NCBI GenBank assembly: GCA_945875845.1
Contig: CAMCMB010000005.1
Coordinates: 1-64,000 of the forward strand
Direction of reading: 5' to 3'
Origin: Pirellula staleyi DSM 6068
GTDB lineage: Bacteria > Planctomycetota > Planctomycetia > Pirellulales > Pirellulaceae
DNA: 64,000 nucleotides
Shown here piece after piece: positions 1 through 64,000 of the stretch. Position numbers and translations under genes: made by a program. How positions within the stretch are numbered: position 1 is the stretch's first letter; each line of letters starts with the position of its first letter. Under the pieces are notes generated by a model. That model searched no databases and was not told where the DNA came from. It was given only the letters and a program-made list of their open reading frames with translations.

Positions 1-416
1 GTAGAAGCTAGAAGATCTACAGCGAGGCGTTTTTTAGAATTGGAATCGAGTGTCCAACTCTAATCAGAAAGACTGATAGTTGCGATCAAAGAATCGCAAC
101 CACCCCAGCCAACCTGCGAAAATGGCTGATTCTTAGTTGCGATTGATAATAAGAATGAAGATGGGTGGCCCCATCAGGTTGGGGTAGACCATCCCTCGCT
201 CACGCGTCGGGTTGGGATTAATGCGGATTAAATCAGCAGTCTCCCACAGGAGGAGAAGGGGAGTTTTTATAGCTCAGGCTTTCGAGGGCTCAGGCTTTCG
301 AGGGCTCAGGCTTTTGAGGGCTCAGGCTTTTGAGGGCTCAGGCGACGTCTGAGCCCGATGCCCTCTCGTCCAAAAGCTGCCAGCGACTCGGGGGGCTGGA
401 GCTAAGGGGGGAGGCA
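1..416. other. Intergenic region with hairpins, a tandem repeat and a REP-like piece
   Basis: No gene is supported here. It holds a perfect 8-bp hairpin (arms 79-86 and 93-100, GTTGCGAT/ATCGCAAC), with the same 8-mer again near 136. It also holds a REP-like piece around 240-262 (GGAGGAGAAGGGGAG) that resembles elements near 54.65 and 54.78 kb, and a 16-bp tandem array at 273-336. Confidence 0.6.
273..336. repeat. 16-bp tandem repeat, four units
   Basis: Four head-to-tail copies of CTCAGGCTTTCGAGGG occur; units 3 and 4 carry TTTT in place of TTTC. A fifth partial unit follows (CTCAGGC) and runs into an inverted repeat, GGGCTCAG (334-341) with CTGAGCCC (349-356), which could form a hairpin about 60-80 bp beyond the stop codon of the minus-strand gene at 417. 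No T-run is obvious, so a terminator role is only possible. Confidence 0.85.
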
Positions 417-1439
417 TTACCGAGACTGGGTGGATTTCGACTTGGTTGCCGTTTTGCTGACGGGGCTAACCCTCTCGGCCTTGACGACTTGCTCATCGAG
501 CCTGGCTGAGTAATCCATTACACTACCATCGCCAGAAAATCCGACAACCGTCTTATCCCATGCCAACTCTTTCGAGAGCATGTGACCAGCGTCGATATCG
601 AACCGGATCACCCCATTGCTCAGTTGTTGAAGCACTTGCGCTTCCTCTTTGGGTTCCGAAATCGCTGTCAGCATTTCGCTGCGAACCGTGATCGTCGCAA
701 CACCAGCGCTCACTTTATCAAGCCGAAATAGTTCTCGGAATCGGACTGTCTTGAGCGTGCGGTCGTCACGGTAAATTCGAAGCTCGCGAGGGATTTCCCA
801 GGTTGCTCCGATGTTAACCGGCGTTGCAGGAACCGGCAACGTGATGTCACCCATGCCGAGGTTGGGCGGATTGGTGTCATCGCTTCGAGCGATGATCATC
901 CCTTGCTCATCGATCGTTACCGTTGAAATCAGCTTGCCGACCGAGTCCGCTGCCGCTTGAAATTGGCGAGCGGGTTCGTCTTGGGTCTTGGAACTGTATC
1001 GGATTTCGTTGTCAGATCCGATGCGTTGGGACATGTCGATTTCGTCGATTCGGTATTCGAAAGTCATTTCGCCATTCTTCTTATCGATAACTTTCCACGA
1101 TTTTTGGGAAACCGTCCTCGAGTTCGAATTTTGTCCGGTCGTATCGATCTTCGTATCGGTCTTTGCCAAGTGAATGACTTCGCTTCGGATGATAAGTCCG
1201 GGCTCGAATTTGTACTTCAGCACATATTCCTCGCCACCATCGGAGGACGGCGTCGCGGTTAGTTCCTTGCGTTCTACTTTGCGAAGAGGGGGCGAGGGTT
1301 GTTCATCAGATTTCGACGACGCAGGCTCGTTCTTTTCCGACGGACGAATGGCTGGCGTTGGAGACTGCGCGATGACGACGGCGTTGCCCAACACCAAGGC
1401 TAGGACGACAACAAGGGCATTGATATTGATTGCAGGCAT
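417..1439 (-). CDS. Secreted protein of unknown function
   Basis: Unrecognised protein of about 340 residues. I chose the internal ATG at 1439 over the longer frame because it gives a clean signal peptide (MPAININALVVVLALVLGN...) and is preceded by GGAGAG at good spacing. After the signal comes a Pro/Ser/Lys-rich linker (about residues 25-60), then a mixed beta-rich domain with alternating polar/hydrophobic strands. This layout resembles planctomycete secreted proteins that compute an average over a folded beta domain, but no catalytic motif is visible. It is probably periplasmic. It stands alone, with a tandem repeat downstream and a palindromic repeat upstream. Confidence 0.75.
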   Translation of the reverse strand: MPAININALVVVLALVLGNAVVIAQSPTPAIRPSEKNEPASSKSDEQPSPPLRKVERKELTATPSSDGGEEYVLKYKFEPGLIIRSEVIHLAKTDTKIDTTGQNSNSRTVSQKSWKVIDKKNGEMTFEYRIDEIDMSQRIGSDNEIRYSSKTQDEPARQFQAAADSVGKLISTVTIDEQGMIIARSDDTNPPNLGMGDITLPVPATPVNIGATWEIPRELRIYRDDRTLKTVRFRELFRLDKVSAGVATITVRSEMLTAISEPKEEAQVLQQLSNGVIRFDIDAGHMLSKELAWDKTVVGFSGDGSVMDYSARLDEQVVKAERVSPVSKTATKSKSTQSR

Positions 1440-1563
1440 TTCAGAACTCTCCACGAAAACACGAACAACGACGCGACGAACCGGCAATCCAAGCGAATAG
1501 CAAATTTGCGGGGACTGCGTCAAGTGGTTTCGTACTTGTTTCGCCTAGATTGGCACTCACTTT

Positions 1564-1644
1564 GTAGCGGAACAGCGCAAGCTGTCCGGTGAGGATTCAC
1601 AAATCACTCGGGAATTCACCGGGCGGCTCGCGCCGCTCCGCGAC
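1564..1644. repeat. Palindromic GC-rich intergenic repeat (copy 1)
   Basis: The left part reads GTAGCGGAACAGCGCAAGCT then GTCCGGTGA; the right part reads CACCGGGCGGCTCGCGCCGC then TCCGCGAC. The two arms are inverted copies of the same unit. A second copy of the family lies at 5862-5926. Both sit next to minus-strand gene ends or starts, as expected for REP-like elements. Confidence 0.7.
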
Positions 1645-1705
1645 GAAAACATTGGTTCGAACCGAACGTGAGTGCCATTCGTGCCAAGCACCGGCATAGA
1701 CCTAT

Positions 1706-3025
1706 TCACTCGCGCAGGTAAATTGGGTTGGACAACACCCACACTTGTTCTGTACCCGCAAGATCGAGCCAAGCTTCCGCTCGATAGATGCCGGGCTCCG
1801 CGACACGATAGCTGATTTGCTCCGCTACGGATTCGTAAACCTGCTTGCCATTGCGAATAACTTTCCAGCGTACCGAATGCGGTGCCGAACCTTGAACGAG
1901 CATATCTTGCTTCCAACTGCACTCGCTCCCCATTTCGATTCGCTGAGCGTTATCGAGAGCAACCCAATCAAAGCCTGTCGAATCCGCCATCCAATCGAAT
2001 GCAACGAATACACGGCCAGCGTTCAGTGCGTCCCAAACCGACTCGGAACTCAGATCTTTCATCAAAAGATGCGTTCCAACGTGCCTCAAACTATGTTCAT
2101 AAGAATCGAGTTGCATACGAAACAACTCCATTCCTATCGCGGCATCCTCAGGGATTTTCTGAATCAGAGAGAAGACGGCTTTATCGAGTTCGAGCAACTT
2201 ATCACCTAAAGGGTCCTCGACTTGGACTTTGCCCCCTTCGATCAATCGAATTACCAAGCCCACGTTTTGGTGCGAGTCATTTGCCGAGACTCCGGTGTGC
2301 GGATGGATCAAACACAGCTCGTCCCAGCGTTTTAAGTAGTCCTCTGGATAATCCAAGAGCGAAGACAAGGCTTCTTGTGGATAAGCGTCAAACATTTTCT
2401 TGGCCTGAATCAGCCAAAGCGGATTCTTGAGCGATGCGAGCATGCGAGACTCACCTTTGAAGTCTGCGTGTGTATTGTAGATTTCGCAGCCAGTCACTCC
2501 ATGCACCTCCCAGTTCATGCGTTCTTCCAGATGGGATACAAACGTCAATCCTCCTCGCCCCCGAACGATATTCGAGAAATCCTGTTTGTCTGCACCATCG
2601 AAACCTTGGACATTCTGTTTTGGGTAAACCAAAAAGCCTTTCATTTCTGCGCCTGGTACCAGGAGGACACCGTCTCGCATCCCTTGATGACCATCCACAA
2701 AGAAATCGTAGTGAGGTGCAGGATGCTCTGTGAACATGAGGACCTTGGTGCCAGCAGCTCTTGCAGCCGCAACAATCTGCTCAATCTGTCCGCGGCTATC
2801 GTGCGAGAATGCGGAATGGACATGTAGATTGGCTCGATAATCTTGATAGGGACGATCGACGGTTCGCTGGTTGCGATGTTCCTTACGTTCCGTGATGGCA
2901 TCATGTTGCTTGCTAAGCCGATCCATTTTTAACCGGTCAATGGCATCTTCCGCAGATACGCGAGGACTCACTCCGCATAGGAATAGAATGAGGGAAAGTA
3001 TCCAAAAATTTCGGCATCGGCTCAT
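1706..3025 (-). CDS. Exported PHP-domain metal-dependent phosphoesterase-like protein
   Basis: A PHP-domain protein of about 439 residues with an N-terminal signal peptide. The PHP signature is clear: an HxH metal motif (LHVHSAFSHDS, near residue 70), then TEHP near 100, GAEMKG, SHLEE and a late DSHQ. These match the order of metal-binding motifs in PHP phosphoesterases. A C-terminal beta-rich section follows. I prefer the ATG at 3025 to a GTG two codons upstream because AGGAG lies 8 bases before it. The substrate is unknown; a periplasmic phosphoester or polymer hydrolase is inferred from the family and the signal peptide. Confidence 0.85.
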   Translation of the reverse strand: MSRCRNFWILSLILFLCGVSPRVSAEDAIDRLKMDRLSKQHDAITERKEHRNQRTVDRPYQDYRANLHVHSAFSHDSRGQIEQIVAAARAAGTKVLMFTEHPAPHYDFFVDGHQGMRDGVLLVPGAEMKGFLVYPKQNVQGFDGADKQDFSNIVRGRGGLTFVSHLEERMNWEVHGVTGCEIYNTHADFKGESRMLASLKNPLWLIQAKKMFDAYPQEALSSLLDYPEDYLKRWDELCLIHPHTGVSANDSHQNVGLVIRLIEGGKVQVEDPLGDKLLELDKAVFSLIQKIPEDAAIGMELFRMQLDSYEHSLRHVGTHLLMKDLSSESVWDALNAGRVFVAFDWMADSTGFDWVALDNAQRIEMGSECSWKQDMLVQGSAPHSVRWKVIRNGKQVYESVAEQISYRVAEPGIYRAEAWLDLAGTEQVWVLSNPIYLRE

Positions 3026-3175
3026 ATTCACAGCTCCTGGTTAGCAAACTCACATTGACTTGAGCGTCGCTTTTTCCTTACGCTCGAACCTATTGTCGGG
3101 GATTGTGGATTGCAAGCAATGGCGGTCGAATTCTCGACCTTCCAAGACGCGAACGCCTAACTCTCAAGGTTCCAT

Positions 3176-4033
3176 ATGAATTCCCTTGTAAGTCCTGCTG
3201 CAATTCATCCGGGCCGTTCCCGTTTTGGCCAAAACGCCGTAAAGCATTGGAAGAAACCGCTAAAACGCATCGTGACCTTGGTTGTAGCCCTGTATTTTTT
3301 CCCGCTACTTTTTGCAGTGTACGTTGTCTTTGGATTGATCGATGTGCTGCGAAACACCCAGCGTACGATTCGCACACTAGACAGGTATTTTGCGGGAAAC
3401 GGTGTCTTTACTTGGCTTCTGTCTCCATTCAATCTTTTGATGGATCTGTTTTGCTTGCCGTATCGCAATCGCGGTATCTATCAACTGCAAGACTTACCCG
3501 AAGGCTACCGAACGGAAATTCAGACGCTGATCGACGCCGCAACCGACAGGAATCTTGTTGGAATGCTTGAGTCCAAGATGAAAGAAAAGAAGCGCGGCAT
3601 GATTTTCTTTAAGTGGTACGGGCAAAACATTCCTGGTTCCGTGGACATGCCCGAGTACCATCAGGCATTCAAGTACATCCGCACGATTGGAGTCTCCATC
3701 TTCAACAAGAAGCAATCCACGGGTGAGCATTTTGGACCGCTGCGAGTGACGCTTCGAGTTCTTTACAACATCAACGACATCCACAACAAAGACGTCTTTA
3801 TCCGCGTTGGCAATCACACCCACTACTGGCAAGAAAACAAGCTTTTCATATTTGACGACACGCTCCAGCATCAATCGTGCAACGAGTCGGATGCGATGCG
3901 CTATTGTCTATTTGTAGACATTCTGCGTCCGTCACCTTGGCCGATGCTCCTCAGTGGAATCTTGACCAGCATTCGATACCTCATGGCACCCTTGCGAGCC
4001 ATATTTTACAAGCACTGGTCCTTTATCAAGTAA
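3176..4033 (+). CDS. Membrane-anchored aspartyl/asparaginyl beta-hydroxylase-like dioxygenase
   Basis: A 285-residue protein. Residues 28-58 form a hydrophobic membrane anchor. The C-terminal half fits the Asp/Asn beta-hydroxylase family of Fe(II)/2-oxoglutarate oxygenases: EHFGPLRVTLRVLYNI (H185), then a W-(x)-(x)-NK-IFDDTLQHQ segment (H232), then a conserved arginine (R242) and DILRP. The two histidines are the expected iron ligands and the arginine would bind 2-oxoglutarate. In bacteria such proteins often hydroxylate lipids (LpxO-like) rather than proteins, so a membrane lipid substrate is plausible. AAGG stands 6 bases before the ATG. The gene is monocistronic, followed by a palindromic repeat. 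Confidence 0.8.
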   Translation: MNSLVSPAAIHPGRSRFGQNAVKHWKKPLKRIVTLVVALYFFPLLFAVYVVFGLIDVLRNTQRTIRTLDRYFAGNGVFTWLLSPFNLLMDLFCLPYRNRGIYQLQDLPEGYRTEIQTLIDAATDRNLVGMLESKMKEKKRGMIFFKWYGQNIPGSVDMPEYHQAFKYIRTIGVSIFNKKQSTGEHFGPLRVTLRVLYNINDIHNKDVFIRVGNHTHYWQENKLFIFDDTLQHQSCNESDAMRYCLFVDILRPSPWPMLLSGILTSIRYLMAPLRAIFYKHWSFIK

Positions 4034-4072
4034 GACACAGTTGCGACCCGTGTCGAATGAACCGGGCGCTAA

Positions 4073-4190
4073 CGGCTTGTTGATTTAATGAAGTCGTTAT
4101 TCGGTAAGGGTGACAAGACGGACTTCCAAGTCCGTCAATGGGGGATTCGACGGACTTGGAAGTCCGTCGTACCATGAAATCAACAAGCCG
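4073..4190 (+). repeat. 118-bp double-hairpin repeat, copy A
   Basis: The ends are inverted (CGGCTTGTTGATTT ... AAATCAACAAGCCG), and two central 20-bp palindromes, GACGGACTTCCAAGTCCGTC and its inverse, lie about 10 bp apart. Homology with the copy at 61192 continues outward on both sides (ACCGG-CGCTA on the left, GCGTT-CGGCTGAT on the right), so the full element may be about 150 bp. Other copies are at 21831, 47785 (inverted) and 61192. Confidence 0.9.
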
Positions 4191-4213
4191 CTAACGCGTT
4201 GCGGCTGATTAGG

Positions 4214-5767
4214 TTAAGTTCGAACGCCGCCTAGCTTGCCGCTTTGAACATCGTTGTCCAATGTATCACCTGCGATCCATCCGCTCATCATCACCATCGG
4301 CATGCCGGGTCCCGGATGAGCTGCACCGCCAGCAAGATACAGGCCGCTCAAATCACGTGATCGGTTGGCCGGTTTGAATGCGCCCAAGAAACGACCATGG
4401 CTCGCAATTCCATAGATTGCACCATTTAACACTCGGTAACGCTTGTGGATCCCTTCCGGCGTTAGCGAACTCTCAGCGACGATGCGATCGCGAATACCTT
4501 TCATGCCTGCCGTTCGTTCGAGCTTGTCCAGAATGACCTCGCGATACTCGGGAAACATTTTCGACCAATCATGATCGGGTCGAAGATAGGGTGTGTGCAC
4601 AAGGACATAGAGAGCCTCTCCCCCCTCCGGCGCAACTTGTGGTTCGGTACTCGCAGGCGCACATACATAAGCGGTTGGGTCGGGTGCTGGTTTACCCTGG
4701 CGATAGATGTAATCGAATTCTTCATGCGGATCCTTGGAGAACACGAAGTTGTGGTGCAATAAATGCTCATAACGTTTCTTGAGACCAAGATAAAGTACGA
4801 CCCCGGAACAGGCTGGCTCGTACTTGCGCCTCTTCTCAAATTGCTTCTCGCTAGGCGTTCCTTTCAGAAGCTCGCGATGGGTGCGTACTGCATCGCAATT
4901 GGAGACAATTGCGTCGAATTTGTAGTGTTGCCCGTCCGTCGTCGTAACACCTTGAACCGATTTACCGTCCGAATCGATGCTAGCCACGTCCGCTTTCGTT
5001 TTGATCTCGACCCCAAGTTCACCCGCCAACTTGGCTAGGGCTTGGGGAACTGCCCGTGTACCGCCGATGGGATACCAAACACCTTCCTGTGTCTGCATGT
5101 GTGCGATGCCGCATAAGACGGCCGGCGAAGCTTCAGGCGACGAGCCGACATATTGTGTGAAGTGATCGATCATCTGGGCGGCTCGCTGGTCCGGCACGCA
5201 CGAACGCACCAGACCGGCGACGGTTGTGCCCATTCTCAAACTCAGCACGTCCTTCAATACTGTGGCGGAAAACGCACCACCTACTTCCATCGTGTCCGAA
5301 ATCCCACCCACGCTCCTCCAAAAGAAGAACTTGTTCGATACCTCATGCAGCCGCTTCGAAATCTGCATAAAGCGCTCGTAGCCCTCGCCAATGTTGGCCT
5401 TGGGCGAAAACGTCTCAAGATTGGATCGCATCTTGGCAACATCCGTAACGAGATCAAGCACGCCGCCATCCTCGAAAAAACAACGCCACTGGGGATCCAA
5501 TGCGACGAGGTGCATGTAGTCCTCTAGCTTGCGATCGGCCTCTTGAAAGATTCTGTGCAGAACCGACGGGAGCGTTAAAATCGTCGGGCCCATGTCAAAA
5601 CGAAATCCATTTTCTTGATGAACGGCCGCCTTGCCTCCAACCCATTCGTTCTTTTCAAGCAATGTCACTTTATGGCCGCGAGCTGCGAGCGTACATGCCG
5701 CAGCCAAACCAGCCAGCCCCCCACCGATCACTCCGACGCTCAATGTTCTTTTGGAACGCTCAATCAT
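4214..5767 (-). CDS. Phytoene desaturase-type carotenoid FAD oxidoreductase (CrtI/CrtN family)
   Basis: About 517 residues from the ATG at 5767, chosen because GAGG lies 6-7 bases upstream; the longer open frame starts in a palindromic repeat. The N-terminus has the dinucleotide-binding motif VGVIGGGLAGLAAA followed by LLEKNEWVGGKA and FDMGPTILTLP, typical of phytoene desaturases. The C-terminus has the family signature LYLAGGAAHPGPGMPMVMMSG. The enzyme would desaturate or oxidise a membrane-dissolved carotenoid. With the aldehyde dehydrogenase just upstream on the same strand, a terminal-oxidation branch of C30 carotenoid synthesis, as in other planctomycetes and staphylococci, is an inference. 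The exact step (CrtN-, CrtP- or CrtD-like) cannot be assigned from sequence alone. Confidence 0.88.
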   Translation of the reverse strand: MIERSKRTLSVGVIGGGLAGLAAACTLAARGHKVTLLEKNEWVGGKAAVHQENGFRFDMGPTILTLPSVLHRIFQEADRKLEDYMHLVALDPQWRCFFEDGGVLDLVTDVAKMRSNLETFSPKANIGEGYERFMQISKRLHEVSNKFFFWRSVGGISDTMEVGGAFSATVLKDVLSLRMGTTVAGLVRSCVPDQRAAQMIDHFTQYVGSSPEASPAVLCGIAHMQTQEGVWYPIGGTRAVPQALAKLAGELGVEIKTKADVASIDSDGKSVQGVTTTDGQHYKFDAIVSNCDAVRTHRELLKGTPSEKQFEKRRKYEPACSGVVLYLGLKKRYEHLLHHNFVFSKDPHEEFDYIYRQGKPAPDPTAYVCAPASTEPQVAPEGGEALYVLVHTPYLRPDHDWSKMFPEYREVILDKLERTAGMKGIRDRIVAESSLTPEGIHKRYRVLNGAIYGIASHGRFLGAFKPANRSRDLSGLYLAGGAAHPGPGMPMVMMSGWIAGDTLDNDVQSGKLGGVRT

Positions 5768-5861
5768 GAAAATCCTCGATCCCATTCCTGTTTTTTGGTT
5801 TTGAAACTCAGCCGTGAGTCTTGGCGAGACCTGATTAGGCTGTGAATTTATTCTGTTTGAC

Positions 5862-5926
5862 TCACCGGACGGCTCGCGCCGCTCCGCTACCAAATGTTAG
5901 CGGCAGGGCGCGAGCCCTCCGGTGAT
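5862..5926. repeat. Palindromic GC-rich intergenic repeat (copy 2)
   Basis: This is the same family as 1564-1644: CACCGGACGGCTCGCGCCGC on the left, and GGCGCGAGCCCTCCGGTGA on the right as its inverted arm. It lies between the aldehyde dehydrogenase and the desaturase, upstream of the chosen desaturase start. Confidence 0.75.
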
Positions 5927-5948
5927 GACCCAAGCCTCTTTTCATAGC

Positions 5949-6008
5949 CTATCCGCGAAAGTACGCATCATTAACGCTGCTTTTGCGGAGCAAAAGGCGA
6001 CTATGTTT
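5949..6008 (+). repeat. 60-bp hairpin repeat, copy 1
   Basis: It begins CTATCCGCGAAAGTACGC and contains the hairpin CTTTTGC-gga-GCAAAAG, then GGCGACTATGTT. A second copy lies at 40768-40825 with loop tgt, sharing most positions. It sits just beyond the 3' end of the aldehyde dehydrogenase gene. Confidence 0.8.
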
Positions 6009-6013
6009 TGTCA

Positions 6014-7597
6014 CTAACCGCCGGAGCGCTTTCGCTGGGAAATTGCCGCGCGTGCGGTTTGCAACAGCCCTTTGATTCTCCCCTTGAATTGCCCGTTATG
6101 GCTGAATTGTAGCAGCCCGTCCAGCAACGCCTCGTCCAAGGCGTCTGGCAGCTTGGAATGCGGCAACCAAGAACCCAAACGGGCCGACACGACTTTGGGA
6201 CTTGTCATCTCCAAAAGCCCTTCGTTGCCGCGTGTGACCCCGTACCCACTTTCCCCCCGACCACCAAACGGAAGCCTCGGATCCGCCGTTGGAACAATCA
6301 AGTCATTGATTGTCACAAAGCCAGCCGAGATGAACTTCACTATTCGCAAGGCATCTTCCATCGGGCCAAAGATTGACGCGGTCAACGCATACGGGCACTG
6401 CGAATCCGCGCGAAGCGCATCCGACCAATCGTCCACCGGAATAATCATAGCCAATGGAGCGAAAATATCGGACGAACACAGTCGCATGTCTGTTTTCATA
6501 TCCGTTAAAACAACATGACCGCAAACAACCGGTTCGGATAGTTCGTTGGCGGTCGCAAGAGTACTGGGACGGCGTTCCCCTGAAAAAATGCGGGCTCCTC
6601 TCCCAATCGCCTCTTCAACTCCATCCCATAAAATTCGGGATGTCTGAGATGAAATCCTCGTTGTCCAATTCTTTTGCCTTGGGTCATCGAGTCGTTGGGC
6701 AAGCAATCGGTGAAAGACCTCGCTGGATCGCTTCGGAACGAAAATACGACGGGGTGCCATACAGGTCGCGCCTCCGTTGAGTCTTAGCCCAAAGACCAGC
6801 AGATCACAAACTCGGTGCATGTCCGCACCCGGCAGGACATACACCGCATCGCAACCGCTCAATTCCATCACCGCAGGAGTCAGTTTATCCGCTAGGTGGT
6901 GCAGTACGTTTCTGCCCGATCGGCTACTTCCGGTCATAATCACTTTGTCCACGCCGACGTCGATCGCGTCCCTAGCCGCCTCAATCGAACTATCGAGCAG
7001 AACGATCAAGTCTCCAGGTACTCCAGCACGCAACAAAAGATCAACCAGCAATTGCGACACTCGATCACAATCTCGGGCAGGCTTGAACACAACTGCATTG
7101 CCTGCAGCAAGTGCATGAAGGATTTGTGCACCGGGCAGAAACAGCGGGTAATTCCACGTGCCGATAATCATGACTAAACCGAAAGGCACTCGATGAACGG
7201 TCGAACGCAATCTGCCGAGCCAAAATGGCCCAAATCCACCGTCTAAATTTCTCGGCGCTAAGATCCGCTTGGCATTTTGATGGAGCCATTTTGCGGTATC
7301 GGCCAATGGCAACAACTCAGACGTAATTGTCTCTCTGTAGTCTTGTCGACTTTGCGATTCGATTGCGTTGGCCAATTGCAATCGATACTCTACAAGCAAG
7401 GACCTGAATTTTCCTAAGATCGCTGTTCTCGACGTGATTTTCGTCTGACTCCAAGTCAACTGAGCTTGGTAAGCTTTGGCAAACAACACCTCAGTACTGG
7501 ACCGAGGATTGCCAGTACCGGACTGGGGATTGCCAGTGCTAGACTGAGGATTGGTCGTGTCCGGCAAATTGGTGCTGTAAATCACTGACGTATTCAT
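6014..7597 (-). CDS. Aldehyde dehydrogenase, probably acting on carotenoid aldehydes
   Basis: A 527-residue NAD(P)-dependent aldehyde dehydrogenase. Visible active-site parts are the GTWNYPLFLP segment with N149, the cofactor-binding AAGNAVVFKPA, the general-base glutamate in VMELSGCDA (E245) and the catalytic cysteine in GGATCMAPRR (C279). The N-terminal 35 residues are low-complexity, with three near-identical 7-residue repeats (TNPQSST, GNPQSGT, GNPRSST), absent from typical members. It lies upstream of the phytoene desaturase-type gene on the same strand, and the pair fits oxidation of carotenoid terminal aldehydes to acids, as proposed for staphylococcal C30 pathways. The carotenoid role is inferred from the neighbour only. 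Confidence 0.85.
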   Translation of the reverse strand: MNTSVIYSTNLPDTTNPQSSTGNPQSGTGNPRSSTEVLFAKAYQAQLTWSQTKITSRTAILGKFRSLLVEYRLQLANAIESQSRQDYRETITSELLPLADTAKWLHQNAKRILAPRNLDGGFGPFWLGRLRSTVHRVPFGLVMIIGTWNYPLFLPGAQILHALAAGNAVVFKPARDCDRVSQLLVDLLLRAGVPGDLIVLLDSSIEAARDAIDVGVDKVIMTGSSRSGRNVLHHLADKLTPAVMELSGCDAVYVLPGADMHRVCDLLVFGLRLNGGATCMAPRRIFVPKRSSEVFHRLLAQRLDDPRQKNWTTRISSQTSRILWDGVEEAIGRGARIFSGERRPSTLATANELSEPVVCGHVVLTDMKTDMRLCSSDIFAPLAMIIPVDDWSDALRADSQCPYALTASIFGPMEDALRIVKFISAGFVTINDLIVPTADPRLPFGGRGESGYGVTRGNEGLLEMTSPKVVSARLGSWLPHSKLPDALDEALLDGLLQFSHNGQFKGRIKGLLQTARAAISQRKRSGG

Positions 7598-7635
7598 GCT
7601 ACCAAGATAACAGTTGTTTATCGGCAGTAAATGAC

Positions 7636-7665
7636 AAAAGGGCGGACTTAATCGTCCACCCTTTT
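7636..7665 (-). terminator. Putative intrinsic terminator
   Basis: A 12-bp stem with one mismatch (636-647 with 654-665) and a 6-base loop. On the minus strand it is followed by TTTTGTCATTT, placing it about 110 bp beyond the stop of the minus-strand gene at 7777. The flanking A/T runs pair with each other, so it may act in either direction. Confidence 0.55.
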
Positions 7666-7776
7666 CCGTTTGTCTTGCTAGCTTCCTTTTTCGTTTTCGT
7701 TACCCAACCGAGCGTGGTAACGATCGTGCAACAGAACGAGTTTCGACTTTATGCATGCAAATTGCAATCGGAGGCC

Positions 7777-9489
7777 CTAGAAGCCGCCACCTGCACCTTG
7801 CCCAGCCTTGACTCCCGAGGCAATCGCCTTCATCACACCGTCTTCCAGCGTCAATCGGACGACTGCACCTCGTTCGCTCGACTGGCTATCGATCATGACA
7901 CGATCGTTTCCAACCGCGGCCGAGCTTAGCATCGCTTCCGCGACAGGTGAGGGCTGGATCGTTTGCATGTAGTTCAAAAGCTGCGTGAGTGCAAATCGCA
8001 TCTTGAGCATCTCCGCTTGGCCCGATGGCTTTGCAGCAGCTCGATCAATTGCTTTCTGGAGACTTTCATCGCAATTCTTACCGATCGCGACGTGAACAGC
8101 TTTGGGCGAAGTTCCGATTGCAATGGTTGCGGTACTGCCGAATACCCTGCGAGCAGCTTCATCGGCTTGCGGAGGTAAGGCCAAAGTCGCTTTGTGCAAG
8201 TTCACGCCCAAATACTTGCCCGTTCCGATTTTCAACTCGAAGGGACCATTTTCCTTGGCCGCTTCCTTTGCAATATCGCTGGCGAGGGCTTCGACTTTGG
8301 ATCCATCTGCAATCGCGATGCTTGCAACAATGTTCAAGGCACCTTCTGCGCCGACATCGACTGCGGAATCCAGCTTTCCTTGCTTCGCCGTCTCAACCAA
8401 GATATCAACCCCCCTGGCGATGAAATCCTTGGCTTTCGCTGCGGAAGCTGCATCCTTGCTCTTCTCGTCAATCGCATTGAATGCAGCCTTGAGGCTTGCT
8501 TCAAGAGTCTTTTCGAGTTGTGCGATATCTTCTGCTTCGACAAGCTGCACCGTTTGCAGCGTCATCATCGAGTTTTCTTGGGGAATGCCTGTGAAAGCGG
8601 ACTTGCTAGCCTGGGCCTTCTCCATTTGCTTGGCGTACTTGGAACCAGCCACAAACTGGGAGCCGAAGTCTAGAATCGATTTCTTTTCTTGCTTATTAAT
8701 GGATAGGCCGAGAACCATTTTTTCCGTCCCCTCGATGCCTTCTTGCATTTGCGCAATCATTTGCTCGGAGCTTGCCTTTGCAGCGGCTGCTTCGTCCGGC
8801 TCCATGTTTTCGCGTTGAGCGGCCATGGCTTGATCTAGACCCGTTTGCATTTGACCGATGATGAAATCGACCAAATCATCCGGGATGTTCTGCGGATTAG
8901 CCTGAATGCGAACATCGTACTTTTGAACCATATTGGCGAGGCTATTTCCTTTGCCTGCGGCGATGCCAGTTAGCGCGTCCTCCGATTGAGCGATATACAG
9001 CCAGTCGCCCACTTTTCTCGCGTAGATTGGAGCGCCAACGGAAAATTCATAGAGACCATCCCCCAAATCGTTCGGCTCGCCGAACACACTCAATTGGTCG
9101 AAAAAGGCCGTCAGATCGCTAATCGGCAAGCAACCCACGGGTGCGGGCTGCCCGGATTCATCTAAGTCCAGGAAAACACCAATGGGACGCTTCTTGTCCA
9201 GTCCAGTCGAGTATTGGTTGACCAAGGTCGAAATCGTTCCAGCGGCAGCACCTACCCCCACTGTGCGGGCGATGTGCTGAATGTTTGGCACAACACTTTC
9301 AAGCGAATTGATCGCCACTACGACAACCGAAGTGTCCTTGCTCTCGTCGATAACGGCCTGGGCGACAGCCGCTTCGGCAACTATCAACTGAGGCTTTGCG
9401 ACTTGGGCATAGCAGTTGGACCGCGAGTCCATGGTTGCTATCGCGAAGGTGCTGCAACATAAAGCCGCCGGTAACCATCTCAATCTCAT
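7777..9489 (-). CDS. Large secreted protein of unknown function
   Basis: A 570-residue protein beginning with a signal peptide ending near SNCYAQ. The mature part is rich in Ala, Gln, Glu and Lys. It contains a glycine/alanine-rich segment (GVGAAAGTIS) near residue 80 and long amphipathic helices such as the Met/Gln-rich stretch at about 205-260 and an Ala-rich stretch around 330-370. GGAG stands 8 bases before the ATG. I do not recognise the family; the alternating beta and helical sections resemble planctomycete secreted proteins of unknown role. It is transcribed alone, with a likely terminator downstream. Confidence 0.8.
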   Translation of the reverse strand: MRLRWLPAALCCSTFAIATMDSRSNCYAQVAKPQLIVAEAAVAQAVIDESKDTSVVVVAINSLESVVPNIQHIARTVGVGAAAGTISTLVNQYSTGLDKKRPIGVFLDLDESGQPAPVGCLPISDLTAFFDQLSVFGEPNDLGDGLYEFSVGAPIYARKVGDWLYIAQSEDALTGIAAGKGNSLANMVQKYDVRIQANPQNIPDDLVDFIIGQMQTGLDQAMAAQRENMEPDEAAAAKASSEQMIAQMQEGIEGTEKMVLGLSINKQEKKSILDFGSQFVAGSKYAKQMEKAQASKSAFTGIPQENSMMTLQTVQLVEAEDIAQLEKTLEASLKAAFNAIDEKSKDAASAAKAKDFIARGVDILVETAKQGKLDSAVDVGAEGALNIVASIAIADGSKVEALASDIAKEAAKENGPFELKIGTGKYLGVNLHKATLALPPQADEAARRVFGSTATIAIGTSPKAVHVAIGKNCDESLQKAIDRAAAKPSGQAEMLKMRFALTQLLNYMQTIQPSPVAEAMLSSAAVGNDRVMIDSQSSERGAVVRLTLEDGVMKAIASGVKAGQGAGGGF

Positions 9490-9618
9490 AACAAATACTC
9501 CGTAACTAGGAATCTAATGGACGTTAGGCGAAAAATAATTCGTGGCTGTTCGGCCCAACTTGGCACAAATAAGCGTTTTGTCTTCGAATTCTTCGTAGAT
9601 TTCCAAATACCCCTCGGA

Positions 9619-9840
9619 TTATCGTTCTCGGAAGACGATGCGACCCTTGGTCAAATCGTAAGGGGAAAGCTCAACGCGCACCTTGTCGCCCGGCACAATA
9701 CGAATGAAGTTCTTACGCATCTTCCCAGCAACATGAGCCAGCACCTCAGAACCCGTCTCGAGCTGCACGCGGAATCGTGTATTAGCCAGGGCCTGCGTCA
9801 CTGTTCCTTCCACTTCAAATGCTTCTTCGTTTTTCGCCAT
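9619..9840 (-). CDS. infA: Translation initiation factor IF-1
   Basis: A 73-residue protein spanning the normal length of IF-1. It forms a single S1/OB-fold domain: [36 protein letters not shown] and [22 protein letters not shown] are family-typical. IF-1 binds the 30S A site and helps IF-2 and IF-3 during initiation. It is not inside a ribosomal protein operon here; neighbours are unrelated. No Shine-Dalgarno is apparent just before the ATG. Confidence 0.97.
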
Positions 9841-10210
9841 AAGGGTTTGGTGACGTTATTCCTGGAAATCATGCGGCCAAAGTGGAAGTAGACCATGTTG
9901 TTATGGAACACAGCCTCAATAATCGTTATTTATAGGCTAGACAGTAGAGAAGCGTCCACTGCCAAACTCGCAGAATCGCTCCTTTTCTCTCACTTCTCAG
10001 CCAACGCCGTCACTTTTGAAACTCGCAGTGCTTTGAAATCCCTGTTTTTTCGAAGTCTTAATTAGCCATAGTTGGTGTGGATCCGCGAGAAGTGCCTCCA
10101 AGTGACGACAGACATTCGCCGTTTAATGTCTTCCGCATACCTGCTTTTTGATTATTCTCACTAGCAGCCTCGTTCCTCCGCAGTTGATCGTTTGTCCCGT
10201 CTGCCAATCC
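9841..10210. other. Intergenic region between divergent genes
   Basis: This 370-bp gap separates the divergent infA and methyltransferase genes and must carry both promoters. I see no clear RNA gene, repeat or operator in it. Confidence 0.5.
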
Positions 10211-11287
10211 ATGTCTAACCCTCTTCACAGTTCCTTCATCTACTTTTCATGCCAACATGGTGCCGAAGCGACCATCAAGTCGCAGCTCTGCGAACCGGAG
10301 GGTCCGTATCGACTTTCCTACTCTCAAAAAGGTTTCGTCACCCTTAAGTCCGACTTGAACACTCCGGTCTGGTCCAAAGCCTTACCTGATTTACCCTTGA
10401 TTCGTTCTCGTGGCCATGCGCTCGCCCACTTCGACGGGGATCAGTCCGCCGAACTCATCCAACAAATTCTTGGGGAATATCAAAGCTCGGACTGGGACTT
10501 CTTGCATGTTTGGCAGCGCGATGTGGCAACACCCGGTTGGCACGGCTTTGAACCTGGTCGATCGACGCTCGCCGAAATGGTAGCCGATCAGTTTCAAAAA
10601 GCACTTTCCGAACGAAACGATCCTCGCAGCCAATCGGTCAATGCAATCGCCCCTGTGGGCGCCAAACTTTTAGAAGTCATCCTCGTCGACCCGAATCGCT
10701 GGTGGGTCGCGGCCAAACCAGTCCAAACCCAGGCAGACGGCTGGCCCGGTGGAGTGTATGCGGTTGCTGCCCCGGAAAACATGATTAGCCGAGCCTACCT
10801 GAAAATTTCAGAAGCCATTCCGTGGAGCAAGCTGCCCATCCGACCCGGCGATCGGATTGTCGAAATCGGATCGTCGCCAGGCGGAGCTTGCCAGCGACTG
10901 CTCGATCTAGGAGCACAAGTGACTGGCATTGACCCCGCTGAAATGGACGAGTCCATCGCAGGCAACCCAAGATTCAAACACTGGAGATCCAAGTCGCTTC
11001 AAGTCAAACGAAAACTGTTCCGCCCCTTTCGCTACTTGGTCTGCGACGCCAATGTCGCGCCCAACTACACCCTGGATACCGTGGAATCCATTGTGACCTA
11101 TCCTACTTCCAAATTCCGCGGTCTCCTTCTCACGATCAAACTTTCCTCTTGGGAACAAGCCAAGGAGATTCCACAACATTTGGAACGCGTTCGATCATGG
11201 GGCTTCGAACGTGTCGAAGCAAGACAGCTTGCACACAATCGTCGCGAGTACTGCCTCGTTGCCGAACGAACGGATAAAGAGAGTTGA
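10211..11287 (+). CDS. RlmM/FtsJ-like SAM-dependent RNA 2'-O-methyltransferase
   Basis: About 358 residues from the internal ATG at 10211; the track upstream is unlikely coding. The C-terminal half has a Rossmann methyltransferase motif (RIVEIGSSPGGACQRLLDLG) followed by VTGIDPAEMD, a YLVCDAN segment and a late LLLTIKLSSW, which together supply the D and K of the K-D-K-E ribose methyltransferase set. The length and N-terminal domain fit RlmM, which modifies C2498 of 23S rRNA in E. coli. Specificity in this organism is inferred from architecture only. Confidence 0.75.
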   Translation: MSNPLHSSFIYFSCQHGAEATIKSQLCEPEGPYRLSYSQKGFVTLKSDLNTPVWSKALPDLPLIRSRGHALAHFDGDQSAELIQQILGEYQSSDWDFLHVWQRDVATPGWHGFEPGRSTLAEMVADQFQKALSERNDPRSQSVNAIAPVGAKLLEVILVDPNRWWVAAKPVQTQADGWPGGVYAVAAPENMISRAYLKISEAIPWSKLPIRPGDRIVEIGSSPGGACQRLLDLGAQVTGIDPAEMDESIAGNPRFKHWRSKSLQVKRKLFRPFRYLVCDANVAPNYTLDTVESIVTYPTSKFRGLLLTIKLSSWEQAKEIPQHLERVRSWGFERVEARQLAHNRREYCLVAERTDKES

Positions 11288-11331
11288 TTGTGGGAATACA
11301 AGGACTCGGGTGAATCATCAGCCGGTACGCG

Positions 11332-12249
11332 TTACTCGGCTGGCAGAAACGGAAATAGTTTGCGAATCTCGTCGGGCTCCGGCTGTCGACCGTACTCGCA
11401 AATTTCAAACGATTCCGCAAACTCAATCTTTTCGGCGCGCTCTGCTCCGTACCATCGAGCAAGAACCTGCCGATTTCGCTTCGCCTCGGCTGTATGCCGC
11501 GTGACCCAACGGTCTCGCAGCCACTTGCGTCGTAATTCGGGTTGCGATGCGGGTGGATTTGCCGCTGCCTGCTGCGCGCTCCCCAACGCGCCGCCTTCGA
11601 ATGTTTGCGATTCCAATGCCATCAACGCATCGACTTTTTGCTCAAACACAGACCCGATGTCCACTGCAATGTCGGCTTGAAATGGGTTCGGTTTACGGAA
11701 CTGATCGCTGGAGTACAAGAACACAGGGTTCTTTTTCAAGGGTGGTACGTCTGGACAAAAAAATGGGACGGCTACCATGTACGCGGCGTCCTGCACCAAA
11801 ACGCCGACGTACCGATGATCCGGATGATAATCCCACGGGCGATGTGCGATGACGATGTCCGCGTTCCAATCTCGTATCAGACGCGTGATCGTTCGACGAT
11901 TTTCAAGCGTCGGCAGCAACTCGCCGTCATGGATATCGAGGACTTGGGAAGTGACTCCCAGTCGCTTCGCCACGAGCGCGGATTCGGCCGTTCTTCGTAT
12001 CGCCAACTCGCCTCCCGACATTTCCCAATGGCCGATGTCTCCGTTGGTCACCGACACAAGCTTGACATGATGGCCTTGGGCTGCCCACAAAGCTGCTACC
12101 CCACCACTCTTGTACTCAGCATCATCTGGATGCGCACCAAAACATATAATTCGCAGCTTGCTGTCGTCGTTCTTGACCTCATCAGAAAACGTGGGGAGTC
12201 CGTGCATCAGAAATAGCACGGCAACCATTATTTGCAGTTTGAAAACCAT
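11332..12249 (-). CDS. PIG-L/LmbE family deacetylase, exported
   Basis: A 305-residue zinc-dependent N-acetylglucosamine deacetylase of the PIG-L (LmbE) family. The motif GAHPDDAEYKSGG (HPDD at residues 40-43) and the later DYHPDHR supply the metal ligands and the catalytic aspartate. A hydrophobic signal precedes the domain, so the enzyme probably acts outside the cytoplasm on a sugar conjugate. AGGAG lies 10 bases before the ATG. Planctomycetes encode many such proteins, often unlinked to glycolipid pathways. The gene lies downstream of the JetD-like gene on the same strand, 78 bp away, so co-transcription is possible. Confidence 0.9.
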   Translation of the reverse strand: MVFKLQIMVAVLFLMHGLPTFSDEVKNDDSKLRIICFGAHPDDAEYKSGGVAALWAAQGHHVKLVSVTNGDIGHWEMSGGELAIRRTAESALVAKRLGVTSQVLDIHDGELLPTLENRRTITRLIRDWNADIVIAHRPWDYHPDHRYVGVLVQDAAYMVAVPFFCPDVPPLKKNPVFLYSSDQFRKPNPFQADIAVDIGSVFEQKVDALMALESQTFEGGALGSAQQAAANPPASQPELRRKWLRDRWVTRHTAEAKRNRQVLARWYGAERAEKIEFAESFEICEYGRQPEPDEIRKLFPFLPAE

Positions 12250-12327
12250 CGCTCGCGACTCCTAGACCTAGAAAAGACGGACTTACAATCCAAACATTAT
12301 AGGCGATGCGTGCTTAACCGTGCGTGC

Positions 12328-13500
12328 TTAACCGTGCGTGGAATCAAAGTGCCTTGCAAGACTTGCGTTGACATTAACTTGTAGAATATGCTCTTGTTCG
12401 ATTCTCAAGTTATTGGACTGCAAATACCAAAAAGCCTCTGCTTCCGATTCGCTTAACTCAGATGGTGTTTCGGGTAAGTGGCCGGTTCCATCCGTGGCAA
12501 GATGCTCAAATGCACGAATCGTTTGCATGTCCATCAACATGCTACTCGTGGATGGATAGTGACGGCGCAAAATCGCGAGAATCTGGAAGCCTTGCACATC
12601 AAGGTCGCCCCAATACAAAATCGGCGTACGTCGCAGCCAATCGATATGAAACAACTGCGTGACCCCCATTCCCATCCCAAAGAATGCGATGCCGCGATCG
12701 ACGAGTGGCAAAGTCAATAATGTCACCTGATTCTCCACGATAATCGCGCGAACATTTGCGATCGGCAACCTTGCAATCTCCTGTGGCGGCAGCGACAGTT
12801 CGGAAGTAAACAGTCGCAGCTCAGATTGCAACGGGAAGTCGAGGATGCGAGTGAGAATGTGCTTTCGAAAATAGCGGAATCCATAGCGTTGTTCGAAGTG
12901 CTTTGGATCGCAACTGCAATCGATCGCCTCATCAGGCAACAATCTATCAAGCCAATCCGTCAGCAACGGTCGATGATTCTGGATTAGCTTCGTCGGAACA
13001 GCCAACGGTAGTTCGCGAGCAAAGCAGTCCGGGCGCGAGTTTCGCATGAGATACTCAACGACAGAAATCAAATCGTCGATTGAATCCAATTCTATCAGCC
13101 TCTGCCAAGCTTTACGCAACCAGACTTCCAGTTCAGGCAATCTCGCGCGAATCTTGTTGACCTTGCGCTCAAGGCTTTTGAACTCAGACTGTTTGCCGAT
13201 CAACTTGAGCAAGTCATCCCGCGAGTCGAAGGTGATCGCGTTTGGAAAGAAGTCGTTCTTTCCATGCTTACGAGATTTACGTGTTTGCCATTCAACGGTG
13301 TAGCCGTACCCAACCGTCTCTTTGGCGGACTGCCGAAGCGATTGCACATCTCTCACATTGTCCGAGTGCACGTCGGACAACTTAAGATTCGCGGGAATTC
13401 GCCACGGATACTGCTCAGCCTCCTCGCCGCTAAGCCAAGCGGCAATCGCTTGTGGGTATAAACGTTGCGCCTTGGTCCGAATTTCAGCAGGAGAGATCAC
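12328..13500 (-). CDS. Orphan Wadjet JetD-like nuclease (DUF3322 + DUF2220)
   Basis: A 390-residue protein with a GTG start. Residues 1-190 match the N-terminal DUF3322 part of JetD (opening ISPAEIRTKAQRLYPQ..W). Residues 195-385 match the TOPRIM-like DUF2220 part: IIVENQVTLLTLP (E256), GIAFFGMGMG, LYWGDLDVQGFQIL (D299 and D301) and LRIEQEHI near the end. JetD is the topoisomerase-VI-like nuclease subunit of Wadjet, an SMC-based system that cleaves circular plasmids. The partners JetA, JetB and JetC are absent from this window: the upstream neighbour, 23 bp away, encodes a glycine-zipper protein. The acidic residues needed for metal-dependent cleavage appear intact, so it may be an active stand-alone nuclease or work with a remote jetABC. 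Confidence 0.8.
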   Translation of the reverse strand: MISPAEIRTKAQRLYPQAIAAWLSGEEAEQYPWRIPANLKLSDVHSDNVRDVQSLRQSAKETVGYGYTVEWQTRKSRKHGKNDFFPNAITFDSRDDLLKLIGKQSEFKSLERKVNKIRARLPELEVWLRKAWQRLIELDSIDDLISVVEYLMRNSRPDCFARELPLAVPTKLIQNHRPLLTDWLDRLLPDEAIDCSCDPKHFEQRYGFRYFRKHILTRILDFPLQSELRLFTSELSLPPQEIARLPIANVRAIIVENQVTLLTLPLVDRGIAFFGMGMGVTQLFHIDWLRRTPILYWGDLDVQGFQILAILRRHYPSTSSMLMDMQTIRAFEHLATDGTGHLPETPSELSESEAEAFWYLQSNNLRIEQEHILQVNVNASLARHFDSTHG

Positions 13501-13523
13501 AGCATCGACCGAGCTCGTTGGAC

Positions 13524-14186
13524 CTAAAACCCGCGTCGTTCGACGTAATAGACGGGACGTGATGGGTAGACGGGCTGTGGCTGTACGTGGTATTCTTCTC
13601 GAACCACGACCGGCGTCGATGGTTGATACGTCCGATACACGGTTGTGGGTTGTTGGTAGGTTGTCGTCGCTCGATAACCTGTTCCGCTCTGTTGCATCAT
13701 GGTGATGACGTAGTCGCTAACCCCTTCTTGATTCATCAGTATCACGTCATTGACGTCCGGACGCATGGCCATGCCATTGGATTGAATGTGAGCCACAATG
13801 ACCGCATCGCTGACTCCACTGCGCGTCATATTAATGACTTCCGAGGTGGTTACAGGTCGACGTGTTACGACCCTCTGCTGTGGGACCTGAACATAGGTTC
13901 GATGTTCATGGTAGGTTTGTTGTACCGGCAGAGAGTTGTAGTAGCGTTGGCGCTCCGCTTGCTGGCGATGATTACCAACCACTCCGCCTGCCAACGCGCC
14001 CACCGCTCCGCCAATCAACGCTCCCTCAGTTGTGTCATTGCTTTGCTTCCCAATCACTCCGCCGAGCAACGCACCAGCAACTCCCCCCATGAGAGCCCCA
14101 TCCCGCGTTTGATTCTGTGCATAGCTGTTGCTAGCAAAGGCACCAACCAAAACTGAGAAAACCCAAAGTTTCATTGCAATTCGCAT
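13524..14186 (-). CDS. Exported glycine-zipper protein with repeated SVIVxHI-type helices
   Basis: About 220 residues after a signal peptide (MRIAMKLWVFSVLVGAFA). Residues 28-70 form a double glycine zipper: ALMGGVAGALLGGVIG and ALIGGAVGALAGGVVG, typical of YMGG-like outer-membrane or periplasmic proteins. Two short related segments follow (VINMTRSGVSDAVIVAHIQ and VILMNQEGVSDYVITMMQ), then a Pro/Tyr/Arg-rich tail ending in YYVERRGF. The function is unknown; membrane insertion is inferred. A longer frame starts at 14237, but the signal peptide begins at 14186. The JetD-like gene follows 23 bp downstream on the same strand. Confidence 0.7.
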   Translation of the reverse strand: MRIAMKLWVFSVLVGAFASNSYAQNQTRDGALMGGVAGALLGGVIGKQSNDTTEGALIGGAVGALAGGVVGNHRQQAERQRYYNSLPVQQTYHEHRTYVQVPQQRVVTRRPVTTSEVINMTRSGVSDAVIVAHIQSNGMAMRPDVNDVILMNQEGVSDYVITMMQQSGTGYRATTTYQQPTTVYRTYQPSTPVVVREEYHVQPQPVYPSRPVYYVERRGF

Positions 14187-14461
14187 AGTACCGATTCCGC
14201 TGACAGGACGTTTAGGATCGCTGTGGACTTGAGTCATACACCTTCTACCGATACTTTATCGACGTTTCCACGTCGAGACTAAACAAAACCAATTTTCAAC
14301 CGTACCGTCGAACTCCAAAATTCGAGCAGCAAATTGCTTACCATTTTTCCTTGCCACAAAAAATCTCAAAAGCCACAAACCGGATGATCTGTTGACTCGA
14401 CTTTCAAACTTTTTATGAACTTTGTGCCTTTTAGTGGCTAGCAGGTCGCCATTCCGTACCA

Positions 14462-15379
14462 TCACTCGATCGCATCAAACTTGACCGCTTGATTGCCCAT
14501 CGGGTTACGCTCGGGTTTGTTAAAGCAAAAACGGTAGCCGGTCCAGACAAAGAAAAGCGCCACCCCCCAAACGACCCCAAGTTGCAAAAACTGCAAAAAC
14601 ACAAGCTCTTCCATCGAGATACGGCCACGGGAGAACGGCGCTAACTTTTCGACGGCAGGATTGAGTACCCCATCCAAGAAAACTACGACAAGGGATCGAC
14701 TGACAAACCATAGAGCGAGCAACCCTAAACCTATCTGGACGCTATTTCGTTTCCCTTTGGAAAGCAGCAATGCAATTCCTACCCAAAGGGTCGATCGCGT
14801 CAACGCGGATACAAATGCCAAAAAAGGGGGATCGGCCACGAAATTTGAGAACAGTTGTCCGACATAGCGTTGTCTAAACTGTATGTCACAGAGAATCAGG
14901 CATGCAAAGATAGCCATGGTAAACAAAAGGGTCGCCAACGTGAGATCAGGACACCGAGCTGAACATCGGTTCGGGACCAGCGAAATCCGAAAGGCGCGCC
15001 GAAAAATGCGAAAGACCAACGCAATCAATAGCAAACGATAGACTTGTACCCATACGAAATACGACGGATCCGTGCGGGACCATCGATTGAAAATAGAGTC
15101 CAATGAGAACGAACCACACAAGCAAAGAAACGGTATGATCGTCTCGAGGCTAAACCATTTTCCCCCGCGGAAACAAAGCCAGAAAACGACGGCAATGTGC
15201 ACGTTATAGCGAAAGTCAAGCAACAAATCATTTGTCCAGCGAGCCCCTAACGACGAAACTCCAACAATTTCCGAGAGAAAAATCGCGTCCAAGCAAGTAA
15301 TCGTGACGAAGACAGTGACCAAGGAAACTGGCCGCGACGGACTGGTCGAAAGAAGCGTCTGAATATCTTCGCGGTTCAT
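14462..15379 (-). CDS. Polytopic membrane protein of unknown function
   Basis: A 305-residue protein with about seven to eight hydrophobic segments, starting with VSLVTVFVTITCLDAIFL and ending with GVVWGVALFFVWTGYRF. Basic residues cluster between segments. No catalytic motif is recognisable. It may be a planctomycete-specific membrane protein. It stands between the rRNA unit and the glycine-zipper gene; GGGGCG precedes the ATG. Confidence 0.65.
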   Translation of the reverse strand: MNREDIQTLLSTSPSRPVSLVTVFVTITCLDAIFLSEIVGVSSLGARWTNDLLLDFRYNVHIAVVFWLCFRGGKWFSLETIIPFLCLCGSFSLDSIFNRWSRTDPSYFVWVQVYRLLLIALVFRIFRRAFRISLVPNRCSARCPDLTLATLLFTMAIFACLILCDIQFRQRYVGQLFSNFVADPPFLAFVSALTRSTLWVGIALLLSKGKRNSVQIGLGLLALWFVSRSLVVVFLDGVLNPAVEKLAPFSRGRISMEELVFLQFLQLGVVWGVALFFVWTGYRFCFNKPERNPMGNQAVKFDAIE

Positions 15380-15418
15380 AACGCCCCAGTATCACCCTTG
15401 GCTGTTGGTCATGTGCAG

Positions 15419-15453
15419 TGGGATAGGCTTCTAGCCTGTCATTTCCGCGTGAC
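15419..15453. repeat. GGGATAGGCTTCTAGCC repeat, single arm
   Basis: GTGGGATAGGCTTCTAGCCT then GTCAT is a half copy of the perfect palindrome found at 57792-57848 between sulfatase genes. On the other strand it reads as the peptide DRLEAYPT, which recurs in spurious frames and marks the element. Confidence 0.7.
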
Positions 15454-15640
15454 ATGCGCTAGTGCGAAAAAAAAGTCACGAAATAAGCAGCATTTTCTCG
15501 TACCCGTACTCAGCAAAGCGGTACTCGTCGATTGCTCTGAGCCCGTCTCAGTACGCTGCATCAAGCGAGACACCAGCGAACCAAGTCGATTCAGGATCGA
15601 TCCGATCCAACGATCGAAGCAATATAGCAGAATAGCGCAC

Positions 15641-15678
15641 AAAAAAAGCCTGTTGAGTCTTTCGACTCAACAGGCTTT
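15641..15678 (-). terminator. rRNA operon terminator
   Basis: A perfect 14-bp stem (645-658 with 665-678) with a 6-base loop is followed on the minus strand by a run of seven T (641-647). It lies just beyond the 3' end of the 5S gene, as expected for the end of this transcription unit. Confidence 0.9.
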
Positions 15679-15691
15679 GTTTTGTTTTAAA

Positions 15692-15802
<111 letters not shown>

Positions 15803-15925
15803 GGAGTCACGAGGGCGGTAGCCCATCGTGACCCATGTTGGATTGGTAAATGTCAAAATATTTGCAGCACAATTGTAAATTGTAGGCATCGTATATCACT
15901 GCAGGGTTTAAGTGCAAGATACCGA

Positions 15926-18812
<2,887 letters not shown>

Positions 18813-19368
18813 TCGGAATCTCAAACTTGAACCCAATCTCACAACCTTTAACTTACGCCAAAAGCCACTGCATCGAGCCGCATCCGATATCCGTTCGCAT
18901 ACCCATCGACATCGCTCCAATTCACATTGGTGCAAGCCTTGGGCTGCATTTTCGCCTATCTATTTTCAATTGCGCTCGTTCGAACCAGTATCAATTACTC
19001 CGGTCATCCTTTCGAACAACCAAATTTACTTCACCGGTTTCAAACTTTCATTGCTGTGCACCCCTCCCTCTAACTTACGTTTCGAGCAAGGAAAATGCAC
19101 AATAAGATGCCATCTACCAATCCAACCAAATTGTCAAAGATCAATTCCCCAGTTTGCGAAACCGTTCAGGTTCCACTTGCGAGGGGTCACCATGTTAAAG
19201 GTTTGAGCGACTCTCGTCAACTGCAATTCCTTTTTTTCTTTGGTGACTTTTCCGCTGACACGTTTTCGTCGCCTGAGCGACTGTCCCGGTCAAGGGAGCG
19301 AGAATCATCCCGATTTCTGTTCAGGCCGCAAGGCCTTTTTCGAACTTCTTTCAAAATGATTTTCGAGT
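18813..19368 (-). other. tRNA-Ala to 23S internal transcribed spacer
   Basis: A 556-bp spacer within the rRNA unit. I see no further tRNA in it. It is AT-richer than the 23S gene and presumably holds the leader helix flanking 23S, which would be a processing site. Confidence 0.6.
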
Positions 19369-19441
19369 GGAGGTGAAGGGACTTGAACCCATGACCCTCT
19401 GGTTGCAAACCAGATGCTCTCCCAACTGAGCTACACCCCCG
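19369..19441 (-). tRNA. tRNA-Ala (anticodon TGC)
   Basis: 73 bases. The acceptor stem GGGGGTG pairs with CACCTCC, the D arm is TAGCTCAGTTGGGAGAGC, the anticodon stem-loop is TCTGG-TTTGCAA-CCAGA (anticodon TGC), and the T arm holds GGGTTCAAGTCCC. CCA is not encoded. It sits between tRNA-Ile and the 23S gene. Confidence 0.96.
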
Positions 19442-19554
19442 AAACAAGGCCTCAAGTGCTTTCGCATCGTCAACGCCTTTTTCTAAATTACCACATCGCT
19501 GGCAATTGAAAAGTCGAAATCCATCGACCCTTCGTTTCGCCAACACTGTTCTAA

Positions 19555-19628
19555 TGCGCACGCCTGGATTCGAACCAGGGACCTCGTCGTTATCAGCGAC
19601 GCGCTCTAACCAACTGAGCTACGCGCGC
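19555..19628 (-). tRNA. tRNA-Ile (anticodon GAT)
   Basis: 74 bases. The acceptor stem GCGCGCG pairs with CGTGCGC, the D arm is TAGCTCAGTTGGTTAGAGC, the anticodon loop is TGATAAC (anticodon GAT), and the T arm carries GGTTCGAATCC. CCA is not encoded. It is the first gene of this 16S-less rRNA unit. Confidence 0.96.
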
Positions 19629-19871
19629 AAACCAAAAAATCTGTCAGGAATTGACTTGTCAGAATTTTGGACAGGGAATCCTATCGCAAGCTTCCGGTCT
19701 GTCAACGCTTATTCGCGACTTCCCGTTTGTGCTGATAACCTCAAGGACCGAACGTATCGACCAAACGGCGAGTTAGCATGAGCTAAATTCCGTTTACGTC
19801 GATTTCTCGAGCGAAAAAAGCAAGCCTCTCTCGCCAAGTTTTCTTCCAGAAATGGAATGACAAGTCCGACC

Positions 19872-20150
19872 TTACGAGTCCGCCAGCGGCTTCTGCTTTT
19901 CGGTAATCACTTTCGACTTCGGAGCCATTTTCGCGTTCAACTCAATGTAGTTTTTCCATTCGTCGGGCACGTTGTCCTCGTGAAAAATGGCCTCAACAGG
20001 GCATTCCGCGACACAAGCTTCGCAATCGATGCACTCCTCCGGGTGGATGTAAAGCATCTTTTCGCCCTCATAAAAGCACTCGACCGGACAAACAACGACG
20101 CAATCGGTGTATCTGCAACCATCACAGGGTTGGGCAACAATGTGGGCCAT
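19872..20150 (-). CDS. Ferredoxin, 7Fe-8S type (FdxA-like)
   Basis: A 92-residue soluble ferredoxin. The ATG at 20150 gives MAHIVAQPCDGCRYTDCVVV; the longer frame runs through a palindromic repeat and is not credible. Two clusters are visible: CDGCRYTDCVVVCPVECF near the N-terminus, with the spacing of a 3Fe-4S/4Fe-4S arrangement, and CIDCEACVAECPVEAIF. A C-terminal tail (EWKNYIELNAKMAPKS) fits the FdxA family. It would carry electrons in the cytoplasm. The gene lies upstream of the rRNA unit on the same strand, where a 16S gene would normally be. Confidence 0.92.
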   Translation of the reverse strand: MAHIVAQPCDGCRYTDCVVVCPVECFYEGEKMLYIHPEECIDCEACVAECPVEAIFHEDNVPDEWKNYIELNAKMAPKSKVITEKQKPLADS

Positions 20151-20289
20151 GACTGAAAAAACCTTTCTACAGATGGCTAAAATATCAGGGGAAACCAAGG
20201 TCTGAGCGTGAACAGATAACTGCTCGAGAGCATTTCTCGCCCCTCTTAGGCAAGCGGCAGAATGAATTCCACCTGCTCTCGGTTTCAAC

Positions 20290-20348
20290 TGGGAACGCGA
20301 AGCCCCTGCCAAAGTTTGCTTTGGCTCGGCAGGAGCCTTTCCCTCCCA
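20290..20348. repeat. GAGGCTCCTGCCGA palindrome, diverged copy
   Basis: The right arm CTCGGCAGGAGCC matches the family at 33410, 33513 and 47092; the left arm (CGAAGCCCCTGCCAAAG) has diverged. Outer ends remain TGGGA and TCCCA. It is upstream of the ferredoxin gene. Confidence 0.7.
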
Positions 20349-20554
20349 GGATGAACAATATTGCAGGTCGCCGTAAAACACCTATCCTGCCTCTTCGGCA
20401 TCGTAGGCACGTTAGTTTAGGGTGTCAAGCAACCTTATTCTCCTTGCTGTCGGCTCTCACGGCACCTAATATTGAAGGATTCCCAAAGGGTGTCCCTTTG
20501 CTCATACTAGCTTTACCATCCCGATTCACCCTCCCAAACCGATGAAGTTCTAAC

Positions 20555-21115
20555 GTGGCTCTTTCCAATCTAGATCGAGAATTGCTTCGAGATTGCTTGG
20601 CGAAGGCACCGGACGCATGGGAGAATTTCAGTGATCGTTACATGGGCTTGGTGATCCATGTGGTCAACCACACGGCCTTTATGCGGCAAGTAAGCTTGTC
20701 GCAAGAACTTCGCGAAGACTTGGTCGCAGATGTCTTTGTTTCATGGATCGACAAGGATTTTGCGGTCCTTCGACGTTTTCAAGGGAAAAGCTCCCTAGCA
20801 ACCTACCTGGCTGTCGTGGCTCGCCGCGTAGTTTTTCGACGTATGTCGCAATTGCGACTTCCACACTTTCAGCAATCGATCGAATCGCTGAGAATCGACC
20901 CGCCGGCCGGAGAAACAAATGGTCTCACTCAAGACGAATTTGAACAACTTGAGTCCTCCATCGATCGATTGTCCCAGGAAGAAGCGATCGCCGTTCGCAT
21001 GTTCCATTTACAGGGCAAGTCCTACCGCGAGATCAGCTCTCAAATCGGCATGCCGGAAAATAGCATCGGGCCCTTCTTGACTCGCGCTCGCGACAAATTG
21101 AAACGCGCTGTCTAG
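20555..21115 (+). CDS. ECF-type RNA polymerase sigma factor
   Basis: A 186-residue sigma-70 family protein starting at GTG. Region 2 spans about residues 25-90 (FSDRYMGLVIHVVN ... LVADVFVSWID ... FQGKSSLATYLAVVARRVV), and region 4 about 125-186, with the helix-turn-helix SYREISSQIGMPENSIGPFLTRARDKL. There is no region 3, as is usual for ECF factors. No anti-sigma gene follows; the next gene is csrA about 410 bp downstream. Target promoters are not known. Confidence 0.9.
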   Translation: MALSNLDRELLRDCLAKAPDAWENFSDRYMGLVIHVVNHTAFMRQVSLSQELREDLVADVFVSWIDKDFAVLRRFQGKSSLATYLAVVARRVVFRRMSQLRLPHFQQSIESLRIDPPAGETNGLTQDEFEQLESSIDRLSQEEAIAVRMFHLQGKSYREISSQIGMPENSIGPFLTRARDKLKRAV

Positions 21116-21527
21116 CCCAGATTTATTTCCCACTTTTCTGGATATCCCGTTTCTGCGGACCTATCGTGTCACACGTCGGTGCGAAGTTATTTGCTCAGTG
21201 ATCGAACACCGACCATCAATAGCAAAGATAGCTTTTCCAGAAACAAGATTTCCATTCTCGAAATGACACAACCAGTTGGTACTTCTTGGCACATCGCTTT
21301 GTAACCCTTTGAACTTTCGTCTTTTTTGTTGCAACTTTCTTGGGGATTTATCCAACCAAAATCGACGCCACAACGAAGAACTTGAATCAAATTCACTTCG
21401 AATGCGTTTTTGAACGATAATTCCGAACTATTGGAACGGAGTTCGCTCTCTAAGTGTCAGATTACCCAGGAAATGTCAAACGCGTTTTGACAGCCGAATT
21501 GCTAGCCAAATCAAGGAAGAATCAAAA
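21116..21527. other. Intergenic region upstream of csrA
   Basis: This 412-bp gap between the sigma factor and csrA is AT-rich. I see no gene or repeat in it; it probably carries the csrA promoter. Confidence 0.5.
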
Positions 21528-21776
21528 ATGTTAGTACTGAGCCGCAAAGAAGGCGAACGAATTGTCATCGGAGACAACATCACGCTGATCGTATCCAAAG
21601 TAAACGGAAATCGAGTCACCATCGGAATCGAAGCACCTCGCGACGTTAAGGTCATTCGAGGAGAATTACAGGACGGGGATGGGTTCGAACGCCCAAGCAC
21701 TGAGACTCTACCCGTTCGCACAACCCTGCGCGAATTTGCGGCCGCTGTGTTGCCAATGCAAAGGCAAGTTGGATAG
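21528..21776 (+). CDS. csrA: Carbon storage regulator CsrA
   Basis: An 82-residue post-transcriptional regulator that binds GGA motifs in mRNA leaders. The N-terminal 50 residues match CsrA closely: MLVLSRKEGERIVIGDNITL, then VNGNRVTIGIEAPRDVKVIR with the RNA-binding arginine after DVKVI. The tail of about 30 residues is longer than in E. coli CsrA (61 aa) and is Arg/Pro-rich. A good Shine-Dalgarno (AAGGAAG) precedes the ATG. CsrA controls carbon flow, attachment and motility in other bacteria; targets here are unknown. Confidence 0.96.
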   Translation: MLVLSRKEGERIVIGDNITLIVSKVNGNRVTIGIEAPRDVKVIRGELQDGDGFERPSTETLPVRTTLREFAAAVLPMQRQVG

Positions 21777-21830
21777 ACGCAAACGAGCGATTAGACGAGA
21801 ACGAGGGATTGTGGTTGGCTCCTCGCTTAC

Positions 21831-21948
21831 CGGCTTGTTGATTTAGTGAAGTCGTTATTGGTTAAGGGCGGTGTGACGGACTTCCAAGTCCGTCAATGGG
21901 GAATTCGACGGACTTGGAAGTCCGTCGTACCATTAAATCAACAAGCCG
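21831..21948 (+). repeat. 118-bp double-hairpin repeat, copy B
   Basis: Same structure and near-identical core to copy A, downstream of csrA. Its outer flanks lack some of the extended homology shared by copies A and D. No gene is seen between here and the metalloprotease start at 22169. Confidence 0.9.
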
Positions 21949-22168
21949 TTACGCGTCGGGGTGTCAAAGTGCGGCCAAAAAGTGTTCCATCCAAAAATTC
22001 CGAGCCCAGGTGCAAAAATCGACTATTATTGCGTGATAGCCAACGAGAGAAATTCGACTCATTTCTCGGGCGGTCTTTCGCGGCAGCTGACGAGAGGGAG
22101 CGACGGCTTTTTAACTTTCGTGGGCTTGCAAACATGGATAACATAGTGAGTCTAAGGACACTTTACCC

Positions 22169-24793
22169 ATGATGATTGCCTCCCTGTTGACGCGAATGCA
22201 TCGATTGTTTTCCTCTCAATCGCTTCCGCGATCCGCACCTCAGCGGACTGCGCGTCGACTGCTGGTCGAGAGACTTGACTCGCGATTCGCGTTGACAAGC
22301 GAGGGTCAAGTCGTTGCATTTAATCAGTTTTTTGAAACTTCCGGACTCGGCGGAACTATTTCCGGAAACGTGCTTTGGGGAGATGGAACTTCCTCACCAG
22401 CCGTGGTTGGTGCGTCCCCGGCCTCGGGACCACTTTCCATTCGTTTCGATTATTCGCTCGATTCAAACAACTTTTTTGCGGCCCCAGAACGCCGCAATAC
22501 GTTGCAATGGGTGGCAAATTCAATCGTCAGCAAATTCTCGGACCAATTGACGGCGATTCGTCCATCAGGAACAGACCAATGGACTGCCAAATTTGTGAAC
22601 CCTTCGACGGGAGTCCAAGATACCCGAACAAACCTCAACATTGCAGCCAACGAAATTCTAATTTACGTCGGTGGCCGCACATTGAACGGTGGCGAACTCG
22701 GACGCGGCGAGAAAGGTGGCTTCACCGCTTCGTCGTCAAGTCAAGCATTTCTCGACACGGTGAAAGCCCGTGGTCAAACCGGTGCCCTCACAAACCCGGC
22801 AACTGATTTTGGCCCATGGGGAGGCACTATTACCTTCTCATTGGGAGCGAACTGGCATTTTGGAGCGACCACAGATGGACTGGATTCAAACGAATTCGAT
22901 TTCGCTTCTGTGGCTTCCCACGAATTGATGCATTCCCTGGGATTTGGCATCAGCAGCAGCTGGACCGCAAAGGTCGCAGGCGGTTTTACGGGTGCGAACT
23001 CGGTAGCAGTTTCGGGGAGATCGCCCGTTCCCTTGGCCGATTCTTCCCACTGGCAAACCGGACTAATCAGCGACGGTCGTCCTGTTTCCATGTCTCCGGA
23101 AGCACTCAATGGGGTTCGAAAACTCCCAACTCGCCTCGATTTCGCCGGAATGCAGGACGTCGGTTGGCAGTTGATCCATCCCCAGGTTCAAGCGAGCGGG
23201 TCGCACGTTTTTGGAGATGACGGAGCTTATCCAACCGCCTTGGTCCTCAATGGATCTGTATTCGGTTCCGTTTCGTACCCAATCAGCGTCAACATCACCA
23301 ACGTTGCTCCCGTGCTGGCTGGTCAAACCAATCGATTTGCAGTCGAAGCAGTACCGCTTTCCCTCCCGAAAGTTGGGCAATTCACCGACCCAGGTTTTGG
23401 AGCCAGCCAAGCGACGCCGCCTCGCGCAGAAACATTTACCTACACCATCGACTGGGGAGACAATACTTCCCTGTCTACCGGAAACGCAACCATCGAATCC
23501 CTCGGTTCACCGGGAGTCAGCACGCGTGGCTTTTTTGATGGAACTCACACCTATGCGACGGCGGGTACCTACACAGTCACGATGACCGTGGCGGATGACG
23601 ACGGCGGAACAAGCCAACAGCAATTCGGGGTGCAAGTTGGCCCGCCCCCTAGTTTGGTGCTCTCCATCGACCGGCCAAGCATCAATGAGGATGCGGGCGA
23701 GAATGCGGCCATACTTACGATTCAACGAGTGGGCTTCGACAACTCGGTTGCGACTACGATCTTGTTGACGAGCAGCGACGCTTCTGAAATCCAACTGCCG
23801 GCATCGGCCACCATACCAGCCGGCCAAACTTCCATAACGGTTCCAGCCAAAGCCGTCGACGATTCGCTTTTGGATGGAACCATTCCAGTGAGGCTGTCGG
23901 CCTCTGCCGGCGCTATTGCAAGCAATAGTGTTAATGTCGATGTGCTCGATCGAGAAAGTATTCTGCTTGCCTTGAATGTCGGTGCGATCCTAGAAAATGC
24001 TGGCGGAGGCGCGGCACTTTTGACGGTCTCCCGAAACAACACAGACATCGGCCAAAGCATTGTGGTCCAATTGTCGAGCAGCGACACGACAGAGGCGAAC
24101 TTACCCTCGCAACTCACGATCCCTGCCGGTTGGACGAGCATTACTGTTGGCGTCGATGCGGTTGATGATGCGCTTTTCGATGGGTCGCAGCTCGTATCGC
24201 TCGTCGCCAGCTCAACTGGATATTTGTCCGCTAGTACTTCGATTACGGTCACCGACTTTCAACCCTTATCGTTAGTCCTTCAATCCAATGCGCTCATTGA
24301 AGAGGATTCAATCCGCAACAACACGCAAGCGGAACTGTCCATTCGCGCTCCAGCTCCCGCGACAGGTCTCACGTTGCAGGTTACTTCCAGCCAACCGAAT
24401 CAGTTGGTCCTACCCACGAGTGTGTTCATCCCTGCCGGCGCTCAATCAGTGCGTTTCCCCGTAATAGCAGTCGATGACTTTGTGCCTCAAGGGATTCGCA
24501 ACGTGATTATCTTTGCGAGTGGAAATGATGTCATTGCGACGTCGGCGGTTATTACCGTTTCCGACAACGATCCCGCCTACTGGACGAACCCCATCAATCC
24601 TCTGGACGTGAATAACAATGGCGCTCCCGATCCGCTGGATGTTCTTATTATTATCAACGAAATCAACTTTCGTGGCAGTCGTGCGCTCAATCCCAATACG
24701 GATCGTGGTCTGCCTTTCGTGGATACAAACGCGGATGGCCTCCTCGGACCATTGGATGTGCTACGGATTATCAATGAGCTGAATCGGATTTAG
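22169..24793 (+). CDS. Secreted multidomain metalloprotease-like protein with PKD, Calx-beta-like repeats and dockerin-like tail
   Basis: An 874-residue extracellular protein. It opens with RRLLVERLDSRFAL near residue 29-43, the planctomycete-type N-terminal motif. A zinc-protease motif HELMHSLGFG (H251, E252, H255) falls in a domain of about 50-340; the usual third histidine of metzincins is not at position 11. A PKD-like domain follows (about 410-490, ending TYTVTMTVADDDGG), then three Calx-beta-like repeats of about 95 residues each (starting LVLSIDRPSINEDAG, LLALNVGAILENAGG and LVLQSNALIEED). The last 65 residues are dockerin-like, with two Asp-rich loops (NPLDVNNNGAPDPLDV and DTNADGLLGPLDV). 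It may bind or degrade extracellular protein. Confidence 0.85.
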   Translation: MMIASLLTRMHRLFSSQSLPRSAPQRTARRLLVERLDSRFALTSEGQVVAFNQFFETSGLGGTISGNVLWGDGTSSPAVVGASPASGPLSIRFDYSLDSNNFFAAPERRNTLQWVANSIVSKFSDQLTAIRPSGTDQWTAKFVNPSTGVQDTRTNLNIAANEILIYVGGRTLNGGELGRGEKGGFTASSSSQAFLDTVKARGQTGALTNPATDFGPWGGTITFSLGANWHFGATTDGLDSNEFDFASVASHELMHSLGFGISSSWTAKVAGGFTGANSVAVSGRSPVPLADSSHWQTGLISDGRPVSMSPEALNGVRKLPTRLDFAGMQDVGWQLIHPQVQASGSHVFGDDGAYPTALVLNGSVFGSVSYPISVNITNVAPVLAGQTNRFAVEAVPLSLPKVGQFTDPGFGASQATPPRAETFTYTIDWGDNTSLSTGNATIESLGSPGVSTRGFFDGTHTYATAGTYTVTMTVADDDGGTSQQQFGVQVGPPPSLVLSIDRPSINEDAGENAAILTIQRVGFDNSVATTILLTSSDASEIQLPASATIPAGQTSITVPAKAVDDSLLDGTIPVRLSASAGAIASNSVNVDVLDRESILLALNVGAILENAGGGAALLTVSRNNTDIGQSIVVQLSSSDTTEANLPSQLTIPAGWTSITVGVDAVDDALFDGSQLVSLVASSTGYLSASTSITVTDFQPLSLVLQSNALIEEDSIRNNTQAELSIRAPAPATGLTLQVTSSQPNQLVLPTSVFIPAGAQSVRFPVIAVDDFVPQGIRNVIIFASGNDVIATSAVITVSDNDPAYWTNPINPLDVNNNGAPDPLDVLIIINEINFRGSRALNPNTDRGLPFVDTNADGLLGPLDVLRIINELNRI

Positions 24794-24814
24794 TCCTTGC
24801 TCTGTCTCTGATTT

Positions 24815-25678
24815 TTAAGAACTTGCGAGCTCCCGCAGGACTCGCAAATTGACAGCATCCCAATCCTCGTCTTCCTCGTTGGTCCCTTTCTCGGTTTCCA
24901 AATACATGGGAAGGGTTTTTAACAGCTTATGCTTGAGAACCCGTTCAAAGCCTTTTAAGCCGATGGTGCCATGCCCGATGTGTTCATGCCGATCCACGCG
25001 CGAGCCACAGCCTTTTTTGCTATCGTTCAGATGTAAGGCTCGAACCGCATCCAGCACACCAAAGTGTTTCGCCTCTTTTGCCCACGACTTGAATCCGGAT
25101 TCTTCTGCAAAGTCATAGCCTGCGGCGTGAGCATGACAAGTGTCTAAGCAAACCCCAACATGGCTTAACTCGCTCGTTTTCCCAAGCAACCAACCAAGCT
25201 GTTCCATGTTCCATCCCAAATTGGAGCCTTGACCGGCCGTGTTCTCCAGCAATAACCACACATTCAGCGGCGAAACGCGGTCGAAAATCTCATGAATAGC
25301 CAGGACGATTCGTTCAAGTCCTGCCTCGGGCGTGGATTCGACAAAAGAGCCTGGATGCATCACAACTCCGTCTAACCCGAGCAACTCCGCACGCTGCAAT
25401 TCAATGACCATCCCGTCGATTGATTTCCGCCAAAGCTCGTCTTTGGGAGACGCCAAATTAATCAGATACGAACTATGGGCTAATGGGCGAGAGACCCCCG
25501 ATCGCTCAAGAGACAAGCGGAATTTATCGCAATCCTCGTCGGTGATGGGTTTTGCCGCCCACTGGTTATTGTTCTTGGTGAACAACTGTACTACGTCCAT
25601 CGCGTATTCAGCGGCCGCCTCGACGGCCTTGAAGTACCCGCCGGCAATACTCATGTGCGAACCTAGCTTGACCATCAT
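24815..25678 (-). CDS. nfo: Endonuclease IV (AP endonuclease)
   Basis: A 287-residue protein of the xylose-isomerase-like TIM barrel family. It contains GSHMSIAGGYFKAVE, LAHSSYLINLAS, VVMHPGSF, LLLENTAGQGSNLG, VGVCLDTCHAHAAGYDF and LHLNDSKKGCGSRVDRHEHIGHG, which carry the zinc ligands. It cleaves the DNA backbone 5' of abasic sites and repairs blocked 3' ends. Two adjacent ATG codons occur (25678 and 25675); GGAAG favours the second slightly. It ends convergently with the metalloprotease gene and is followed by no recognisable operon partner. Confidence 0.96.
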   Translation of the reverse strand: MMVKLGSHMSIAGGYFKAVEAAAEYAMDVVQLFTKNNNQWAAKPITDEDCDKFRLSLERSGVSRPLAHSSYLINLASPKDELWRKSIDGMVIELQRAELLGLDGVVMHPGSFVESTPEAGLERIVLAIHEIFDRVSPLNVWLLLENTAGQGSNLGWNMEQLGWLLGKTSELSHVGVCLDTCHAHAAGYDFAEESGFKSWAKEAKHFGVLDAVRALHLNDSKKGCGSRVDRHEHIGHGTIGLKGFERVLKHKLLKTLPMYLETEKGTNEEDEDWDAVNLRVLRELASS

Positions 25679-25850
25679 TCTTCCTGTTCAATCATCAAAC
25701 GAAATTTCTCGCGGATCACTAGGCTGGTTTCTGCCCAAACATGTCTTGCATGATTCGCTCGAAAACAAGTATTGTTCCCATCCATGTTAGCGTACAAAGC
25801 AAGTTGAATTGCTTTCAAACAAACGATTGCTGGCGAATCGGATAAACAAG

Positions 25851-26516
25851 ATGAGCGATCCCATGAATATTGAAATGTTCCGATGTCTCATAACCAAGTT
25901 GCTCGTCTCCCACTCATTGCGAACGCTCTCGATCTGTGTGTTTGCCGGCTTATCCGGCTGCAAGGGGGCACCGCTCCCTTTTCCTCAATCCTTGGGTGGA
26001 CTCGGTAGTCCAACGCGTGTTCCTGCCCCAGCCGACGGGAGCTTCCAAGTGCCTGGCTCTTATTCGGGCCCCAACGGTACGTCGAGCAACCCGGGCGGCG
26101 GATTAGGTGGTACAAGTTTTAAATCGGACAATAACATCGCCCCTCCGAATGGAATGAAAACTTCGCAAACCAACGTGCCTGTCACCAACTTCGTTAATGG
26201 TATCAGTGCGGCAGAATCGCAATTCCGAACCGCAACCAACAATGCCCTCAGTTCGGTTAGTCGCGCCACCGCAGATGTGAATAACCGTGTTGAACAAGCT
26301 AGCGCGCGAGTCGATCGGTTTGGCGCCGGTGTGGTCCAAGCGAGCAACATACTCTCCGAGGCTGCTTATGCGCCCGTGAATGGAGAGCAAAACGTCCAAA
26401 ACTCACGATCGCCCAATGCACCCATTAGCCCAAACGTTTTTCCGCCTGCTTCTGGCCAAATTGGAGACAACACTCCTAGCAGCGACGCAAGCTGGACGAC
26501 CCCCAGCTCAAACTAA
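25851..26516 (+). CDS. Probable lipoprotein of unknown function
   Basis: About 221 residues from ATG 25851 (other starts are 25809 and 25863). A hydrophobic stretch ends in the lipobox LSGCKG, suggesting lipid attachment at that cysteine. The mature region is Pro/Gly/Ser/Asn-rich, with a central helical section (NNALSSVSRATADVNNRVEQ) and a Pro-Ser tail. No domain is recognised. It is likely a cell-envelope structural protein. Confidence 0.65.
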   Translation: MSDPMNIEMFRCLITKLLVSHSLRTLSICVFAGLSGCKGAPLPFPQSLGGLGSPTRVPAPADGSFQVPGSYSGPNGTSSNPGGGLGGTSFKSDNNIAPPNGMKTSQTNVPVTNFVNGISAAESQFRTATNNALSSVSRATADVNNRVEQASARVDRFGAGVVQASNILSEAAYAPVNGEQNVQNSRSPNAPISPNVFPPASGQIGDNTPSSDASWTTPSSN

Positions 26517-26650
26517 TGTTCACGAGAATAGGAACAAAGCAATTCTCATCCGAATTGTCAGGTGTCTGGATGATCCCTAGAAAATTTTTTGGTCCCCCAC
26601 ACCATCCCCACACCGTTCTTTTTCCCGAGAACTAATTGAAAATGTGACGA

Positions 26651-27094
26651 TTAGCGATTCGAGAAACCATGAAAAACATCTTTGGTCCACGCCATATTTT
26701 TCGAAAACTCTTCTGTGCTTCGTTTGAACAGCCCATTCGGCTTGGCTAAAGTTCGACCCGCAATCACGACACAGAGAATGCTAACGATTGCTAGACTGCC
26801 GCCAACGGCCAACTGGGCCATCCACGTTTCGATTTCCAAGTAGTACGCAATCGCAGAGGCTAACCCAAAGACTACGACAGGGATACAACCCAGTAGGCAG
26901 GAACATCCAATAACCAAGGTTACGGCCGGTGCGATCGATTGATGAATAGCGGACTTTGCATCCGCCTTCATCAGTTTCCCCTGGAGCTCAGCCAGAATCA
27001 TGAGATCGCCAGCGAATTTGCCGGCTGTCGTTTGGAAGGTTTCCACTGGACTGGCGTGTTGGTACCGTCCGCTTATCTTTTCGATGTCAACCAT
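26651..27094 (-). CDS. Holin-X-like small membrane protein
   Basis: A 147-residue protein with a helical N-terminus (SGRYQHASPVETFQTTAGKFAGDLMILAELQGKL) followed by two membrane spans (about 55-82 and 93-115) and a basic tail. The pattern fits the Phage_holin_3_6 (Holin-X) family, which is common in non-phage genomes. No phage gene is nearby, so it is more likely an envelope-stress protein than a lysis protein. GGAGG lies 9 bases before the ATG. Its start overlaps the end of the upstream gene by 22 bp, so the two are coupled. Confidence 0.75.
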   Translation of the reverse strand: MVDIEKISGRYQHASPVETFQTTAGKFAGDLMILAELQGKLMKADAKSAIHQSIAPAVTLVIGCSCLLGCIPVVVFGLASAIAYYLEIETWMAQLAVGGSLAIVSILCVVIAGRTLAKPNGLFKRSTEEFSKNMAWTKDVFHGFSNR

Positions 27095-27294
27095 CCTAGA
27101 ATCCCTCCTATCGTAAAGGCGAGTGCAACATACATTGCAGGCTTCGAACCAATGAGTCGACGACCTATGTCCGCGACCGAAGGTGCTTCCTCGCCGTGCT
27201 CATCATCGCTGCCGTCCCCAAGAAGCGAATGTTCCGCTTTATGTCGCTCAGGAAACGTTCTATTCTTTTGAACTGAATTACCGAAATCGATCAT
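27073..27294 (-). CDS. Small single-span membrane protein
   Basis: A 73-residue protein: a charged N-terminal half (EHSLLGDGSDDEHGEEAPSV) and one C-terminal membrane span ending GGILGWLTSKR, like the C-terminus of DUF883/ElaB proteins. GGAGGAAA precedes the ATG. It overlaps its neighbours on both sides (22 and 17 bp), marking a tight operon. Confidence 0.7.
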   Translation of the reverse strand: MIDFGNSVQKNRTFPERHKAEHSLLGDGSDDEHGEEAPSVADIGRRLIGSKPAMYVALAFTIGGILGWLTSKR

Positions 27295-27685
27295 CTGAAC
27301 TTTCCTCCGAAGTATTTCGTTGTACGAGCGTAGTAAAATAGTTTTTGATTGCGGTAGTAGCGATGGAAGTCGCCAATGCCCCGAAACCGCTGAGCAAGGA
27401 TGAGTTCACTCGCTTTGTGGCGACCGGGAAACTCCTGTCCGTCGAAATAGGCGCCGAAGGCTCAGACACCATCCGCATTGCACTGCGTACAATGCCGAAA
27501 CCCAACAACGATGCCACGGCGACAGAAGCAAGGGGTTTTGCGCGAACATATTCAGTCCAATCAATCAATCGACTTGCTTCACCTTGCAATTCGATTGCAT
27601 GATCATAACCGTTTGCTCTAACGAGACTCATGCGATCAATCAGCGCTTCAACATCGGTTTGTGAGTGGGCCTTATCCGTGTTCAT
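27278..27685 (-). CDS. Small membrane protein of unknown function
   Basis: About 135 residues from ATG 27685. A helical, charged N-terminus (VEALIDRMSLVRANGYDHAI) is followed by a hydrophobic segment (PLASVAVASLLGFGIV) and a second (LLSGFGALATSIATTAI), then a charged tail. It resembles DUF883-like proteins with a GxG-containing span. It overlaps the next gene by 17 bp and follows a 31-codon frame after two bases. Confidence 0.65.
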   Translation of the reverse strand: MNTDKAHSQTDVEALIDRMSLVRANGYDHAIELQGEASRLIDWTEYVRAKPLASVAVASLLGFGIVRSAMRMVSEPSAPISTDRSFPVATKRVNSSLLSGFGALATSIATTAIKNYFTTLVQRNTSEESSDDRFR

Positions 27686-27687
27686 AA

Positions 27688-27783
27688 CTACCGCTTTCCA
27701 CTCGACTGCGAGAGGCAAAGGACAATTCCGGCTAGGATGCCTGCACCCACTGCGATGGCAAAAGATTTATCTTTAGAAACCAT
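27688..27783 (-). CDS. 31-residue single-span membrane peptide
   Basis: A short frame reading MVSKDKSFAIAVGAGILAG and then IVLCLSQSSGKR: a basic start, one hydrophobic span of about 17 residues and a basic end. Its stop lies two bases before the ATG of the next gene. It therefore looks like the first gene of the small membrane protein operon at 26651-27783. The Shine-Dalgarno is weak (GTGAAG). It could equally be a leader peptide controlling the operon. Confidence 0.5.
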   Translation of the reverse strand: MVSKDKSFAIAVGAGILAGIVLCLSQSSGKR

Positions 27784-28094
27784 AAGAGTATCTTCACGTT
27801 GCAATTGGATTGCGAACTCTATGCCTGAACCAACCGTTGATCAGGCTGAAATAGAAACACAGAGCAATCATCATGCCGGAGATTAAATCCCCTTCGGATC
27901 ACGGTGAAAGAACCTGAAAAAAGGTTGGAAACGAACATATTGTTCGCTAATCGATCACAATCGGATGTTCTATATGGTCGATAACGGATCAATTCGAATT
28001 TCCTGGTTTGACCTTTTCGCTGTCAGTTTGATTGGCAGTTTGATGCGTGGGCGGAGCAGCGTATAACCAGCCCGTTGCTCGTGGTACGGCCGCC
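27784..28094. other. Intergenic region upstream of the small membrane protein operon
   Basis: This 311-bp gap should hold the promoter of the operon at 27783 and the 3' end of the TetR gene. A frame at about 28047 and its antisense are chance openings. A short dyad (AACCTGAAAAAAGGTT) lies near 27912. Confidence 0.5.
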
Positions 28095-28730
28095 TTAACT
28101 GGCACCGCTGTCGGCGGGAGCATTGGAGGAGTAAGTTCCAAGAAAAAGTCTCACCGTCGACTTCGCGATTTTCGTTCGCTGGGACTTGTTGGGGGAAGGC
28201 ATGTTTCGAATCAGTTGGGGCCAGACGCAGAATGCTTCGAGCAGGGCGAGCAGTTGTTTCGAGGCCATGGGAATATCGCAAGGCCCCATTCGTCCATCTT
28301 TCTGTGCAGCATGAATCCAATCGTGCAGACATCCTTCGAAAATTTTGGTTCTACCAAACATCTCACTTCCAAGGCTTGGATTCTGAACGAATCGCGATAC
28401 CAGCGCGCGGGCCAGGGCGCGTGATTCCGCGGCACTGTGGAAATCGATCACGGATCGGCAAAAACCAATGAGCTGCTTCTCCAAGCTCGCTTCCTGAGAA
28501 TACGTGAGCAAAACGGCCTCCGAAGCATCTTTCTTGAGTTGCTGAACGATTTCTTCGAAAAGTCGATCTTTGCTGGAAAAATGGTTGTAGACCGTTCGCT
28601 TGGAAACTTCTGCTCGTTGAGCGATGTTGTCCATGCTCGTGTTGTCGAAACCGAGTTCGCTGAATAGCGAAATCGAGGCATTTAGGATCGCTGCGCGTTT
28701 GCGGTCTGTTAAACGCTTGGACGAATTCAT
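28095..28730 (-). CDS. TetR family transcriptional regulator
   Basis: A 211-residue repressor-type protein. The N-terminal helix-turn-helix is clear (AAILNASISLFSELGFDNTSMDNIAQRAEVSKRTVYNHF, about residues 13-50, given here in brief as ILNASISLFSELGFDN then VSKRTVYNHF). The C-terminal ligand-binding part is all-helical and ends near 205. It is divergent from the RND efflux genes, with a palindrome of TetR-operator type between them at 28834, so it probably represses the pump and is released by a pump substrate. Confidence 0.9.
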   Translation of the reverse strand: MNSSKRLTDRKRAAILNASISLFSELGFDNTSMDNIAQRAEVSKRTVYNHFSSKDRLFEEIVQQLKKDASEAVLLTYSQEASLEKQLIGFCRSVIDFHSAAESRALARALVSRFVQNPSLGSEMFGRTKIFEGCLHDWIHAAQKDGRMGPCDIPMASKQLLALLEAFCVWPQLIRNMPSPNKSQRTKIAKSTVRLFLGTYSSNAPADSGAS

Positions 28731-28833
28731 GGGTCACTTGTGGAAGAAACGATCGAGAGGTTTGATGGGTCAACTCGCATGACAGAAAAGTGGACTTGTG
28801 AAAAACTCAAGGGTCGCACCGTGTCGTTGAAAA

Positions 28834-28846
28834 CTACACCGTGTAG
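28834..28846. promoter_or_regulatory. Probable TetR operator
   Basis: CTACACCGTGTAG is an inverted repeat (CTACAC/GTGTAG, one central base) followed by a third half-site, GTGTAG, at 28846-28851. It lies between the divergent regulator (start 28730) and adaptor (start 28865) genes, 19 bases before the adaptor ATG, where bound protein would block translation-initiation-proximal transcription. Confidence 0.75.
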
Positions 28847-28864
28847 TGTAGATTAGAACGCATC

Positions 28865-30211
28865 ATGAAAAATATCCTTGTGCAAAAATTTCAAAATGGC
28901 GTTTGCGGCATCTGCCTCTCGTTGCTCCTGATCGTCTCTAGCGGCTCGGGTTGCAAATCCGAAAAGAATCCGCAGTCCGATACCAAAAAGTTAGGGGCTC
29001 CCCCCCCACCGGAGAAGGTAGTGACAGTCTTCGCGGTTCAGAAAAGCGTCGTGGATCACCGAGTATTCACGGGGAGAACGGTGGCGGCTCAATCGGTAGA
29101 AATTCGCGCACGTGTCAGCGGGACGATCGTCCAAAGCCTCTATCGGTATTCCGACAAAGTCGAAAAAAATCCAGGCAAAGTCGACGACAGTCCAGGAGTC
29201 CATGTGGATTCCAAATGGTATTCGTATCTTAATTCGCTTCCCAAAGACGATGAATCCAATTTCATGGTGACTGCGAAAGAGGGGGACGAAGTATCGAAAG
29301 GGACTCCGTTGTTTCAAATCGATCCTCGCCCATTCCGCACTGCTCTTGATCAAGCGAAAGGTAATCTCAAGGCGTTAGAGGCCCAACGCAATCGCTTCCG
29401 CGAGGAACGGGTGCGAGTGGAGTCGTTGCTTGCAACCAAATCCATCAGCGACACCGAATACGAATTTGCGAAAGCAAACTATGAAGAAGCCCTCGGACAG
29501 ATCGCGACATTGACAGCAAGCGTTGAGAGGGCAAATTTAGAGCTTGCCTCCACCAAAATAGTCTCACCCATCGACGGGGTTGTCGGTCGTTCGCTGATCA
29601 CGGAGGGGAATCTCGTTTCCGCCAATTCCGCTGTTCTAACGACGGTCGTTTCTCGAGCACCTGTCCATGTTTACTTTGATATCGACGAAAGCTCTTTCTT
29701 GAAGTACCGGGAATTGATTCAGCAAGGGAACTTAGCTCGCAATAAGCAAAATCGCATCAAGGTCTCTATGGCGCTCATAAACGATTCCGGATTTCCTTAT
29801 CTAGGTGGGATCGATTTTCAAGACAATACGACGAACCCCAATTCAGGCAATACGCTCCTTCGGGCTGAATTTTCCAACGAAGCTGGAACCCTTTCGCCTG
29901 GACTCTATTGCCGAGTGCGAGTTCCCTATTCTGCCCGCTACGATGCCATCCTCATCCCTACGAAGTGCTTAGGCACAAATCAAAAAGGACGCTACGTAAT
30001 GGTAGTCAACAGTACCAATGACATCGAAGAACGCACCGTTGTTCTCGGAACGACGCACGGCATGTATACCGCAATCACTGCAGGGTTAGAAAAAGGCGAA
30101 CAAGTCGTCTACGAAGGATTGCAAAAGATTCGGCCTAAATCCTCAGTAGATCCGACCGAGAGCATGGAGCAACCTGCTTTCGAAGTCGAGCTCGAGGGAA
30201 ACGAATCGTGA
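28865..30211 (+). CDS. RND efflux periplasmic adaptor (membrane fusion) lipoprotein
   Basis: A 448-residue AcrA-like adaptor. The signal region ends in SSGSGCKSEK, a lipobox. The lipoyl/barrel-sandwich part starts with VFTGRTVAAQSVEIRARVSGTI and resumes with EGDEVSKGTPLFQIDPRPFRTALDQA; between them is an unusual insertion of roughly 40 residues (about 95-135, charged, Asp/Lys/Ser/Tyr-rich). A helical hairpin (about 170-215) is followed by ASTKIVSPIDGVVGRSLITEGNLV and a beta-barrel ending near 420. It would link the RND pump to an outer-membrane channel. No channel gene is present here. Confidence 0.9.
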   Translation: MKNILVQKFQNGVCGICLSLLLIVSSGSGCKSEKNPQSDTKKLGAPPPPEKVVTVFAVQKSVVDHRVFTGRTVAAQSVEIRARVSGTIVQSLYRYSDKVEKNPGKVDDSPGVHVDSKWYSYLNSLPKDDESNFMVTAKEGDEVSKGTPLFQIDPRPFRTALDQAKGNLKALEAQRNRFREERVRVESLLATKSISDTEYEFAKANYEEALGQIATLTASVERANLELASTKIVSPIDGVVGRSLITEGNLVSANSAVLTTVVSRAPVHVYFDIDESSFLKYRELIQQGNLARNKQNRIKVSMALINDSGFPYLGGIDFQDNTTNPNSGNTLLRAEFSNEAGTLSPGLYCRVRVPYSARYDAILIPTKCLGTNQKGRYVMVVNSTNDIEERTVVLGTTHGMYTAITAGLEKGEQVVYEGLQKIRPKSSVDPTESMEQPAFEVELEGNES

Positions 30212-33200
30212 ACATTTCCAACTACTTTATTTCTCGGCCAGTCGCGGCCAATGTCATTGCAATCCTCACGATCCTCTTTGGGGCAGTAGCTGCCCTGAAT
30301 CTCCCTGTCGAGCGATATCCTAATATCACTCCACCGACAATCCAAGTAACAGCATCCTATCCAGGCGCCAACGCCCGAATTGTTTCGGAAACCGTTGCTT
30401 CCGTGGTCGAGCAGCAAATCAACGGCGTAGAGAACATGCTCTATATGTCGTCTACTTCCTCCTCGAATGGCTCGTACTCACTCACGATCACCTTCGAAGT
30501 AGGAACGAATCTTGACCAGGCTCAGGTACTCGTGCAGAATCGAGTTTCGTTGGCCGAACCGCTGCTGCCGAGCGAAGTTCGGCAACAAGGCTTGAGTGTT
30601 AAGAAGCAGTCCACGAACATTCTCCTCGTTGCGTCGTTGACCTCCCCGGACGGCACTTTCGATAGTTTGTTTCTAAGCAATTATGCTAACCTCCGCCTTC
30701 GGGACGAACTGAGCCGTGTCAGCGGTGTGGGGGATGTGTCTGTCACCGGCAGTGGTGCGTACAGCATGCGTATTTGGGTAGATCCAACCCGATTGGAAGC
30801 TCGCGGCATGACCTTTCAAGATCTGCTTACGCAACTCCGCCAGCAGAACATACAAGTTGCTGCTGGCCAAATAGGCCAACCTCCCATTGAAAAATCACAG
30901 GATTTTCAGCTATCCGTTAGCGCAATGGGGCGACTGACAGAAGCCGAACAGTTCGAAAATGTCATTGTCAAATTCTCGGCAGATGGATCTCTCACGTATC
31001 TACGTGATATTGCCCGTGTTGAACTGGGGGCACAATCGTATGACAGTTTTGCGCAGCGTGGTGGGGTCGATTCCGCCAGCGTTTTGATCTACCAGTTACC
31101 GGGCGCCAACGCGCTCCAAGTTGGAGACAATGTACGCACTGCGCTCACCAAGTTGTCAAAATCCTTTCCGGATGGAATGGAATACGATATCCCATTTGAC
31201 ACCACTGAGTTTGTGGCCGCTGCGATTCACGAAGTCTACAAAACCCTCGCCGAAGCCGGTCTTCTCGTACTGGTCGTCATCTTGGTCTTCTTGCAAGACT
31301 GGCGTGCCGTGTTGATTCCAGCAACAACGGTTCCCGTTACGATCATCGGCGCGTTTGCGGTCATGCCGTTCCTTGGATTTTCGATCAATCTGCTTACGCT
31401 TTTTGGAATGGTACTCGCGATAGGAATCGTGGTGGACGACGCGATTGTGATCGTTGAAAATGCAGCTCACCATATCGAAAATGGCGAACCTCCGAAACAA
31501 GCCACAGAACGTGCCATGCGCGAAGTAACCGGGCCCGTGATGGGTATCACGGCGGTTCTCATGGCTGTGTTTGTACCTACGATTTTTTTAGGTGGTATAA
31601 CCGGCGAACTCTATCGCCAATTCGCATTGACGATCGCAGCGACTGCGGTCATCAGCGCAGTCAATGCGTTGACCCTCAAACCAGCTCAATGCGCCACCTG
31701 GCTTAAGCCCAAAACCGGCAAAAAATTCTTCCTCGCGCGATGGTTCAACGCAGCCTTTCGATGGGTGGAATCGGGTTACATGTTTATTCTCCGATGGTTC
31801 CTGCGTGGTTGGCAAGTAGCGTTGCTCGCCTTTGTGGCTACGATCGGCGGAACGGTGTGGTGGTACTCGCGCATGCCAACCGGCTTCTTGCCATCGGAAG
31901 ACCAAGGTTATTTGATCACCGCAATTCAACTGCCCGATGCTGCCTCTCAGTCCCGTACCAAAGAAGTCATCAAACAGATCAACGCAATCCTCGCAGAAAC
32001 ACCCGGAGTCGAGACCTGGTTTACCTTGGGTGGAACTTCCTTGCTCGAGGGGAGTCAAGCGTCCAATGCGGCAACGGTATTTGTTCGCATGGCTCCCTGG
32101 GAAGAACGCACCACGGACAATCTTTCACAAAACTCCATTGTCAACGACTTGAACAAAAAGTTCAGCGCTATCAAGGAGGCCTTTATTCTTGTCATTACAC
32201 CACCGGCGATCCAAGGTTTGGGTGTCAGTGGAGGATTCGAAATGCAAGTGGAAGACCGAGGCGGCGTAGGGCTTACCGAACTTCAAAGCGCCATCGAAAA
32301 TATGCTCGTCAAAACGAAAGACCAACCGGATTTACTCCGGGTTAATTCAACCTTTCGGGCAGGTGTGCCACAGGTCTTTGCGGACATCGATCGCGCTAGG
32401 GTAATGAGTATGCAGGTTCCCATGGGAGAATTATTTAATACGATGCAGGCGGCGTTGGGATCTGCCTACGTGAATGACTTCAACAAGTTTGGACGCACCT
32501 ATCGCGTCACCCTTCAGGCCGATAAAGAATTCCGCGACAATGTGGATGATCTGCGGAAGCTGAAAGTCCGCAATGCACGAGGGGAAATGGTCTCCCTGGG
32601 AAGTGTCATGGAGCTCAAGGAGGCGTTCGGTGCACAAATCATTCGCCGATTCAATATGTACCCGTCAGCGACGATCACGGGCTCCGCAGCGGCAGGAAAG
32701 AGTTCGGGGCAAGCATTGAAAATCATGGAGGGTCTCGCCAGCGACGTGTTCCCTGATACCATCGGCTTTGATTGGAGCGGTGTTTCTCTTCAAGAAACGC
32801 GATCGCAAGGCGAAGAAGTCTATATCTTCGGCCTTGCAATCCTGATGGTCTACCTTATCCTCGCCTTTCTTTACGAAAGCTGGATTATGCCGCTCGCTGT
32901 TATTTTAGTGGTTCCGCTCGGACTGCTTGGAACCGTCGCCGCCATTTGGTGGGTTGGGATGGACAATAATATCTACGTTCAAATTGGCATGGTATTGATC
33001 ATCGCTCTGGCTAGCAAGAATGCGATCCTAATCGTCGAGTTTGCCACCGAACTCCACCGACAGGGAAAACCGGTCCTCGATTCGGCCCTTCAGGCTGCTC
33101 AATCCCGTTTCCGTCCAATTTTGATGACATCAATTGCTTTCATCCTTGGCGTGTTTCCACTCGTATTCGCTACCGGCGCTGCCGCAGCAAGTCGTCGCGC

Positions 33201-33381
33201 TTTGGGAACCGCCGTCTGCGGTGGGATGATTACTTCGACGGTGCTTTCGGTATTCTTTACACCCGTTTTTTTCGTGGTCTGCCAATGGATCATCAACTGG
33301 TTTGCTAGCAACGATCCCGCCGCGTCGGACACTCCGACGCCAAACACAACCTCCAAATCAACGCGGCTCCAGTTCGATTGA
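30208..33381 (+). CDS. RND family efflux permease (AcrB/HAE1-like)
   Basis: A 1057-residue inner-membrane proton-driven pump. It starts at GTG overlapping the adaptor stop by 4 bases, with GAGG at good spacing. The N-terminal span YFISRPVAANVIAILTILFG is followed by the first porter domain (SYPGANARIVSETVASVVEQQINGVENMLYMSS). The TM4 proton-relay pair is at about D408-D409 in GIVVDDAIVIVENAA. The second half repeats the plan, and the C-terminal spans include a GMVLIIALASKNAILIVEFA segment. Substrates are probably hydrophobic or amphipathic drugs or lipids. Confidence 0.95.
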   Translation: MNISNYFISRPVAANVIAILTILFGAVAALNLPVERYPNITPPTIQVTASYPGANARIVSETVASVVEQQINGVENMLYMSSTSSSNGSYSLTITFEVGTNLDQAQVLVQNRVSLAEPLLPSEVRQQGLSVKKQSTNILLVASLTSPDGTFDSLFLSNYANLRLRDELSRVSGVGDVSVTGSGAYSMRIWVDPTRLEARGMTFQDLLTQLRQQNIQVAAGQIGQPPIEKSQDFQLSVSAMGRLTEAEQFENVIVKFSADGSLTYLRDIARVELGAQSYDSFAQRGGVDSASVLIYQLPGANALQVGDNVRTALTKLSKSFPDGMEYDIPFDTTEFVAAAIHEVYKTLAEAGLLVLVVILVFLQDWRAVLIPATTVPVTIIGAFAVMPFLGFSINLLTLFGMVLAIGIVVDDAIVIVENAAHHIENGEPPKQATERAMREVTGPVMGITAVLMAVFVPTIFLGGITGELYRQFALTIAATAVISAVNALTLKPAQCATWLKPKTGKKFFLARWFNAAFRWVESGYMFILRWFLRGWQVALLAFVATIGGTVWWYSRMPTGFLPSEDQGYLITAIQLPDAASQSRTKEVIKQINAILAETPGVETWFTLGGTSLLEGSQASNAATVFVRMAPWEERTTDNLSQNSIVNDLNKKFSAIKEAFILVITPPAIQGLGVSGGFEMQVEDRGGVGLTELQSAIENMLVKTKDQPDLLRVNSTFRAGVPQVFADIDRARVMSMQVPMGELFNTMQAALGSAYVNDFNKFGRTYRVTLQADKEFRDNVDDLRKLKVRNARGEMVSLGSVMELKEAFGAQIIRRFNMYPSATITGSAAAGKSSGQALKIMEGLASDVFPDTIGFDWSGVSLQETRSQGEEVYIFGLAILMVYLILAFLYESWIMPLAVILVVPLGLLGTVAAIWWVGMDNNIYVQIGMVLIIALASKNAILIVEFATELHRQGKPVLDSALQAAQSRFRPILMTSIAFILGVFPLVFATGAAAASRRALGTAVCGGMITSTVLSVFFTPVFFVVCQWIINWFASNDPAASDTPTPNTTSKSTRLQFD

Positions 33382-33409
33382 CCCAAATCATTGGAAATCT
33401 GATCAGCAA

Positions 33410-33470
33410 TGCCTGCAGCTCCTGCCGAACCATGGCGTCGTAAGCTCGGCAGGAGCCTCGCCCCACCCCT
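33410..33470. repeat. GAGGCTCCTGCCGA palindrome, partial copy
   Basis: The core hairpin GCTCCTGCCGA / TCGGCAGGAGC is present with loop ACCATGGCGTCGTAAGC. The outer left end lacks the GGGAGGG arm. It forms a tandem pair with the full element at 33490-33608. Confidence 0.85.
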
Positions 33471-33489
33471 CTAAACATGTTTTCCTAGA

Positions 33490-33608
33490 CTTTGCCCAAT
33501 CCATTCCTTGCCTGGGAGGGTGAGGCTCCTGCCGAACCATGGCGTAGCAAGCTCGGCAGGAGCCTCGCCCTCCCATTGGTTTCCAATGCATTCGCCATTG
33601 CAAAGATG
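33490..33608. repeat. GAGGCTCCTGCCGA palindrome, full copy (about 120 bp)
   Basis: The palindromic core at 33513-33575 (TGGGAGGGTGAGGCTCCTGC ... CTCGGCAGGAGCC ... CCCTCCCA) is flanked by unique sequence conserved in the copy at 47063-47183: TTTGCCCAATCCATT on one side and TTGGTTTCCAATGCATTC on the other. Frames across it give the recurrent peptide WEGEAPAEP, which is not a gene product. Confidence 0.9.
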
Positions 33609-33623
33609 TTTAGAGGGGTGGCC

Positions 33624-34331
33624 TCAAACCGGATCGATCTCGATCAGTTCGTCTTCCACGCAAGCGATGATTCGTTGAAAGGGAGTCCTATCCACTTGTG
33701 CTAATCCAGTGAACTCACCGAACGCGGGCAGGATGATTTGCGTCTGGCCGAGCACGAAACACGGGAATTTTTTCCAGACTTTCGGAGCTACCGCAATCGC
33801 GCAGCCTGGGTGAAGATGTCCAGACAAGACCAAGCATGTATTCCCCTGGGGATTCAATGAATCGGCGGTGGTCGAGTTTGGAAAGTGACGAAGTTCGACT
33901 TGACCGAAACGTTCACCTTCCTGGACTATGTGAAACGCCAGACGCTCGATCAGGCCTCGGCTATGTCGATCGTGATTTCCGAGGACAAGGACGATGTTGA
34001 GTCCCATGTTAGAATCTCGCCATGCGACCAATTCGTCGACATAGTCCCTTGCAGCGACTTTGCCCGAGTGAGTGAAGTCACCCAGCACAATCAATGTTTC
34101 AGCACCCGTCTCGGCAACAAGCTTATCGATCCGCTTTAACATCGCAGTGGTCGTCCCTTCTGGAACGGCCAAGCCTGCAAGTCGGAAAGTTGCGGCTTTT
34201 CCAAAGTGCGTATCCGCGATGCAGACCGCGTTCATCTGAGGTAACCATACTGCACGTTCTGGCAATAAATGAATGGATGTTCCTTCCAACATCAGTTTCA
34301 TTCGTTTGCAATCGCTGTTCAATGCGTCCAT
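33624..34331 (-). CDS. pdeM: Ligase-associated DNA damage response metallophosphoesterase
   Basis: A 235-residue calcineurin-like phosphoesterase. It has the two-metal motifs CIADTHFGK (DxH), LGDFTHSG (GD), LGNHDRHS (GNHD) and LSGHLHPG (GHxH). It overlaps the helicase stop by 13 bp on the same strand and completes the four-gene ligase-associated set. Homologues act on DNA and 2',3'-cyclic phosphates in vitro, so a role in trimming ends before sealing is reasonable. Translation could also start at an ATG near 34301. Confidence 0.92.
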   Translation of the reverse strand: MDALNSDCKRMKLMLEGTSIHLLPERAVWLPQMNAVCIADTHFGKAATFRLAGLAVPEGTTTAMLKRIDKLVAETGAETLIVLGDFTHSGKVAARDYVDELVAWRDSNMGLNIVLVLGNHDRHSRGLIERLAFHIVQEGERFGQVELRHFPNSTTADSLNPQGNTCLVLSGHLHPGCAIAVAPKVWKKFPCFVLGQTQIILPAFGEFTGLAQVDRTPFQRIIACVEDELIEIDPV

Positions 34332-36865
34332 ACGGTATCTTTTTCTAGTCTCTCTTGCATCTGTCGAACGCGATCGCCAAGCGACTCGCTGCTGACTCGC
34401 TCACGCATTCGGTCCACGATTAAACCAAACGAAAATGGGCTCGGTTTGGCAAGTGATTGTACGACGAGCTTACTCGTTTGAATGCGGGCCAAAGAATTCC
34501 GAATCCGTTCTAGCTGGAGTTGCTGATCGAGAACTTCGGTTTCGGCTTGGCGAAGCAGCAAATTCCCGGGATCATAGTTCTGAAATACATCGTAGAACAA
34601 GTTGCTAGATGCTTGCAAATGTCGCGACAATTTCTTTTGACCGGGGTAGCCTTGAAAAACGAGATTCGATACTCGAGCAATTTCTTTGAATTGTCGCTTG
34701 CCCATCTCTGTCGCGTTTAAGCTACCTAAAATATCAGCTTCTAAATTTTTGTCGGAAAAAAGAGTATGGTGGTTCATCCATGCAACGGGTACCTCCTTGC
34801 TTGAAACCAGCGCGAATCCATAGTCGTTCATCGTCAGCGAGAAAGTCATAGGTTCGATATTCGATAGACGATGTGCGATGATCGCGGCCAAGCCTTCGTG
34901 AACGAGTCGTCCATCAAATGGGTAGAAGAAGAGGTAATGTCCGTCCCGGTTCTTCAGTCTCTCAACCAATAGTTCATTCCAAGCAGGAATAGCGCTCGAT
35001 TGCTCTTGTGCTCTCAGCAAAGGTTTGAGCCATCGCATTTCCTTTCCCTGTAATTGTCCGTGACTCGCCTGATCCAGCCTGGAACGTATCGCTTGCGACA
35101 GCTCGTTTGAAAGCGGCATACGGCCTCCCATCCAACGCGGTATGGCGGTGACAGAACCGGTCGCTCTTTTTACATACGCGGTGTTATCGTAAAGCTTCAC
35201 AAGCGTAATCGTTTTCCCACCGAGCATGAATTTGTCACCGACCTTGATTTTGGCGAGAAATGATTCCTCGACGGTACCGAGTCGAGCACCGTTGAGGTAT
35301 TGGACATGAATCGATGCATCGCTGACGATGGTCCCAATCGACATCCGGTGACGCGCGGCAAGACGTCGATCGACTAAGGTATAACGCCCATCGACCATTT
35401 GCACTCGCTTGAAATCTGGATAGGCTACTAAGGAATCTCCTCCTCGTTGAATAAAATCCAACGTCCACTGCCATTGCTCGTCGCTCAAATTTCGATAGGC
35501 GGCTGTTCGACGTACTTCCTGCAGTAGTTCATCGGCCACGAATCCTCCCCCTAACGCAATCGTGACGCAATGTTGAGTAAGCACATCGATAGGTTGTTTC
35601 AAAGGCGGACGACATTCTAACGTTTTGGATACGATTCCATCCGTGAGACCCACGTACTCGATGATCTCCATTGAGTTGGTCGGGACAAACGTGAGCTTGC
35701 TCGTTTTTCCAGGTGCATGTCCACTTCGTCCCGCCCGTTGGAGCAAACGGGCAGCTCCTTTCGGGCTGCCGATTTGGATGACTTGGTCTACGTGTGAAAA
35801 GTCGACACCCAAGTCGAGGCTCGAGGTACAAACACAACATCTCAACTTGCCAGACCTCAAGTTGTCCTCAATCCACCAACGCAGTTTTTGATCGAGCGAA
35901 CCATGATGGGCGGCCATCTGACCAACCAATTCGGGTGCCACCGCCAACAGCGATCGATACCAAATCTCCGTTTGAGCTCGAGTGTTGGTAAAGACTAAAC
36001 AGGATTTTGACGCGAGAACAATCTCGGCAACTCGACTGGCAAGTTGCGTTCCGATATGACCTGACCAAGGAAATCGCTCCGCTTTGTCGGGCAACATCGC
36101 TTCAATTTTCAGTTTCTTTTTAGACGCTCCTTCAATGAGTTCGAAAGAGAGAAGTCCATCGGAGCCAAGAAGTGTCTCAAGTGCTTCCGTTGTATTTCCC
36201 AACGTAGCGGACAGACCCCAAATTCGGACGTTGGGACAGAGCGACCGAATTCTTGCCAAAGCGAGCTCCACTTGAACTCCTCGTTTGGAGCCCAGTAACT
36301 CATGCCATTCATCGACCACAATCAGTTTCAACTCAGAAAAACGGGTCTGTGTGTCGGCGTAACTGAGCATCAAGCTACAGCTTTCGGGCGTCGTGATTAA
36401 GACCTCTGGATAGGCTTTTGATTGACGTTGGCGAATCGACGACGGTGTATCTCCAGTCCGAGTTTCCACATGCCAACCCAATCCAAGTTCGTTGCAAACG
36501 ATGCGAAGGTTCTCTTCGATGTCGGATGCCAAGGACCTTAAGGGCGTAAGCCAGAGGACTCGGATTTGGCTTGCGTTGCGACGCTTTCGAAGGGCTGCAG
36601 CCGACTTGAAACCATCTTGAGAAACCGCGTCGCCGACATCGGTTGTGGTCGACTTTCTCGCGAGCTCGCTGTCATGGGAAAGATGATCCATGACGACCCC
36701 AAGAAACGCGGCAAGCGTTTTTCCGCTTCCGGTTGCGGAATGCACGAGGCCATGGTTGCCACGCAAAAAACTCCTCCATGCGCGACGCTGGAAAGGAAAG
36801 GGAGTTTCTCCTCGATTGCGAAACCAAGTCTCGACATGGTCGAGTGCACGCTGCCGATCGCTCAC
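34319..36865 (-). CDS. Ligase-associated Lhr-type DEXH-box helicase
   Basis: An 848-residue superfamily 2 DNA helicase starting at GTG, 7 bp after the ligase stop. Motif I is ATGSGKT (residues 44-50), motif II is VVDEWHE, motif III is LSATL, and motif VI is LLQRAGRSGH. The C-terminal Lhr-core extension (winged helix and beta-barrel, about 440-800) is present. It would unwind damaged ends as the helicase subunit of the repair set. The gene order (exonuclease, ligase, helicase, phosphoesterase) matches the known conserved cluster. Confidence 0.93.
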   Translation of the reverse strand: MSDRQRALDHVETWFRNRGETPFPFQRRAWRSFLRGNHGLVHSATGSGKTLAAFLGVVMDHLSHDSELARKSTTTDVGDAVSQDGFKSAAALRKRRNASQIRVLWLTPLRSLASDIEENLRIVCNELGLGWHVETRTGDTPSSIRQRQSKAYPEVLITTPESCSLMLSYADTQTRFSELKLIVVDEWHELLGSKRGVQVELALARIRSLCPNVRIWGLSATLGNTTEALETLLGSDGLLSFELIEGASKKKLKIEAMLPDKAERFPWSGHIGTQLASRVAEIVLASKSCLVFTNTRAQTEIWYRSLLAVAPELVGQMAAHHGSLDQKLRWWIEDNLRSGKLRCCVCTSSLDLGVDFSHVDQVIQIGSPKGAARLLQRAGRSGHAPGKTSKLTFVPTNSMEIIEYVGLTDGIVSKTLECRPPLKQPIDVLTQHCVTIALGGGFVADELLQEVRRTAAYRNLSDEQWQWTLDFIQRGGDSLVAYPDFKRVQMVDGRYTLVDRRLAARHRMSIGTIVSDASIHVQYLNGARLGTVEESFLAKIKVGDKFMLGGKTITLVKLYDNTAYVKRATGSVTAIPRWMGGRMPLSNELSQAIRSRLDQASHGQLQGKEMRWLKPLLRAQEQSSAIPAWNELLVERLKNRDGHYLFFYPFDGRLVHEGLAAIIAHRLSNIEPMTFSLTMNDYGFALVSSKEVPVAWMNHHTLFSDKNLEADILGSLNATEMGKRQFKEIARVSNLVFQGYPGQKKLSRHLQASSNLFYDVFQNYDPGNLLLRQAETEVLDQQLQLERIRNSLARIQTSKLVVQSLAKPSPFSFGLIVDRMRERVSSESLGDRVRQMQERLEKDTVWTH

Positions 36866-36872
36866 TCTAAGC

Positions 36873-38564
36873 TCATTTCGTTGCTTGGCTTCCGGTCAAC
36901 ATGGCTTGTATCGTTGACAACGAATCGGCATCCTTGGGCTTTTTATCGTGCCGCCAAGCAAGGATGCGGGGGAATCGAACCGCGACTCCCGACTTATGCC
37001 GAGTGGAAAGTTGAATGTTTTCGAAACCGAGTTCAAAAACCAACTCAGGCTCAATCTTGACCATCGGTCCAAACCGTTCGATCGTATTTTTTCGAACAAA
37101 TGCATCCACTTGTTTCATTTCTTCGTCCGTAAGTCCCGAGTACGCTTTCGCAAACGGGACTAGTTTGCCGTCATCCCACACTCCAAACGTGAAATCGGAA
37201 AAAAGACCCGCGCGACGTCCGTGGCCTTGTTGCGCATAAATCATAACTGCATCGACACAGTACGGTTCGATTTTCCATTTCCACCAATCGCCTCGGGGCC
37301 GTCCTACACGATAGGGTGATTGCAAATGTTTGACCATCACCCCCTCCGCTTGTTGCTCTCGGCAATTTTGACGAAGTAAATCTAAGTCGGTCCAAGAAGC
37401 AAACAGGAGAGCTGGAGACAGAAGCAAAAGCGTTTGTGACGTATTGGATACATCGTAACTCAAGCGAAAAACCTCTTCCTCCTCCTGACGTTGGGCCGCG
37501 ACGAGCGGTTCGGCGAGCGATTGCAATAAACGACGACGCTCGCAAAGGGGCAAGTCGCGAATGTCCGTCGAATCATGCTCCAGAACATCAAAAGCCACGA
37601 ACGCGACCGGGATATCGCGAAGAATCTTTTTAGTAGCGTTTTTCAGTCCAATCCGGCGTTGAAGACTTGTAAACGGAAGAATGGTATCGTCTTTGTAAGC
37701 GACGATCTCCCCATCTAAAACAGTACCATTCGGTAGGGTCTTAAGAAGCGAATGGAGTTCAGGAAATCGTTGCGTCACAAGTTCTTCGCCTCGTGACCAG
37801 ATGAACGATTGGCCGGAACGTCGGATGATCTGCGCGCGAAACCCATCCCACTTCCATTCCGCAAGCCAATCGGTTGGCTTTTCGAGATCCACTGCCAGAT
37901 TCTCGAACGAATTCGCCAGGAAGAATGGATAGGGTTGACTGATTCGCGCGTCGCGCGTGTCAGGATTCGATAGCTGCCGAATGAAATCGGGGCTCGGCTC
38001 CCAACTCCCCATCAAGCGATGCGTCAAGACTTCGGGCTCAAGTCCGATGGCTTCGGCAAGTGCGCGAACGACTAAGCCGCGAGATACACCTACGCGAAAA
38101 CTGCCCGTCAATAGCTTGTTAAAGACAAAGCATTCATGTGCTCCTAATTCATTCCAGCGATCAACCACGATTTGTCGCTTTCGCGACTCGACTTGAGTTG
38201 CCAGGGGTGAAACGATTTCGTGTATCAAATTCGAAAGCTTGACTGGGCGTGGGTCGACCGTCGTTTCGGACGCCTTCTCGCGATTGTGGGCTGAAACGAG
38301 TAACGAAATGGTTTCCGCTAGATCTCCTACGGCGTCGTAACATTCGGAAAACAACCAATCAGGAACAGATGCAACTTCCGCTGCCCAACTTCGCAGCGCA
38401 GTGGATTTGACCAATCGCTTGAGTTTGGAACCGCACAGAAAGTACAGTGCCCATGCCGCATCTTCGATCGGTGCATCGCGAAAGTATTGTGCCATTAATT
38501 CGAGCTTGCGACTCGTTTTCGTGGTTTGATCGAGTTGCAAATAGAGCTCTGAAAATTGCTTCAT
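36873..38564 (-). CDS. Ligase-associated ATP-dependent DNA ligase
   Basis: A 563-residue ligase with an N-terminal DNA-binding domain (residues 1-215), an adenylation domain beginning with the nucleophilic lysine in EWKWDGFRAQI (K238), then WSRGEELVTQRFPEL, VLDGEIVAY and a C-terminal OB fold ending with LATRHKSGVAVRFPRILAWR. It resembles the ligase-associated family rather than NAD-dependent LigA. It joins DNA nicks using ATP. It overlaps the exonuclease by ATGA and is 7 bp from the helicase, giving a tightly coupled operon. Confidence 0.95.
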   Translation of the reverse strand: MKQFSELYLQLDQTTKTSRKLELMAQYFRDAPIEDAAWALYFLCGSKLKRLVKSTALRSWAAEVASVPDWLFSECYDAVGDLAETISLLVSAHNREKASETTVDPRPVKLSNLIHEIVSPLATQVESRKRQIVVDRWNELGAHECFVFNKLLTGSFRVGVSRGLVVRALAEAIGLEPEVLTHRLMGSWEPSPDFIRQLSNPDTRDARISQPYPFFLANSFENLAVDLEKPTDWLAEWKWDGFRAQIIRRSGQSFIWSRGEELVTQRFPELHSLLKTLPNGTVLDGEIVAYKDDTILPFTSLQRRIGLKNATKKILRDIPVAFVAFDVLEHDSTDIRDLPLCERRRLLQSLAEPLVAAQRQEEEEVFRLSYDVSNTSQTLLLLSPALLFASWTDLDLLRQNCREQQAEGVMVKHLQSPYRVGRPRGDWWKWKIEPYCVDAVMIYAQQGHGRRAGLFSDFTFGVWDDGKLVPFAKAYSGLTDEEMKQVDAFVRKNTIERFGPMVKIEPELVFELGFENIQLSTRHKSGVAVRFPRILAWRHDKKPKDADSLSTIQAMLTGSQATK

Positions 38565-39595
38565 GACGTTTCCGCCGTGGCATCCTGAAACCCGTCCTCT
38601 TCCACGGACGGATCATCGCCCGTGAATTCCGTTCGAATCACTCTTGCACTTCGACCTTGCGACACGAGCATCTGGACCACTTGCTGGGTGTAGCCATGCG
38701 TGACCCAAACGTCGGATGCTTCCGACCATTGAATGGCTGTGAACAGATCGTTCCAATCGACATGATCCGAGATGACAAATCCACGATCGACCGAACGTCT
38801 GCGTCGTATGCCTCGAACGCGCATCCACCCCGAGGCCATTCCAGTCGAGATTTTTCCAAATCGCCTCAACCACGCTGATCCCTGAACGGACGGTGGTGCA
38901 ATGATGAGAGCGTTATGCCATTCACCACTCGCTTTCGCTTCGGTAACACTCTGAACATTAGGAAGTGCAATTCCGCATCGGCGGTACGCTTCGCAAGCGT
39001 TCACAATTGCGCCATGGCCGTAGATGGGTCCTATCGTCGAATCGATCGAGGCTAGTAAACGCTGCGCTTTGCCGACCGAGTAACCGAGGAGAACGCTCGT
39101 GATGCGCTGCGCTTGGTTGTCCGTCCACCAACGATTGATTTCCGAGAACATTGCATCGGTATCGTGCCACGAGTAAATAGGCAAACCAAACGTCGATTCG
39201 GTAATAAAAGTATCGCACTTGACGGGCTCAAAGGCTTCGCAGGTGGGGTCCGGTTGCAGCTTGTAGTCCCCGGTTACCACCGTGACGCGACCTTTTACTT
39301 CGACCCGCACTTGTGCCGATCCGGTCATGTGGCCTGCGGGGTGAAGTGAGACTGTTGCATCACCTATTTTGACTTGGCATCCATAGCTCAGGAAATCAAT
39401 GTTCGATTGAGCACCCAATCGCATTCTCAAAATGGCGTCCCCCGACTTCGCAGCGAGATAGGACTCACATCCCGCTCGAGCATGATCGCTATGCGCATGC
39501 GTTACGACGGCTTTTCGGACGCTCCTCCATGGATCAATGTAGAAATCACCCGCGGGGCAATAAAGTCCGTTCACCGTCTCCACCATTACCGACAT
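38561..39595 (-). CDS. Ligase-associated MBL-fold DNA exonuclease
   Basis: About 344 residues from ATG 39595; a more upstream frame start at 39718 is less likely. It is a metallo-beta-lactamase fold nuclease of the SNM1/CPSF73-like type: VVTHAHSDHARAG carries the HxHxDH metal motif (near residues 33-38), and HPAGHMTGSAQ, VVTGDYKLQ and a late SDHVDWN follow. It would process DNA ends. First gene of the cassette, overlapping the ligase by ATGA. Confidence 0.92.
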   Translation of the reverse strand: MSVMVETVNGLYCPAGDFYIDPWRSVRKAVVTHAHSDHARAGCESYLAAKSGDAILRMRLGAQSNIDFLSYGCQVKIGDATVSLHPAGHMTGSAQVRVEVKGRVTVVTGDYKLQPDPTCEAFEPVKCDTFITESTFGLPIYSWHDTDAMFSEINRWWTDNQAQRITSVLLGYSVGKAQRLLASIDSTIGPIYGHGAIVNACEAYRRCGIALPNVQSVTEAKASGEWHNALIIAPPSVQGSAWLRRFGKISTGMASGWMRVRGIRRRRSVDRGFVISDHVDWNDLFTAIQWSEASDVWVTHGYTQQVVQMLVSQGRSARVIRTEFTGDDPSVEEDGFQDATAETS

Positions 39596-39727
39596 GACGT
39601 CTCTTTCTAAACCTGCGCGAGCGACCAAACGCCTTGGCATTCTATCCACTAGGAAAGCGCCCTTTTCTCGCGCATGGAAGCGACTCTCCTCATCCAATGT
39701 TTCAGCGGGAGAAAACAACCGGCTAAC

Positions 39728-40552
39728 CTACTTTACGGAAAGAAACCGGAGAAGATCCTCGATCAGCCTCTTTTTGTGAGTCTCATAGAGCCCGTGGGGA
39801 GCTCCTGGGTATTCGATGAGCGTTGCATCTGGTAGTCCTTCGATAGCGACATGGGCGGAAATCGCGATCGGAACCGCTTGGTCCTCCGTACCGTGTATCA
39901 AAAGCGTGGGAAGGGTGACTGCCTTGAGCTCCTTTCTGAAGTCGGTTCGAGAAAAAGCATCAATGCAGTCGAGTACCCCCTTCAATCCAGCTTGCATGGA
40001 AACGGAACAAGTCCAATCCAGCATTTCCTGGCTGACCGATTTGGACATTAGCCCGACACCAAAAAAATTTGAGAAGAACTGCGAGAAAAACGCCGGGCGG
40101 TCCTTGGCGATGCCTTCTTTCAGTCCCTCAAATACCGCTGCGGGAACCCCGGTCTGGTTGCTCGCGGTTTGGAGCATGAATGGAATGATCGAGGCAACCA
40201 ATATCAGGCTTCTTAGTTTTTCCACTCCATAACGGCTGACATATCGGATGACTTCCCCTCCACCCATCGAAAAACCAATCAAGGAAACGTCACTCAGTTC
40301 ATGCAACTCAATTAACTGGGCAAGATCTGCCGCAAGGGTATCGTAGTCGTATCCCGACCAGGCATGACTAGACCTTCCGAATCCACGGCGGTCATAAGCG
40401 AAAACCTGAAATCCAGCATTGGCAAGGGCTAACGCGACGTCGTCCCAACTGGCGGAAGAGAGGGGCCATCCGTGGATCAGTACCACGGGACGCCCTTGCC
40501 CCCAAACTTTGTAAAAGATTTCCGTACCGTCTTGGGTCGTAAATGTCGCCAT
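39728..40552 (-). CDS. Alpha/beta hydrolase (non-haem haloperoxidase-like)
   Basis: About 274 residues from ATG 40552. It is a typical single-domain alpha/beta hydrolase: VVLIHGWPLSS gives the oxyanion-hole region, the nucleophile is S95 in LIGFSMGGGE, the acid is in LIHGTEDQAVP and the histidine in GAPHGLYETH. Closest in pattern to cofactor-free chloroperoxidase/esterases. The substrate is unknown. It lies downstream of the repair cassette but on the same strand by chance; a terminator was not found. Confidence 0.85.
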   Translation of the reverse strand: MATFTTQDGTEIFYKVWGQGRPVVLIHGWPLSSASWDDVALALANAGFQVFAYDRRGFGRSSHAWSGYDYDTLAADLAQLIELHELSDVSLIGFSMGGGEVIRYVSRYGVEKLRSLILVASIIPFMLQTASNQTGVPAAVFEGLKEGIAKDRPAFFSQFFSNFFGVGLMSKSVSQEMLDWTCSVSMQAGLKGVLDCIDAFSRTDFRKELKAVTLPTLLIHGTEDQAVPIAISAHVAIEGLPDATLIEYPGAPHGLYETHKKRLIEDLLRFLSVK

Positions 40553-40767
40553 AAATTCCTCGATTGAAAAACACGGTATCCAGTGGGGGTGACTCCGATT
40601 GGCCAACACCTTTAGGACGCATTCAGCAAACAAAAACCGCTAAAGCACCCATTATACCGTCCGCACCGTTAATAACGTATGAGCAAGTTGCTTTCTGTTC
40701 AATCAGTGACGTCGTCTTTCGTCGCCATTCGCTCGGCGAAAAAGTAGTCGATCCAAAAATTCACAGA

Positions 40768-40825
40768 CTATCCGCGAAAGAACGCGTCATGAACCCCACT
40801 TTTGCTGTGCAAAAGGTGACTGTGT
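40768..40825 (+). repeat. 60-bp hairpin repeat, copy 2
   Basis: Second copy of the family at 5949-6008, same orientation: CTATCCGCGAAAGAACGC, then hairpin CTTTTGC-tgt-GCAAAAG, then GGTGACTGTGTT. The stem bases are identical to copy 1; only the loop differs. It lies between divergent genes. Confidence 0.8.
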
Positions 40826-40906
40826 TGCAAGGTTCTGGCAGTCGGATCTGCCGGATAATAATCCACAATTCCCGAAATCGTTTCACTGAACTACATGGAG
40901 TACAGC

Positions 40907-41944
40907 ATGCCTACGCAAACGAAGCGAGGTGTTCAGAGCCGCCAGATCGAACTTGCCTCGCGCCCCGACGGCATTCCAACCGAAAAGAATTTTTCGCTCA
41001 CAACGGCCTCACTCTCGCCCATAGATAATGGCGAATTTCTTGTCCGAAATGACTGGATGTCGGTTGATCCCTACATGCGAGGACGGATGAAACAAGGGGA
41101 TAGCTACGTGCCAGCGTTCGAGATCGGTGAACCGCTGGAGGGGGGCTGCATCGGAGAAGTCATCGAGTCCAACAACGAAGGTTTTGAGGTGGGCGATCAG
41201 GTCCTAGGTAATTTCGGTTGGCGGGAATACTGGAAGTCCACTGGCGAAGGGGTGCAAAAGCTCGATGCGGATCTCGCTCCGATTCAGGCATACTTGGGCG
41301 CACTGGGCATGACCGGCATGACTGCCTGGGTGGGACTCAAACGCATCGCCAACTTGCAGCCCGGTAATACCGTGTTTGTCTCGGCCGCATCAGGGGCCGT
41401 CGGATCGATGGTTTGTCAGATCGCCAAAGCCAACGACTGCAGAGTGATTGGAAGCGCTGGCAAAGATGAGAAGATCAAATGGCTACAAGAGAAGGCCGGT
41501 GTCGACGCGGTCATCAATTACAAGACCACGGACAATCTGAGCAACGAACTCGGAAAGCTTGCACCAGACGGAATCGACGTGTATTTCGACAACGTCGGAA
41601 GCGATCACCTCGAAGCCGCCATTGACCAGATGAACGATTTCGGCTGCATCGTTTGTTGTGGCATGATCTCCACGTACAACGCAACCGAGCCAGCATCGGC
41701 CCCCCGAAATCTATTCAAGGTGATCGGGAAACGATTGCGATTGCAAGGGTTCATCGTTCGCGACCACATGGCGGATCGCGAAGAGTTTATTCGCGACGTG
41801 TCATCGCTCATTAGCGATGGAAAAATCACTTGGAAGGAAACCATCACCGAAGGTCTAGAAAAAGCTCCCAATGCATTCATCGGATTGTTTGACGGTGAGA
41901 ATCTCGGCAAAGCCCTTGTCCGTATTTCCAAGGAAAACCCGTGA
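40907..41944 (+). CDS. Zinc-free MDR-family NADP-dependent oxidoreductase (CurA/PTGR-like)
   Basis: About 345 residues; the ATG at 40907 has GGAG at good spacing, unlike the ATG 12 bases upstream. The pattern fits leukotriene B4 dehydrogenase/prostaglandin reductase and bacterial CurA: MSVDPYMRGRM, MTGMTAWVGLKRIANLQPGN, VFVSAASGAVGSMVCQIAK (NADP-binding motif), YFDNVGSDHLEA and RLQGFIV. The protein would reduce alpha,beta-unsaturated carbonyls using NADPH in the cytoplasm. It has no zinc-ligand cysteines, as in this subfamily. Confidence 0.92.
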   Translation: MPTQTKRGVQSRQIELASRPDGIPTEKNFSLTTASLSPIDNGEFLVRNDWMSVDPYMRGRMKQGDSYVPAFEIGEPLEGGCIGEVIESNNEGFEVGDQVLGNFGWREYWKSTGEGVQKLDADLAPIQAYLGALGMTGMTAWVGLKRIANLQPGNTVFVSAASGAVGSMVCQIAKANDCRVIGSAGKDEKIKWLQEKAGVDAVINYKTTDNLSNELGKLAPDGIDVYFDNVGSDHLEAAIDQMNDFGCIVCCGMISTYNATEPASAPRNLFKVIGKRLRLQGFIVRDHMADREEFIRDVSSLISDGKITWKETITEGLEKAPNAFIGLFDGENLGKALVRISKENP

Positions 41945-42348
41945 ATTCTAACGGTTTCGCTTTACGATGTTTCCAAGCACCGCGTACAACCTCCCATACC
42001 GATTTCAGACCAATCAAATCAAAGGATTTCGATACGGGTGGCACGCCCTGAGGTACGAAGGGCTTGTGATTCGCCAGAACCATGTTCCAAGCGTCTCACG
42101 CCCATCGCTAACGCTCTGAGCGTGCCACCCTTCGTTTTTTCGTGGGTGCTTACGCCTCCTACTTTCCGCATCCGAGCTCTGGACGGTAGAGGATTTGGAC
42201 CAACGTGAACTTAATTCCAGACAAATGAAGTAAGGCACCATGAATTCTCAGTTGTGGCACAACTCCTGCTTGAATCACCTTCGCGATGCCATGGCAATGC
42301 GTAACGGTGACCGGGCTATTGAACAGATATCAATGAGAGTGCTAAATA
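41945..42348. other. Intergenic region with a long-range inverted repeat
   Basis: A 404-bp gap. Arms at 42036-42052 (GGGTGGCACGCCCTGAG) and 42114-42130 (CTCTGAGCGTGCCACCC) form a near-perfect inverted repeat, followed by CTTCGTTTTTTCG. It could be a repeat element or a terminator of the oxidoreductase gene. No gene is supported. Confidence 0.55.
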
Positions 42349-43095
42349 ATGCTCACGTTTCAAATGACAGTAGCAGTCGTCTTGTGGCGATTGATAGGAA
42401 TGAATGAAGCTGAAATTGCGGAATCGCAACAACACGATGAAAACCCCGTTGGGGGATTGATTGTTTGGTTGCCGGCTAATTTTGTAAGTACGCTATTTGA
42501 TCAGCCCCTTTCCGGAGACGAAATCGTCGAGTGCGAAATTCTCGGAACCAAAATGACGGGACTCTCGCAGTGTACTGGTAGCTTAGTCGCGAGTGTGGAC
42601 GGAGCCCAATCCGTTGCGAACATACGGTGTGTTTTGAAAGGACGGATTGAATCGGAAAACTCGGGAAGGAACGGTCCGGCAAAAATCTTGTCTACCACAT
42701 CCACGTCCTTTGACGCAATGAAACTCGTAAGATTTGATGGAATTCGATTTACATCCTCGCCGGTCGAATTGTGTGTTGCTACATCGTTAGAAATAACCAA
42801 CATCGATACTAATCTTAAGGGAATAAAGGCGGTGGTCGTAAAACGCATCGCCTCCGCTCAAGCGGTCGCAACAAAAGAAGAGGTCCGAACCATCGCAGAG
42901 GAACTAACGAGGAAGCGTCTCGCGGAAAAAATTGATGGCGAATTTGAGCTTCAACTATCTCAGGCTAACCGAGCCATTAAAATAGTGAAGTCATCGCTGA
43001 CCTATATCGGAATTCGCGAAATCCGAATCGTGACGAGACGCATTGCGCAGAACGTCGAAGTGGGAATCGTCGTGGCGACTTCCAATCGGAATTGA
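42349..43095 (+). CDS. Hypothetical protein
   Basis: A 248-residue protein with a short hydrophobic start (MTVAVVLWRLIG) that may be a weak signal or anchor. The remainder is a mixture of beta and helical segments with no recognised motif; a helical Glu/Lys-rich section spans about 165-195. No clear ribosome-binding site precedes the ATG. A possible small gene on the other strand overlaps its 3' end by about 119 bp, so one of the two may be wrong. Confidence 0.5.
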   Translation: MLTFQMTVAVVLWRLIGMNEAEIAESQQHDENPVGGLIVWLPANFVSTLFDQPLSGDEIVECEILGTKMTGLSQCTGSLVASVDGAQSVANIRCVLKGRIESENSGRNGPAKILSTTSTSFDAMKLVRFDGIRFTSSPVELCVATSLEITNIDTNLKGIKAVVVKRIASAQAVATKEEVRTIAEELTRKRLAEKIDGEFELQLSQANRAIKIVKSSLTYIGIREIRIVTRRIAQNVEVGIVVATSNRN

Positions 43096-43276
43096 TGTTC
43101 TTGGGCGAGTTCGGAGTGGGTGGATACGAATGGTTTCGGGGACACAAATTAGACTTGTTTCCTGCAGTCACGACAACGGTTTTTATGGACTTGTTGTCGC
43201 CGACTTGGACCGCGATCAAATCTTCGTAACGAAGTTCTTTATCGATCAAGCGCAGACCTTCTGCTCGACTTCCCAT
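42977..43276 (-). CDS. Possible small protein, antisense to the 3' end of the preceding gene
   Basis: A 99-codon frame whose ATG at 43276 has a near-perfect Shine-Dalgarno (AAGGAGG, 8 bases upstream on the minus strand). The first 50 residues look protein-like (MGSRAEGLRLIDKELRYEDL then IAVQVGDNKSIKTVVVTAG), while the rest is Pro/Arg/Ser-rich and overlaps the other gene. It may be a real small gene whose 3' end has been altered by frameshift, or a coincidence. No domain is recognised. Confidence 0.35.
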   Translation of the reverse strand: MGSRAEGLRLIDKELRYEDLIAVQVGDNKSIKTVVVTAGNKSNLCPRNHSYPPTPNSPKNINSDWKSPRRFPLRRSAQCVSSRFGFREFRYRSAMTSLF

Positions 43277-43748
43277 TTCGTCATCCTCCTTCAAGCTCGT
43301 GATTCCATGGGCGAGACGCCCATGCCACTTTCGAATACCCCGTGTTTGGGACCATGTTTTGTGTCTCGCAAATAAATTTACAGGCTAGGAGTGCCCTCCG
43401 TCGGGAAGAACTAAGTCTTACACATTCTAGAGCAATTTGCTACGCTGAGCTCAGATACGGGAGCCAGGCGAAAACGGATCGAGCACCACGCAACGAGATG
43501 CTTACTCAAGACTCGATAATTCATAGCGGACGCGGGATGATGGTACGGCCAACCCAGTGACCGCCAGAGGGCCCACGAAGCAGGCTTCGACCATCATCTG
43601 GCGAAACCGGTCCGTATCGATGACGTGCATCGGTTGCTATCGTCATCGTGACAACGCGACGACCCCCTGAGACGCATCGACGTTCGTTTCTTGATACGTG
43701 GGCGTCGTGGATTCTTCCAATCTCACTGCGCCTGGCTCAGGGACGATG
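43277..43748. other. Intergenic region
   Basis: No gene is supported here. A short dyad TGGGCGAGACGCCCA lies near 43308. Frames present are not protein-like. Confidence 0.45.
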
Positions 43749-45011
43749 TCAAAAGGGGTGAGCGAATGTTCGATTGTGCTCGCCCAGGGTGATTCTCGCA
43801 AGTCGATCCAAATCGTCATCTGTGGTCGACGGTAAATACCTCTTTCGAAAAATTTCTTCATGAATGATGCTCACCATCGCGACCATCGGGGCTGCGATGA
43901 TAACACCCAAAGGACCAAAGGATATGACACAGACCAGAATTGAGAATAGGATTGCAACGGCGTGCAGTTTCATGCCGCGGGCCATGATGAGCGGCAGTAT
44001 CACATTGTTCTCCAAGGCTTGAATAACGATGAAGGCTAGCAACACCCAGAACGGTGACATGCCACCTTGCCCAAACGCCAACAACAACGCAGGCACCGTA
44101 CTGAGCACAGGTCCGAGGAACGGAACAGACTCGAAAACGCCAGCGATCAGCCCCAACACCAGTGCGTCTTTTATGCCGAAGATTGGCCACATAAACAAAA
44201 ATACGAGCACACCAATGGTAACCATCCCCATCAACATCGAACCCGCCCATGAGGGTGCGAAGTGCCCAATGCGTTTCATGATAATCAAGGCTTTGGAATG
44301 ATACACCTCTGGCACTAGGAGAAATATCGCTGCAAAAATAGGACGCGGATCCATTAGCGTAAAGATCACTCCGAAGAACACAGTCACCAAGACAACCAAG
44401 AACTGAGTTCCATTGAAAGCAGCTTTGGCAATACTTCCGACGATCTCTCGAAACATCTGCCCTAGATTCTGGCGAAGGGAGCCGGCAGCGGGTGTCGAGC
44501 CTTCCGTTACGCCGTTTTCCGATGGTGGATTATCGGCTTGGTTGGGTGTCGGCTCCGATTCCTCGATTTCAGTCGTCACTTCGGCTTGTAATTTTTCCTC
44601 GGAAAGAACAGCTTGCTGCTCCAACTTAATCAAGGGCTTCTGGAGACGCTCCCAGTAGCCAGGCAAAACGTCCACCAGATCCGAAACCGATGATCTCATA
44701 GGACCAATAAATGCCATGACAGCTATGACAAGAACGACAAGGAGACCTACGACGATCATCACGGTCGCAATGCTTCGTCCACCAGTCCAAGCTCTAAACC
44801 GGGCGACGACTGGGTTGAGCGCCAAGGAAATGATCAGCGTCAAAAGAAGAGACAATACGATGGGAGCGATCAGCGAGAAGGTCTGAATCAAGACGAAGAT
44901 TGCAGCGCTCAACAAGATCGCGAACGCAACGTGGTTCGTAACCTTCTCAGCCCCAACGCCGTTTGGCGTTGTCTCAGTATCGTCTGCCGTTGACAGTGAA
45001 TTACTGGGCAC
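43749..45011 (-). CDS. AI-2E family transporter (PerM-like membrane protein)
   Basis: A 420-residue polytopic protein with a GTG start. Hydrophobic segments occur at about 30-75 (two), 90-110, 205-235, 250-340 (several) and 355-395. Family landmarks are the C-terminal LGLIAGVFESVPFLGPVLSTVPALLLA and QALENNVILPLIMARGMKLH followed by LGVIIAAPMVAMVSIIHEEI. A hydrophilic Glu/Thr/Pro-rich insert spans about 130-185. The family moves small signals or ions; the substrate here is unknown. A 39-codon frame ends at the start of this gene. Confidence 0.9.
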   Translation of the reverse strand: MPSNSLSTADDTETTPNGVGAEKVTNHVAFAILLSAAIFVLIQTFSLIAPIVLSLLLTLIISLALNPVVARFRAWTGGRSIATVMIVVGLLVVLVIAVMAFIGPMRSSVSDLVDVLPGYWERLQKPLIKLEQQAVLSEEKLQAEVTTEIEESEPTPNQADNPPSENGVTEGSTPAAGSLRQNLGQMFREIVGSIAKAAFNGTQFLVVLVTVFFGVIFTLMDPRPIFAAIFLLVPEVYHSKALIIMKRIGHFAPSWAGSMLMGMVTIGVLVFLFMWPIFGIKDALVLGLIAGVFESVPFLGPVLSTVPALLLAFGQGGMSPFWVLLAFIVIQALENNVILPLIMARGMKLHAVAILFSILVCVISFGPLGVIIAAPMVAMVSIIHEEIFRKRYLPSTTDDDLDRLARITLGEHNRTFAHPF

Positions 45012-45120
45012 CGGGCACCGGTAACGGCCCTTCCGCCGGTAACGAGTAGTCGCGCTTAATCACTGCGCTAATCTGCGATCGGCCCTCGATAGGATCAGTC
45101 GCCAAAATTTGGTAACGCAT
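45001..45120 (-). CDS. Possible 39-residue small protein, coupled to the AI-2E transporter
   Basis: The minus-strand frame reads MRYQILATDPIEGRSQISAV and then IKRDYSLPAEGPLPVPGAQ, ending in TAA. The stop overlaps the GTG start of the transporter by 11 bases, so the two could be translationally coupled. The sequence has balanced composition with basic and acidic residues, and looks protein-like. No good Shine-Dalgarno is visible. It could be a small regulatory protein, a leader, or a chance frame. Confidence 0.35.
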   Translation of the reverse strand: MRYQILATDPIEGRSQISAVIKRDYSLPAEGPLPVPGAQ

Positions 45121-45582
45121 AGGAACTTCGCTCGACTCAGACGATCAGACCAACCAGAGAATAAAAACCTCGATCATTCCATGAACCGAGGCTGGACATC
45201 CATAGTGCCTCCACTTCGCAAAGCAAAATCAGTACCGTTGGATTCGAAAAAAAAATTTCAAGCGTCCAAAGGCAACCGTCTCCTGTTTCGAGGACGATTT
45301 TGCTGCCTGGAAGACCCAGAGGAGTTCAAGTGATCGTTTGTCGACCAGCGTGTTCGCATTTCAATCGAATGATGTTGCATTAGAGCCTCGTCAATTTCGT
45401 GGACGAGCGGATTTCTACTCCCTCCTGGAAACATAGCCACGATCAACACGTTCACTCGGTAAATTCGAGGAATGTGGCACAGTGAATGCAATCCAATTTT
45501 GGCTGGCTGGCTGAGTCCACTTTCCAGCAGTCGCGGTCACCTCAATTTTTGAGGGGATTCAAGCTGTGGAAGTGAGATAAAA
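45121..45582. other. Intergenic region between divergent genes
   Basis: A 462-bp gap before the HPt-like gene. It contains a hairpin CCTCAAtttttGAGG at about 45540. A minus-strand frame at 45258-45491 is not credible. No RNA gene was recognised. Confidence 0.45.
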
Positions 45583-46032
45583 ATGGATCGTGCATTGAAA
45601 CCAACACCCTCGGCACCCAATGTTGATCTCGATGGGGTGCTCGCCTCTGTCGAAAGCAATCCGCAGCGGCTCTTTGAAATCGCCGAAACGTTTCGTCAAG
45701 ACGCGCCGAAGTTTATTCAAAAACTTGCGAGCTGCATTCAAGAAGGGAGACGCGACGAAGCGACTGTCGTGGCGACGCAGCTCCGTGATCTTGCAGTCCT
45801 GATGCAAGCCGTTCCGCTGGTTGAATTGACCGAGGTTGCAATACTGCATTGCGAACTTCAAGATTGGTCGTCGCTTCATGCCCTTTTGAAAACGTTAGAA
45901 ACAACCATCCAAGGGACCGTCAATTTGCTGAGAATTGAAAGTAAATTGGCGGAGACGAACCGATTGCCTGAACCCATCGAGTTCCCGGCCGAACTCGCAA
46001 GACATTGGCCGTTGAACAACCAAATTGGATGA
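45583..46032 (+). CDS. Degenerate HPt-domain-like protein lacking the phosphorylatable histidine
   Basis: A 149-residue, mostly helical protein. Residues 15-115 follow the HPt four-helix pattern: FRQDAPKFIQKLASCIQEGR (about 38-56), then the segment that normally reads AHxLKGSA, here VATQLRDLAVLMQA, so the histidine is replaced by Gln66, then LVELTEVAILHCELQDWSSLHALLKTLE. A phosphotransfer role is therefore unlikely; such proteins may act as scaffold or receiver-domain partner. GGAAGTGAG precedes the ATG. It is 170 bp upstream of the CsbD-like gene. Confidence 0.55.
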   Translation: MDRALKPTPSAPNVDLDGVLASVESNPQRLFEIAETFRQDAPKFIQKLASCIQEGRRDEATVVATQLRDLAVLMQAVPLVELTEVAILHCELQDWSSLHALLKTLETTIQGTVNLLRIESKLAETNRLPEPIEFPAELARHWPLNNQIG

Positions 46033-46202
46033 ATTGCCAGCGGCACGTCACGAGTTTGTCACGTCCGAGACAATACTGGGCTCATTCAGCCCGTCCAACG
46101 TGGGGTTTCATTCGATTTGGCACATCAAATGCATTGTTGAAGATTCGTTGCGGAAAGCAAAGTGCTTCACGCCAAGAGACAACGTGTTACGGAGTAGTTG
46201 AG

Positions 46203-46625
46203 ATGCAAACGAAAGAAGCAATTCAGGGCTCGTGGAATGAATTCGCGGGCGCCATACAGAAAAAGTATTCGCAGATTACCGGGGACGATCTGTCCGCGGC
46301 AAAAGGGAATGTTCAGCAACTCGTTGGAGTGATCCAACGCAAGACCGGCCAGGCCCGTGAGGAGATTGACGCCTATCTCAAAACCATCTCTTCCAAGAGT
46401 GCGGATGCAGTGGGCAACGCGTCGAAGGTGGCAAACGAGTGTATGGACAAGGCGAGCGAAGGAATTCGTGACGGCTATGAGTATGCAGTCGATGCGACTC
46501 AAGAATCGTATAGAAGTGCGAAAGAATCGGTTCGAACACGACCGGCCGAAGCCGTTGCGATCGCTTTCGGTGTGGGGATTGCAATGGGTGTCCTCGGTAC
46601 ACTGTCAATGTGCCGACGAAATTAA
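46203..46625 (+). CDS. CsbD-like stress protein with C-terminal membrane span
   Basis: About 140 residues from ATG 46203; GGAG lies 8 bases upstream, whereas the longer frame begins in the preceding gene. Residues 1-60 match CsbD (GSWNEFAGAIQKKYSQITGD with AAKGNVQQLVGVIQRKTGQA). The rest resembles DUF883/ElaB: a helical linker and a final hydrophobic span AVAIAFGVGIAMGVLGTLSM. CsbD proteins respond to general stress; a membrane-proximal envelope-stress role is inferred. A second small membrane protein gene follows. Confidence 0.8.
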   Translation: MQTKEAIQGSWNEFAGAIQKKYSQITGDDLSAAKGNVQQLVGVIQRKTGQAREEIDAYLKTISSKSADAVGNASKVANECMDKASEGIRDGYEYAVDATQESYRSAKESVRTRPAEAVAIAFGVGIAMGVLGTLSMCRRN

Positions 46626-46657
46626 TGTGTTACCATTCCTTTTTCTGGAGCAAGTAT

Positions 46658-46885
46658 ATGAGCGCGCAAATGGAGACTCGCCGCGGCGAACGTCAACAGC
46701 AGAAGACCTATGAGGCATTCTCGCAAAAGAATGGCGACCAGAATGTCACAGGTGAGGATTTTTACGACATGCTTCATGGCGTGTCTAAATCCATGTCTGA
46801 CTATTGTGCTAAACGACCCCAGCTTGCAGCAGCGGCATTGCTTTCAGTGGGATTCTTTCTTGGATGGAAGCTCAAGCCCTGGTAA
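46658..46885 (+). CDS. Small single-span membrane protein
   Basis: About 75 residues from ATG 46658, with GGAG upstream; the longer frame overlaps the CsbD-like gene. It has a helical charged N-terminus (ETRRGERQQQKTYEAFSQ), then QLAAAALLSVGFFLGWKLKPW, a C-terminal span of the DUF883 type. It follows the CsbD-like gene by 32 bp and forms an operon with it. A paralogous arrangement exists at 27073-27783. Confidence 0.7.
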   Translation: MSAQMETRRGERQQQKTYEAFSQKNGDQNVTGEDFYDMLHGVSKSMSDYCAKRPQLAAAALLSVGFFLGWKLKPW

Positions 46886-47062
46886 TGATTGACTTCGTGC
46901 TTACGTTGGACTGATTTCGTGAACCATTAGCCGAAGGCGTCGCTAATGGTTCAGTCTTTCCCGGGAAGTGACTTTACCATGATTCCGCGCGACAGTGAAT
47001 GCTGCCTTCGGATTGTGGTTTGCCGTTGGTTTGTACTTCCCCAAAGTGCCCTACCCAATTTC

Positions 47063-47183
47063 GTGGCAATGTCGAATGCATTGGAAACCAATGGGAGGGC
47101 GAGGCTCCTGCCGAGCTTAATACGCCATGGCTCGGCAGGAGCCTCACCCTCCCAGGCAATGAATGGATTGGTCAAAAATGACT
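47063..47183. repeat. GAGGCTCCTGCCGA palindrome, inverted copy (about 120 bp)
   Basis: The core palindrome 47092-47154 is present with arms TGGGAGGGCGAGGCTCCTGC and GCAGGAGCCTCACCCTCCCA. Flanks GCATTGGAAACCAATGG and GGCAATGAATGGATTGG match the full copy at 33490-33608 in inverted order, so the element moves or is copied as a unit of about 120 bp. Confidence 0.9.
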
Positions 47184-47784
47184 TGATGGGCAAAGCCACG
47201 AATGCAAGTTTCCAAGGGATCGCTTAAAACGCGGTAGGGGCGATCCGCCCCTGAATCGTTACTTACTGTCGGCAATGGAGTCGCAGCACCAACCGGCAAT
47301 CGAGGTGGAGCACCACCGGCGAGACGAAGATGCCGCAGGCAGAAAACAAGCGGGAGATTAGGATGCCCACTCAAGCCTTCTCTCAAATCGGGGCTTTTTT
47401 TGCGGCCCTATGGAGATCTGCGAGGCAAGTCCGATTTGCATTTGAATTGCCAATCGCTGCCGTTCGGCTGCCTCCCCCTCGGACCATGAATGCCTTATTG
47501 CCGCGCGACGATCTACGGTGCTCTCGCATGGGACTCCCACGGAGACATTCGAAGTGAGCGAGTTGTGAGATGTATTTTTCATGGCGTGATTCCTTATTAA
47601 GTGTTGATCCGTCGACCAGCGATTCGATCGCATTTCCTCTGAGAACGTCGGCCGGAATGACAACTGCCATCCAACCAATTCTTAGTAACCGCAATTGGCG
47701 GACCAAACCAACGAAATGTCTCCGAGAAATCCCATCCAGCGAAAAAGGAAGCAAACGGCAGAACCAGCCTCCTGCGCGGCTGGC

Positions 47785-47901
47785 GGGCTGTTGCTTTCAT
47801 GGTACGACGGACTTCCTAGTCCGTCGAATTTCCCATCGACGGACTTCCTAGTCCGTCGCACCGCCCTTACCCAATAACGACTTCACTAAATCAAAAGCCC
47901 G
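47785..47901 (-). repeat. 118-bp double-hairpin repeat, copy C (inverted)
   Basis: Same element as copies A, B and D in the opposite orientation. The two central hairpins read GACGGACTTCCTAGTCCGTC and GACGGACTAGGAAGTCCGTC, so the central T:A change is present in both arms. The termini are CGGGCTGTTGCTTTC and GATTTAGTGAAGTCG. Confidence 0.88.
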
Positions 47902-48081
47902 CTGGCTGAGTGGTGGCGTCTACGGTTGGTGAACATCCAACGCCTTGCATTTTAGCTTTAAATTTGAGCTATAATTCGGACAGCTTTTTTGTCCTATGTT
48001 CAAAACGGCTTGGTAATGCGTTGGTATGTTCGGTCTTGGACCGTCGTGGCAGGTTGTTTATTCAAGTAGTGGAGTACGGCA

Positions 48082-50352
48082 ATGTATCGACGGCGGTTTC
48101 TTGATTTGAGTCTGACTGGAGTCGCGTTGAGTGCTACGCTCACCCACTGGTCCGTTGGAGCACCGCCGAACGCACCTTCCACCGACGGTGAAAACCTGGT
48201 CGATTGGATTCATCGGGTTCGCGGCGAGTGGGATGAGGATCTGTACAAGAAAATGTTGGGAGCCGCTAACGATTTCAAGGAGGGTGACGCAATCGTTGGC
48301 GTCGCCGCTCCAACGGAAGCGTTGAGAATCCAATCGCGGGAGTTGCTAGCGAACACGACACTCGCGCAAATTGATGAACTCTCCCCAGAACGCGATGAAC
48401 TCTTTCATTTCATCGGTGATGCGGTGGACGCAGACCAGCAGACTCGTATCGGCGAGATGAGTATCGGGGACTTGAAGCGGTTTTTGTTGGAACGAAGCGA
48501 AGCTGAAATCTATGCGATCCGCCAAGGACTATCGAGCGACGTAATCGCTTGTGTTGTCCGGCTGATGACAAACGACGAATTGGTGCGAGTGGGCTCGAAA
48601 ATCTTCAATCCGCTCCCTGGCACGAATCTTGGTGCTCGCGGCTACATGGGAGCCCGCGTTCAACCGAATTCACCTACCGACAATGTCGATGACATTCGCT
48701 GGCAGGTGTTCAATGCGTTTGCATTTGCCGTGGGTGATGTGCTTGTTGGTACGAATCCGGTATCAAGCGACCCCGACTCGGTAGCAGCCATCGAATTGGC
48801 TCTTCAAGATGTCCTCGAAACCTTCGGAATCGCTGAGATACTACCGTATTGCGTTTTAGCGCACATCGACGTGCAAGCCGAAGCCGAACGGCGATTCCCA
48901 AAGTCCACGGCCCTTTGGTTTCAGAGTATCGCCGGCAACGATGCCGCCAACGGTACGTTTGATATCTCCGTCGACAAGATGGTCAAGCACGCTCGCTCGC
49001 GGACTGGCAAGTTTGCTCTCTACTTTGAAACCGGACAGGGAGCAGACTTCACGAATGGGCATGGCAAAGGCTTGGATATGGTCTTGCTGGAATCTCGCAA
49101 GTACGGATTCGCCCGATCCCTCGCCAAGACAGTGGCAGACGAGAAGGAAGCGAGTGGAGTCGCTCAACGTCCTTGGGTACATTTGAATGACGTAGCTGGA
49201 TTCATTGGACCCGAAGTCTTTCGTTCCAAAGAGCAACTCATCCGTTGCTGTCTGGAAGACATCGTAATGGGCAAACTGCATGGGTTGATGATTGGTCTCG
49301 ATATTTGCACAACCCTGCACATGGACGTCACGTTGGACGACCTGGGATGGTGCATCGATCAAATCATGCCGGCGAACCCGGGTTACCTGATGGCACTGCC
49401 AACTCGCATCGATCCAATGCTTGGTTACCTCACGACGAGCTTTCATGACCATGTCCACATTCGTGAAAAATTTGGCTATAAAGTCGACGATCGAATGTGG
49501 GGATTCTTTCAGCGTCTTGGTGTCGTCGACGCAGCGGGGAAACCGACCCAACACTTTGGGAATCCCGCATGGGTCTACGCCCAGTACTGCCGCCTGAAAG
49601 GGGATGCACGTAGCGAGAAGCAAATCCAGGAAGAGTCGGCAGCACAAATGGCGATGGTTCGATCAAGAGGTCTTTTCATCGCGGAAGGTTTTAGAGAGGA
49701 ACCCTCGAAACCGAATCCCGAACTGTCGAAAGAGATCCATCGTATCTATGCAAGTGCCAAGGAATGCATTTGGAAGGAGTTGACCAAGGAAGCCGAACAC
49801 AACATTCCGCGAGTTGTGCCATTGACGACGCTTTCAACCGATCGGAACGACTACATTCTGCATCCGACGTCGGGCGAACGACTCTCCGAAACTTCGGTTG
49901 CAAAAGTTCGCGATTTACGAACGACACACAACGGGCTATACAATGCTCAAATCGTCATATCCGATGGTCTGAATGCAATGGCTGTAATGACCGAAGACCA
50001 ATTGATGAGGCTCCTGGTGTCTCTTCGGCAAGAACTGCAGACTGCCGGATTTGCTGTTGCTCCGGAGCATCTGCTTGTTCATTCAGGCAGAGTTCGAGCC
50101 GGCTACCGTATTGGGGAAACGCTCTTCGGTGGTTTGCCAGCCAAGCGAACGGTTCTTCATGTGATAGGCGAGCGACCTGGGAGCGGCCACAACACGCTTT
50201 CGATTTACATGACTACTGCCGAGGGAAACGATTGGGGGATTCCTGACCGGATCGACCACAACATTACCAAAGTCGTATCGGGAATTGCCTTGACGGCGCT
50301 GCAACCCGAAACCGCTTCAAAAGACGCAACGAAAATTCTTGCGTCCGCCTGA
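48082..50352 (+). CDS. eutB-eutC: Ethanolamine ammonia-lyase, fused large and small subunits (EutB-EutC), with Tat-like signal
   Basis: A 756-residue fusion. Residues 40-500 match EutB, the catalytic subunit: R192 and Q194 in GARVQPNSP, N225 in GTNPVSSD, E316 in YFETGQGAD and D407 in GLDICTTLH are the counterparts of the E. coli active-site residues. Residues 540-756 match EutC: LHPTSGERLSETSVAKVRD, VVISDGLNAMAV-type VISDGLN, LVHSGRVRAGYRIGETLF, VLHVIGERPGSGHNTLSIYM. EutB and EutC are separate genes in most bacteria. The N-terminus MYRRRFLDLSLTGVALSATL looks like a twin-arginine signal (RRxFLDL, hydrophobic core, SVGAPP). The enzyme needs adenosylcobalamin and converts ethanolamine to acetaldehyde and ammonia. 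GGAG precedes the ATG. No eut shell or transport gene is adjacent; no cobalamin riboswitch was seen. Confidence 0.9.
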   Translation: MYRRRFLDLSLTGVALSATLTHWSVGAPPNAPSTDGENLVDWIHRVRGEWDEDLYKKMLGAANDFKEGDAIVGVAAPTEALRIQSRELLANTTLAQIDELSPERDELFHFIGDAVDADQQTRIGEMSIGDLKRFLLERSEAEIYAIRQGLSSDVIACVVRLMTNDELVRVGSKIFNPLPGTNLGARGYMGARVQPNSPTDNVDDIRWQVFNAFAFAVGDVLVGTNPVSSDPDSVAAIELALQDVLETFGIAEILPYCVLAHIDVQAEAERRFPKSTALWFQSIAGNDAANGTFDISVDKMVKHARSRTGKFALYFETGQGADFTNGHGKGLDMVLLESRKYGFARSLAKTVADEKEASGVAQRPWVHLNDVAGFIGPEVFRSKEQLIRCCLEDIVMGKLHGLMIGLDICTTLHMDVTLDDLGWCIDQIMPANPGYLMALPTRIDPMLGYLTTSFHDHVHIREKFGYKVDDRMWGFFQRLGVVDAAGKPTQHFGNPAWVYAQYCRLKGDARSEKQIQEESAAQMAMVRSRGLFIAEGFREEPSKPNPELSKEIHRIYASAKECIWKELTKEAEHNIPRVVPLTTLSTDRNDYILHPTSGERLSETSVAKVRDLRTTHNGLYNAQIVISDGLNAMAVMTEDQLMRLLVSLRQELQTAGFAVAPEHLLVHSGRVRAGYRIGETLFGGLPAKRTVLHVIGERPGSGHNTLSIYMTTAEGNDWGIPDRIDHNITKVVSGIALTALQPETASKDATKILASA

Positions 50353-50391
50353 GGCCTCGCCTGACCCACATTCTTTGATCTTGCTCCCCTC

Positions 50392-50425
50392 GCCCTGGTC
50401 TCGGGGCGAAGCGGGGCGAGGGGGA
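50392..50425. repeat. GC-rich hairpin downstream of the lyase gene
   Basis: CTCCCCTCGCC and its inverted counterpart GGCGAGGGGGAG flank a short GC-rich loop, giving a strong hairpin 40 bp beyond the stop codon. It resembles a REP element or a terminator without a T-run. Confidence 0.6.
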
Positions 50426-50534
50426 GAAAACGCACGGAGATGACGCAACATGGAGGGTATCGAATTGGGTAAACTAATGCCCACGCCAAAGTCCCTCCCC
50501 ATTCGAATTTCCTCCTAAGAGACAGTGCGACTCA

Positions 50535-52460
50535 ATGAACCCTACCTCAATTCTCTGCGCATGTGCGTCGATGTTCCTCACGATCCTGAGCGGACCGGCA
50601 CACTCTGCGGATCTCGCCAAACCCAACTTCGTCATTATCTACATCGATGACCTCGGCTATGCTGACATCGGGCCTTTCGGAGCGACGAAACAGAAAACGC
50701 CAAACCTAGATCGAATGGCTCGCGAGGGAATGAAACTGACTAGTTTCTACGCAGCCCCGGTCTGTTCGGTTTCGCGAGCGCAATTGCTTACCGGTTGCTA
50801 CGGTGCTCGTATTTCTGTCCCCGCCGTGTTTTTCCCCGGCAACGCAAACGGTCTGAATCCCGCCGAACGAACAATTGCCGAACACCTCAAGGACAAAGGC
50901 TATGCAACCGCTTGTATAGGCAAGTGGCACCTCGGGGATCAACCTGAGTTCCTTCCAACCAAACAAGGATTCGATCGCTACTTTGGCATCCCATACTCCA
51001 ACGATATGCAACGCAAGGCTGTGGGTGGCACCGAAAAAGTTTCACCGCTGCTACGCGATGATAAAGTGGCAGAGTTTCTCACCGACGAGCAGCAGAGTCG
51101 CATTGTCGAACGGTACACCGACGAAGCCACTCGATTCCTGCGCGACAGCCAAGACCAACCGTTCTTTCTCTACTTGCCGCATTCGGCCGTTCACACACCC
51201 ATCTGGCCCGGCGAAGCCTTTCGAGGCAAGTCGTCCAACGGCCGATTCGGTGATTGGGTCGAGGAGGTCGATTGGAGCGTAGGAAAAATCCTCGACACAT
51301 TGCGAGACTTAAAGCTCGACGAAAAAACCCTCGTCCTCTTCACCAGTGACAATGGGCCTTGGTTGGTCAAGGGCTCCGACGGTGGCAGTGCACTCCCATT
51401 GCGAGGCGGCAAAGGAAGCACTTGGGAAGGGGGCGTTCGAGTACCTACCATCGCTCGCTGGCCAGGCAAGATCAAAGCCGGCAGCGTGTGCGACAGCGTT
51501 GCTGGCACGATCGACATGCTCCCTACGTTGGTCGAACTAGCAGGCGGCGCTGTATCCTCCAAGAATATCGCTGAAACAACCATCGATGGTCGCGATATCT
51601 CGAAATTGCTGTTAGGACAGAGCACGCAATCACCTCGCGAGGCTCATTACTACTTTTCCGGTTACAATCTCCAGGCGGTCAGGCAAGGGCCATGGAAACT
51701 TGCGATCGCGACTCAGCCTGAAACGATGGGTAAAGGGGTGGAGTCCGACGCAGGTAAGAATCCGCGACTTTACAATCTCGACGAAGAGATCCGTGAGCAA
51801 ACCAATCTGGCAGATAAGCATCCGGAAATAGTTGCCAAACTTCGGTCTCTGGCCGAAAAAATGGACGCGGAGATCGGCGGCAAAAACCCTAGCTCGCGTC
51901 GTCCCGCCGGGGAGGTTGCGAACCCAAAAACGCTTTATCCTATGGCCGATTCGGCTCCAAACGGAAACGCTCTCAAGTCGAATGCGGCAACCAAGTCCGT
52001 TTCGCTTGCAAACCTATCGATCGGAGAGGCTACGCAATCCGATAGAGTTCCCCAAGTCGGTGGGCAGCCGTTTACCGTTTCCTGCAAAGTAAAAACCGAC
52101 CAGCGCGATGCAATCTTAATCGCCCATGGCGGTCTCTCGGCCGGCTATGCATTGCATTTACGCGATGGCCAAGTCGTCTTTGCTGTACGCCATGGTATCG
52201 GCGACAACTTAGCCGAGATTGTTTCCCCAACACCTATTTTAGGCAATACCAAGATCACGGCGTCGTTAGCTGCAGACCACGTTCTCACTCTGAGCGTCAA
52301 CGACAAAGTTGTGGCTCAGAAGAAAGGGGTCGCTTTCGTTCCTCGCCAGCCAGCAGAAGACTTTTGCCTTGGCCATGATAACGAGAAACCAGTTGCGATC
52401 TATTCCGCAAAAGAACCTTTCAAGGGACAAATCAAGGAATTGCAAGTCACGTCGCCTTGA
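50535..52460 (+). CDS. Secreted sulfatase with C-terminal LamG-like domain
   Basis: A 641-residue exported type I sulfatase. A signal peptide (MNPTSILCACASMFLTILSG) precedes the domain. The metal site starts NFVIIYIDDLGYADIG and the modification motif is CSVSR at residues 77-81, followed by AQLLTG. The usual motif is CxPSR or CxAxR; here position 3 is Val, so conversion of C77 to formylglycine may be less efficient. GKWHLGD and VLFTSDNGP are present. Residues 470-641 form a beta-rich LamG/concanavalin-like domain that may bind glycans. The enzyme removes sulfate esters from extracellular polysaccharides. Confidence 0.9.
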   Translation: MNPTSILCACASMFLTILSGPAHSADLAKPNFVIIYIDDLGYADIGPFGATKQKTPNLDRMAREGMKLTSFYAAPVCSVSRAQLLTGCYGARISVPAVFFPGNANGLNPAERTIAEHLKDKGYATACIGKWHLGDQPEFLPTKQGFDRYFGIPYSNDMQRKAVGGTEKVSPLLRDDKVAEFLTDEQQSRIVERYTDEATRFLRDSQDQPFFLYLPHSAVHTPIWPGEAFRGKSSNGRFGDWVEEVDWSVGKILDTLRDLKLDEKTLVLFTSDNGPWLVKGSDGGSALPLRGGKGSTWEGGVRVPTIARWPGKIKAGSVCDSVAGTIDMLPTLVELAGGAVSSKNIAETTIDGRDISKLLLGQSTQSPREAHYYFSGYNLQAVRQGPWKLAIATQPETMGKGVESDAGKNPRLYNLDEEIREQTNLADKHPEIVAKLRSLAEKMDAEIGGKNPSSRRPAGEVANPKTLYPMADSAPNGNALKSNAATKSVSLANLSIGEATQSDRVPQVGGQPFTVSCKVKTDQRDAILIAHGGLSAGYALHLRDGQVVFAVRHGIGDNLAEIVSPTPILGNTKITASLAADHVLTLSVNDKVVAQKKGVAFVPRQPAEDFCLGHDNEKPVAIYSAKEPFKGQIKELQVTSP

Positions 52461-52623
52461 TGGTTCAATTGTTCCGTCCAGGCCCGGAGGGCCGACATAC
52501 TCCAGGATTGCTGACCGAGATAGTGTGTCTGCCAGCTGTGCCTGCGTTAATCATCGGCAATCATTTGCGTCGACGACCCCCGTGCGACCTCGACCTGCAC
52601 GTGCCTGACAACTCCGAAGGTGC

Positions 52624-53604
52624 CTATCTCACACTGCGATCGAGAGGCAACTCAATTTGAACAAGTGGGGTTGGGGCTTTTTCGCTTGTGACGAATATGG
52701 ACTTTGCGTCCTCGGAAAAACAAACACCTTCGGTCTGGCGTAGTTTGCCCAACGAGAAGACAGCAGGTTCTCGCTCCAGCGCCGTCTTCCATGAATCAAG
52801 CTCGCCCGCTTGGCTCAACTCGCGACGAAAAAGAAATCCAATGCTGTAGCTGATGATGATTAACGAACGCCCATCCGCGGATATATCGCAAGCGGTTGCC
52901 ATCGGTACTGGAGCCACACCAAGCTGCTTCGCCTCAACGACCATCGCTTGCGGTTTGCCAGGCATCACCTGCGGTTTGTCCGGGATGACAGGGACTGGAA
53001 CCGTAAACACTCGGCCTGAAAAATTGCCTTTTTCGACAATCAAGATGGCATTACTTGAGTGATCGACTGCGATCGATTCGTAATTGGTAACCCCGCGTGG
53101 GAAGGTGACCTCCATCTCCACTTCAAAATCGACCGTCAGATCAAGTGTCACGTCACTTTTGAGATCGTCCACTGTCAATTTGGGTTCTCGGAGGACATAG
53201 AGTGTGACGTGTTTTCGACTTCGGGTGTTGCCACCGATGTCTCCGACAATCAGATGAGCCTCATCGCCCGAAATATGGATGGCGATGTCTTCCCAGTCGA
53301 TAGCCTTAGCTTTGGAAAGACCGACACGAGCCACCGTTTTCCCTTGTCGATTCACGAGGAACAGTTGAGGCCTGTCTCCCGAGTCGTTGTGCGTCCAAAA
53401 GCAATTCGGGTTGGTGTGCGATCGAACGATTCCGCTGCTCTCGTTGATGGCTTCATCGGCCAGGATCGCAATCTGCTTGCCGACGGTATTCGCGTTCGAC
53501 TCTCGTTGAGCAAATAGAAAGCTCTGGACGAAAGGATTCCCAACCAGCGTCAATGTCAACGCGACGAGGACTACTCCAAGGGTGAAGGATGGGTGCCTTT
53601 TCAT
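52624..53604 (-). CDS. Exported beta-propeller protein (phytase-like family)
   Basis: A 326-residue protein with an N-terminal signal (HPSFTLGVVLVALTLTLVGN). The sequence INESSGIVRSHTNPNCFWTHN then DSGDRPQLFLVNRQGKTVARV, DWEDIAIH, LIVGDIGGNTRSRKHVTLYV and TNYESIAVDH recurs in the esterase-like phytase-type beta-propeller family. Asp and Glu residues on these loops would bind calcium. The substrate is unknown. It is opposite in direction to its sulfatase neighbour. Confidence 0.75.
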   Translation of the reverse strand: MKRHPSFTLGVVLVALTLTLVGNPFVQSFLFAQRESNANTVGKQIAILADEAINESSGIVRSHTNPNCFWTHNDSGDRPQLFLVNRQGKTVARVGLSKAKAIDWEDIAIHISGDEAHLIVGDIGGNTRSRKHVTLYVLREPKLTVDDLKSDVTLDLTVDFEVEMEVTFPRGVTNYESIAVDHSSNAILIVEKGNFSGRVFTVPVPVIPDKPQVMPGKPQAMVVEAKQLGVAPVPMATACDISADGRSLIIISYSIGFLFRRELSQAGELDSWKTALEREPAVFSLGKLRQTEGVCFSEDAKSIFVTSEKAPTPLVQIELPLDRSVR

Positions 53605-53961
53605 TTGGCGGTTCTGTTCATATGGGTCTTCAACTGTCGTTTGGGTGCCTGGGGTATTTCGACTGCATACTATTCACAAAGACCAGGGCAAAAATCTCCC
53701 AAGTCAAAAACGCCTGCTAACCAGGACTACACCTGTAGTCAACTGTTCCTTGATCCAATTTTATAATGAATCGGCTAGACGCTGGTCAACCCCCTCGCCG
53801 TGACTGTTATCTCCACAAAATCATACTCTAATGGGCGGGAATCAGTGGGTAAGACTTGTCAGAGATAATTCGTTATCACCGAAACCGATCCACTGGGACA
53901 GCCGAGACTGAAACCGGGATAAAAGCAAGTTTTCGTGTGGCAATCAATAGTAGGAGATAAC
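53605..53961. other. Intergenic region
   Basis: A 357-bp gap between divergent genes. No repeat, RNA or gene is recognised. Confidence 0.45.
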
Positions 53962-54390
53962 ATGCACCCCGAATATGACATGGTGAAGGCGGCGCTCTCT
54001 CCTTGGTTCACGAAGAGCACAAAAGAAATTTTGCAGATCTGTTACTTCGCCGATTCGTTTAGCGAACTCTGGATCGCGTCGTCTGGAACACTCAAGGACG
54101 TATTTCGAGACAAAGCAGATCTGCATAATTACAGCTGCCTGACGGGCGAATTCCAAAGCTTGCTGCTTCGGGCCGCCGCACGAATTGTTGGCCACGCCTA
54201 TGCTCAACATTCTTCATCTGCACCGAATCATCTGCGTCTAGCTCATAACATTTATGATACGCTGTATCAGACTCTGAAACGAATCATAAATGAAAATGAC
54301 GACCGCGAATTTCTGCTCGCGCTCAAGGAGCGATGTCCAGCGGAATACCCCACCTTTGTTGCTGCGCTGCAGGCAGCAATTCGCAAATGA
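53962..54390 (+). CDS. Hypothetical protein
   Basis: About 142 residues from ATG 53962, which has GGAG 6 bases upstream. It is mostly helical with no signal peptide: YDMVKAALSPWFTKSTKEIL, then SLLLRAAARIVGHAY and AHNIYDTLYQTLKRIINEND. The pattern does not match any family known to me. It is isolated between repeat-rich DNA and the phytase-like gene. Confidence 0.6.
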   Translation: MHPEYDMVKAALSPWFTKSTKEILQICYFADSFSELWIASSGTLKDVFRDKADLHNYSCLTGEFQSLLLRAAARIVGHAYAQHSSSAPNHLRLAHNIYDTLYQTLKRIINENDDREFLLALKERCPAEYPTFVAALQAAIRK

Positions 54391-54499
54391 CCGTGGCCGA
54401 GTAAGCTGCATAACAAAACGCTGAACCCGAGTTGCCGATGACGGGTTTTTGAAATGGAAGCTCGCTCGCGACAACCGGGTTAGCGTAGTCGTCCTGACT

Positions 54500-54935
54500 G
54501 TCAGTGCTCAACGAGGACTCGGATTCTTTTTCCCAATTTGTATCTGATCGATCGAGGTTCGATTCGTGCCTGGCACAACGAGGCGTTGTGATGACTAGTA
54601 ATGGTTTGTCCAGTGCGTGGCTCGTGCGTGGCTCCTCATCCCCCAACCCCTTCTCCTCGGAGTACCGAGGAGAAGGGGAGCTAGAAAGAAGGGGCACCCT
54701 CAATCGCTCGGGGGTGACAAGAACACAGGAAACTAGATCCATGCGTCTTGTCTTTCCCCCTTCTCCTCCTGTACTCAGGAGGAGAAGGGGACGGGGGATG
54801 AGGAGGTTCGATCACTGCACTAGACTGGCTAGAGTCCACGCGAAAATTGCCCATGATTGCAGGCGGACGATAGCACTCGTACAATCCGGGATGTCCGGGG
54901 ACGACAGTGTTCGTAACCCTGACATAGGAAACGCT
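54500..54935 (+). repeat. Segmental duplication, copy 1 (with REP elements inside)
   Basis: The sequence from GTCAGTGCTCAACGAGGACT to GGAAACGCT is repeated at 55911-56144 with about 90% identity by eye. Copy 1 contains an extra segment of about 185 bp (about 54592-54777) holding two REP hairpins: CCCCTTCTCCTCGGAG/CCGAGGAGAAGGGG and CCCTTCTCCTCCTG/CAGGAGGAGAAGGG. Copy 2 lacks it. The toxin-antitoxin genes lie between the copies. Confidence 0.8.
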
Positions 54936-55160
54936 CGACTTCCAAATTGGATAGAGCGAGTCAATGAAGCACTTTCGGACAAAGAACTCGAAGCCGTACG
55001 GCGGTGCGGGCATCGCGGCCAACCTTTCGGCGACGACGGCTGGACAGAATCTATCACTCGACGATTAAATCTCGAATCGACAATGGGACCGAGAGGCCGC
55101 CCTAAAAAGTCCTCTGAAAAACGACAACGACAACATAAAAGAGACTTGCCCCAGACCTGA
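54936..55160 (+). pseudogene. C-terminal remnant of a REP-associated tyrosine transposase (RAYT)
   Basis: About 75 codons in frame with the preceding open region: RLPNWIERVNEALSDKELEA then VRRCGHRGQPFGDDGW, TESITRRLNLESTMGPRGRP and a Lys/Arg tail. This is the characteristic tail of RAYT (Y1-type) transposases, here without the catalytic HUH and tyrosine domains. It starts within one base of the end of the duplicated segment, so the rest of the gene was lost by rearrangement. RAYTs move REP hairpins such as the two found just upstream. Confidence 0.75.
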
Positions 55161-55304
55161 CCCCTTTTCTGCTCCTCGTTGGCACCGAGCACGCGATCTA
55201 CCGTTTTTAATATGGTGGCTTCACTCGCGCGTGCTGGAAGATCGCTGCCGTTCGCGGCGGGAGCACCATTTTGCAAGTTTTCTCGGTTGGTGTACGATAC
55301 AACC

Positions 55305-55529
55305 ATGAACAACGTGACAACAATTCCGATCGAATCGTTTACTGTAGCTGAAAAGCTCCTGTTGATGGAACGTCTTTGGGAAGACCTCTCGAAGCGGCCA
55401 TCGAATGTGGCGCCACCTGAGTGGCACGGAGATGTGTTGGCTGCCCGACTAGCTGCCGTCAAGGAAGGTCGGACAGAATTTGTTGATTGGGATGCTGCCA
55501 AGGAGCGTCTAAGGAATCGATTCAAATGA
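55305..55529 (+). CDS. Antitoxin of the addiction module family (Unstab_antitox)
   Basis: A 74-residue acidic/helical protein: TTIPIESFTVAEKLLLMERL then WEDLSKRPSNVAPPEWHGDV, LAARLAAVKEGRTEFVDWD. This is the pattern of the PF09720-type antitoxin. Its stop overlaps the ATG of the toxin (ATGA). The product would bind and neutralise the RelE/ParE-like toxin and repress the operon. Confidence 0.9.
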   Translation: MNNVTTIPIESFTVAEKLLLMERLWEDLSKRPSNVAPPEWHGDVLAARLAAVKEGRTEFVDWDAAKERLRNRFK

Positions 55530-55834
55530 AAATGCGGCTTCTGCCCGAGGCCGAAAGAGATCTTGAGATCGCTGCTGATTTTTACGAATCACAACAGTCT
55601 GGTCTTGGCTCATACTTCAATGACTGCCTCGCCGCAGACATCGAATCTTTGCGGATCTATGCTGGCATCCATGAAACCTACCGAGGCTTCCAGCGGTCTC
55701 TTTCGAAGCGTTTCCCGTTTTCGATTTACTACACGTTCGCCGACGATCGCGTCGATATCTACGCTGTTCTCGACGCGAGGCAGGCCCCCGAAACTATAGA
55801 CGCCATCCTAGATTCGCCGCGAACCAAGCGATGA
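55526..55834 (+). CDS. RelE/ParE family toxin
   Basis: About 102 residues from ATG 55526. It has the RelE/ParE fold pattern: MKMRLLPEAERDLEIAADFY, a Gly-Leu-Gly segment, then YRGFQRSLSKRFPFSIYYTF and DDRVDIYAVLDARQAPETID. Such toxins cleave mRNA in the ribosome or poison gyrase. It overlaps the antitoxin gene by 4 bp. Confidence 0.9.
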   Translation: MKMRLLPEAERDLEIAADFYESQQSGLGSYFNDCLAADIESLRIYAGIHETYRGFQRSLSKRFPFSIYYTFADDRVDIYAVLDARQAPETIDAILDSPRTKR

Positions 55835-55910
55835 ACCGAAGTCGCGGAACTGGGCGACTTGGCGGTGGAACATCAACTTCCGCGACTCGGTCAACATTGC
55901 CGTTCTGAGT

Positions 55911-56144
55911 GTCAGTGCTCAACGAGGACTGGGATTCGCTTTCCCAATTTGTTTCTGGTCGATCGAGGTTCGATTCGTGCCTAGCCCAACGAGGCGTTGT
56001 GAGAAGGGGACGGGGGATGAGGAGGTTCGATCACTGCACTGGACTGGCTAGAGTCCACGCGAAAATTGGCCATGATTGCAGGCGGACGATAGCACTCGTA
56101 CAATCCGAGATGACAGGGTTCGAAATCCTGACGTTGGAAACGCT
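55911..56144 (+). repeat. Segmental duplication, copy 2
   Basis: Matches 54500-54935 with a deletion of the internal REP-containing segment. The join in copy 2 reads GTTGTGAGAAGGGGACGGGG, whereas copy 1 has the REP pair between GTTGTGA and GAGAAGGGG. Confidence 0.8.
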
Positions 56145-56161
56145 GAACACAATAGGTCTCT

Positions 56162-56332
56162 TTTCTTTGTCAAGAAACGTGGGCTGCTTCCAGTAGCAGC
56201 CCCGCCAAGACTCGCAGCTACGAATATAACACGTGGTCGCGATTGACCAAGATTTCGGATGCTAGCAACAATCAAGTCGCTTGGACCTACAACACTGCGG
56301 AGGTCGTGCAAAAGCTACCTTCGCACGGGTGA
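56162..56332 (+). pseudogene. Rhs/YD-repeat protein remnant
   Basis: An open frame ending in TGA at 56332 that encodes SPAKTRSYEYNTWSRLTKIS then DASNNQVAWTYNTAE. The YEY..W.RLTKI.DAS.N.V.WTYN pattern matches the YD repeats of Rhs proteins. Only about one repeat is present, and no start codon is apparent, so it is a fragment, possibly left by an older insertion or deletion. Confidence 0.65.
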
Positions 56333-56374
56333 ACCTGCAAACAAACCATTCCCTCGATTGGAAGTGATTTTCAA

Positions 56375-57757
56375 ATGAATCGCAAGTGTAAACTAAGATG
56401 GACCGCAATGACATTGCTCGCCGTCGTAGCCTGTCGGCAGTTGATTGCCGCAGAGGAATTAATTGCAGCGGCGGATTTGACTCGCCCTAACATCATTCTG
56501 ATCATGGCGGACGATTTTGGGTATGAATGCGTCACCGCGAACGGCGGGCAATCGTATCAGACACCCAATTTAGACCGCCTCGCTGCCAGTGGAGTACGTT
56601 TCGAACAGTGCCACGTGCAGCCTCTTTGTACGCCGACCCGCGTACAGCTCATGACAGGTAAGTACAACATTCGGAATTACCTCAACTTCGGCACGCTGCC
56701 ACGGACCGAGGTAACGTTTGGCAACCTAATGAAGCAAGCTGGCTACGCGACTGCGATTTGTGGTAAGTGGCAACTTGGGCGCGAGGTCGATTCGCCACAG
56801 CATTTCGGTTTCGATGAGTCCTGCCTTTGGCAGCATACGCGGCGGCCTCCTCGTTATGCAAATCCTGGCCTGGAGTACAATGGCGTCGAAAGGAATTTTA
56901 CGAATGGTGAGTATGGCCCAACGCTCATCAATGATTTTGCACTCGACTTCATCGAACGCAACAAGCAACGACCCTTCATGCTCTACTATCCGATGATCCT
57001 GACGCATAACCCATTTCAGCCAACGCCGGACAGCGCAGACTGGGATAAAACAGTCAACAACGAAGAGCAGAAAGTTGCACCGAAGCATTTTGCTGCCATG
57101 ACTGCTTACATGGACAAGATGATTGGTAAGGTGGTAGACAAGCTCGATGAATTGCAGATTCGCGATAATACGTTGCTGCTGTTCATCGGTGACAACGGTA
57201 CCAACGTCGGTATAACGAGTCGCTTTCAAGGTGCCGACTATCGCGGAGGTAAAGGGAGTACAACAAAACGCGGAACCCATGTGCCGTTCATCGCCAGTTG
57301 GCCCGCGAAGATGAATGCTGGCAGCGTTAACCGAGACCTTATTAGCAGTACGGATTTTCTTCCAACGCTTTGTGACGCAGTTGGTATCGCAAAGCCGGCG
57401 AATATTGATGGAGTTAGTTTTTTGTCTCGACTCAAGGGTGAGACAGGCCTATCTCGGGAATGGCTCTATTGTTGGTATTCACCACGACAAAAGCTCGACC
57501 TGACCGTTCGCGAGTGTGCGTTCGATAGTCAATACAAACTTTACCGCACGGGAGAATTATTTGATCTTGCTGCCGATCCATTCGAGAAACAGGCGCTAAA
57601 CCGCAACAAGCCACAGGGACAAGAAACCCTGGCTGCTCTAAAACTGCAGCGCGTGCTGGATCAATTTAACAGTGCACGACCTGTCGAACTCGATCGAGCC
57701 TTCGAGCAAATGAATAGCGACAAGCCTAAAAAGAAAAACGAAAAGAACGAAGAATGA
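56375..57757 (+). CDS. Secreted sulfatase
   Basis: A 460-residue type I sulfatase with signal peptide (about 1-26). Residues NIILIMADDFGYECV hold the metal ligands and the formylglycine motif is CTPTR at 85-89, then VQLMTGKYN. GKWQLGR and LLFIGDNGTNVG are present. A Lys/Asn-rich tail (KPKKKNEKNEE) ends the chain. GGAAGTG precedes the ATG. It heads a run of four sulfatase genes and one symporter gene; the next frame begins at the stop. Confidence 0.92.
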   Translation: MNRKCKLRWTAMTLLAVVACRQLIAAEELIAAADLTRPNIILIMADDFGYECVTANGGQSYQTPNLDRLAASGVRFEQCHVQPLCTPTRVQLMTGKYNIRNYLNFGTLPRTEVTFGNLMKQAGYATAICGKWQLGREVDSPQHFGFDESCLWQHTRRPPRYANPGLEYNGVERNFTNGEYGPTLINDFALDFIERNKQRPFMLYYPMILTHNPFQPTPDSADWDKTVNNEEQKVAPKHFAAMTAYMDKMIGKVVDKLDELQIRDNTLLLFIGDNGTNVGITSRFQGADYRGGKGSTTKRGTHVPFIASWPAKMNAGSVNRDLISSTDFLPTLCDAVGIAKPANIDGVSFLSRLKGETGLSREWLYCWYSPRQKLDLTVRECAFDSQYKLYRTGELFDLAADPFEKQALNRNKPQGQETLAALKLQRVLDQFNSARPVELDRAFEQMNSDKPKKKNEKNEE

Positions 57758-57791
57758 AAAGTCCGTCGGCTAGGGATCACTCGATTCATTC

Positions 57792-57848
57792 GTGGGATAG
57801 GCTTCCAGCCTGTCGAGCTGAAAATGACAGGCTAGAAGCCTATCCCAC
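57792..57848. repeat. 57-bp palindrome between sulfatase genes
   Basis: GTGGGATAGGCTTCCAGCCT and its inverted mate AGGCTAGAAGCCTATCCCAC flank a short centre. The same unit occurs as a single arm at 15419. It lies between two sulfatase genes and inside the spurious upstream frame extension of the second. Confidence 0.85.
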
Positions 57849-57867
57849 CTCCCAACGAGAAACACAC

Positions 57868-59355
57868 ATGAAAATGCTAATTTGGTCCCTTTTGCTTTGC
57901 GCAGTCGTCCTGCCTACTTATGTAGCCGCATCGGATCGCCCTAACATCATCCTTATCTTTGCGGACGACCTCGGCTGGAAGGACGTGGGCTACCAAGGTA
58001 GCGATTTTTTTGAGACACCCAACATCGATCGACTTGCATCGGAAGGAATGGTGTTCACCGCAGGCTATGCTGCTGCCGGAAACTGCGCGCCGAGTCGAGC
58101 CTGCTTGCTCTCGGGAAACTATACTCCCCGGCATCATGTCTATGCCGTCGGTAGTATGGATCGCGGAGACAAGGGAGCTCAGCGATTAGTCCCTATTCCG
58201 AACAAGAACGGTCTAGCGAAAGCGAATGTTACCGTTGCGGATGCGTTGAAAGCCTCTGGATACGTTACCGGTCATTTTGGCAAATGGCACCTTGCCGGCA
58301 AGGACGGTGCGCTGCCAACACAACAAGGGTTCGATGTGTCGTTCGATTCCTTTGGGTTGGGGGACGAGCAAGAAGGTTCCGAAGGTAACAAAGCTGGCCC
58401 ACCCTCAGATCCAAAAGGCGTTTTCACACTCACAACGAAGGCCTGCGAGTTCATCCAAGCCAATAAAGAAAAACCCTTTTTCTGTTACCTTGCACATCAC
58501 GCGATCCATTCGCCACTCCAAGGCCGCCCCGAATCGATTGCTAAATTCAAAGCCAAAACGCCCGGTTCCCAACATTCGAATCCACTCTATGCCGCTTGCG
58601 TGTATGATCTCGATGCAAGTGTTGGCCTTTTGCTCGAAAAGCTGAAGGATCTAGAGCTCGACAAGAACACGTTGCTAGTCTTCACCAGCGACAATGGCGG
58701 AACACAACAGTCTTCGCAAGAGCCCTTGCGAGGAAATAAAGGCTGCTACTACGAAGGTGGAGTTCGAGAGCCTTTCATCGTTCGCTGGCCAGGTGTCACC
58801 GAACCTAGCAGCAAGTGCAATGTACCGGTGATCAACATTGACTTATTTCCTACATTCCTAGCGGCAGCAGGTGCTGATGTGCCCTCCAACATAACTCTCG
58901 ATGGTGAAAGCCTTGTGCCGTTGCTGCGCGGAGAAAACACGCTCCAGCGCAACTCCATCTTCTGGCACTTTCCAGGTTATCTCGACTCACCCGTGATCCG
59001 AGGCCGCGAACTCGATGTTCGGACAGGGTTCCGCAGTCGCCCAGTGAGTGTGATTCACAAAGGTGATTGGAAACTTCACCTTTATCATGAAGAATGGCAA
59101 CTCGACGGCGGACGGGATAAACTTGAGATCAACAACGCCGTCGAGCTATACAACCTTTCCGACGACATCGGAGAGCGGAATAACCTGGTAGCCAAGAACG
59201 CTCCAAAGAGGGACGAACTGCTAGATGAACTATTGGCGTGGTTCCAATCCACCAATGCGTTGATACCAAACGAGCGAAACCCCAACTATGATGCGGTCGC
59301 GGGGACCAGTCAGGCCAAGAATCATTCCAAGAAAAACAAGAACAAAAAACCATGA
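57868..59355 (+). CDS. Secreted sulfatase
   Basis: About 495 residues from ATG 57868; the longer frame from 57754 passes through the palindrome and is rejected. A signal peptide (MKMLIWSLLLCAVVLPTYVA) precedes NIILIFADDLGWKDVG. The formylglycine motif is CAPSR at 73-77, then ACLLSGNY. GKWHLAG and VFTSDNGG follow. The C-terminus is Lys/Asn-rich. ATGA overlap with the next gene shows translational coupling. It resembles planctomycete sulfatases of the arylsulfatase-A type. Confidence 0.92.
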   Translation: MKMLIWSLLLCAVVLPTYVAASDRPNIILIFADDLGWKDVGYQGSDFFETPNIDRLASEGMVFTAGYAAAGNCAPSRACLLSGNYTPRHHVYAVGSMDRGDKGAQRLVPIPNKNGLAKANVTVADALKASGYVTGHFGKWHLAGKDGALPTQQGFDVSFDSFGLGDEQEGSEGNKAGPPSDPKGVFTLTTKACEFIQANKEKPFFCYLAHHAIHSPLQGRPESIAKFKAKTPGSQHSNPLYAACVYDLDASVGLLLEKLKDLELDKNTLLVFTSDNGGTQQSSQEPLRGNKGCYYEGGVREPFIVRWPGVTEPSSKCNVPVINIDLFPTFLAAAGADVPSNITLDGESLVPLLRGENTLQRNSIFWHFPGYLDSPVIRGRELDVRTGFRSRPVSVIHKGDWKLHLYHEEWQLDGGRDKLEINNAVELYNLSDDIGERNNLVAKNAPKRDELLDELLAWFQSTNALIPNERNPNYDAVAGTSQAKNHSKKNKNKKP

Positions 59356-61097
59356 TCATCCCACCTTCGCGTCCAATCATTCGTGTCCTAGCTCTCGCAT
59401 TTCTGGCCGCCATTGGAACACCGATTCTCGCTTCCAATTCGCCGCCGAACATTATCCTGATCATGGCCGATGACGTTGGCTATTCGGACATAGGTTGTTA
59501 TGGCGGCGAGATCCATACTCCCAATCTCGACGCCCTCGCGCAAGGTGGCCTGCGGTTTACGCAGTTTTACAATACAGCTCGCTGTTGTCCAACACGTGCC
59601 GCCCTGTTGACGGGACTCTATTCGCACCAGGCGGGGATCGGTCATATGGTCGACGACTGGAGCACGAAAGTCGGCGATGCCTATGCGGGTGATCTCAATA
59701 AGCGGTGTGTCACGATTGCCGAGGCAGTCAAATCCGCCGGTTACGCGACGTACATGACGGGCAAATGGCATGTGACCAAGCAAGCCAAGCCCAAGAGCGA
59801 ATCCGATAAACATAATTGGCCATTGCAACGCGGCTTTGATCGATTCTATGGAACGATCCACGGGGCAGGCAGCTTCTACGATCCCAACACACTGGTTCGC
59901 GACAATCACTTGATCTCGCCGTACGCGGATTCCGAGTACCAACCCAAAGAATTCTATTACACCGATGCCATCAACGATCACGCGGCCAATTTTCTCACCG
60001 AGCATCATCAGCAAAACAATGACAAACCATTCTTCCTGTACATGGCTCACACAGCTGCGCATTGGCCCATGCATGCAAAGGAATCGGACATCGCAAAAGT
60101 CAAGGGCCGATACGACGCTGGCTACGACACCATCCGAGCCGCGCGTCTTGAAAAGATGAAGCAGATCGGCTTGCTCGATCCTCGCTGGCAAATTTCGCCG
60201 CAAGCTGGCAATTGGAGCAACGTCAAAAACAAGGAATGGGAGTCTCGCTGCATGGAAGTCTATGCTGCAATGCTCAGCTGTATGGACCAAGGGATCGGGC
60301 GTCTTGTCGATACGCTCAAGAAGAATGGCCAATACGAGAACACATTGATCTTGTTCTTGCAAGACAACGGTGGATGCGCCGAAGTGGTAGGCCGAAACGG
60401 ACCGTTCGTTCCGCGTAGCGAATCGCCTTCGCTGCCGACGTTACCCAAGGATTATTTTCAACCGGATATGATTCCGAAACAGACTCGCGATGGCTATCCG
60501 ATGCGCCAAGGCGAAGGAGTCATGCCCGGTGCTGCGGACACGTATATCGCCTATGGAAAGTCATGGGCTAACGTCAGCAATACTCCCTTTCGTGAATTCA
60601 AACATTGGCAGCACGAAGGGGGAATCAGCACGCCCCTGATCGCTCATTGGCCAAAAGGAATTCCTGCCAGACGTCACGGCCAGCTGGAGCGCCAGCCGGG
60701 TCATCTCATCGATCTGATGGCGACTTGCATAGACGTTTCGGGTGCCAAGTATCCAACCGAGTACGATGGCAATCTCATTCAGCCGATGGAGGGTGTGAGC
60801 CTTTCCCCAGCGTTTGCTGGCTCTCCGATCCATCGCCCGAATCCTCTCTTTTGGGAACACGAGGGCAATCGCGCCGTTCGTATGGGAGAATGGAAATTGG
60901 TCTCGAAACATCCGGGCGACTGGGAGCTCTACAACATCGAGGCGGACCGCACCGAGATGAACAATCTTGCCATACAATATCCCCAACCCCTCAAGGAAAT
61001 GTCTGGTCGGTGGGACGAGTGGGCCAAACGTGTGGGTGTTATGCCATGGCCGCTCGATGGGGGAAATAAAAAGAACAACAAGAATGGCTCGCAGTAA
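59352..61097 (+). CDS. Secreted sulfatase, long-insert type
   Basis: A 581-residue sulfatase overlapping the previous stop (ATGA). A signal peptide (about 1-28) precedes NIILIMADDVGYSDIG. The motif CCPTR is at 78-82, followed by AALLTGLYSHQAGIGHM. GKWHVTK, HTAAHWPMHAKE and LFLQDNGGCAEV are present. Longer insertions around 165-300 and 330-390 distinguish it from its neighbours and suggest a larger glycan substrate. The tail ends in KKNNKNGSQ. Confidence 0.92.
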   Translation: MIIPPSRPIIRVLALAFLAAIGTPILASNSPPNIILIMADDVGYSDIGCYGGEIHTPNLDALAQGGLRFTQFYNTARCCPTRAALLTGLYSHQAGIGHMVDDWSTKVGDAYAGDLNKRCVTIAEAVKSAGYATYMTGKWHVTKQAKPKSESDKHNWPLQRGFDRFYGTIHGAGSFYDPNTLVRDNHLISPYADSEYQPKEFYYTDAINDHAANFLTEHHQQNNDKPFFLYMAHTAAHWPMHAKESDIAKVKGRYDAGYDTIRAARLEKMKQIGLLDPRWQISPQAGNWSNVKNKEWESRCMEVYAAMLSCMDQGIGRLVDTLKKNGQYENTLILFLQDNGGCAEVVGRNGPFVPRSESPSLPTLPKDYFQPDMIPKQTRDGYPMRQGEGVMPGAADTYIAYGKSWANVSNTPFREFKHWQHEGGISTPLIAHWPKGIPARRHGQLERQPGHLIDLMATCIDVSGAKYPTEYDGNLIQPMEGVSLSPAFAGSPIHRPNPLFWEHEGNRAVRMGEWKLVSKHPGDWELYNIEADRTEMNNLAIQYPQPLKEMSGRWDEWAKRVGVMPWPLDGGNKKNNKNGSQ

Positions 61098-61191
61098 TAT
61101 CGCTCTAGAGTAATGTGGCACCAGTGTGATAGGGTTTGCATAATAGCGGAGTAACAGAGTGCCGCGTAACGCGTGATAAACCGGACGCTAG

Positions 61192-61309
61192 TGGCTTATT
61201 GATTTAGAGAAGTCGTTATTGGGTAAGGGCGGTATGACGGACTTCCAAGTCCGTCAATGGGGAATTCGACGGACTTGGAAGTCCGTCGTACCATTAAATC
61301 AACAAGTCG
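61192..61309 (+). repeat. 118-bp double-hairpin repeat, copy D
   Basis: Copy of the family in the gap between the third sulfatase and the symporter. The left terminus is slightly diverged (TGGCTTATTGATTT) but the two hairpins are intact. The flanks share outer homology with copy A. Confidence 0.9.
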
Positions 61310-61378
61310 CTAGCGCGTTCCGGCTGATATGGTGTCGAGTAGGGTCGAGTAGGATCGTACAGGTTGCAAAGGTCGTTC

Positions 61379-62980
61379 ATGCTGAATATCTCGGTCGTCG
61401 ATAGCGTTATTGTTGTCGTCTACGTTTTGCTGACACTCCTGCTTGGGATTTGGATTGGACGTGGACCGACCAATCTCTCAGGTTTTTTGGTCGGCGGTCG
61501 CAGTCTTCCTTGGTATGCCGTATTGGGTTCCATCGTTGCAACGGAGACCAGCGCTGTGACCTTTCTCAGTATTCCAGGGGTGATCTTCGCGAAGGGAGGG
61601 AATTTTAGTTTCTTGCAACTGGCAATCGGATTTGTGCTCGGGCGATTGATTGTGATTGCTTGGCTCATGCCTGGCTATTTTCGCGGTGAAATTCTGACCG
61701 CTTACGAAATACTCCATCGCCGGTTCGGCGGTCTTACACAACGTACCGCGTCGTTGATCTTCATGCTCACTCGCACCATCGCGGATGGACTGCGTTTGTA
61801 TTTGACAGGATTGGTTTTGAACAAGGTAACCAATTTCGATACGAGCCTGTGCGTTCTGCTCATGGGTGTTGCAACGATTATCTACTCAAGTCTCGGCGGG
61901 ATCAAAAGTGTAGTCTGGAACGACTGCATCCAACTCATCGTCTATTTGATTGGAGCGGTGGTCGCGATTGGTGTGATTGCCAACGGTTTGCCCAACGGAA
62001 TTCAGAGCATCGTTGACTATGGAAACCAAGAGCGCAAATTCGACATGGTGCAGTGGGCTTTTAGCTTGAAAACAGAGAACATTTGGGCCGGCGTGATTGG
62101 AGGCTGTTTCCTTTGCCTGGCAACGCACGGCACCGATCAGATGATGGTCCAGCGTTATCTTTGTTCTCGGAACGAAGGGCAAGCGAGACTTGCTCTCGGT
62201 TTGAGTGGACCGTTTATCTTTTTGCAGTTTGCACTTTTTTTGTTCGTAGGAGTAGGGCTTGCCGCCTACTACGCAAATGGTCTAACGAAACCGGCAGAGG
62301 TAAACGATCAAGTTTTTGCTTTGTTCATTGTCCAAGATATGCCGATTGGGATCTGCGGTATCACTTTGGCGGCCGTCTTTAGCGTGGCTATGTCGACGTT
62401 GTCTAGTTCGTTGAGCGGTAGCGCCTCCGCCATCGTCAACGACTTCATCAAGCCCGCGAAAGAGCGTCGACTCCAGGAACTTGGGCAACCAACCCAAGGA
62501 GACGCGATCGATGCGAGCTTGACGCGGGCCAGTCAATCGTGGACGGCGATTTTTGGTGTGCTCCAGATCGGAGTTGCCATCGTAGTTGCTTGGTCCCCCG
62601 CGTTCCAAAGTGACTCTATCGTGAGGCAAGTGATTACGGTGGCCGGTTTCGCTTCGGGATTAGTTCTGGGAGTCTTTATGTTGGGGCAGTCCAAACGCGA
62701 CTTCGCGCAGGCTTCTCTCTTAATTGGAATGTTGTTCGGGTTTGGTATCACGGCCTTACTGGTGTTAGTGCCAACTCCCTGGGCATTGAGACAAATTGGA
62801 ATTTCGGTAGCCGAGAGTTATTCCTGGCAAATTCATGGTTGGTGGGCAGCGGTGGTCGCAAGTCTATCAACTTGTACGATAGCATGGGTGGTCGATATTG
62901 CTTTTCCACAGGCAAAGCCGCATCCTACGCACACTGGCTCAACCGAGAGAACACGAAATAGAAAGCACAAAAAACAATGA
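61379..62980 (+). CDS. Sodium/solute symporter (SSS family)
   Basis: About 533 residues from ATG 61379; a TTG start 15 bases upstream is less likely. It has about 13 hydrophobic spans, with SSS signatures VGGRSLPWYAVLGSIVATETSAVTFLSIPG (around 35-65, shown in brief as VGGRSLPWYAVLGS and ATETSAVTFLSIPG) and a later GLRLYLTGLVLN. The C-terminus is basic. It imports a small molecule, probably a sugar released by the sulfatases around it. It overlaps the next sulfatase by ATGA. Confidence 0.92.
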   Translation: MLNISVVDSVIVVVYVLLTLLLGIWIGRGPTNLSGFLVGGRSLPWYAVLGSIVATETSAVTFLSIPGVIFAKGGNFSFLQLAIGFVLGRLIVIAWLMPGYFRGEILTAYEILHRRFGGLTQRTASLIFMLTRTIADGLRLYLTGLVLNKVTNFDTSLCVLLMGVATIIYSSLGGIKSVVWNDCIQLIVYLIGAVVAIGVIANGLPNGIQSIVDYGNQERKFDMVQWAFSLKTENIWAGVIGGCFLCLATHGTDQMMVQRYLCSRNEGQARLALGLSGPFIFLQFALFLFVGVGLAAYYANGLTKPAEVNDQVFALFIVQDMPIGICGITLAAVFSVAMSTLSSSLSGSASAIVNDFIKPAKERRLQELGQPTQGDAIDASLTRASQSWTAIFGVLQIGVAIVVAWSPAFQSDSIVRQVITVAGFASGLVLGVFMLGQSKRDFAQASLLIGMLFGFGITALLVLVPTPWALRQIGISVAESYSWQIHGWWAAVVASLSTCTIAWVVDIAFPQAKPHPTHTGSTERTRNRKHKKQ

Positions 62981-64000
62981 TACGATTCGCTCATGGACTT
63001 TGTCTTGTCGCAATGGCTCTCATGCTCCTCGTGGCTCCGAGTTTGCTAGCCGGCGATAAGCGCCCGAATATACTGTTCATCCTCGTCGATGATCAGTCGC
63101 CATTCGACCTCAAGGTTTACAACCCACAATCCATCTTGGAGACACCCAACATCGATCGACTTGCCCGTGCCGGTATGGTATTGGATGGCGCGTACCATAT
63201 GGGTGCCTTTGTGGGGGCTGTTTGTACGCCTTCTAGACACATGATCATGTCTGGACGGACGGTTTGGCATTTGCCGATCGGGCCTGGAGCCAAAGATCAT
63301 TGCCCCCCCAACCTTGAGTTGAACACCATCCCGGCCGTTTTCAATCGGGCCGGCTACGCAACCATGCGAACTTGCAAGCTTGGAAATAGTTACGAAGCTG
63401 CCAACAAGCAATTCACCGTCCGTCGCGACGCAGTGATGCGTGGTGGAACCGATGAAACCGGCAGCGCTTGGCATGCACAGCAAGTGCTCGACTACCTCGG
63501 TGAACGAGAGACGGCCAAGGACACCAAGCCCTTCCTTATCTACTTTGGCTTCTCGCACCCGCACGATACTCGCGATGGTAAGCCGGAACTGCTTCAGAAG
63601 TATGGGGCCGTTAATCACACCGATCCTAAAAACCCGCCGCCGGCGAATTCAAAACAACCTCGACTTCCGTCCAACTATCTGCCGGAACATCCGTTTCCGC
63701 ACGGCAACCCAGGCCTTCGGGATGAGGTCGCGGTCAGCGGTGTATGGGAGCGTCGCGACGAACGTACGATTCGCAACGAGCTTGGACGCGAGTTCGCGTG
63801 TAGCGAGAACATCGATATTCAGATCGGACGCGTACTCGATCGATTGAAAGCCATGGGGGAATTGGAAAACACCTATATCTTTTACACGGCCGATCATGGC
63901 ATGGCGATTGGAAGACATGGTTTGCAAGGGAAGCAAAATCTTTACGAGCATTCTTGGCGCGTACCGTTCATCGTCCAAGGACCAGGCATCAAGCCGGGTT
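62977..64000 (+). CDS. Secreted sulfatase, partial (runs off the window)
   Basis: 341 codons are visible and the frame stays open to 64000. A signal peptide (about 1-26, ending SLLAGD) precedes NILFILVDDQSPFDL. The formylglycine motif is CTPSR at 83-87, then HMIMSGR. A Cys/Lys segment (TCKLGNSYEAA) replaces the usual GKWH, and FGFSHPHDTRDGK and TADHGMAIGRHGLQGKQ are present. The VDDQ-type start and SHPHDTR pattern resemble choline-sulfatase/heparan-type branches. Overlaps the symporter by ATGA. The C-terminus lies outside the window. Confidence 0.9.
   Translation, partial: MIRFAHGLCLVAMALMLLVAPSLLAGDKRPNILFILVDDQSPFDLKVYNPQSILETPNIDRLARAGMVLDGAYHMGAFVGAVCTPSRHMIMSGRTVWHLPIGPGAKDHCPPNLELNTIPAVFNRAGYATMRTCKLGNSYEAANKQFTVRRDAVMRGGTDETGSAWHAQQVLDYLGERETAKDTKPFLIYFGFSHPHDTRDGKPELLQKYGAVNHTDPKNPPPANSKQPRLPSNYLPEHPFPHGNPGLRDEVAVSGVWERRDERTIRNELGREFACSENIDIQIGRVLDRLKAMGELENTYIFYTADHGMAIGRHGLQGKQNLYEHSWRVPFIVQGPGIKPG

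Follow-up and report, generated by a model that had tools for sequence, protein, structure and literature searches.

A single-chain EutB-EutC ethanolamine ammonia-lyase with a candidate twin-arginine export signal, conserved in planctomycetes and some proteobacteria

The window analysed here, a 64,000-nucleotide stretch of a Pirellula staleyi DSM 6068 contig, contains a plus-strand open reading frame at 48082-50352 that encodes 756 amino acids and a stop codon, with EutB followed by EutC in a single frame. The EutB family PF06751 matches residues 56-490 (48247-49551; 437 bits, E 7e-131, cut-off 25), at the same place as in the genome search, and the NCBIfam EutB model NF011649 scores 571 bits against a cut-off of 554. 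The EutC family PF05985 matches residues 554-754 (49741-50343; 102 bits, E 4e-29, cut-off 25.8), a region that carries SDGLN, SGRVR and GERPG and was also located by the EutC alignment and by Foldseek, whereas the NCBIfam EutC equivalog NF003971 reaches 80 bits, below its cut-off of 230. Comparison with PDB sequences returned five distinct matches, all of them from ethanolamine ammonia-lyase: the large subunit accounts for two (best 6.4e-62) and the small subunit for three (best 1.5e-7). These results indicate that both subunits are joined in one chain, as the original prediction had claimed.

The N-terminus of the protein reads MYRRRFLDLSLTGVALSATL. Residues 1-26 (48082-48159, plus strand) resemble a twin-arginine (Tat) signal, with RRR at 3-5, FL at 6-7, D8 and the uncharged stretch LSLTGVALSATLTHWSVGAPP. 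The ATG at 48082 is the sole start codon that takes in the arginine pair, with four codons (WSTA, no start) back to the in-frame stop, and it is preceded at a distance of 7 nt by a Shine-Dalgarno-like GGAG (48071-48074). The 17 bases directly 5' of the ATG, including GGAG, are identical in two relatives, L002 and L003, both 91% identical.

An operon with the sulfatase gene that begins downstream at 50535 was considered and rejected; the downstream reading frames differ in L003, and the adjacency was taken as chance. The window holds four sulfatase genes (50535-52460 and 56375-61097), of which three are consecutive and overlap by 4 bases at each of the two junctions, followed by an SSF symporter gene (61364-62980). 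On the minus strand, 15693-19629 carries 5S and 23S rRNA, tRNA-Ala and tRNA-Ile, with no 16S match within the window; unlinked rRNA genes are known in planctomycetes. No cobalamin riboswitch was detected in the 64 kb at the Rfam gathering score.

An AlphaFold2 model built with 36 clade sequences has a mean pLDDT of 87.5 and a pTM of 0.86. The top Foldseek match is E. coli EutB (3abo_A, TM 0.88 by target length), and EutC is placed in the same model (3abo_D, TM 0.75; 3abo_B, 0.69; both by target length), so that the product of the reading frame is predicted to take the known ethanolamine ammonia-lyase fold. In the model, the junction between the two domains (residues 491-553; 49552-49740) is helical in 36 of its 63 residues (495-505, 512-528 and 546-553), with mean pLDDT values of 79-97 in ten-residue blocks, and is thus not a disordered linker. 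Values below 50 occur at residues 1-26, as expected of a signal, and at residues 445-448, a loop where the clade described below departs from other EutB.

The gene falls within a deep-branching clade of EutBC fusions. A search for EutB-EutC fusions across planctomycetes, which the original prediction had proposed, recovered this conserved clade and extended it to proteobacteria. It comprises 57 distinct rows, a row being distinct if it differs over the core stretch, so that some rows are near relatives, and covers planctomycetes, rhizobial megaplasmids, Bradyrhizobium, Haliea and one Elusimicrobia. The scan of genome contigs gave 32 loci. In the survey of the phylum (392 genomes), 30 genomes have EutB: 16 the form of this clade, 2 that of a second fused group and 12 a separate EutB. 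Within the genus of the window itself, 21 of the 27 genomes searched gave a match.

Outside the planctomycetes, clade homologues with about 48-50% identity are found on megaplasmids of Sinorhizobium, Ensifer and Pararhizobium; in several Sinorhizobium meliloti strains the megaplasmid homologue is 50% identical over 95% of the length. In S. meliloti ml56 (L094, positions 1-22148; CP140920.1, pSymA) the gene is annotated eutB and its neighbours encode a phosphoketolase, AdhP, a glycosyl transferase and a glucoamylase. In the part of the source available, an S. meliloti strain is described as having no cobamide-dependent enzymes except methylmalonyl-CoA mutase (PMC6759758). The remaining members come from one Bradyrhizobium, one Haliea MAG and one Elusimicrobia MAG. 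The close form is rare in these groups: the only genome to carry it among 249 from the Bradyrhizobium order is the one on which the search was centred, and the same holds for the 369 genomes from the Haliea class and the 149 from the Elusimicrobia phylum.

Thirteen loci, L030 and L032 among them, were dropped as incomplete or doubled before 128 distinct EutB cores were retained, and 99 of these entered the tree, a fixed step having removed part of the proteobacterial ordinary EutB. The 57 clade rows form one side of a branch with an SH-aLRT value of 100. The tree program warned that long branches meet near the base of the clade, so the placement of the clade relative to the intermediate row L135 and the second fused group is uncertain; the branches below and above L135 measure 1.2 and 1.03 changes per column. 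A fused EutBC with 38% identity and no signal is seen in L186 (1423-6412, genome G727), where it adjoins genes for an inositol-1-phosphate synthase, a CDP-alcohol phosphatidyltransferase and an FkbM methyltransferase.

The Haliea gene lies on an 8.3-kb MAG contig, although in the tree its row is placed within the planctomycetes. Mis-binning of the contig was considered and rejected, since its tetranucleotide distance to six other stretches of the MAG is 0.14-0.20, compared with 0.27-0.38 to nine planctomycete stretches, and since the genes around it include those for a DUF3313 protein, an epimerase, a transporter and a thiolase. The contig was therefore kept as Haliea, although it may come from another proteobacterium in the bin.

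The comparison of N-termini covered 57 distinct rows of the clade, among which L009 and L011 are truncated by contig ends, together with 75 distinct other EutB rows and L135; some starts were taken as GTG or TTG. Under a strict rule devised for this analysis, RR had to lie in the first 35 residues and be followed, starting within ten residues, by a 13-residue stretch free of D, E, K and R with a mean hydropathy of at least 0.6. Of the 57 clade rows, 46 carry such a signal, all 46 among the 55 whose start region is intact. It occurs in 1 of the 75 other EutB rows, 71 of which are intact, and in 66 of 646 neighbouring reading frames of at least 150 aa. A looser, 10-residue rule was drawn up after the strict misses were seen, six of which had RRR and a shorter stretch, and it is passed by 52 of the 57 clade rows, compared with 2 of 75 other EutB and 78 of 646 neighbouring frames. 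L135 fails. Since 66 and 78 of the neighbouring frames also pass, the rule alone is not specific, and the weight of the putative signal would lie in the contrast with other EutB and in its conservation.

The Tat consensus is S/T-RRxFLK, with which the clade residues after RRx agree. In the 52 passing rows, the position right after RRx is F in 28, V in 9, L in 6 and I in 3 (46 of 52), and the next is L in 35, V in 9 and F in 5 (49 of 52). The arginines R3 and R4 stand out in alignment A2 as the only nearly invariant positions among the first 54. Conservation is also seen between close relatives. Compared with L002, codons 1-20 contain 4 silent and 1 replacement change, whereas codons 21-40 contain 3 and 8; compared with L003 the corresponding numbers are 3 and 3, and 3 and 7. 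Against a Tat signal, the protein encoded in the window has D8 close behind FL and lacks AxA, a motif seen in 18 of the 52 passing rows; a very permissive cleavage pattern is present in 51. Conservation of the same kind of signal in planctomycetes and proteobacteria supports the original prediction that the N-terminus is Tat-like.

Five clade rows miss the looser rule: L009 and L011, cut by contig ends, and L031, L056 and L060. The Elusimicrobia row, L031, has a Sec-like N-terminus, with K/R, then FIFPLSALFSSMMIF, then AHA, which would support an extracytoplasmic place by another route. Homologues that lack the N-terminal extension, which had been named as grounds against the prediction, do exist, but they are rare: L056 and L060, two of the 57 clade rows, and the 38%-identical outgroup L135. 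L056 and L060 may be older or reverted cytoplasmic forms; a frame error hiding the signal was rejected for both, as no signal is present in any of the three translated upstream frames. On the tree found, the signal state changes at least three times, and a tree that unites the signal-bearing rows with L009, L011 and L031 in one clade is not rejected (p-AU 0.283).

With regard to catalysis, residues R192, Q194, N225, E316 and D407 of the window protein align with R160, Q162, N193, E287 and D362 of E. coli EutB, which we, like the original prediction, take to be active-site residues. All 57 clade rows retain the first four, and D407 is present in 56, the remaining row having a gap there. The five residues thus occur in every clade row that reaches them, in agreement with what had been stated for the window protein. 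In the EutC part, SDGLN, GRVR and GERPG are nearly invariant (54 rows). Near the kept active-site residues the clade has letters of its own, namely W279, T324, L412, T441, R/K442 and P445.

These substitutions bear on an alternative in which the enzyme is exported by the Tat system but acts on a related amino alcohol met outside, such as 2-amino-1-propanol or an amino alcohol of lipid head-groups or the envelope. The clade combines its long branches with clade-wide changes near the active site, some of which adjoin the low-confidence loop at 445-448, and the outgroup L135 lies beside genes for an inositol-1-phosphate synthase and a CDP-alcohol phosphatidyltransferase. Conversely, the five named active-site residues are unchanged, and relocation and fusion would also give long branches. 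Another substrate is unlikely.

Export of ethanolamine ammonia-lyase by the Tat system would require the translocase. The genome of the window gives a TatC match, and TatC is found in 22 of the 23 clade genomes examined, in 21 above the family cut-off; the exceptions are G405, a 92% complete MAG with no match, and G403, with a partial match below the cut-off.

The original prediction had also drawn on the lack of shell genes in the window. No shell gene (PF00936) is present in the window or elsewhere on its contig, C5, but the argument is weak, as the same genome has four matches on contigs C22 and C31, and shell genes occur in 21 of the 23 clade genomes examined, that of the window included. 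The main shell locus, on C22, contains genes for a class II aldolase, a lactate/malate dehydrogenase, an aldehyde dehydrogenase, acetate kinase, PduL and a DeoR regulator. This corresponds to the PVM type, with its class II aldolase for fucose and rhamnose, as described in the cited excerpt (PMC4207490), and not to a eut locus. Apart from it, contig C31 of the genome (L202, 7740-8456; G000) carries a gene with two BMC domains, and BMC-matching frames of similar length are found in several relatives.

The wide occurrence of shell genes would suit a second alternative, in which the N-terminus targets the enzyme to a microcompartment or anchors it in the membrane, keeping it at the cytoplasmic side. 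Encapsulation peptides are amphipathic helices, which an arginine pair followed by an uncharged stretch does not resemble. A precedent is the 20-residue N-terminal encapsulation peptide of E. coli EutC, mentioned in the section consulted of PMC11334477. However, the Haliea (G449) and Bradyrhizobium (G450) genomes combine an RR N-terminus with no detected shell gene, and the main shell locus in the genome of the window is, by the excerpt of PMC4207490, of the PVM type. Targeting to a shell or anchoring at the inner face of the membrane is improbable.

All 30 clade genomes considered for cobalamin adenosyltransferase encode one, PF01923 in 29 and PF02572 in 6, and the genome of the window has such a gene too. 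A full-length EutA is present in none of 34 clade genomes; the Haliea genome G449 has a 64-position EutA match at 27.9 bits, just above the cut-off of 27. According to the portion of PMC5821096 consulted, EutA uses ATP to deal with spent cofactor, which has to be either taken out or re-adenosylated. In 25 control genomes with ordinary separate EutB, full-length EutA was likewise found in none; 12 of them have short EutA matches (43-95 of 475 positions, 6 over the family cut-off), which are presumably other actin-fold proteins. The absence of EutA was therefore rejected as a mark of export, with which it is only consistent.

The lack of known cofactor renewal in the 34 clade genomes could also mean that the exported protein is not a catalyst and stores, ferries or senses cobamides outside the membrane. 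This is improbable to a somewhat greater degree than shell targeting, as every row that reaches the catalytic residues retains them and EutA is equally absent from all 25 genomes with ordinary EutB, so its absence is no mark of lost catalysis. The least probable reading, that the arginine pair is a chance or decayed signal on an ordinary cytoplasmic enzyme, could appeal to the two clade rows and the outgroup that lack it and to the tenth or so of neighbouring frames that pass the same rule, but it is hard to reconcile with the contrast between the clade and other EutB (52 of 57 versus 2 of 75) and with the scarcity of replacements in codons 1-20 (1 and 3, versus 8 and 7 in codons 21-40) relative to L002 and L003.

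Gene neighbourhoods were compared over 55 loci, whose flanks are of very unequal length and a few of which cover the same region twice. In 10 loci, which belong to one group of related planctomycetes, a gene of the PQQ_2 beta-propeller type lies directly upstream on the same strand (all five checked by Pfam are PQQ_2), separated from the EutBC gene by 9-34 nt in nine loci and overlapping the longest frame in L012; its product is probably exported, which would favour export of the EutBC protein as well. The neighbour in L025 and L031 points the other way: there a zinc alcohol dehydrogenase gene adjoins the EutBC gene, and enzymes of this kind are cytoplasmic, so that it would fit acetaldehyde removal inside the cell. 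Of four separate planctomycete EutB loci, three have an amino-acid-permease family gene nearby, presumably an ethanolamine permease, with the family checked by Pfam in two of them; the Bradyrhizobium locus lacks it (3 of 5 in all). This permease cluster has no member in any of the 55 clade loci, of which many have only short flanking sequence.

Taken together, these observations define a conserved ethanolamine ammonia-lyase branch with strong sequence evidence for Tat export. The reading we favour, with a probability of roughly two in three, is an adenosylcobalamin-dependent single-chain ethanolamine ammonia-lyase that would be exported folded by the twin-arginine system. The chain would fold in the cytoplasm and bind adenosylcobalamin, the adenosyltransferase for which is encoded in the genomes, at a site between the EutB barrel and the EutC domain. 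The folded enzyme would then cross the membrane via the Tat translocase and, in the periplasm, convert ethanolamine to acetaldehyde and ammonia. Both products are small and could diffuse back in, so neither an ethanolamine permease nor a microcompartment would be needed. Export itself, the bound cofactor, the substrate and the oligomer are what we infer from the sequences.

The Tat system moves folded, cofactor-bearing proteins, and in several cases described in the consulted part of PMC6708511 cofactor insertion is checked. A cofactor site built from two subunits needs co-transport or fusion, and in the reading frame at 48082-50352 the subunits are fused. Fusion would make sense for export, as one signal then carries both subunits at 1:1, but it is no proof of export, since the second fused group has a fusion without such a signal. 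The periplasm contains no ATP. Against export stands the removal of spent cofactor, which in known systems takes place with ATP (PMC5821096, consulted in part).

More broadly, the clade could represent adenosylcobalamin radical enzymes outside the cytoplasm, loaded with B12 inside and exported by Tat without reactivase, permease or shell, in which the outside reaction replaces the microcompartment in keeping acetaldehyde release away from the cytoplasm and in which fusion made export possible; for this wider proposal we regard the chances as even. To our knowledge, a fused and putatively exported EutBC branch is undescribed, and among the matches listed from the open-access literature there was no report of one. 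Known ethanolamine ammonia-lyases work in the cytoplasm or in a microcompartment, where ATP is used to renew the spent cofactor (PMC5821096, excerpt). If correct, the proposal would add a periplasmic adenosyl-radical enzyme and a second cellular solution to the acetaldehyde problem, and it would have to be asked how such an enzyme withstands oxygen, light and the loss of its cofactor.

Compared with known systems, the protein resembles E. coli EutB-EutC (3abo) in the fold of both subunits, the active-site residues and the EutC motifs GERPG, GRV and SDGL. It differs in being one chain instead of two, with identities of about 32% for EutB and 21-23% for EutC, in its Tat-like signal and clade-specific substitutions, and in having neither a surrounding eut operon nor a full-length EutA in the genome. 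The PVM microcompartment locus of planctomycetes is present in the same genome as the EutBC gene and also handles an aldehyde product, but it lies on another contig and, by the portion of PMC4207490 consulted, has a class II aldolase for fucose and rhamnose.

The second fused group (L051, L055, L087, L089, L092, L099, L123 and L150) likewise has EutB and EutC in one chain, in planctomycetes and proteobacteria. It forms a separate clade in the tree, subject to the long-branch warning, and shows no signal by the rule used here. EutA is found in 6 of 7 of its genomes, and in four loci the EutA gene lies directly upstream (neighbours in L174, L183, L192 and L193). All eight rows have Ala in place of D362 and Leu in place of N367, with GMAPCYTLH or GMAPCFTLH instead of GCDxCYTNH. 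As read from the alignment, loss of the active-site Asp suggests another substrate for this group.

Reductive dehalogenases use no adenosyl radical and have another fold. As described in the consulted part of PMC10624902, they also differ in their iron-sulphur clusters and Co(I) chemistry, but they (for example PceA) resemble the proposed enzyme in being corrinoid enzymes that are moved across the membrane by Tat.
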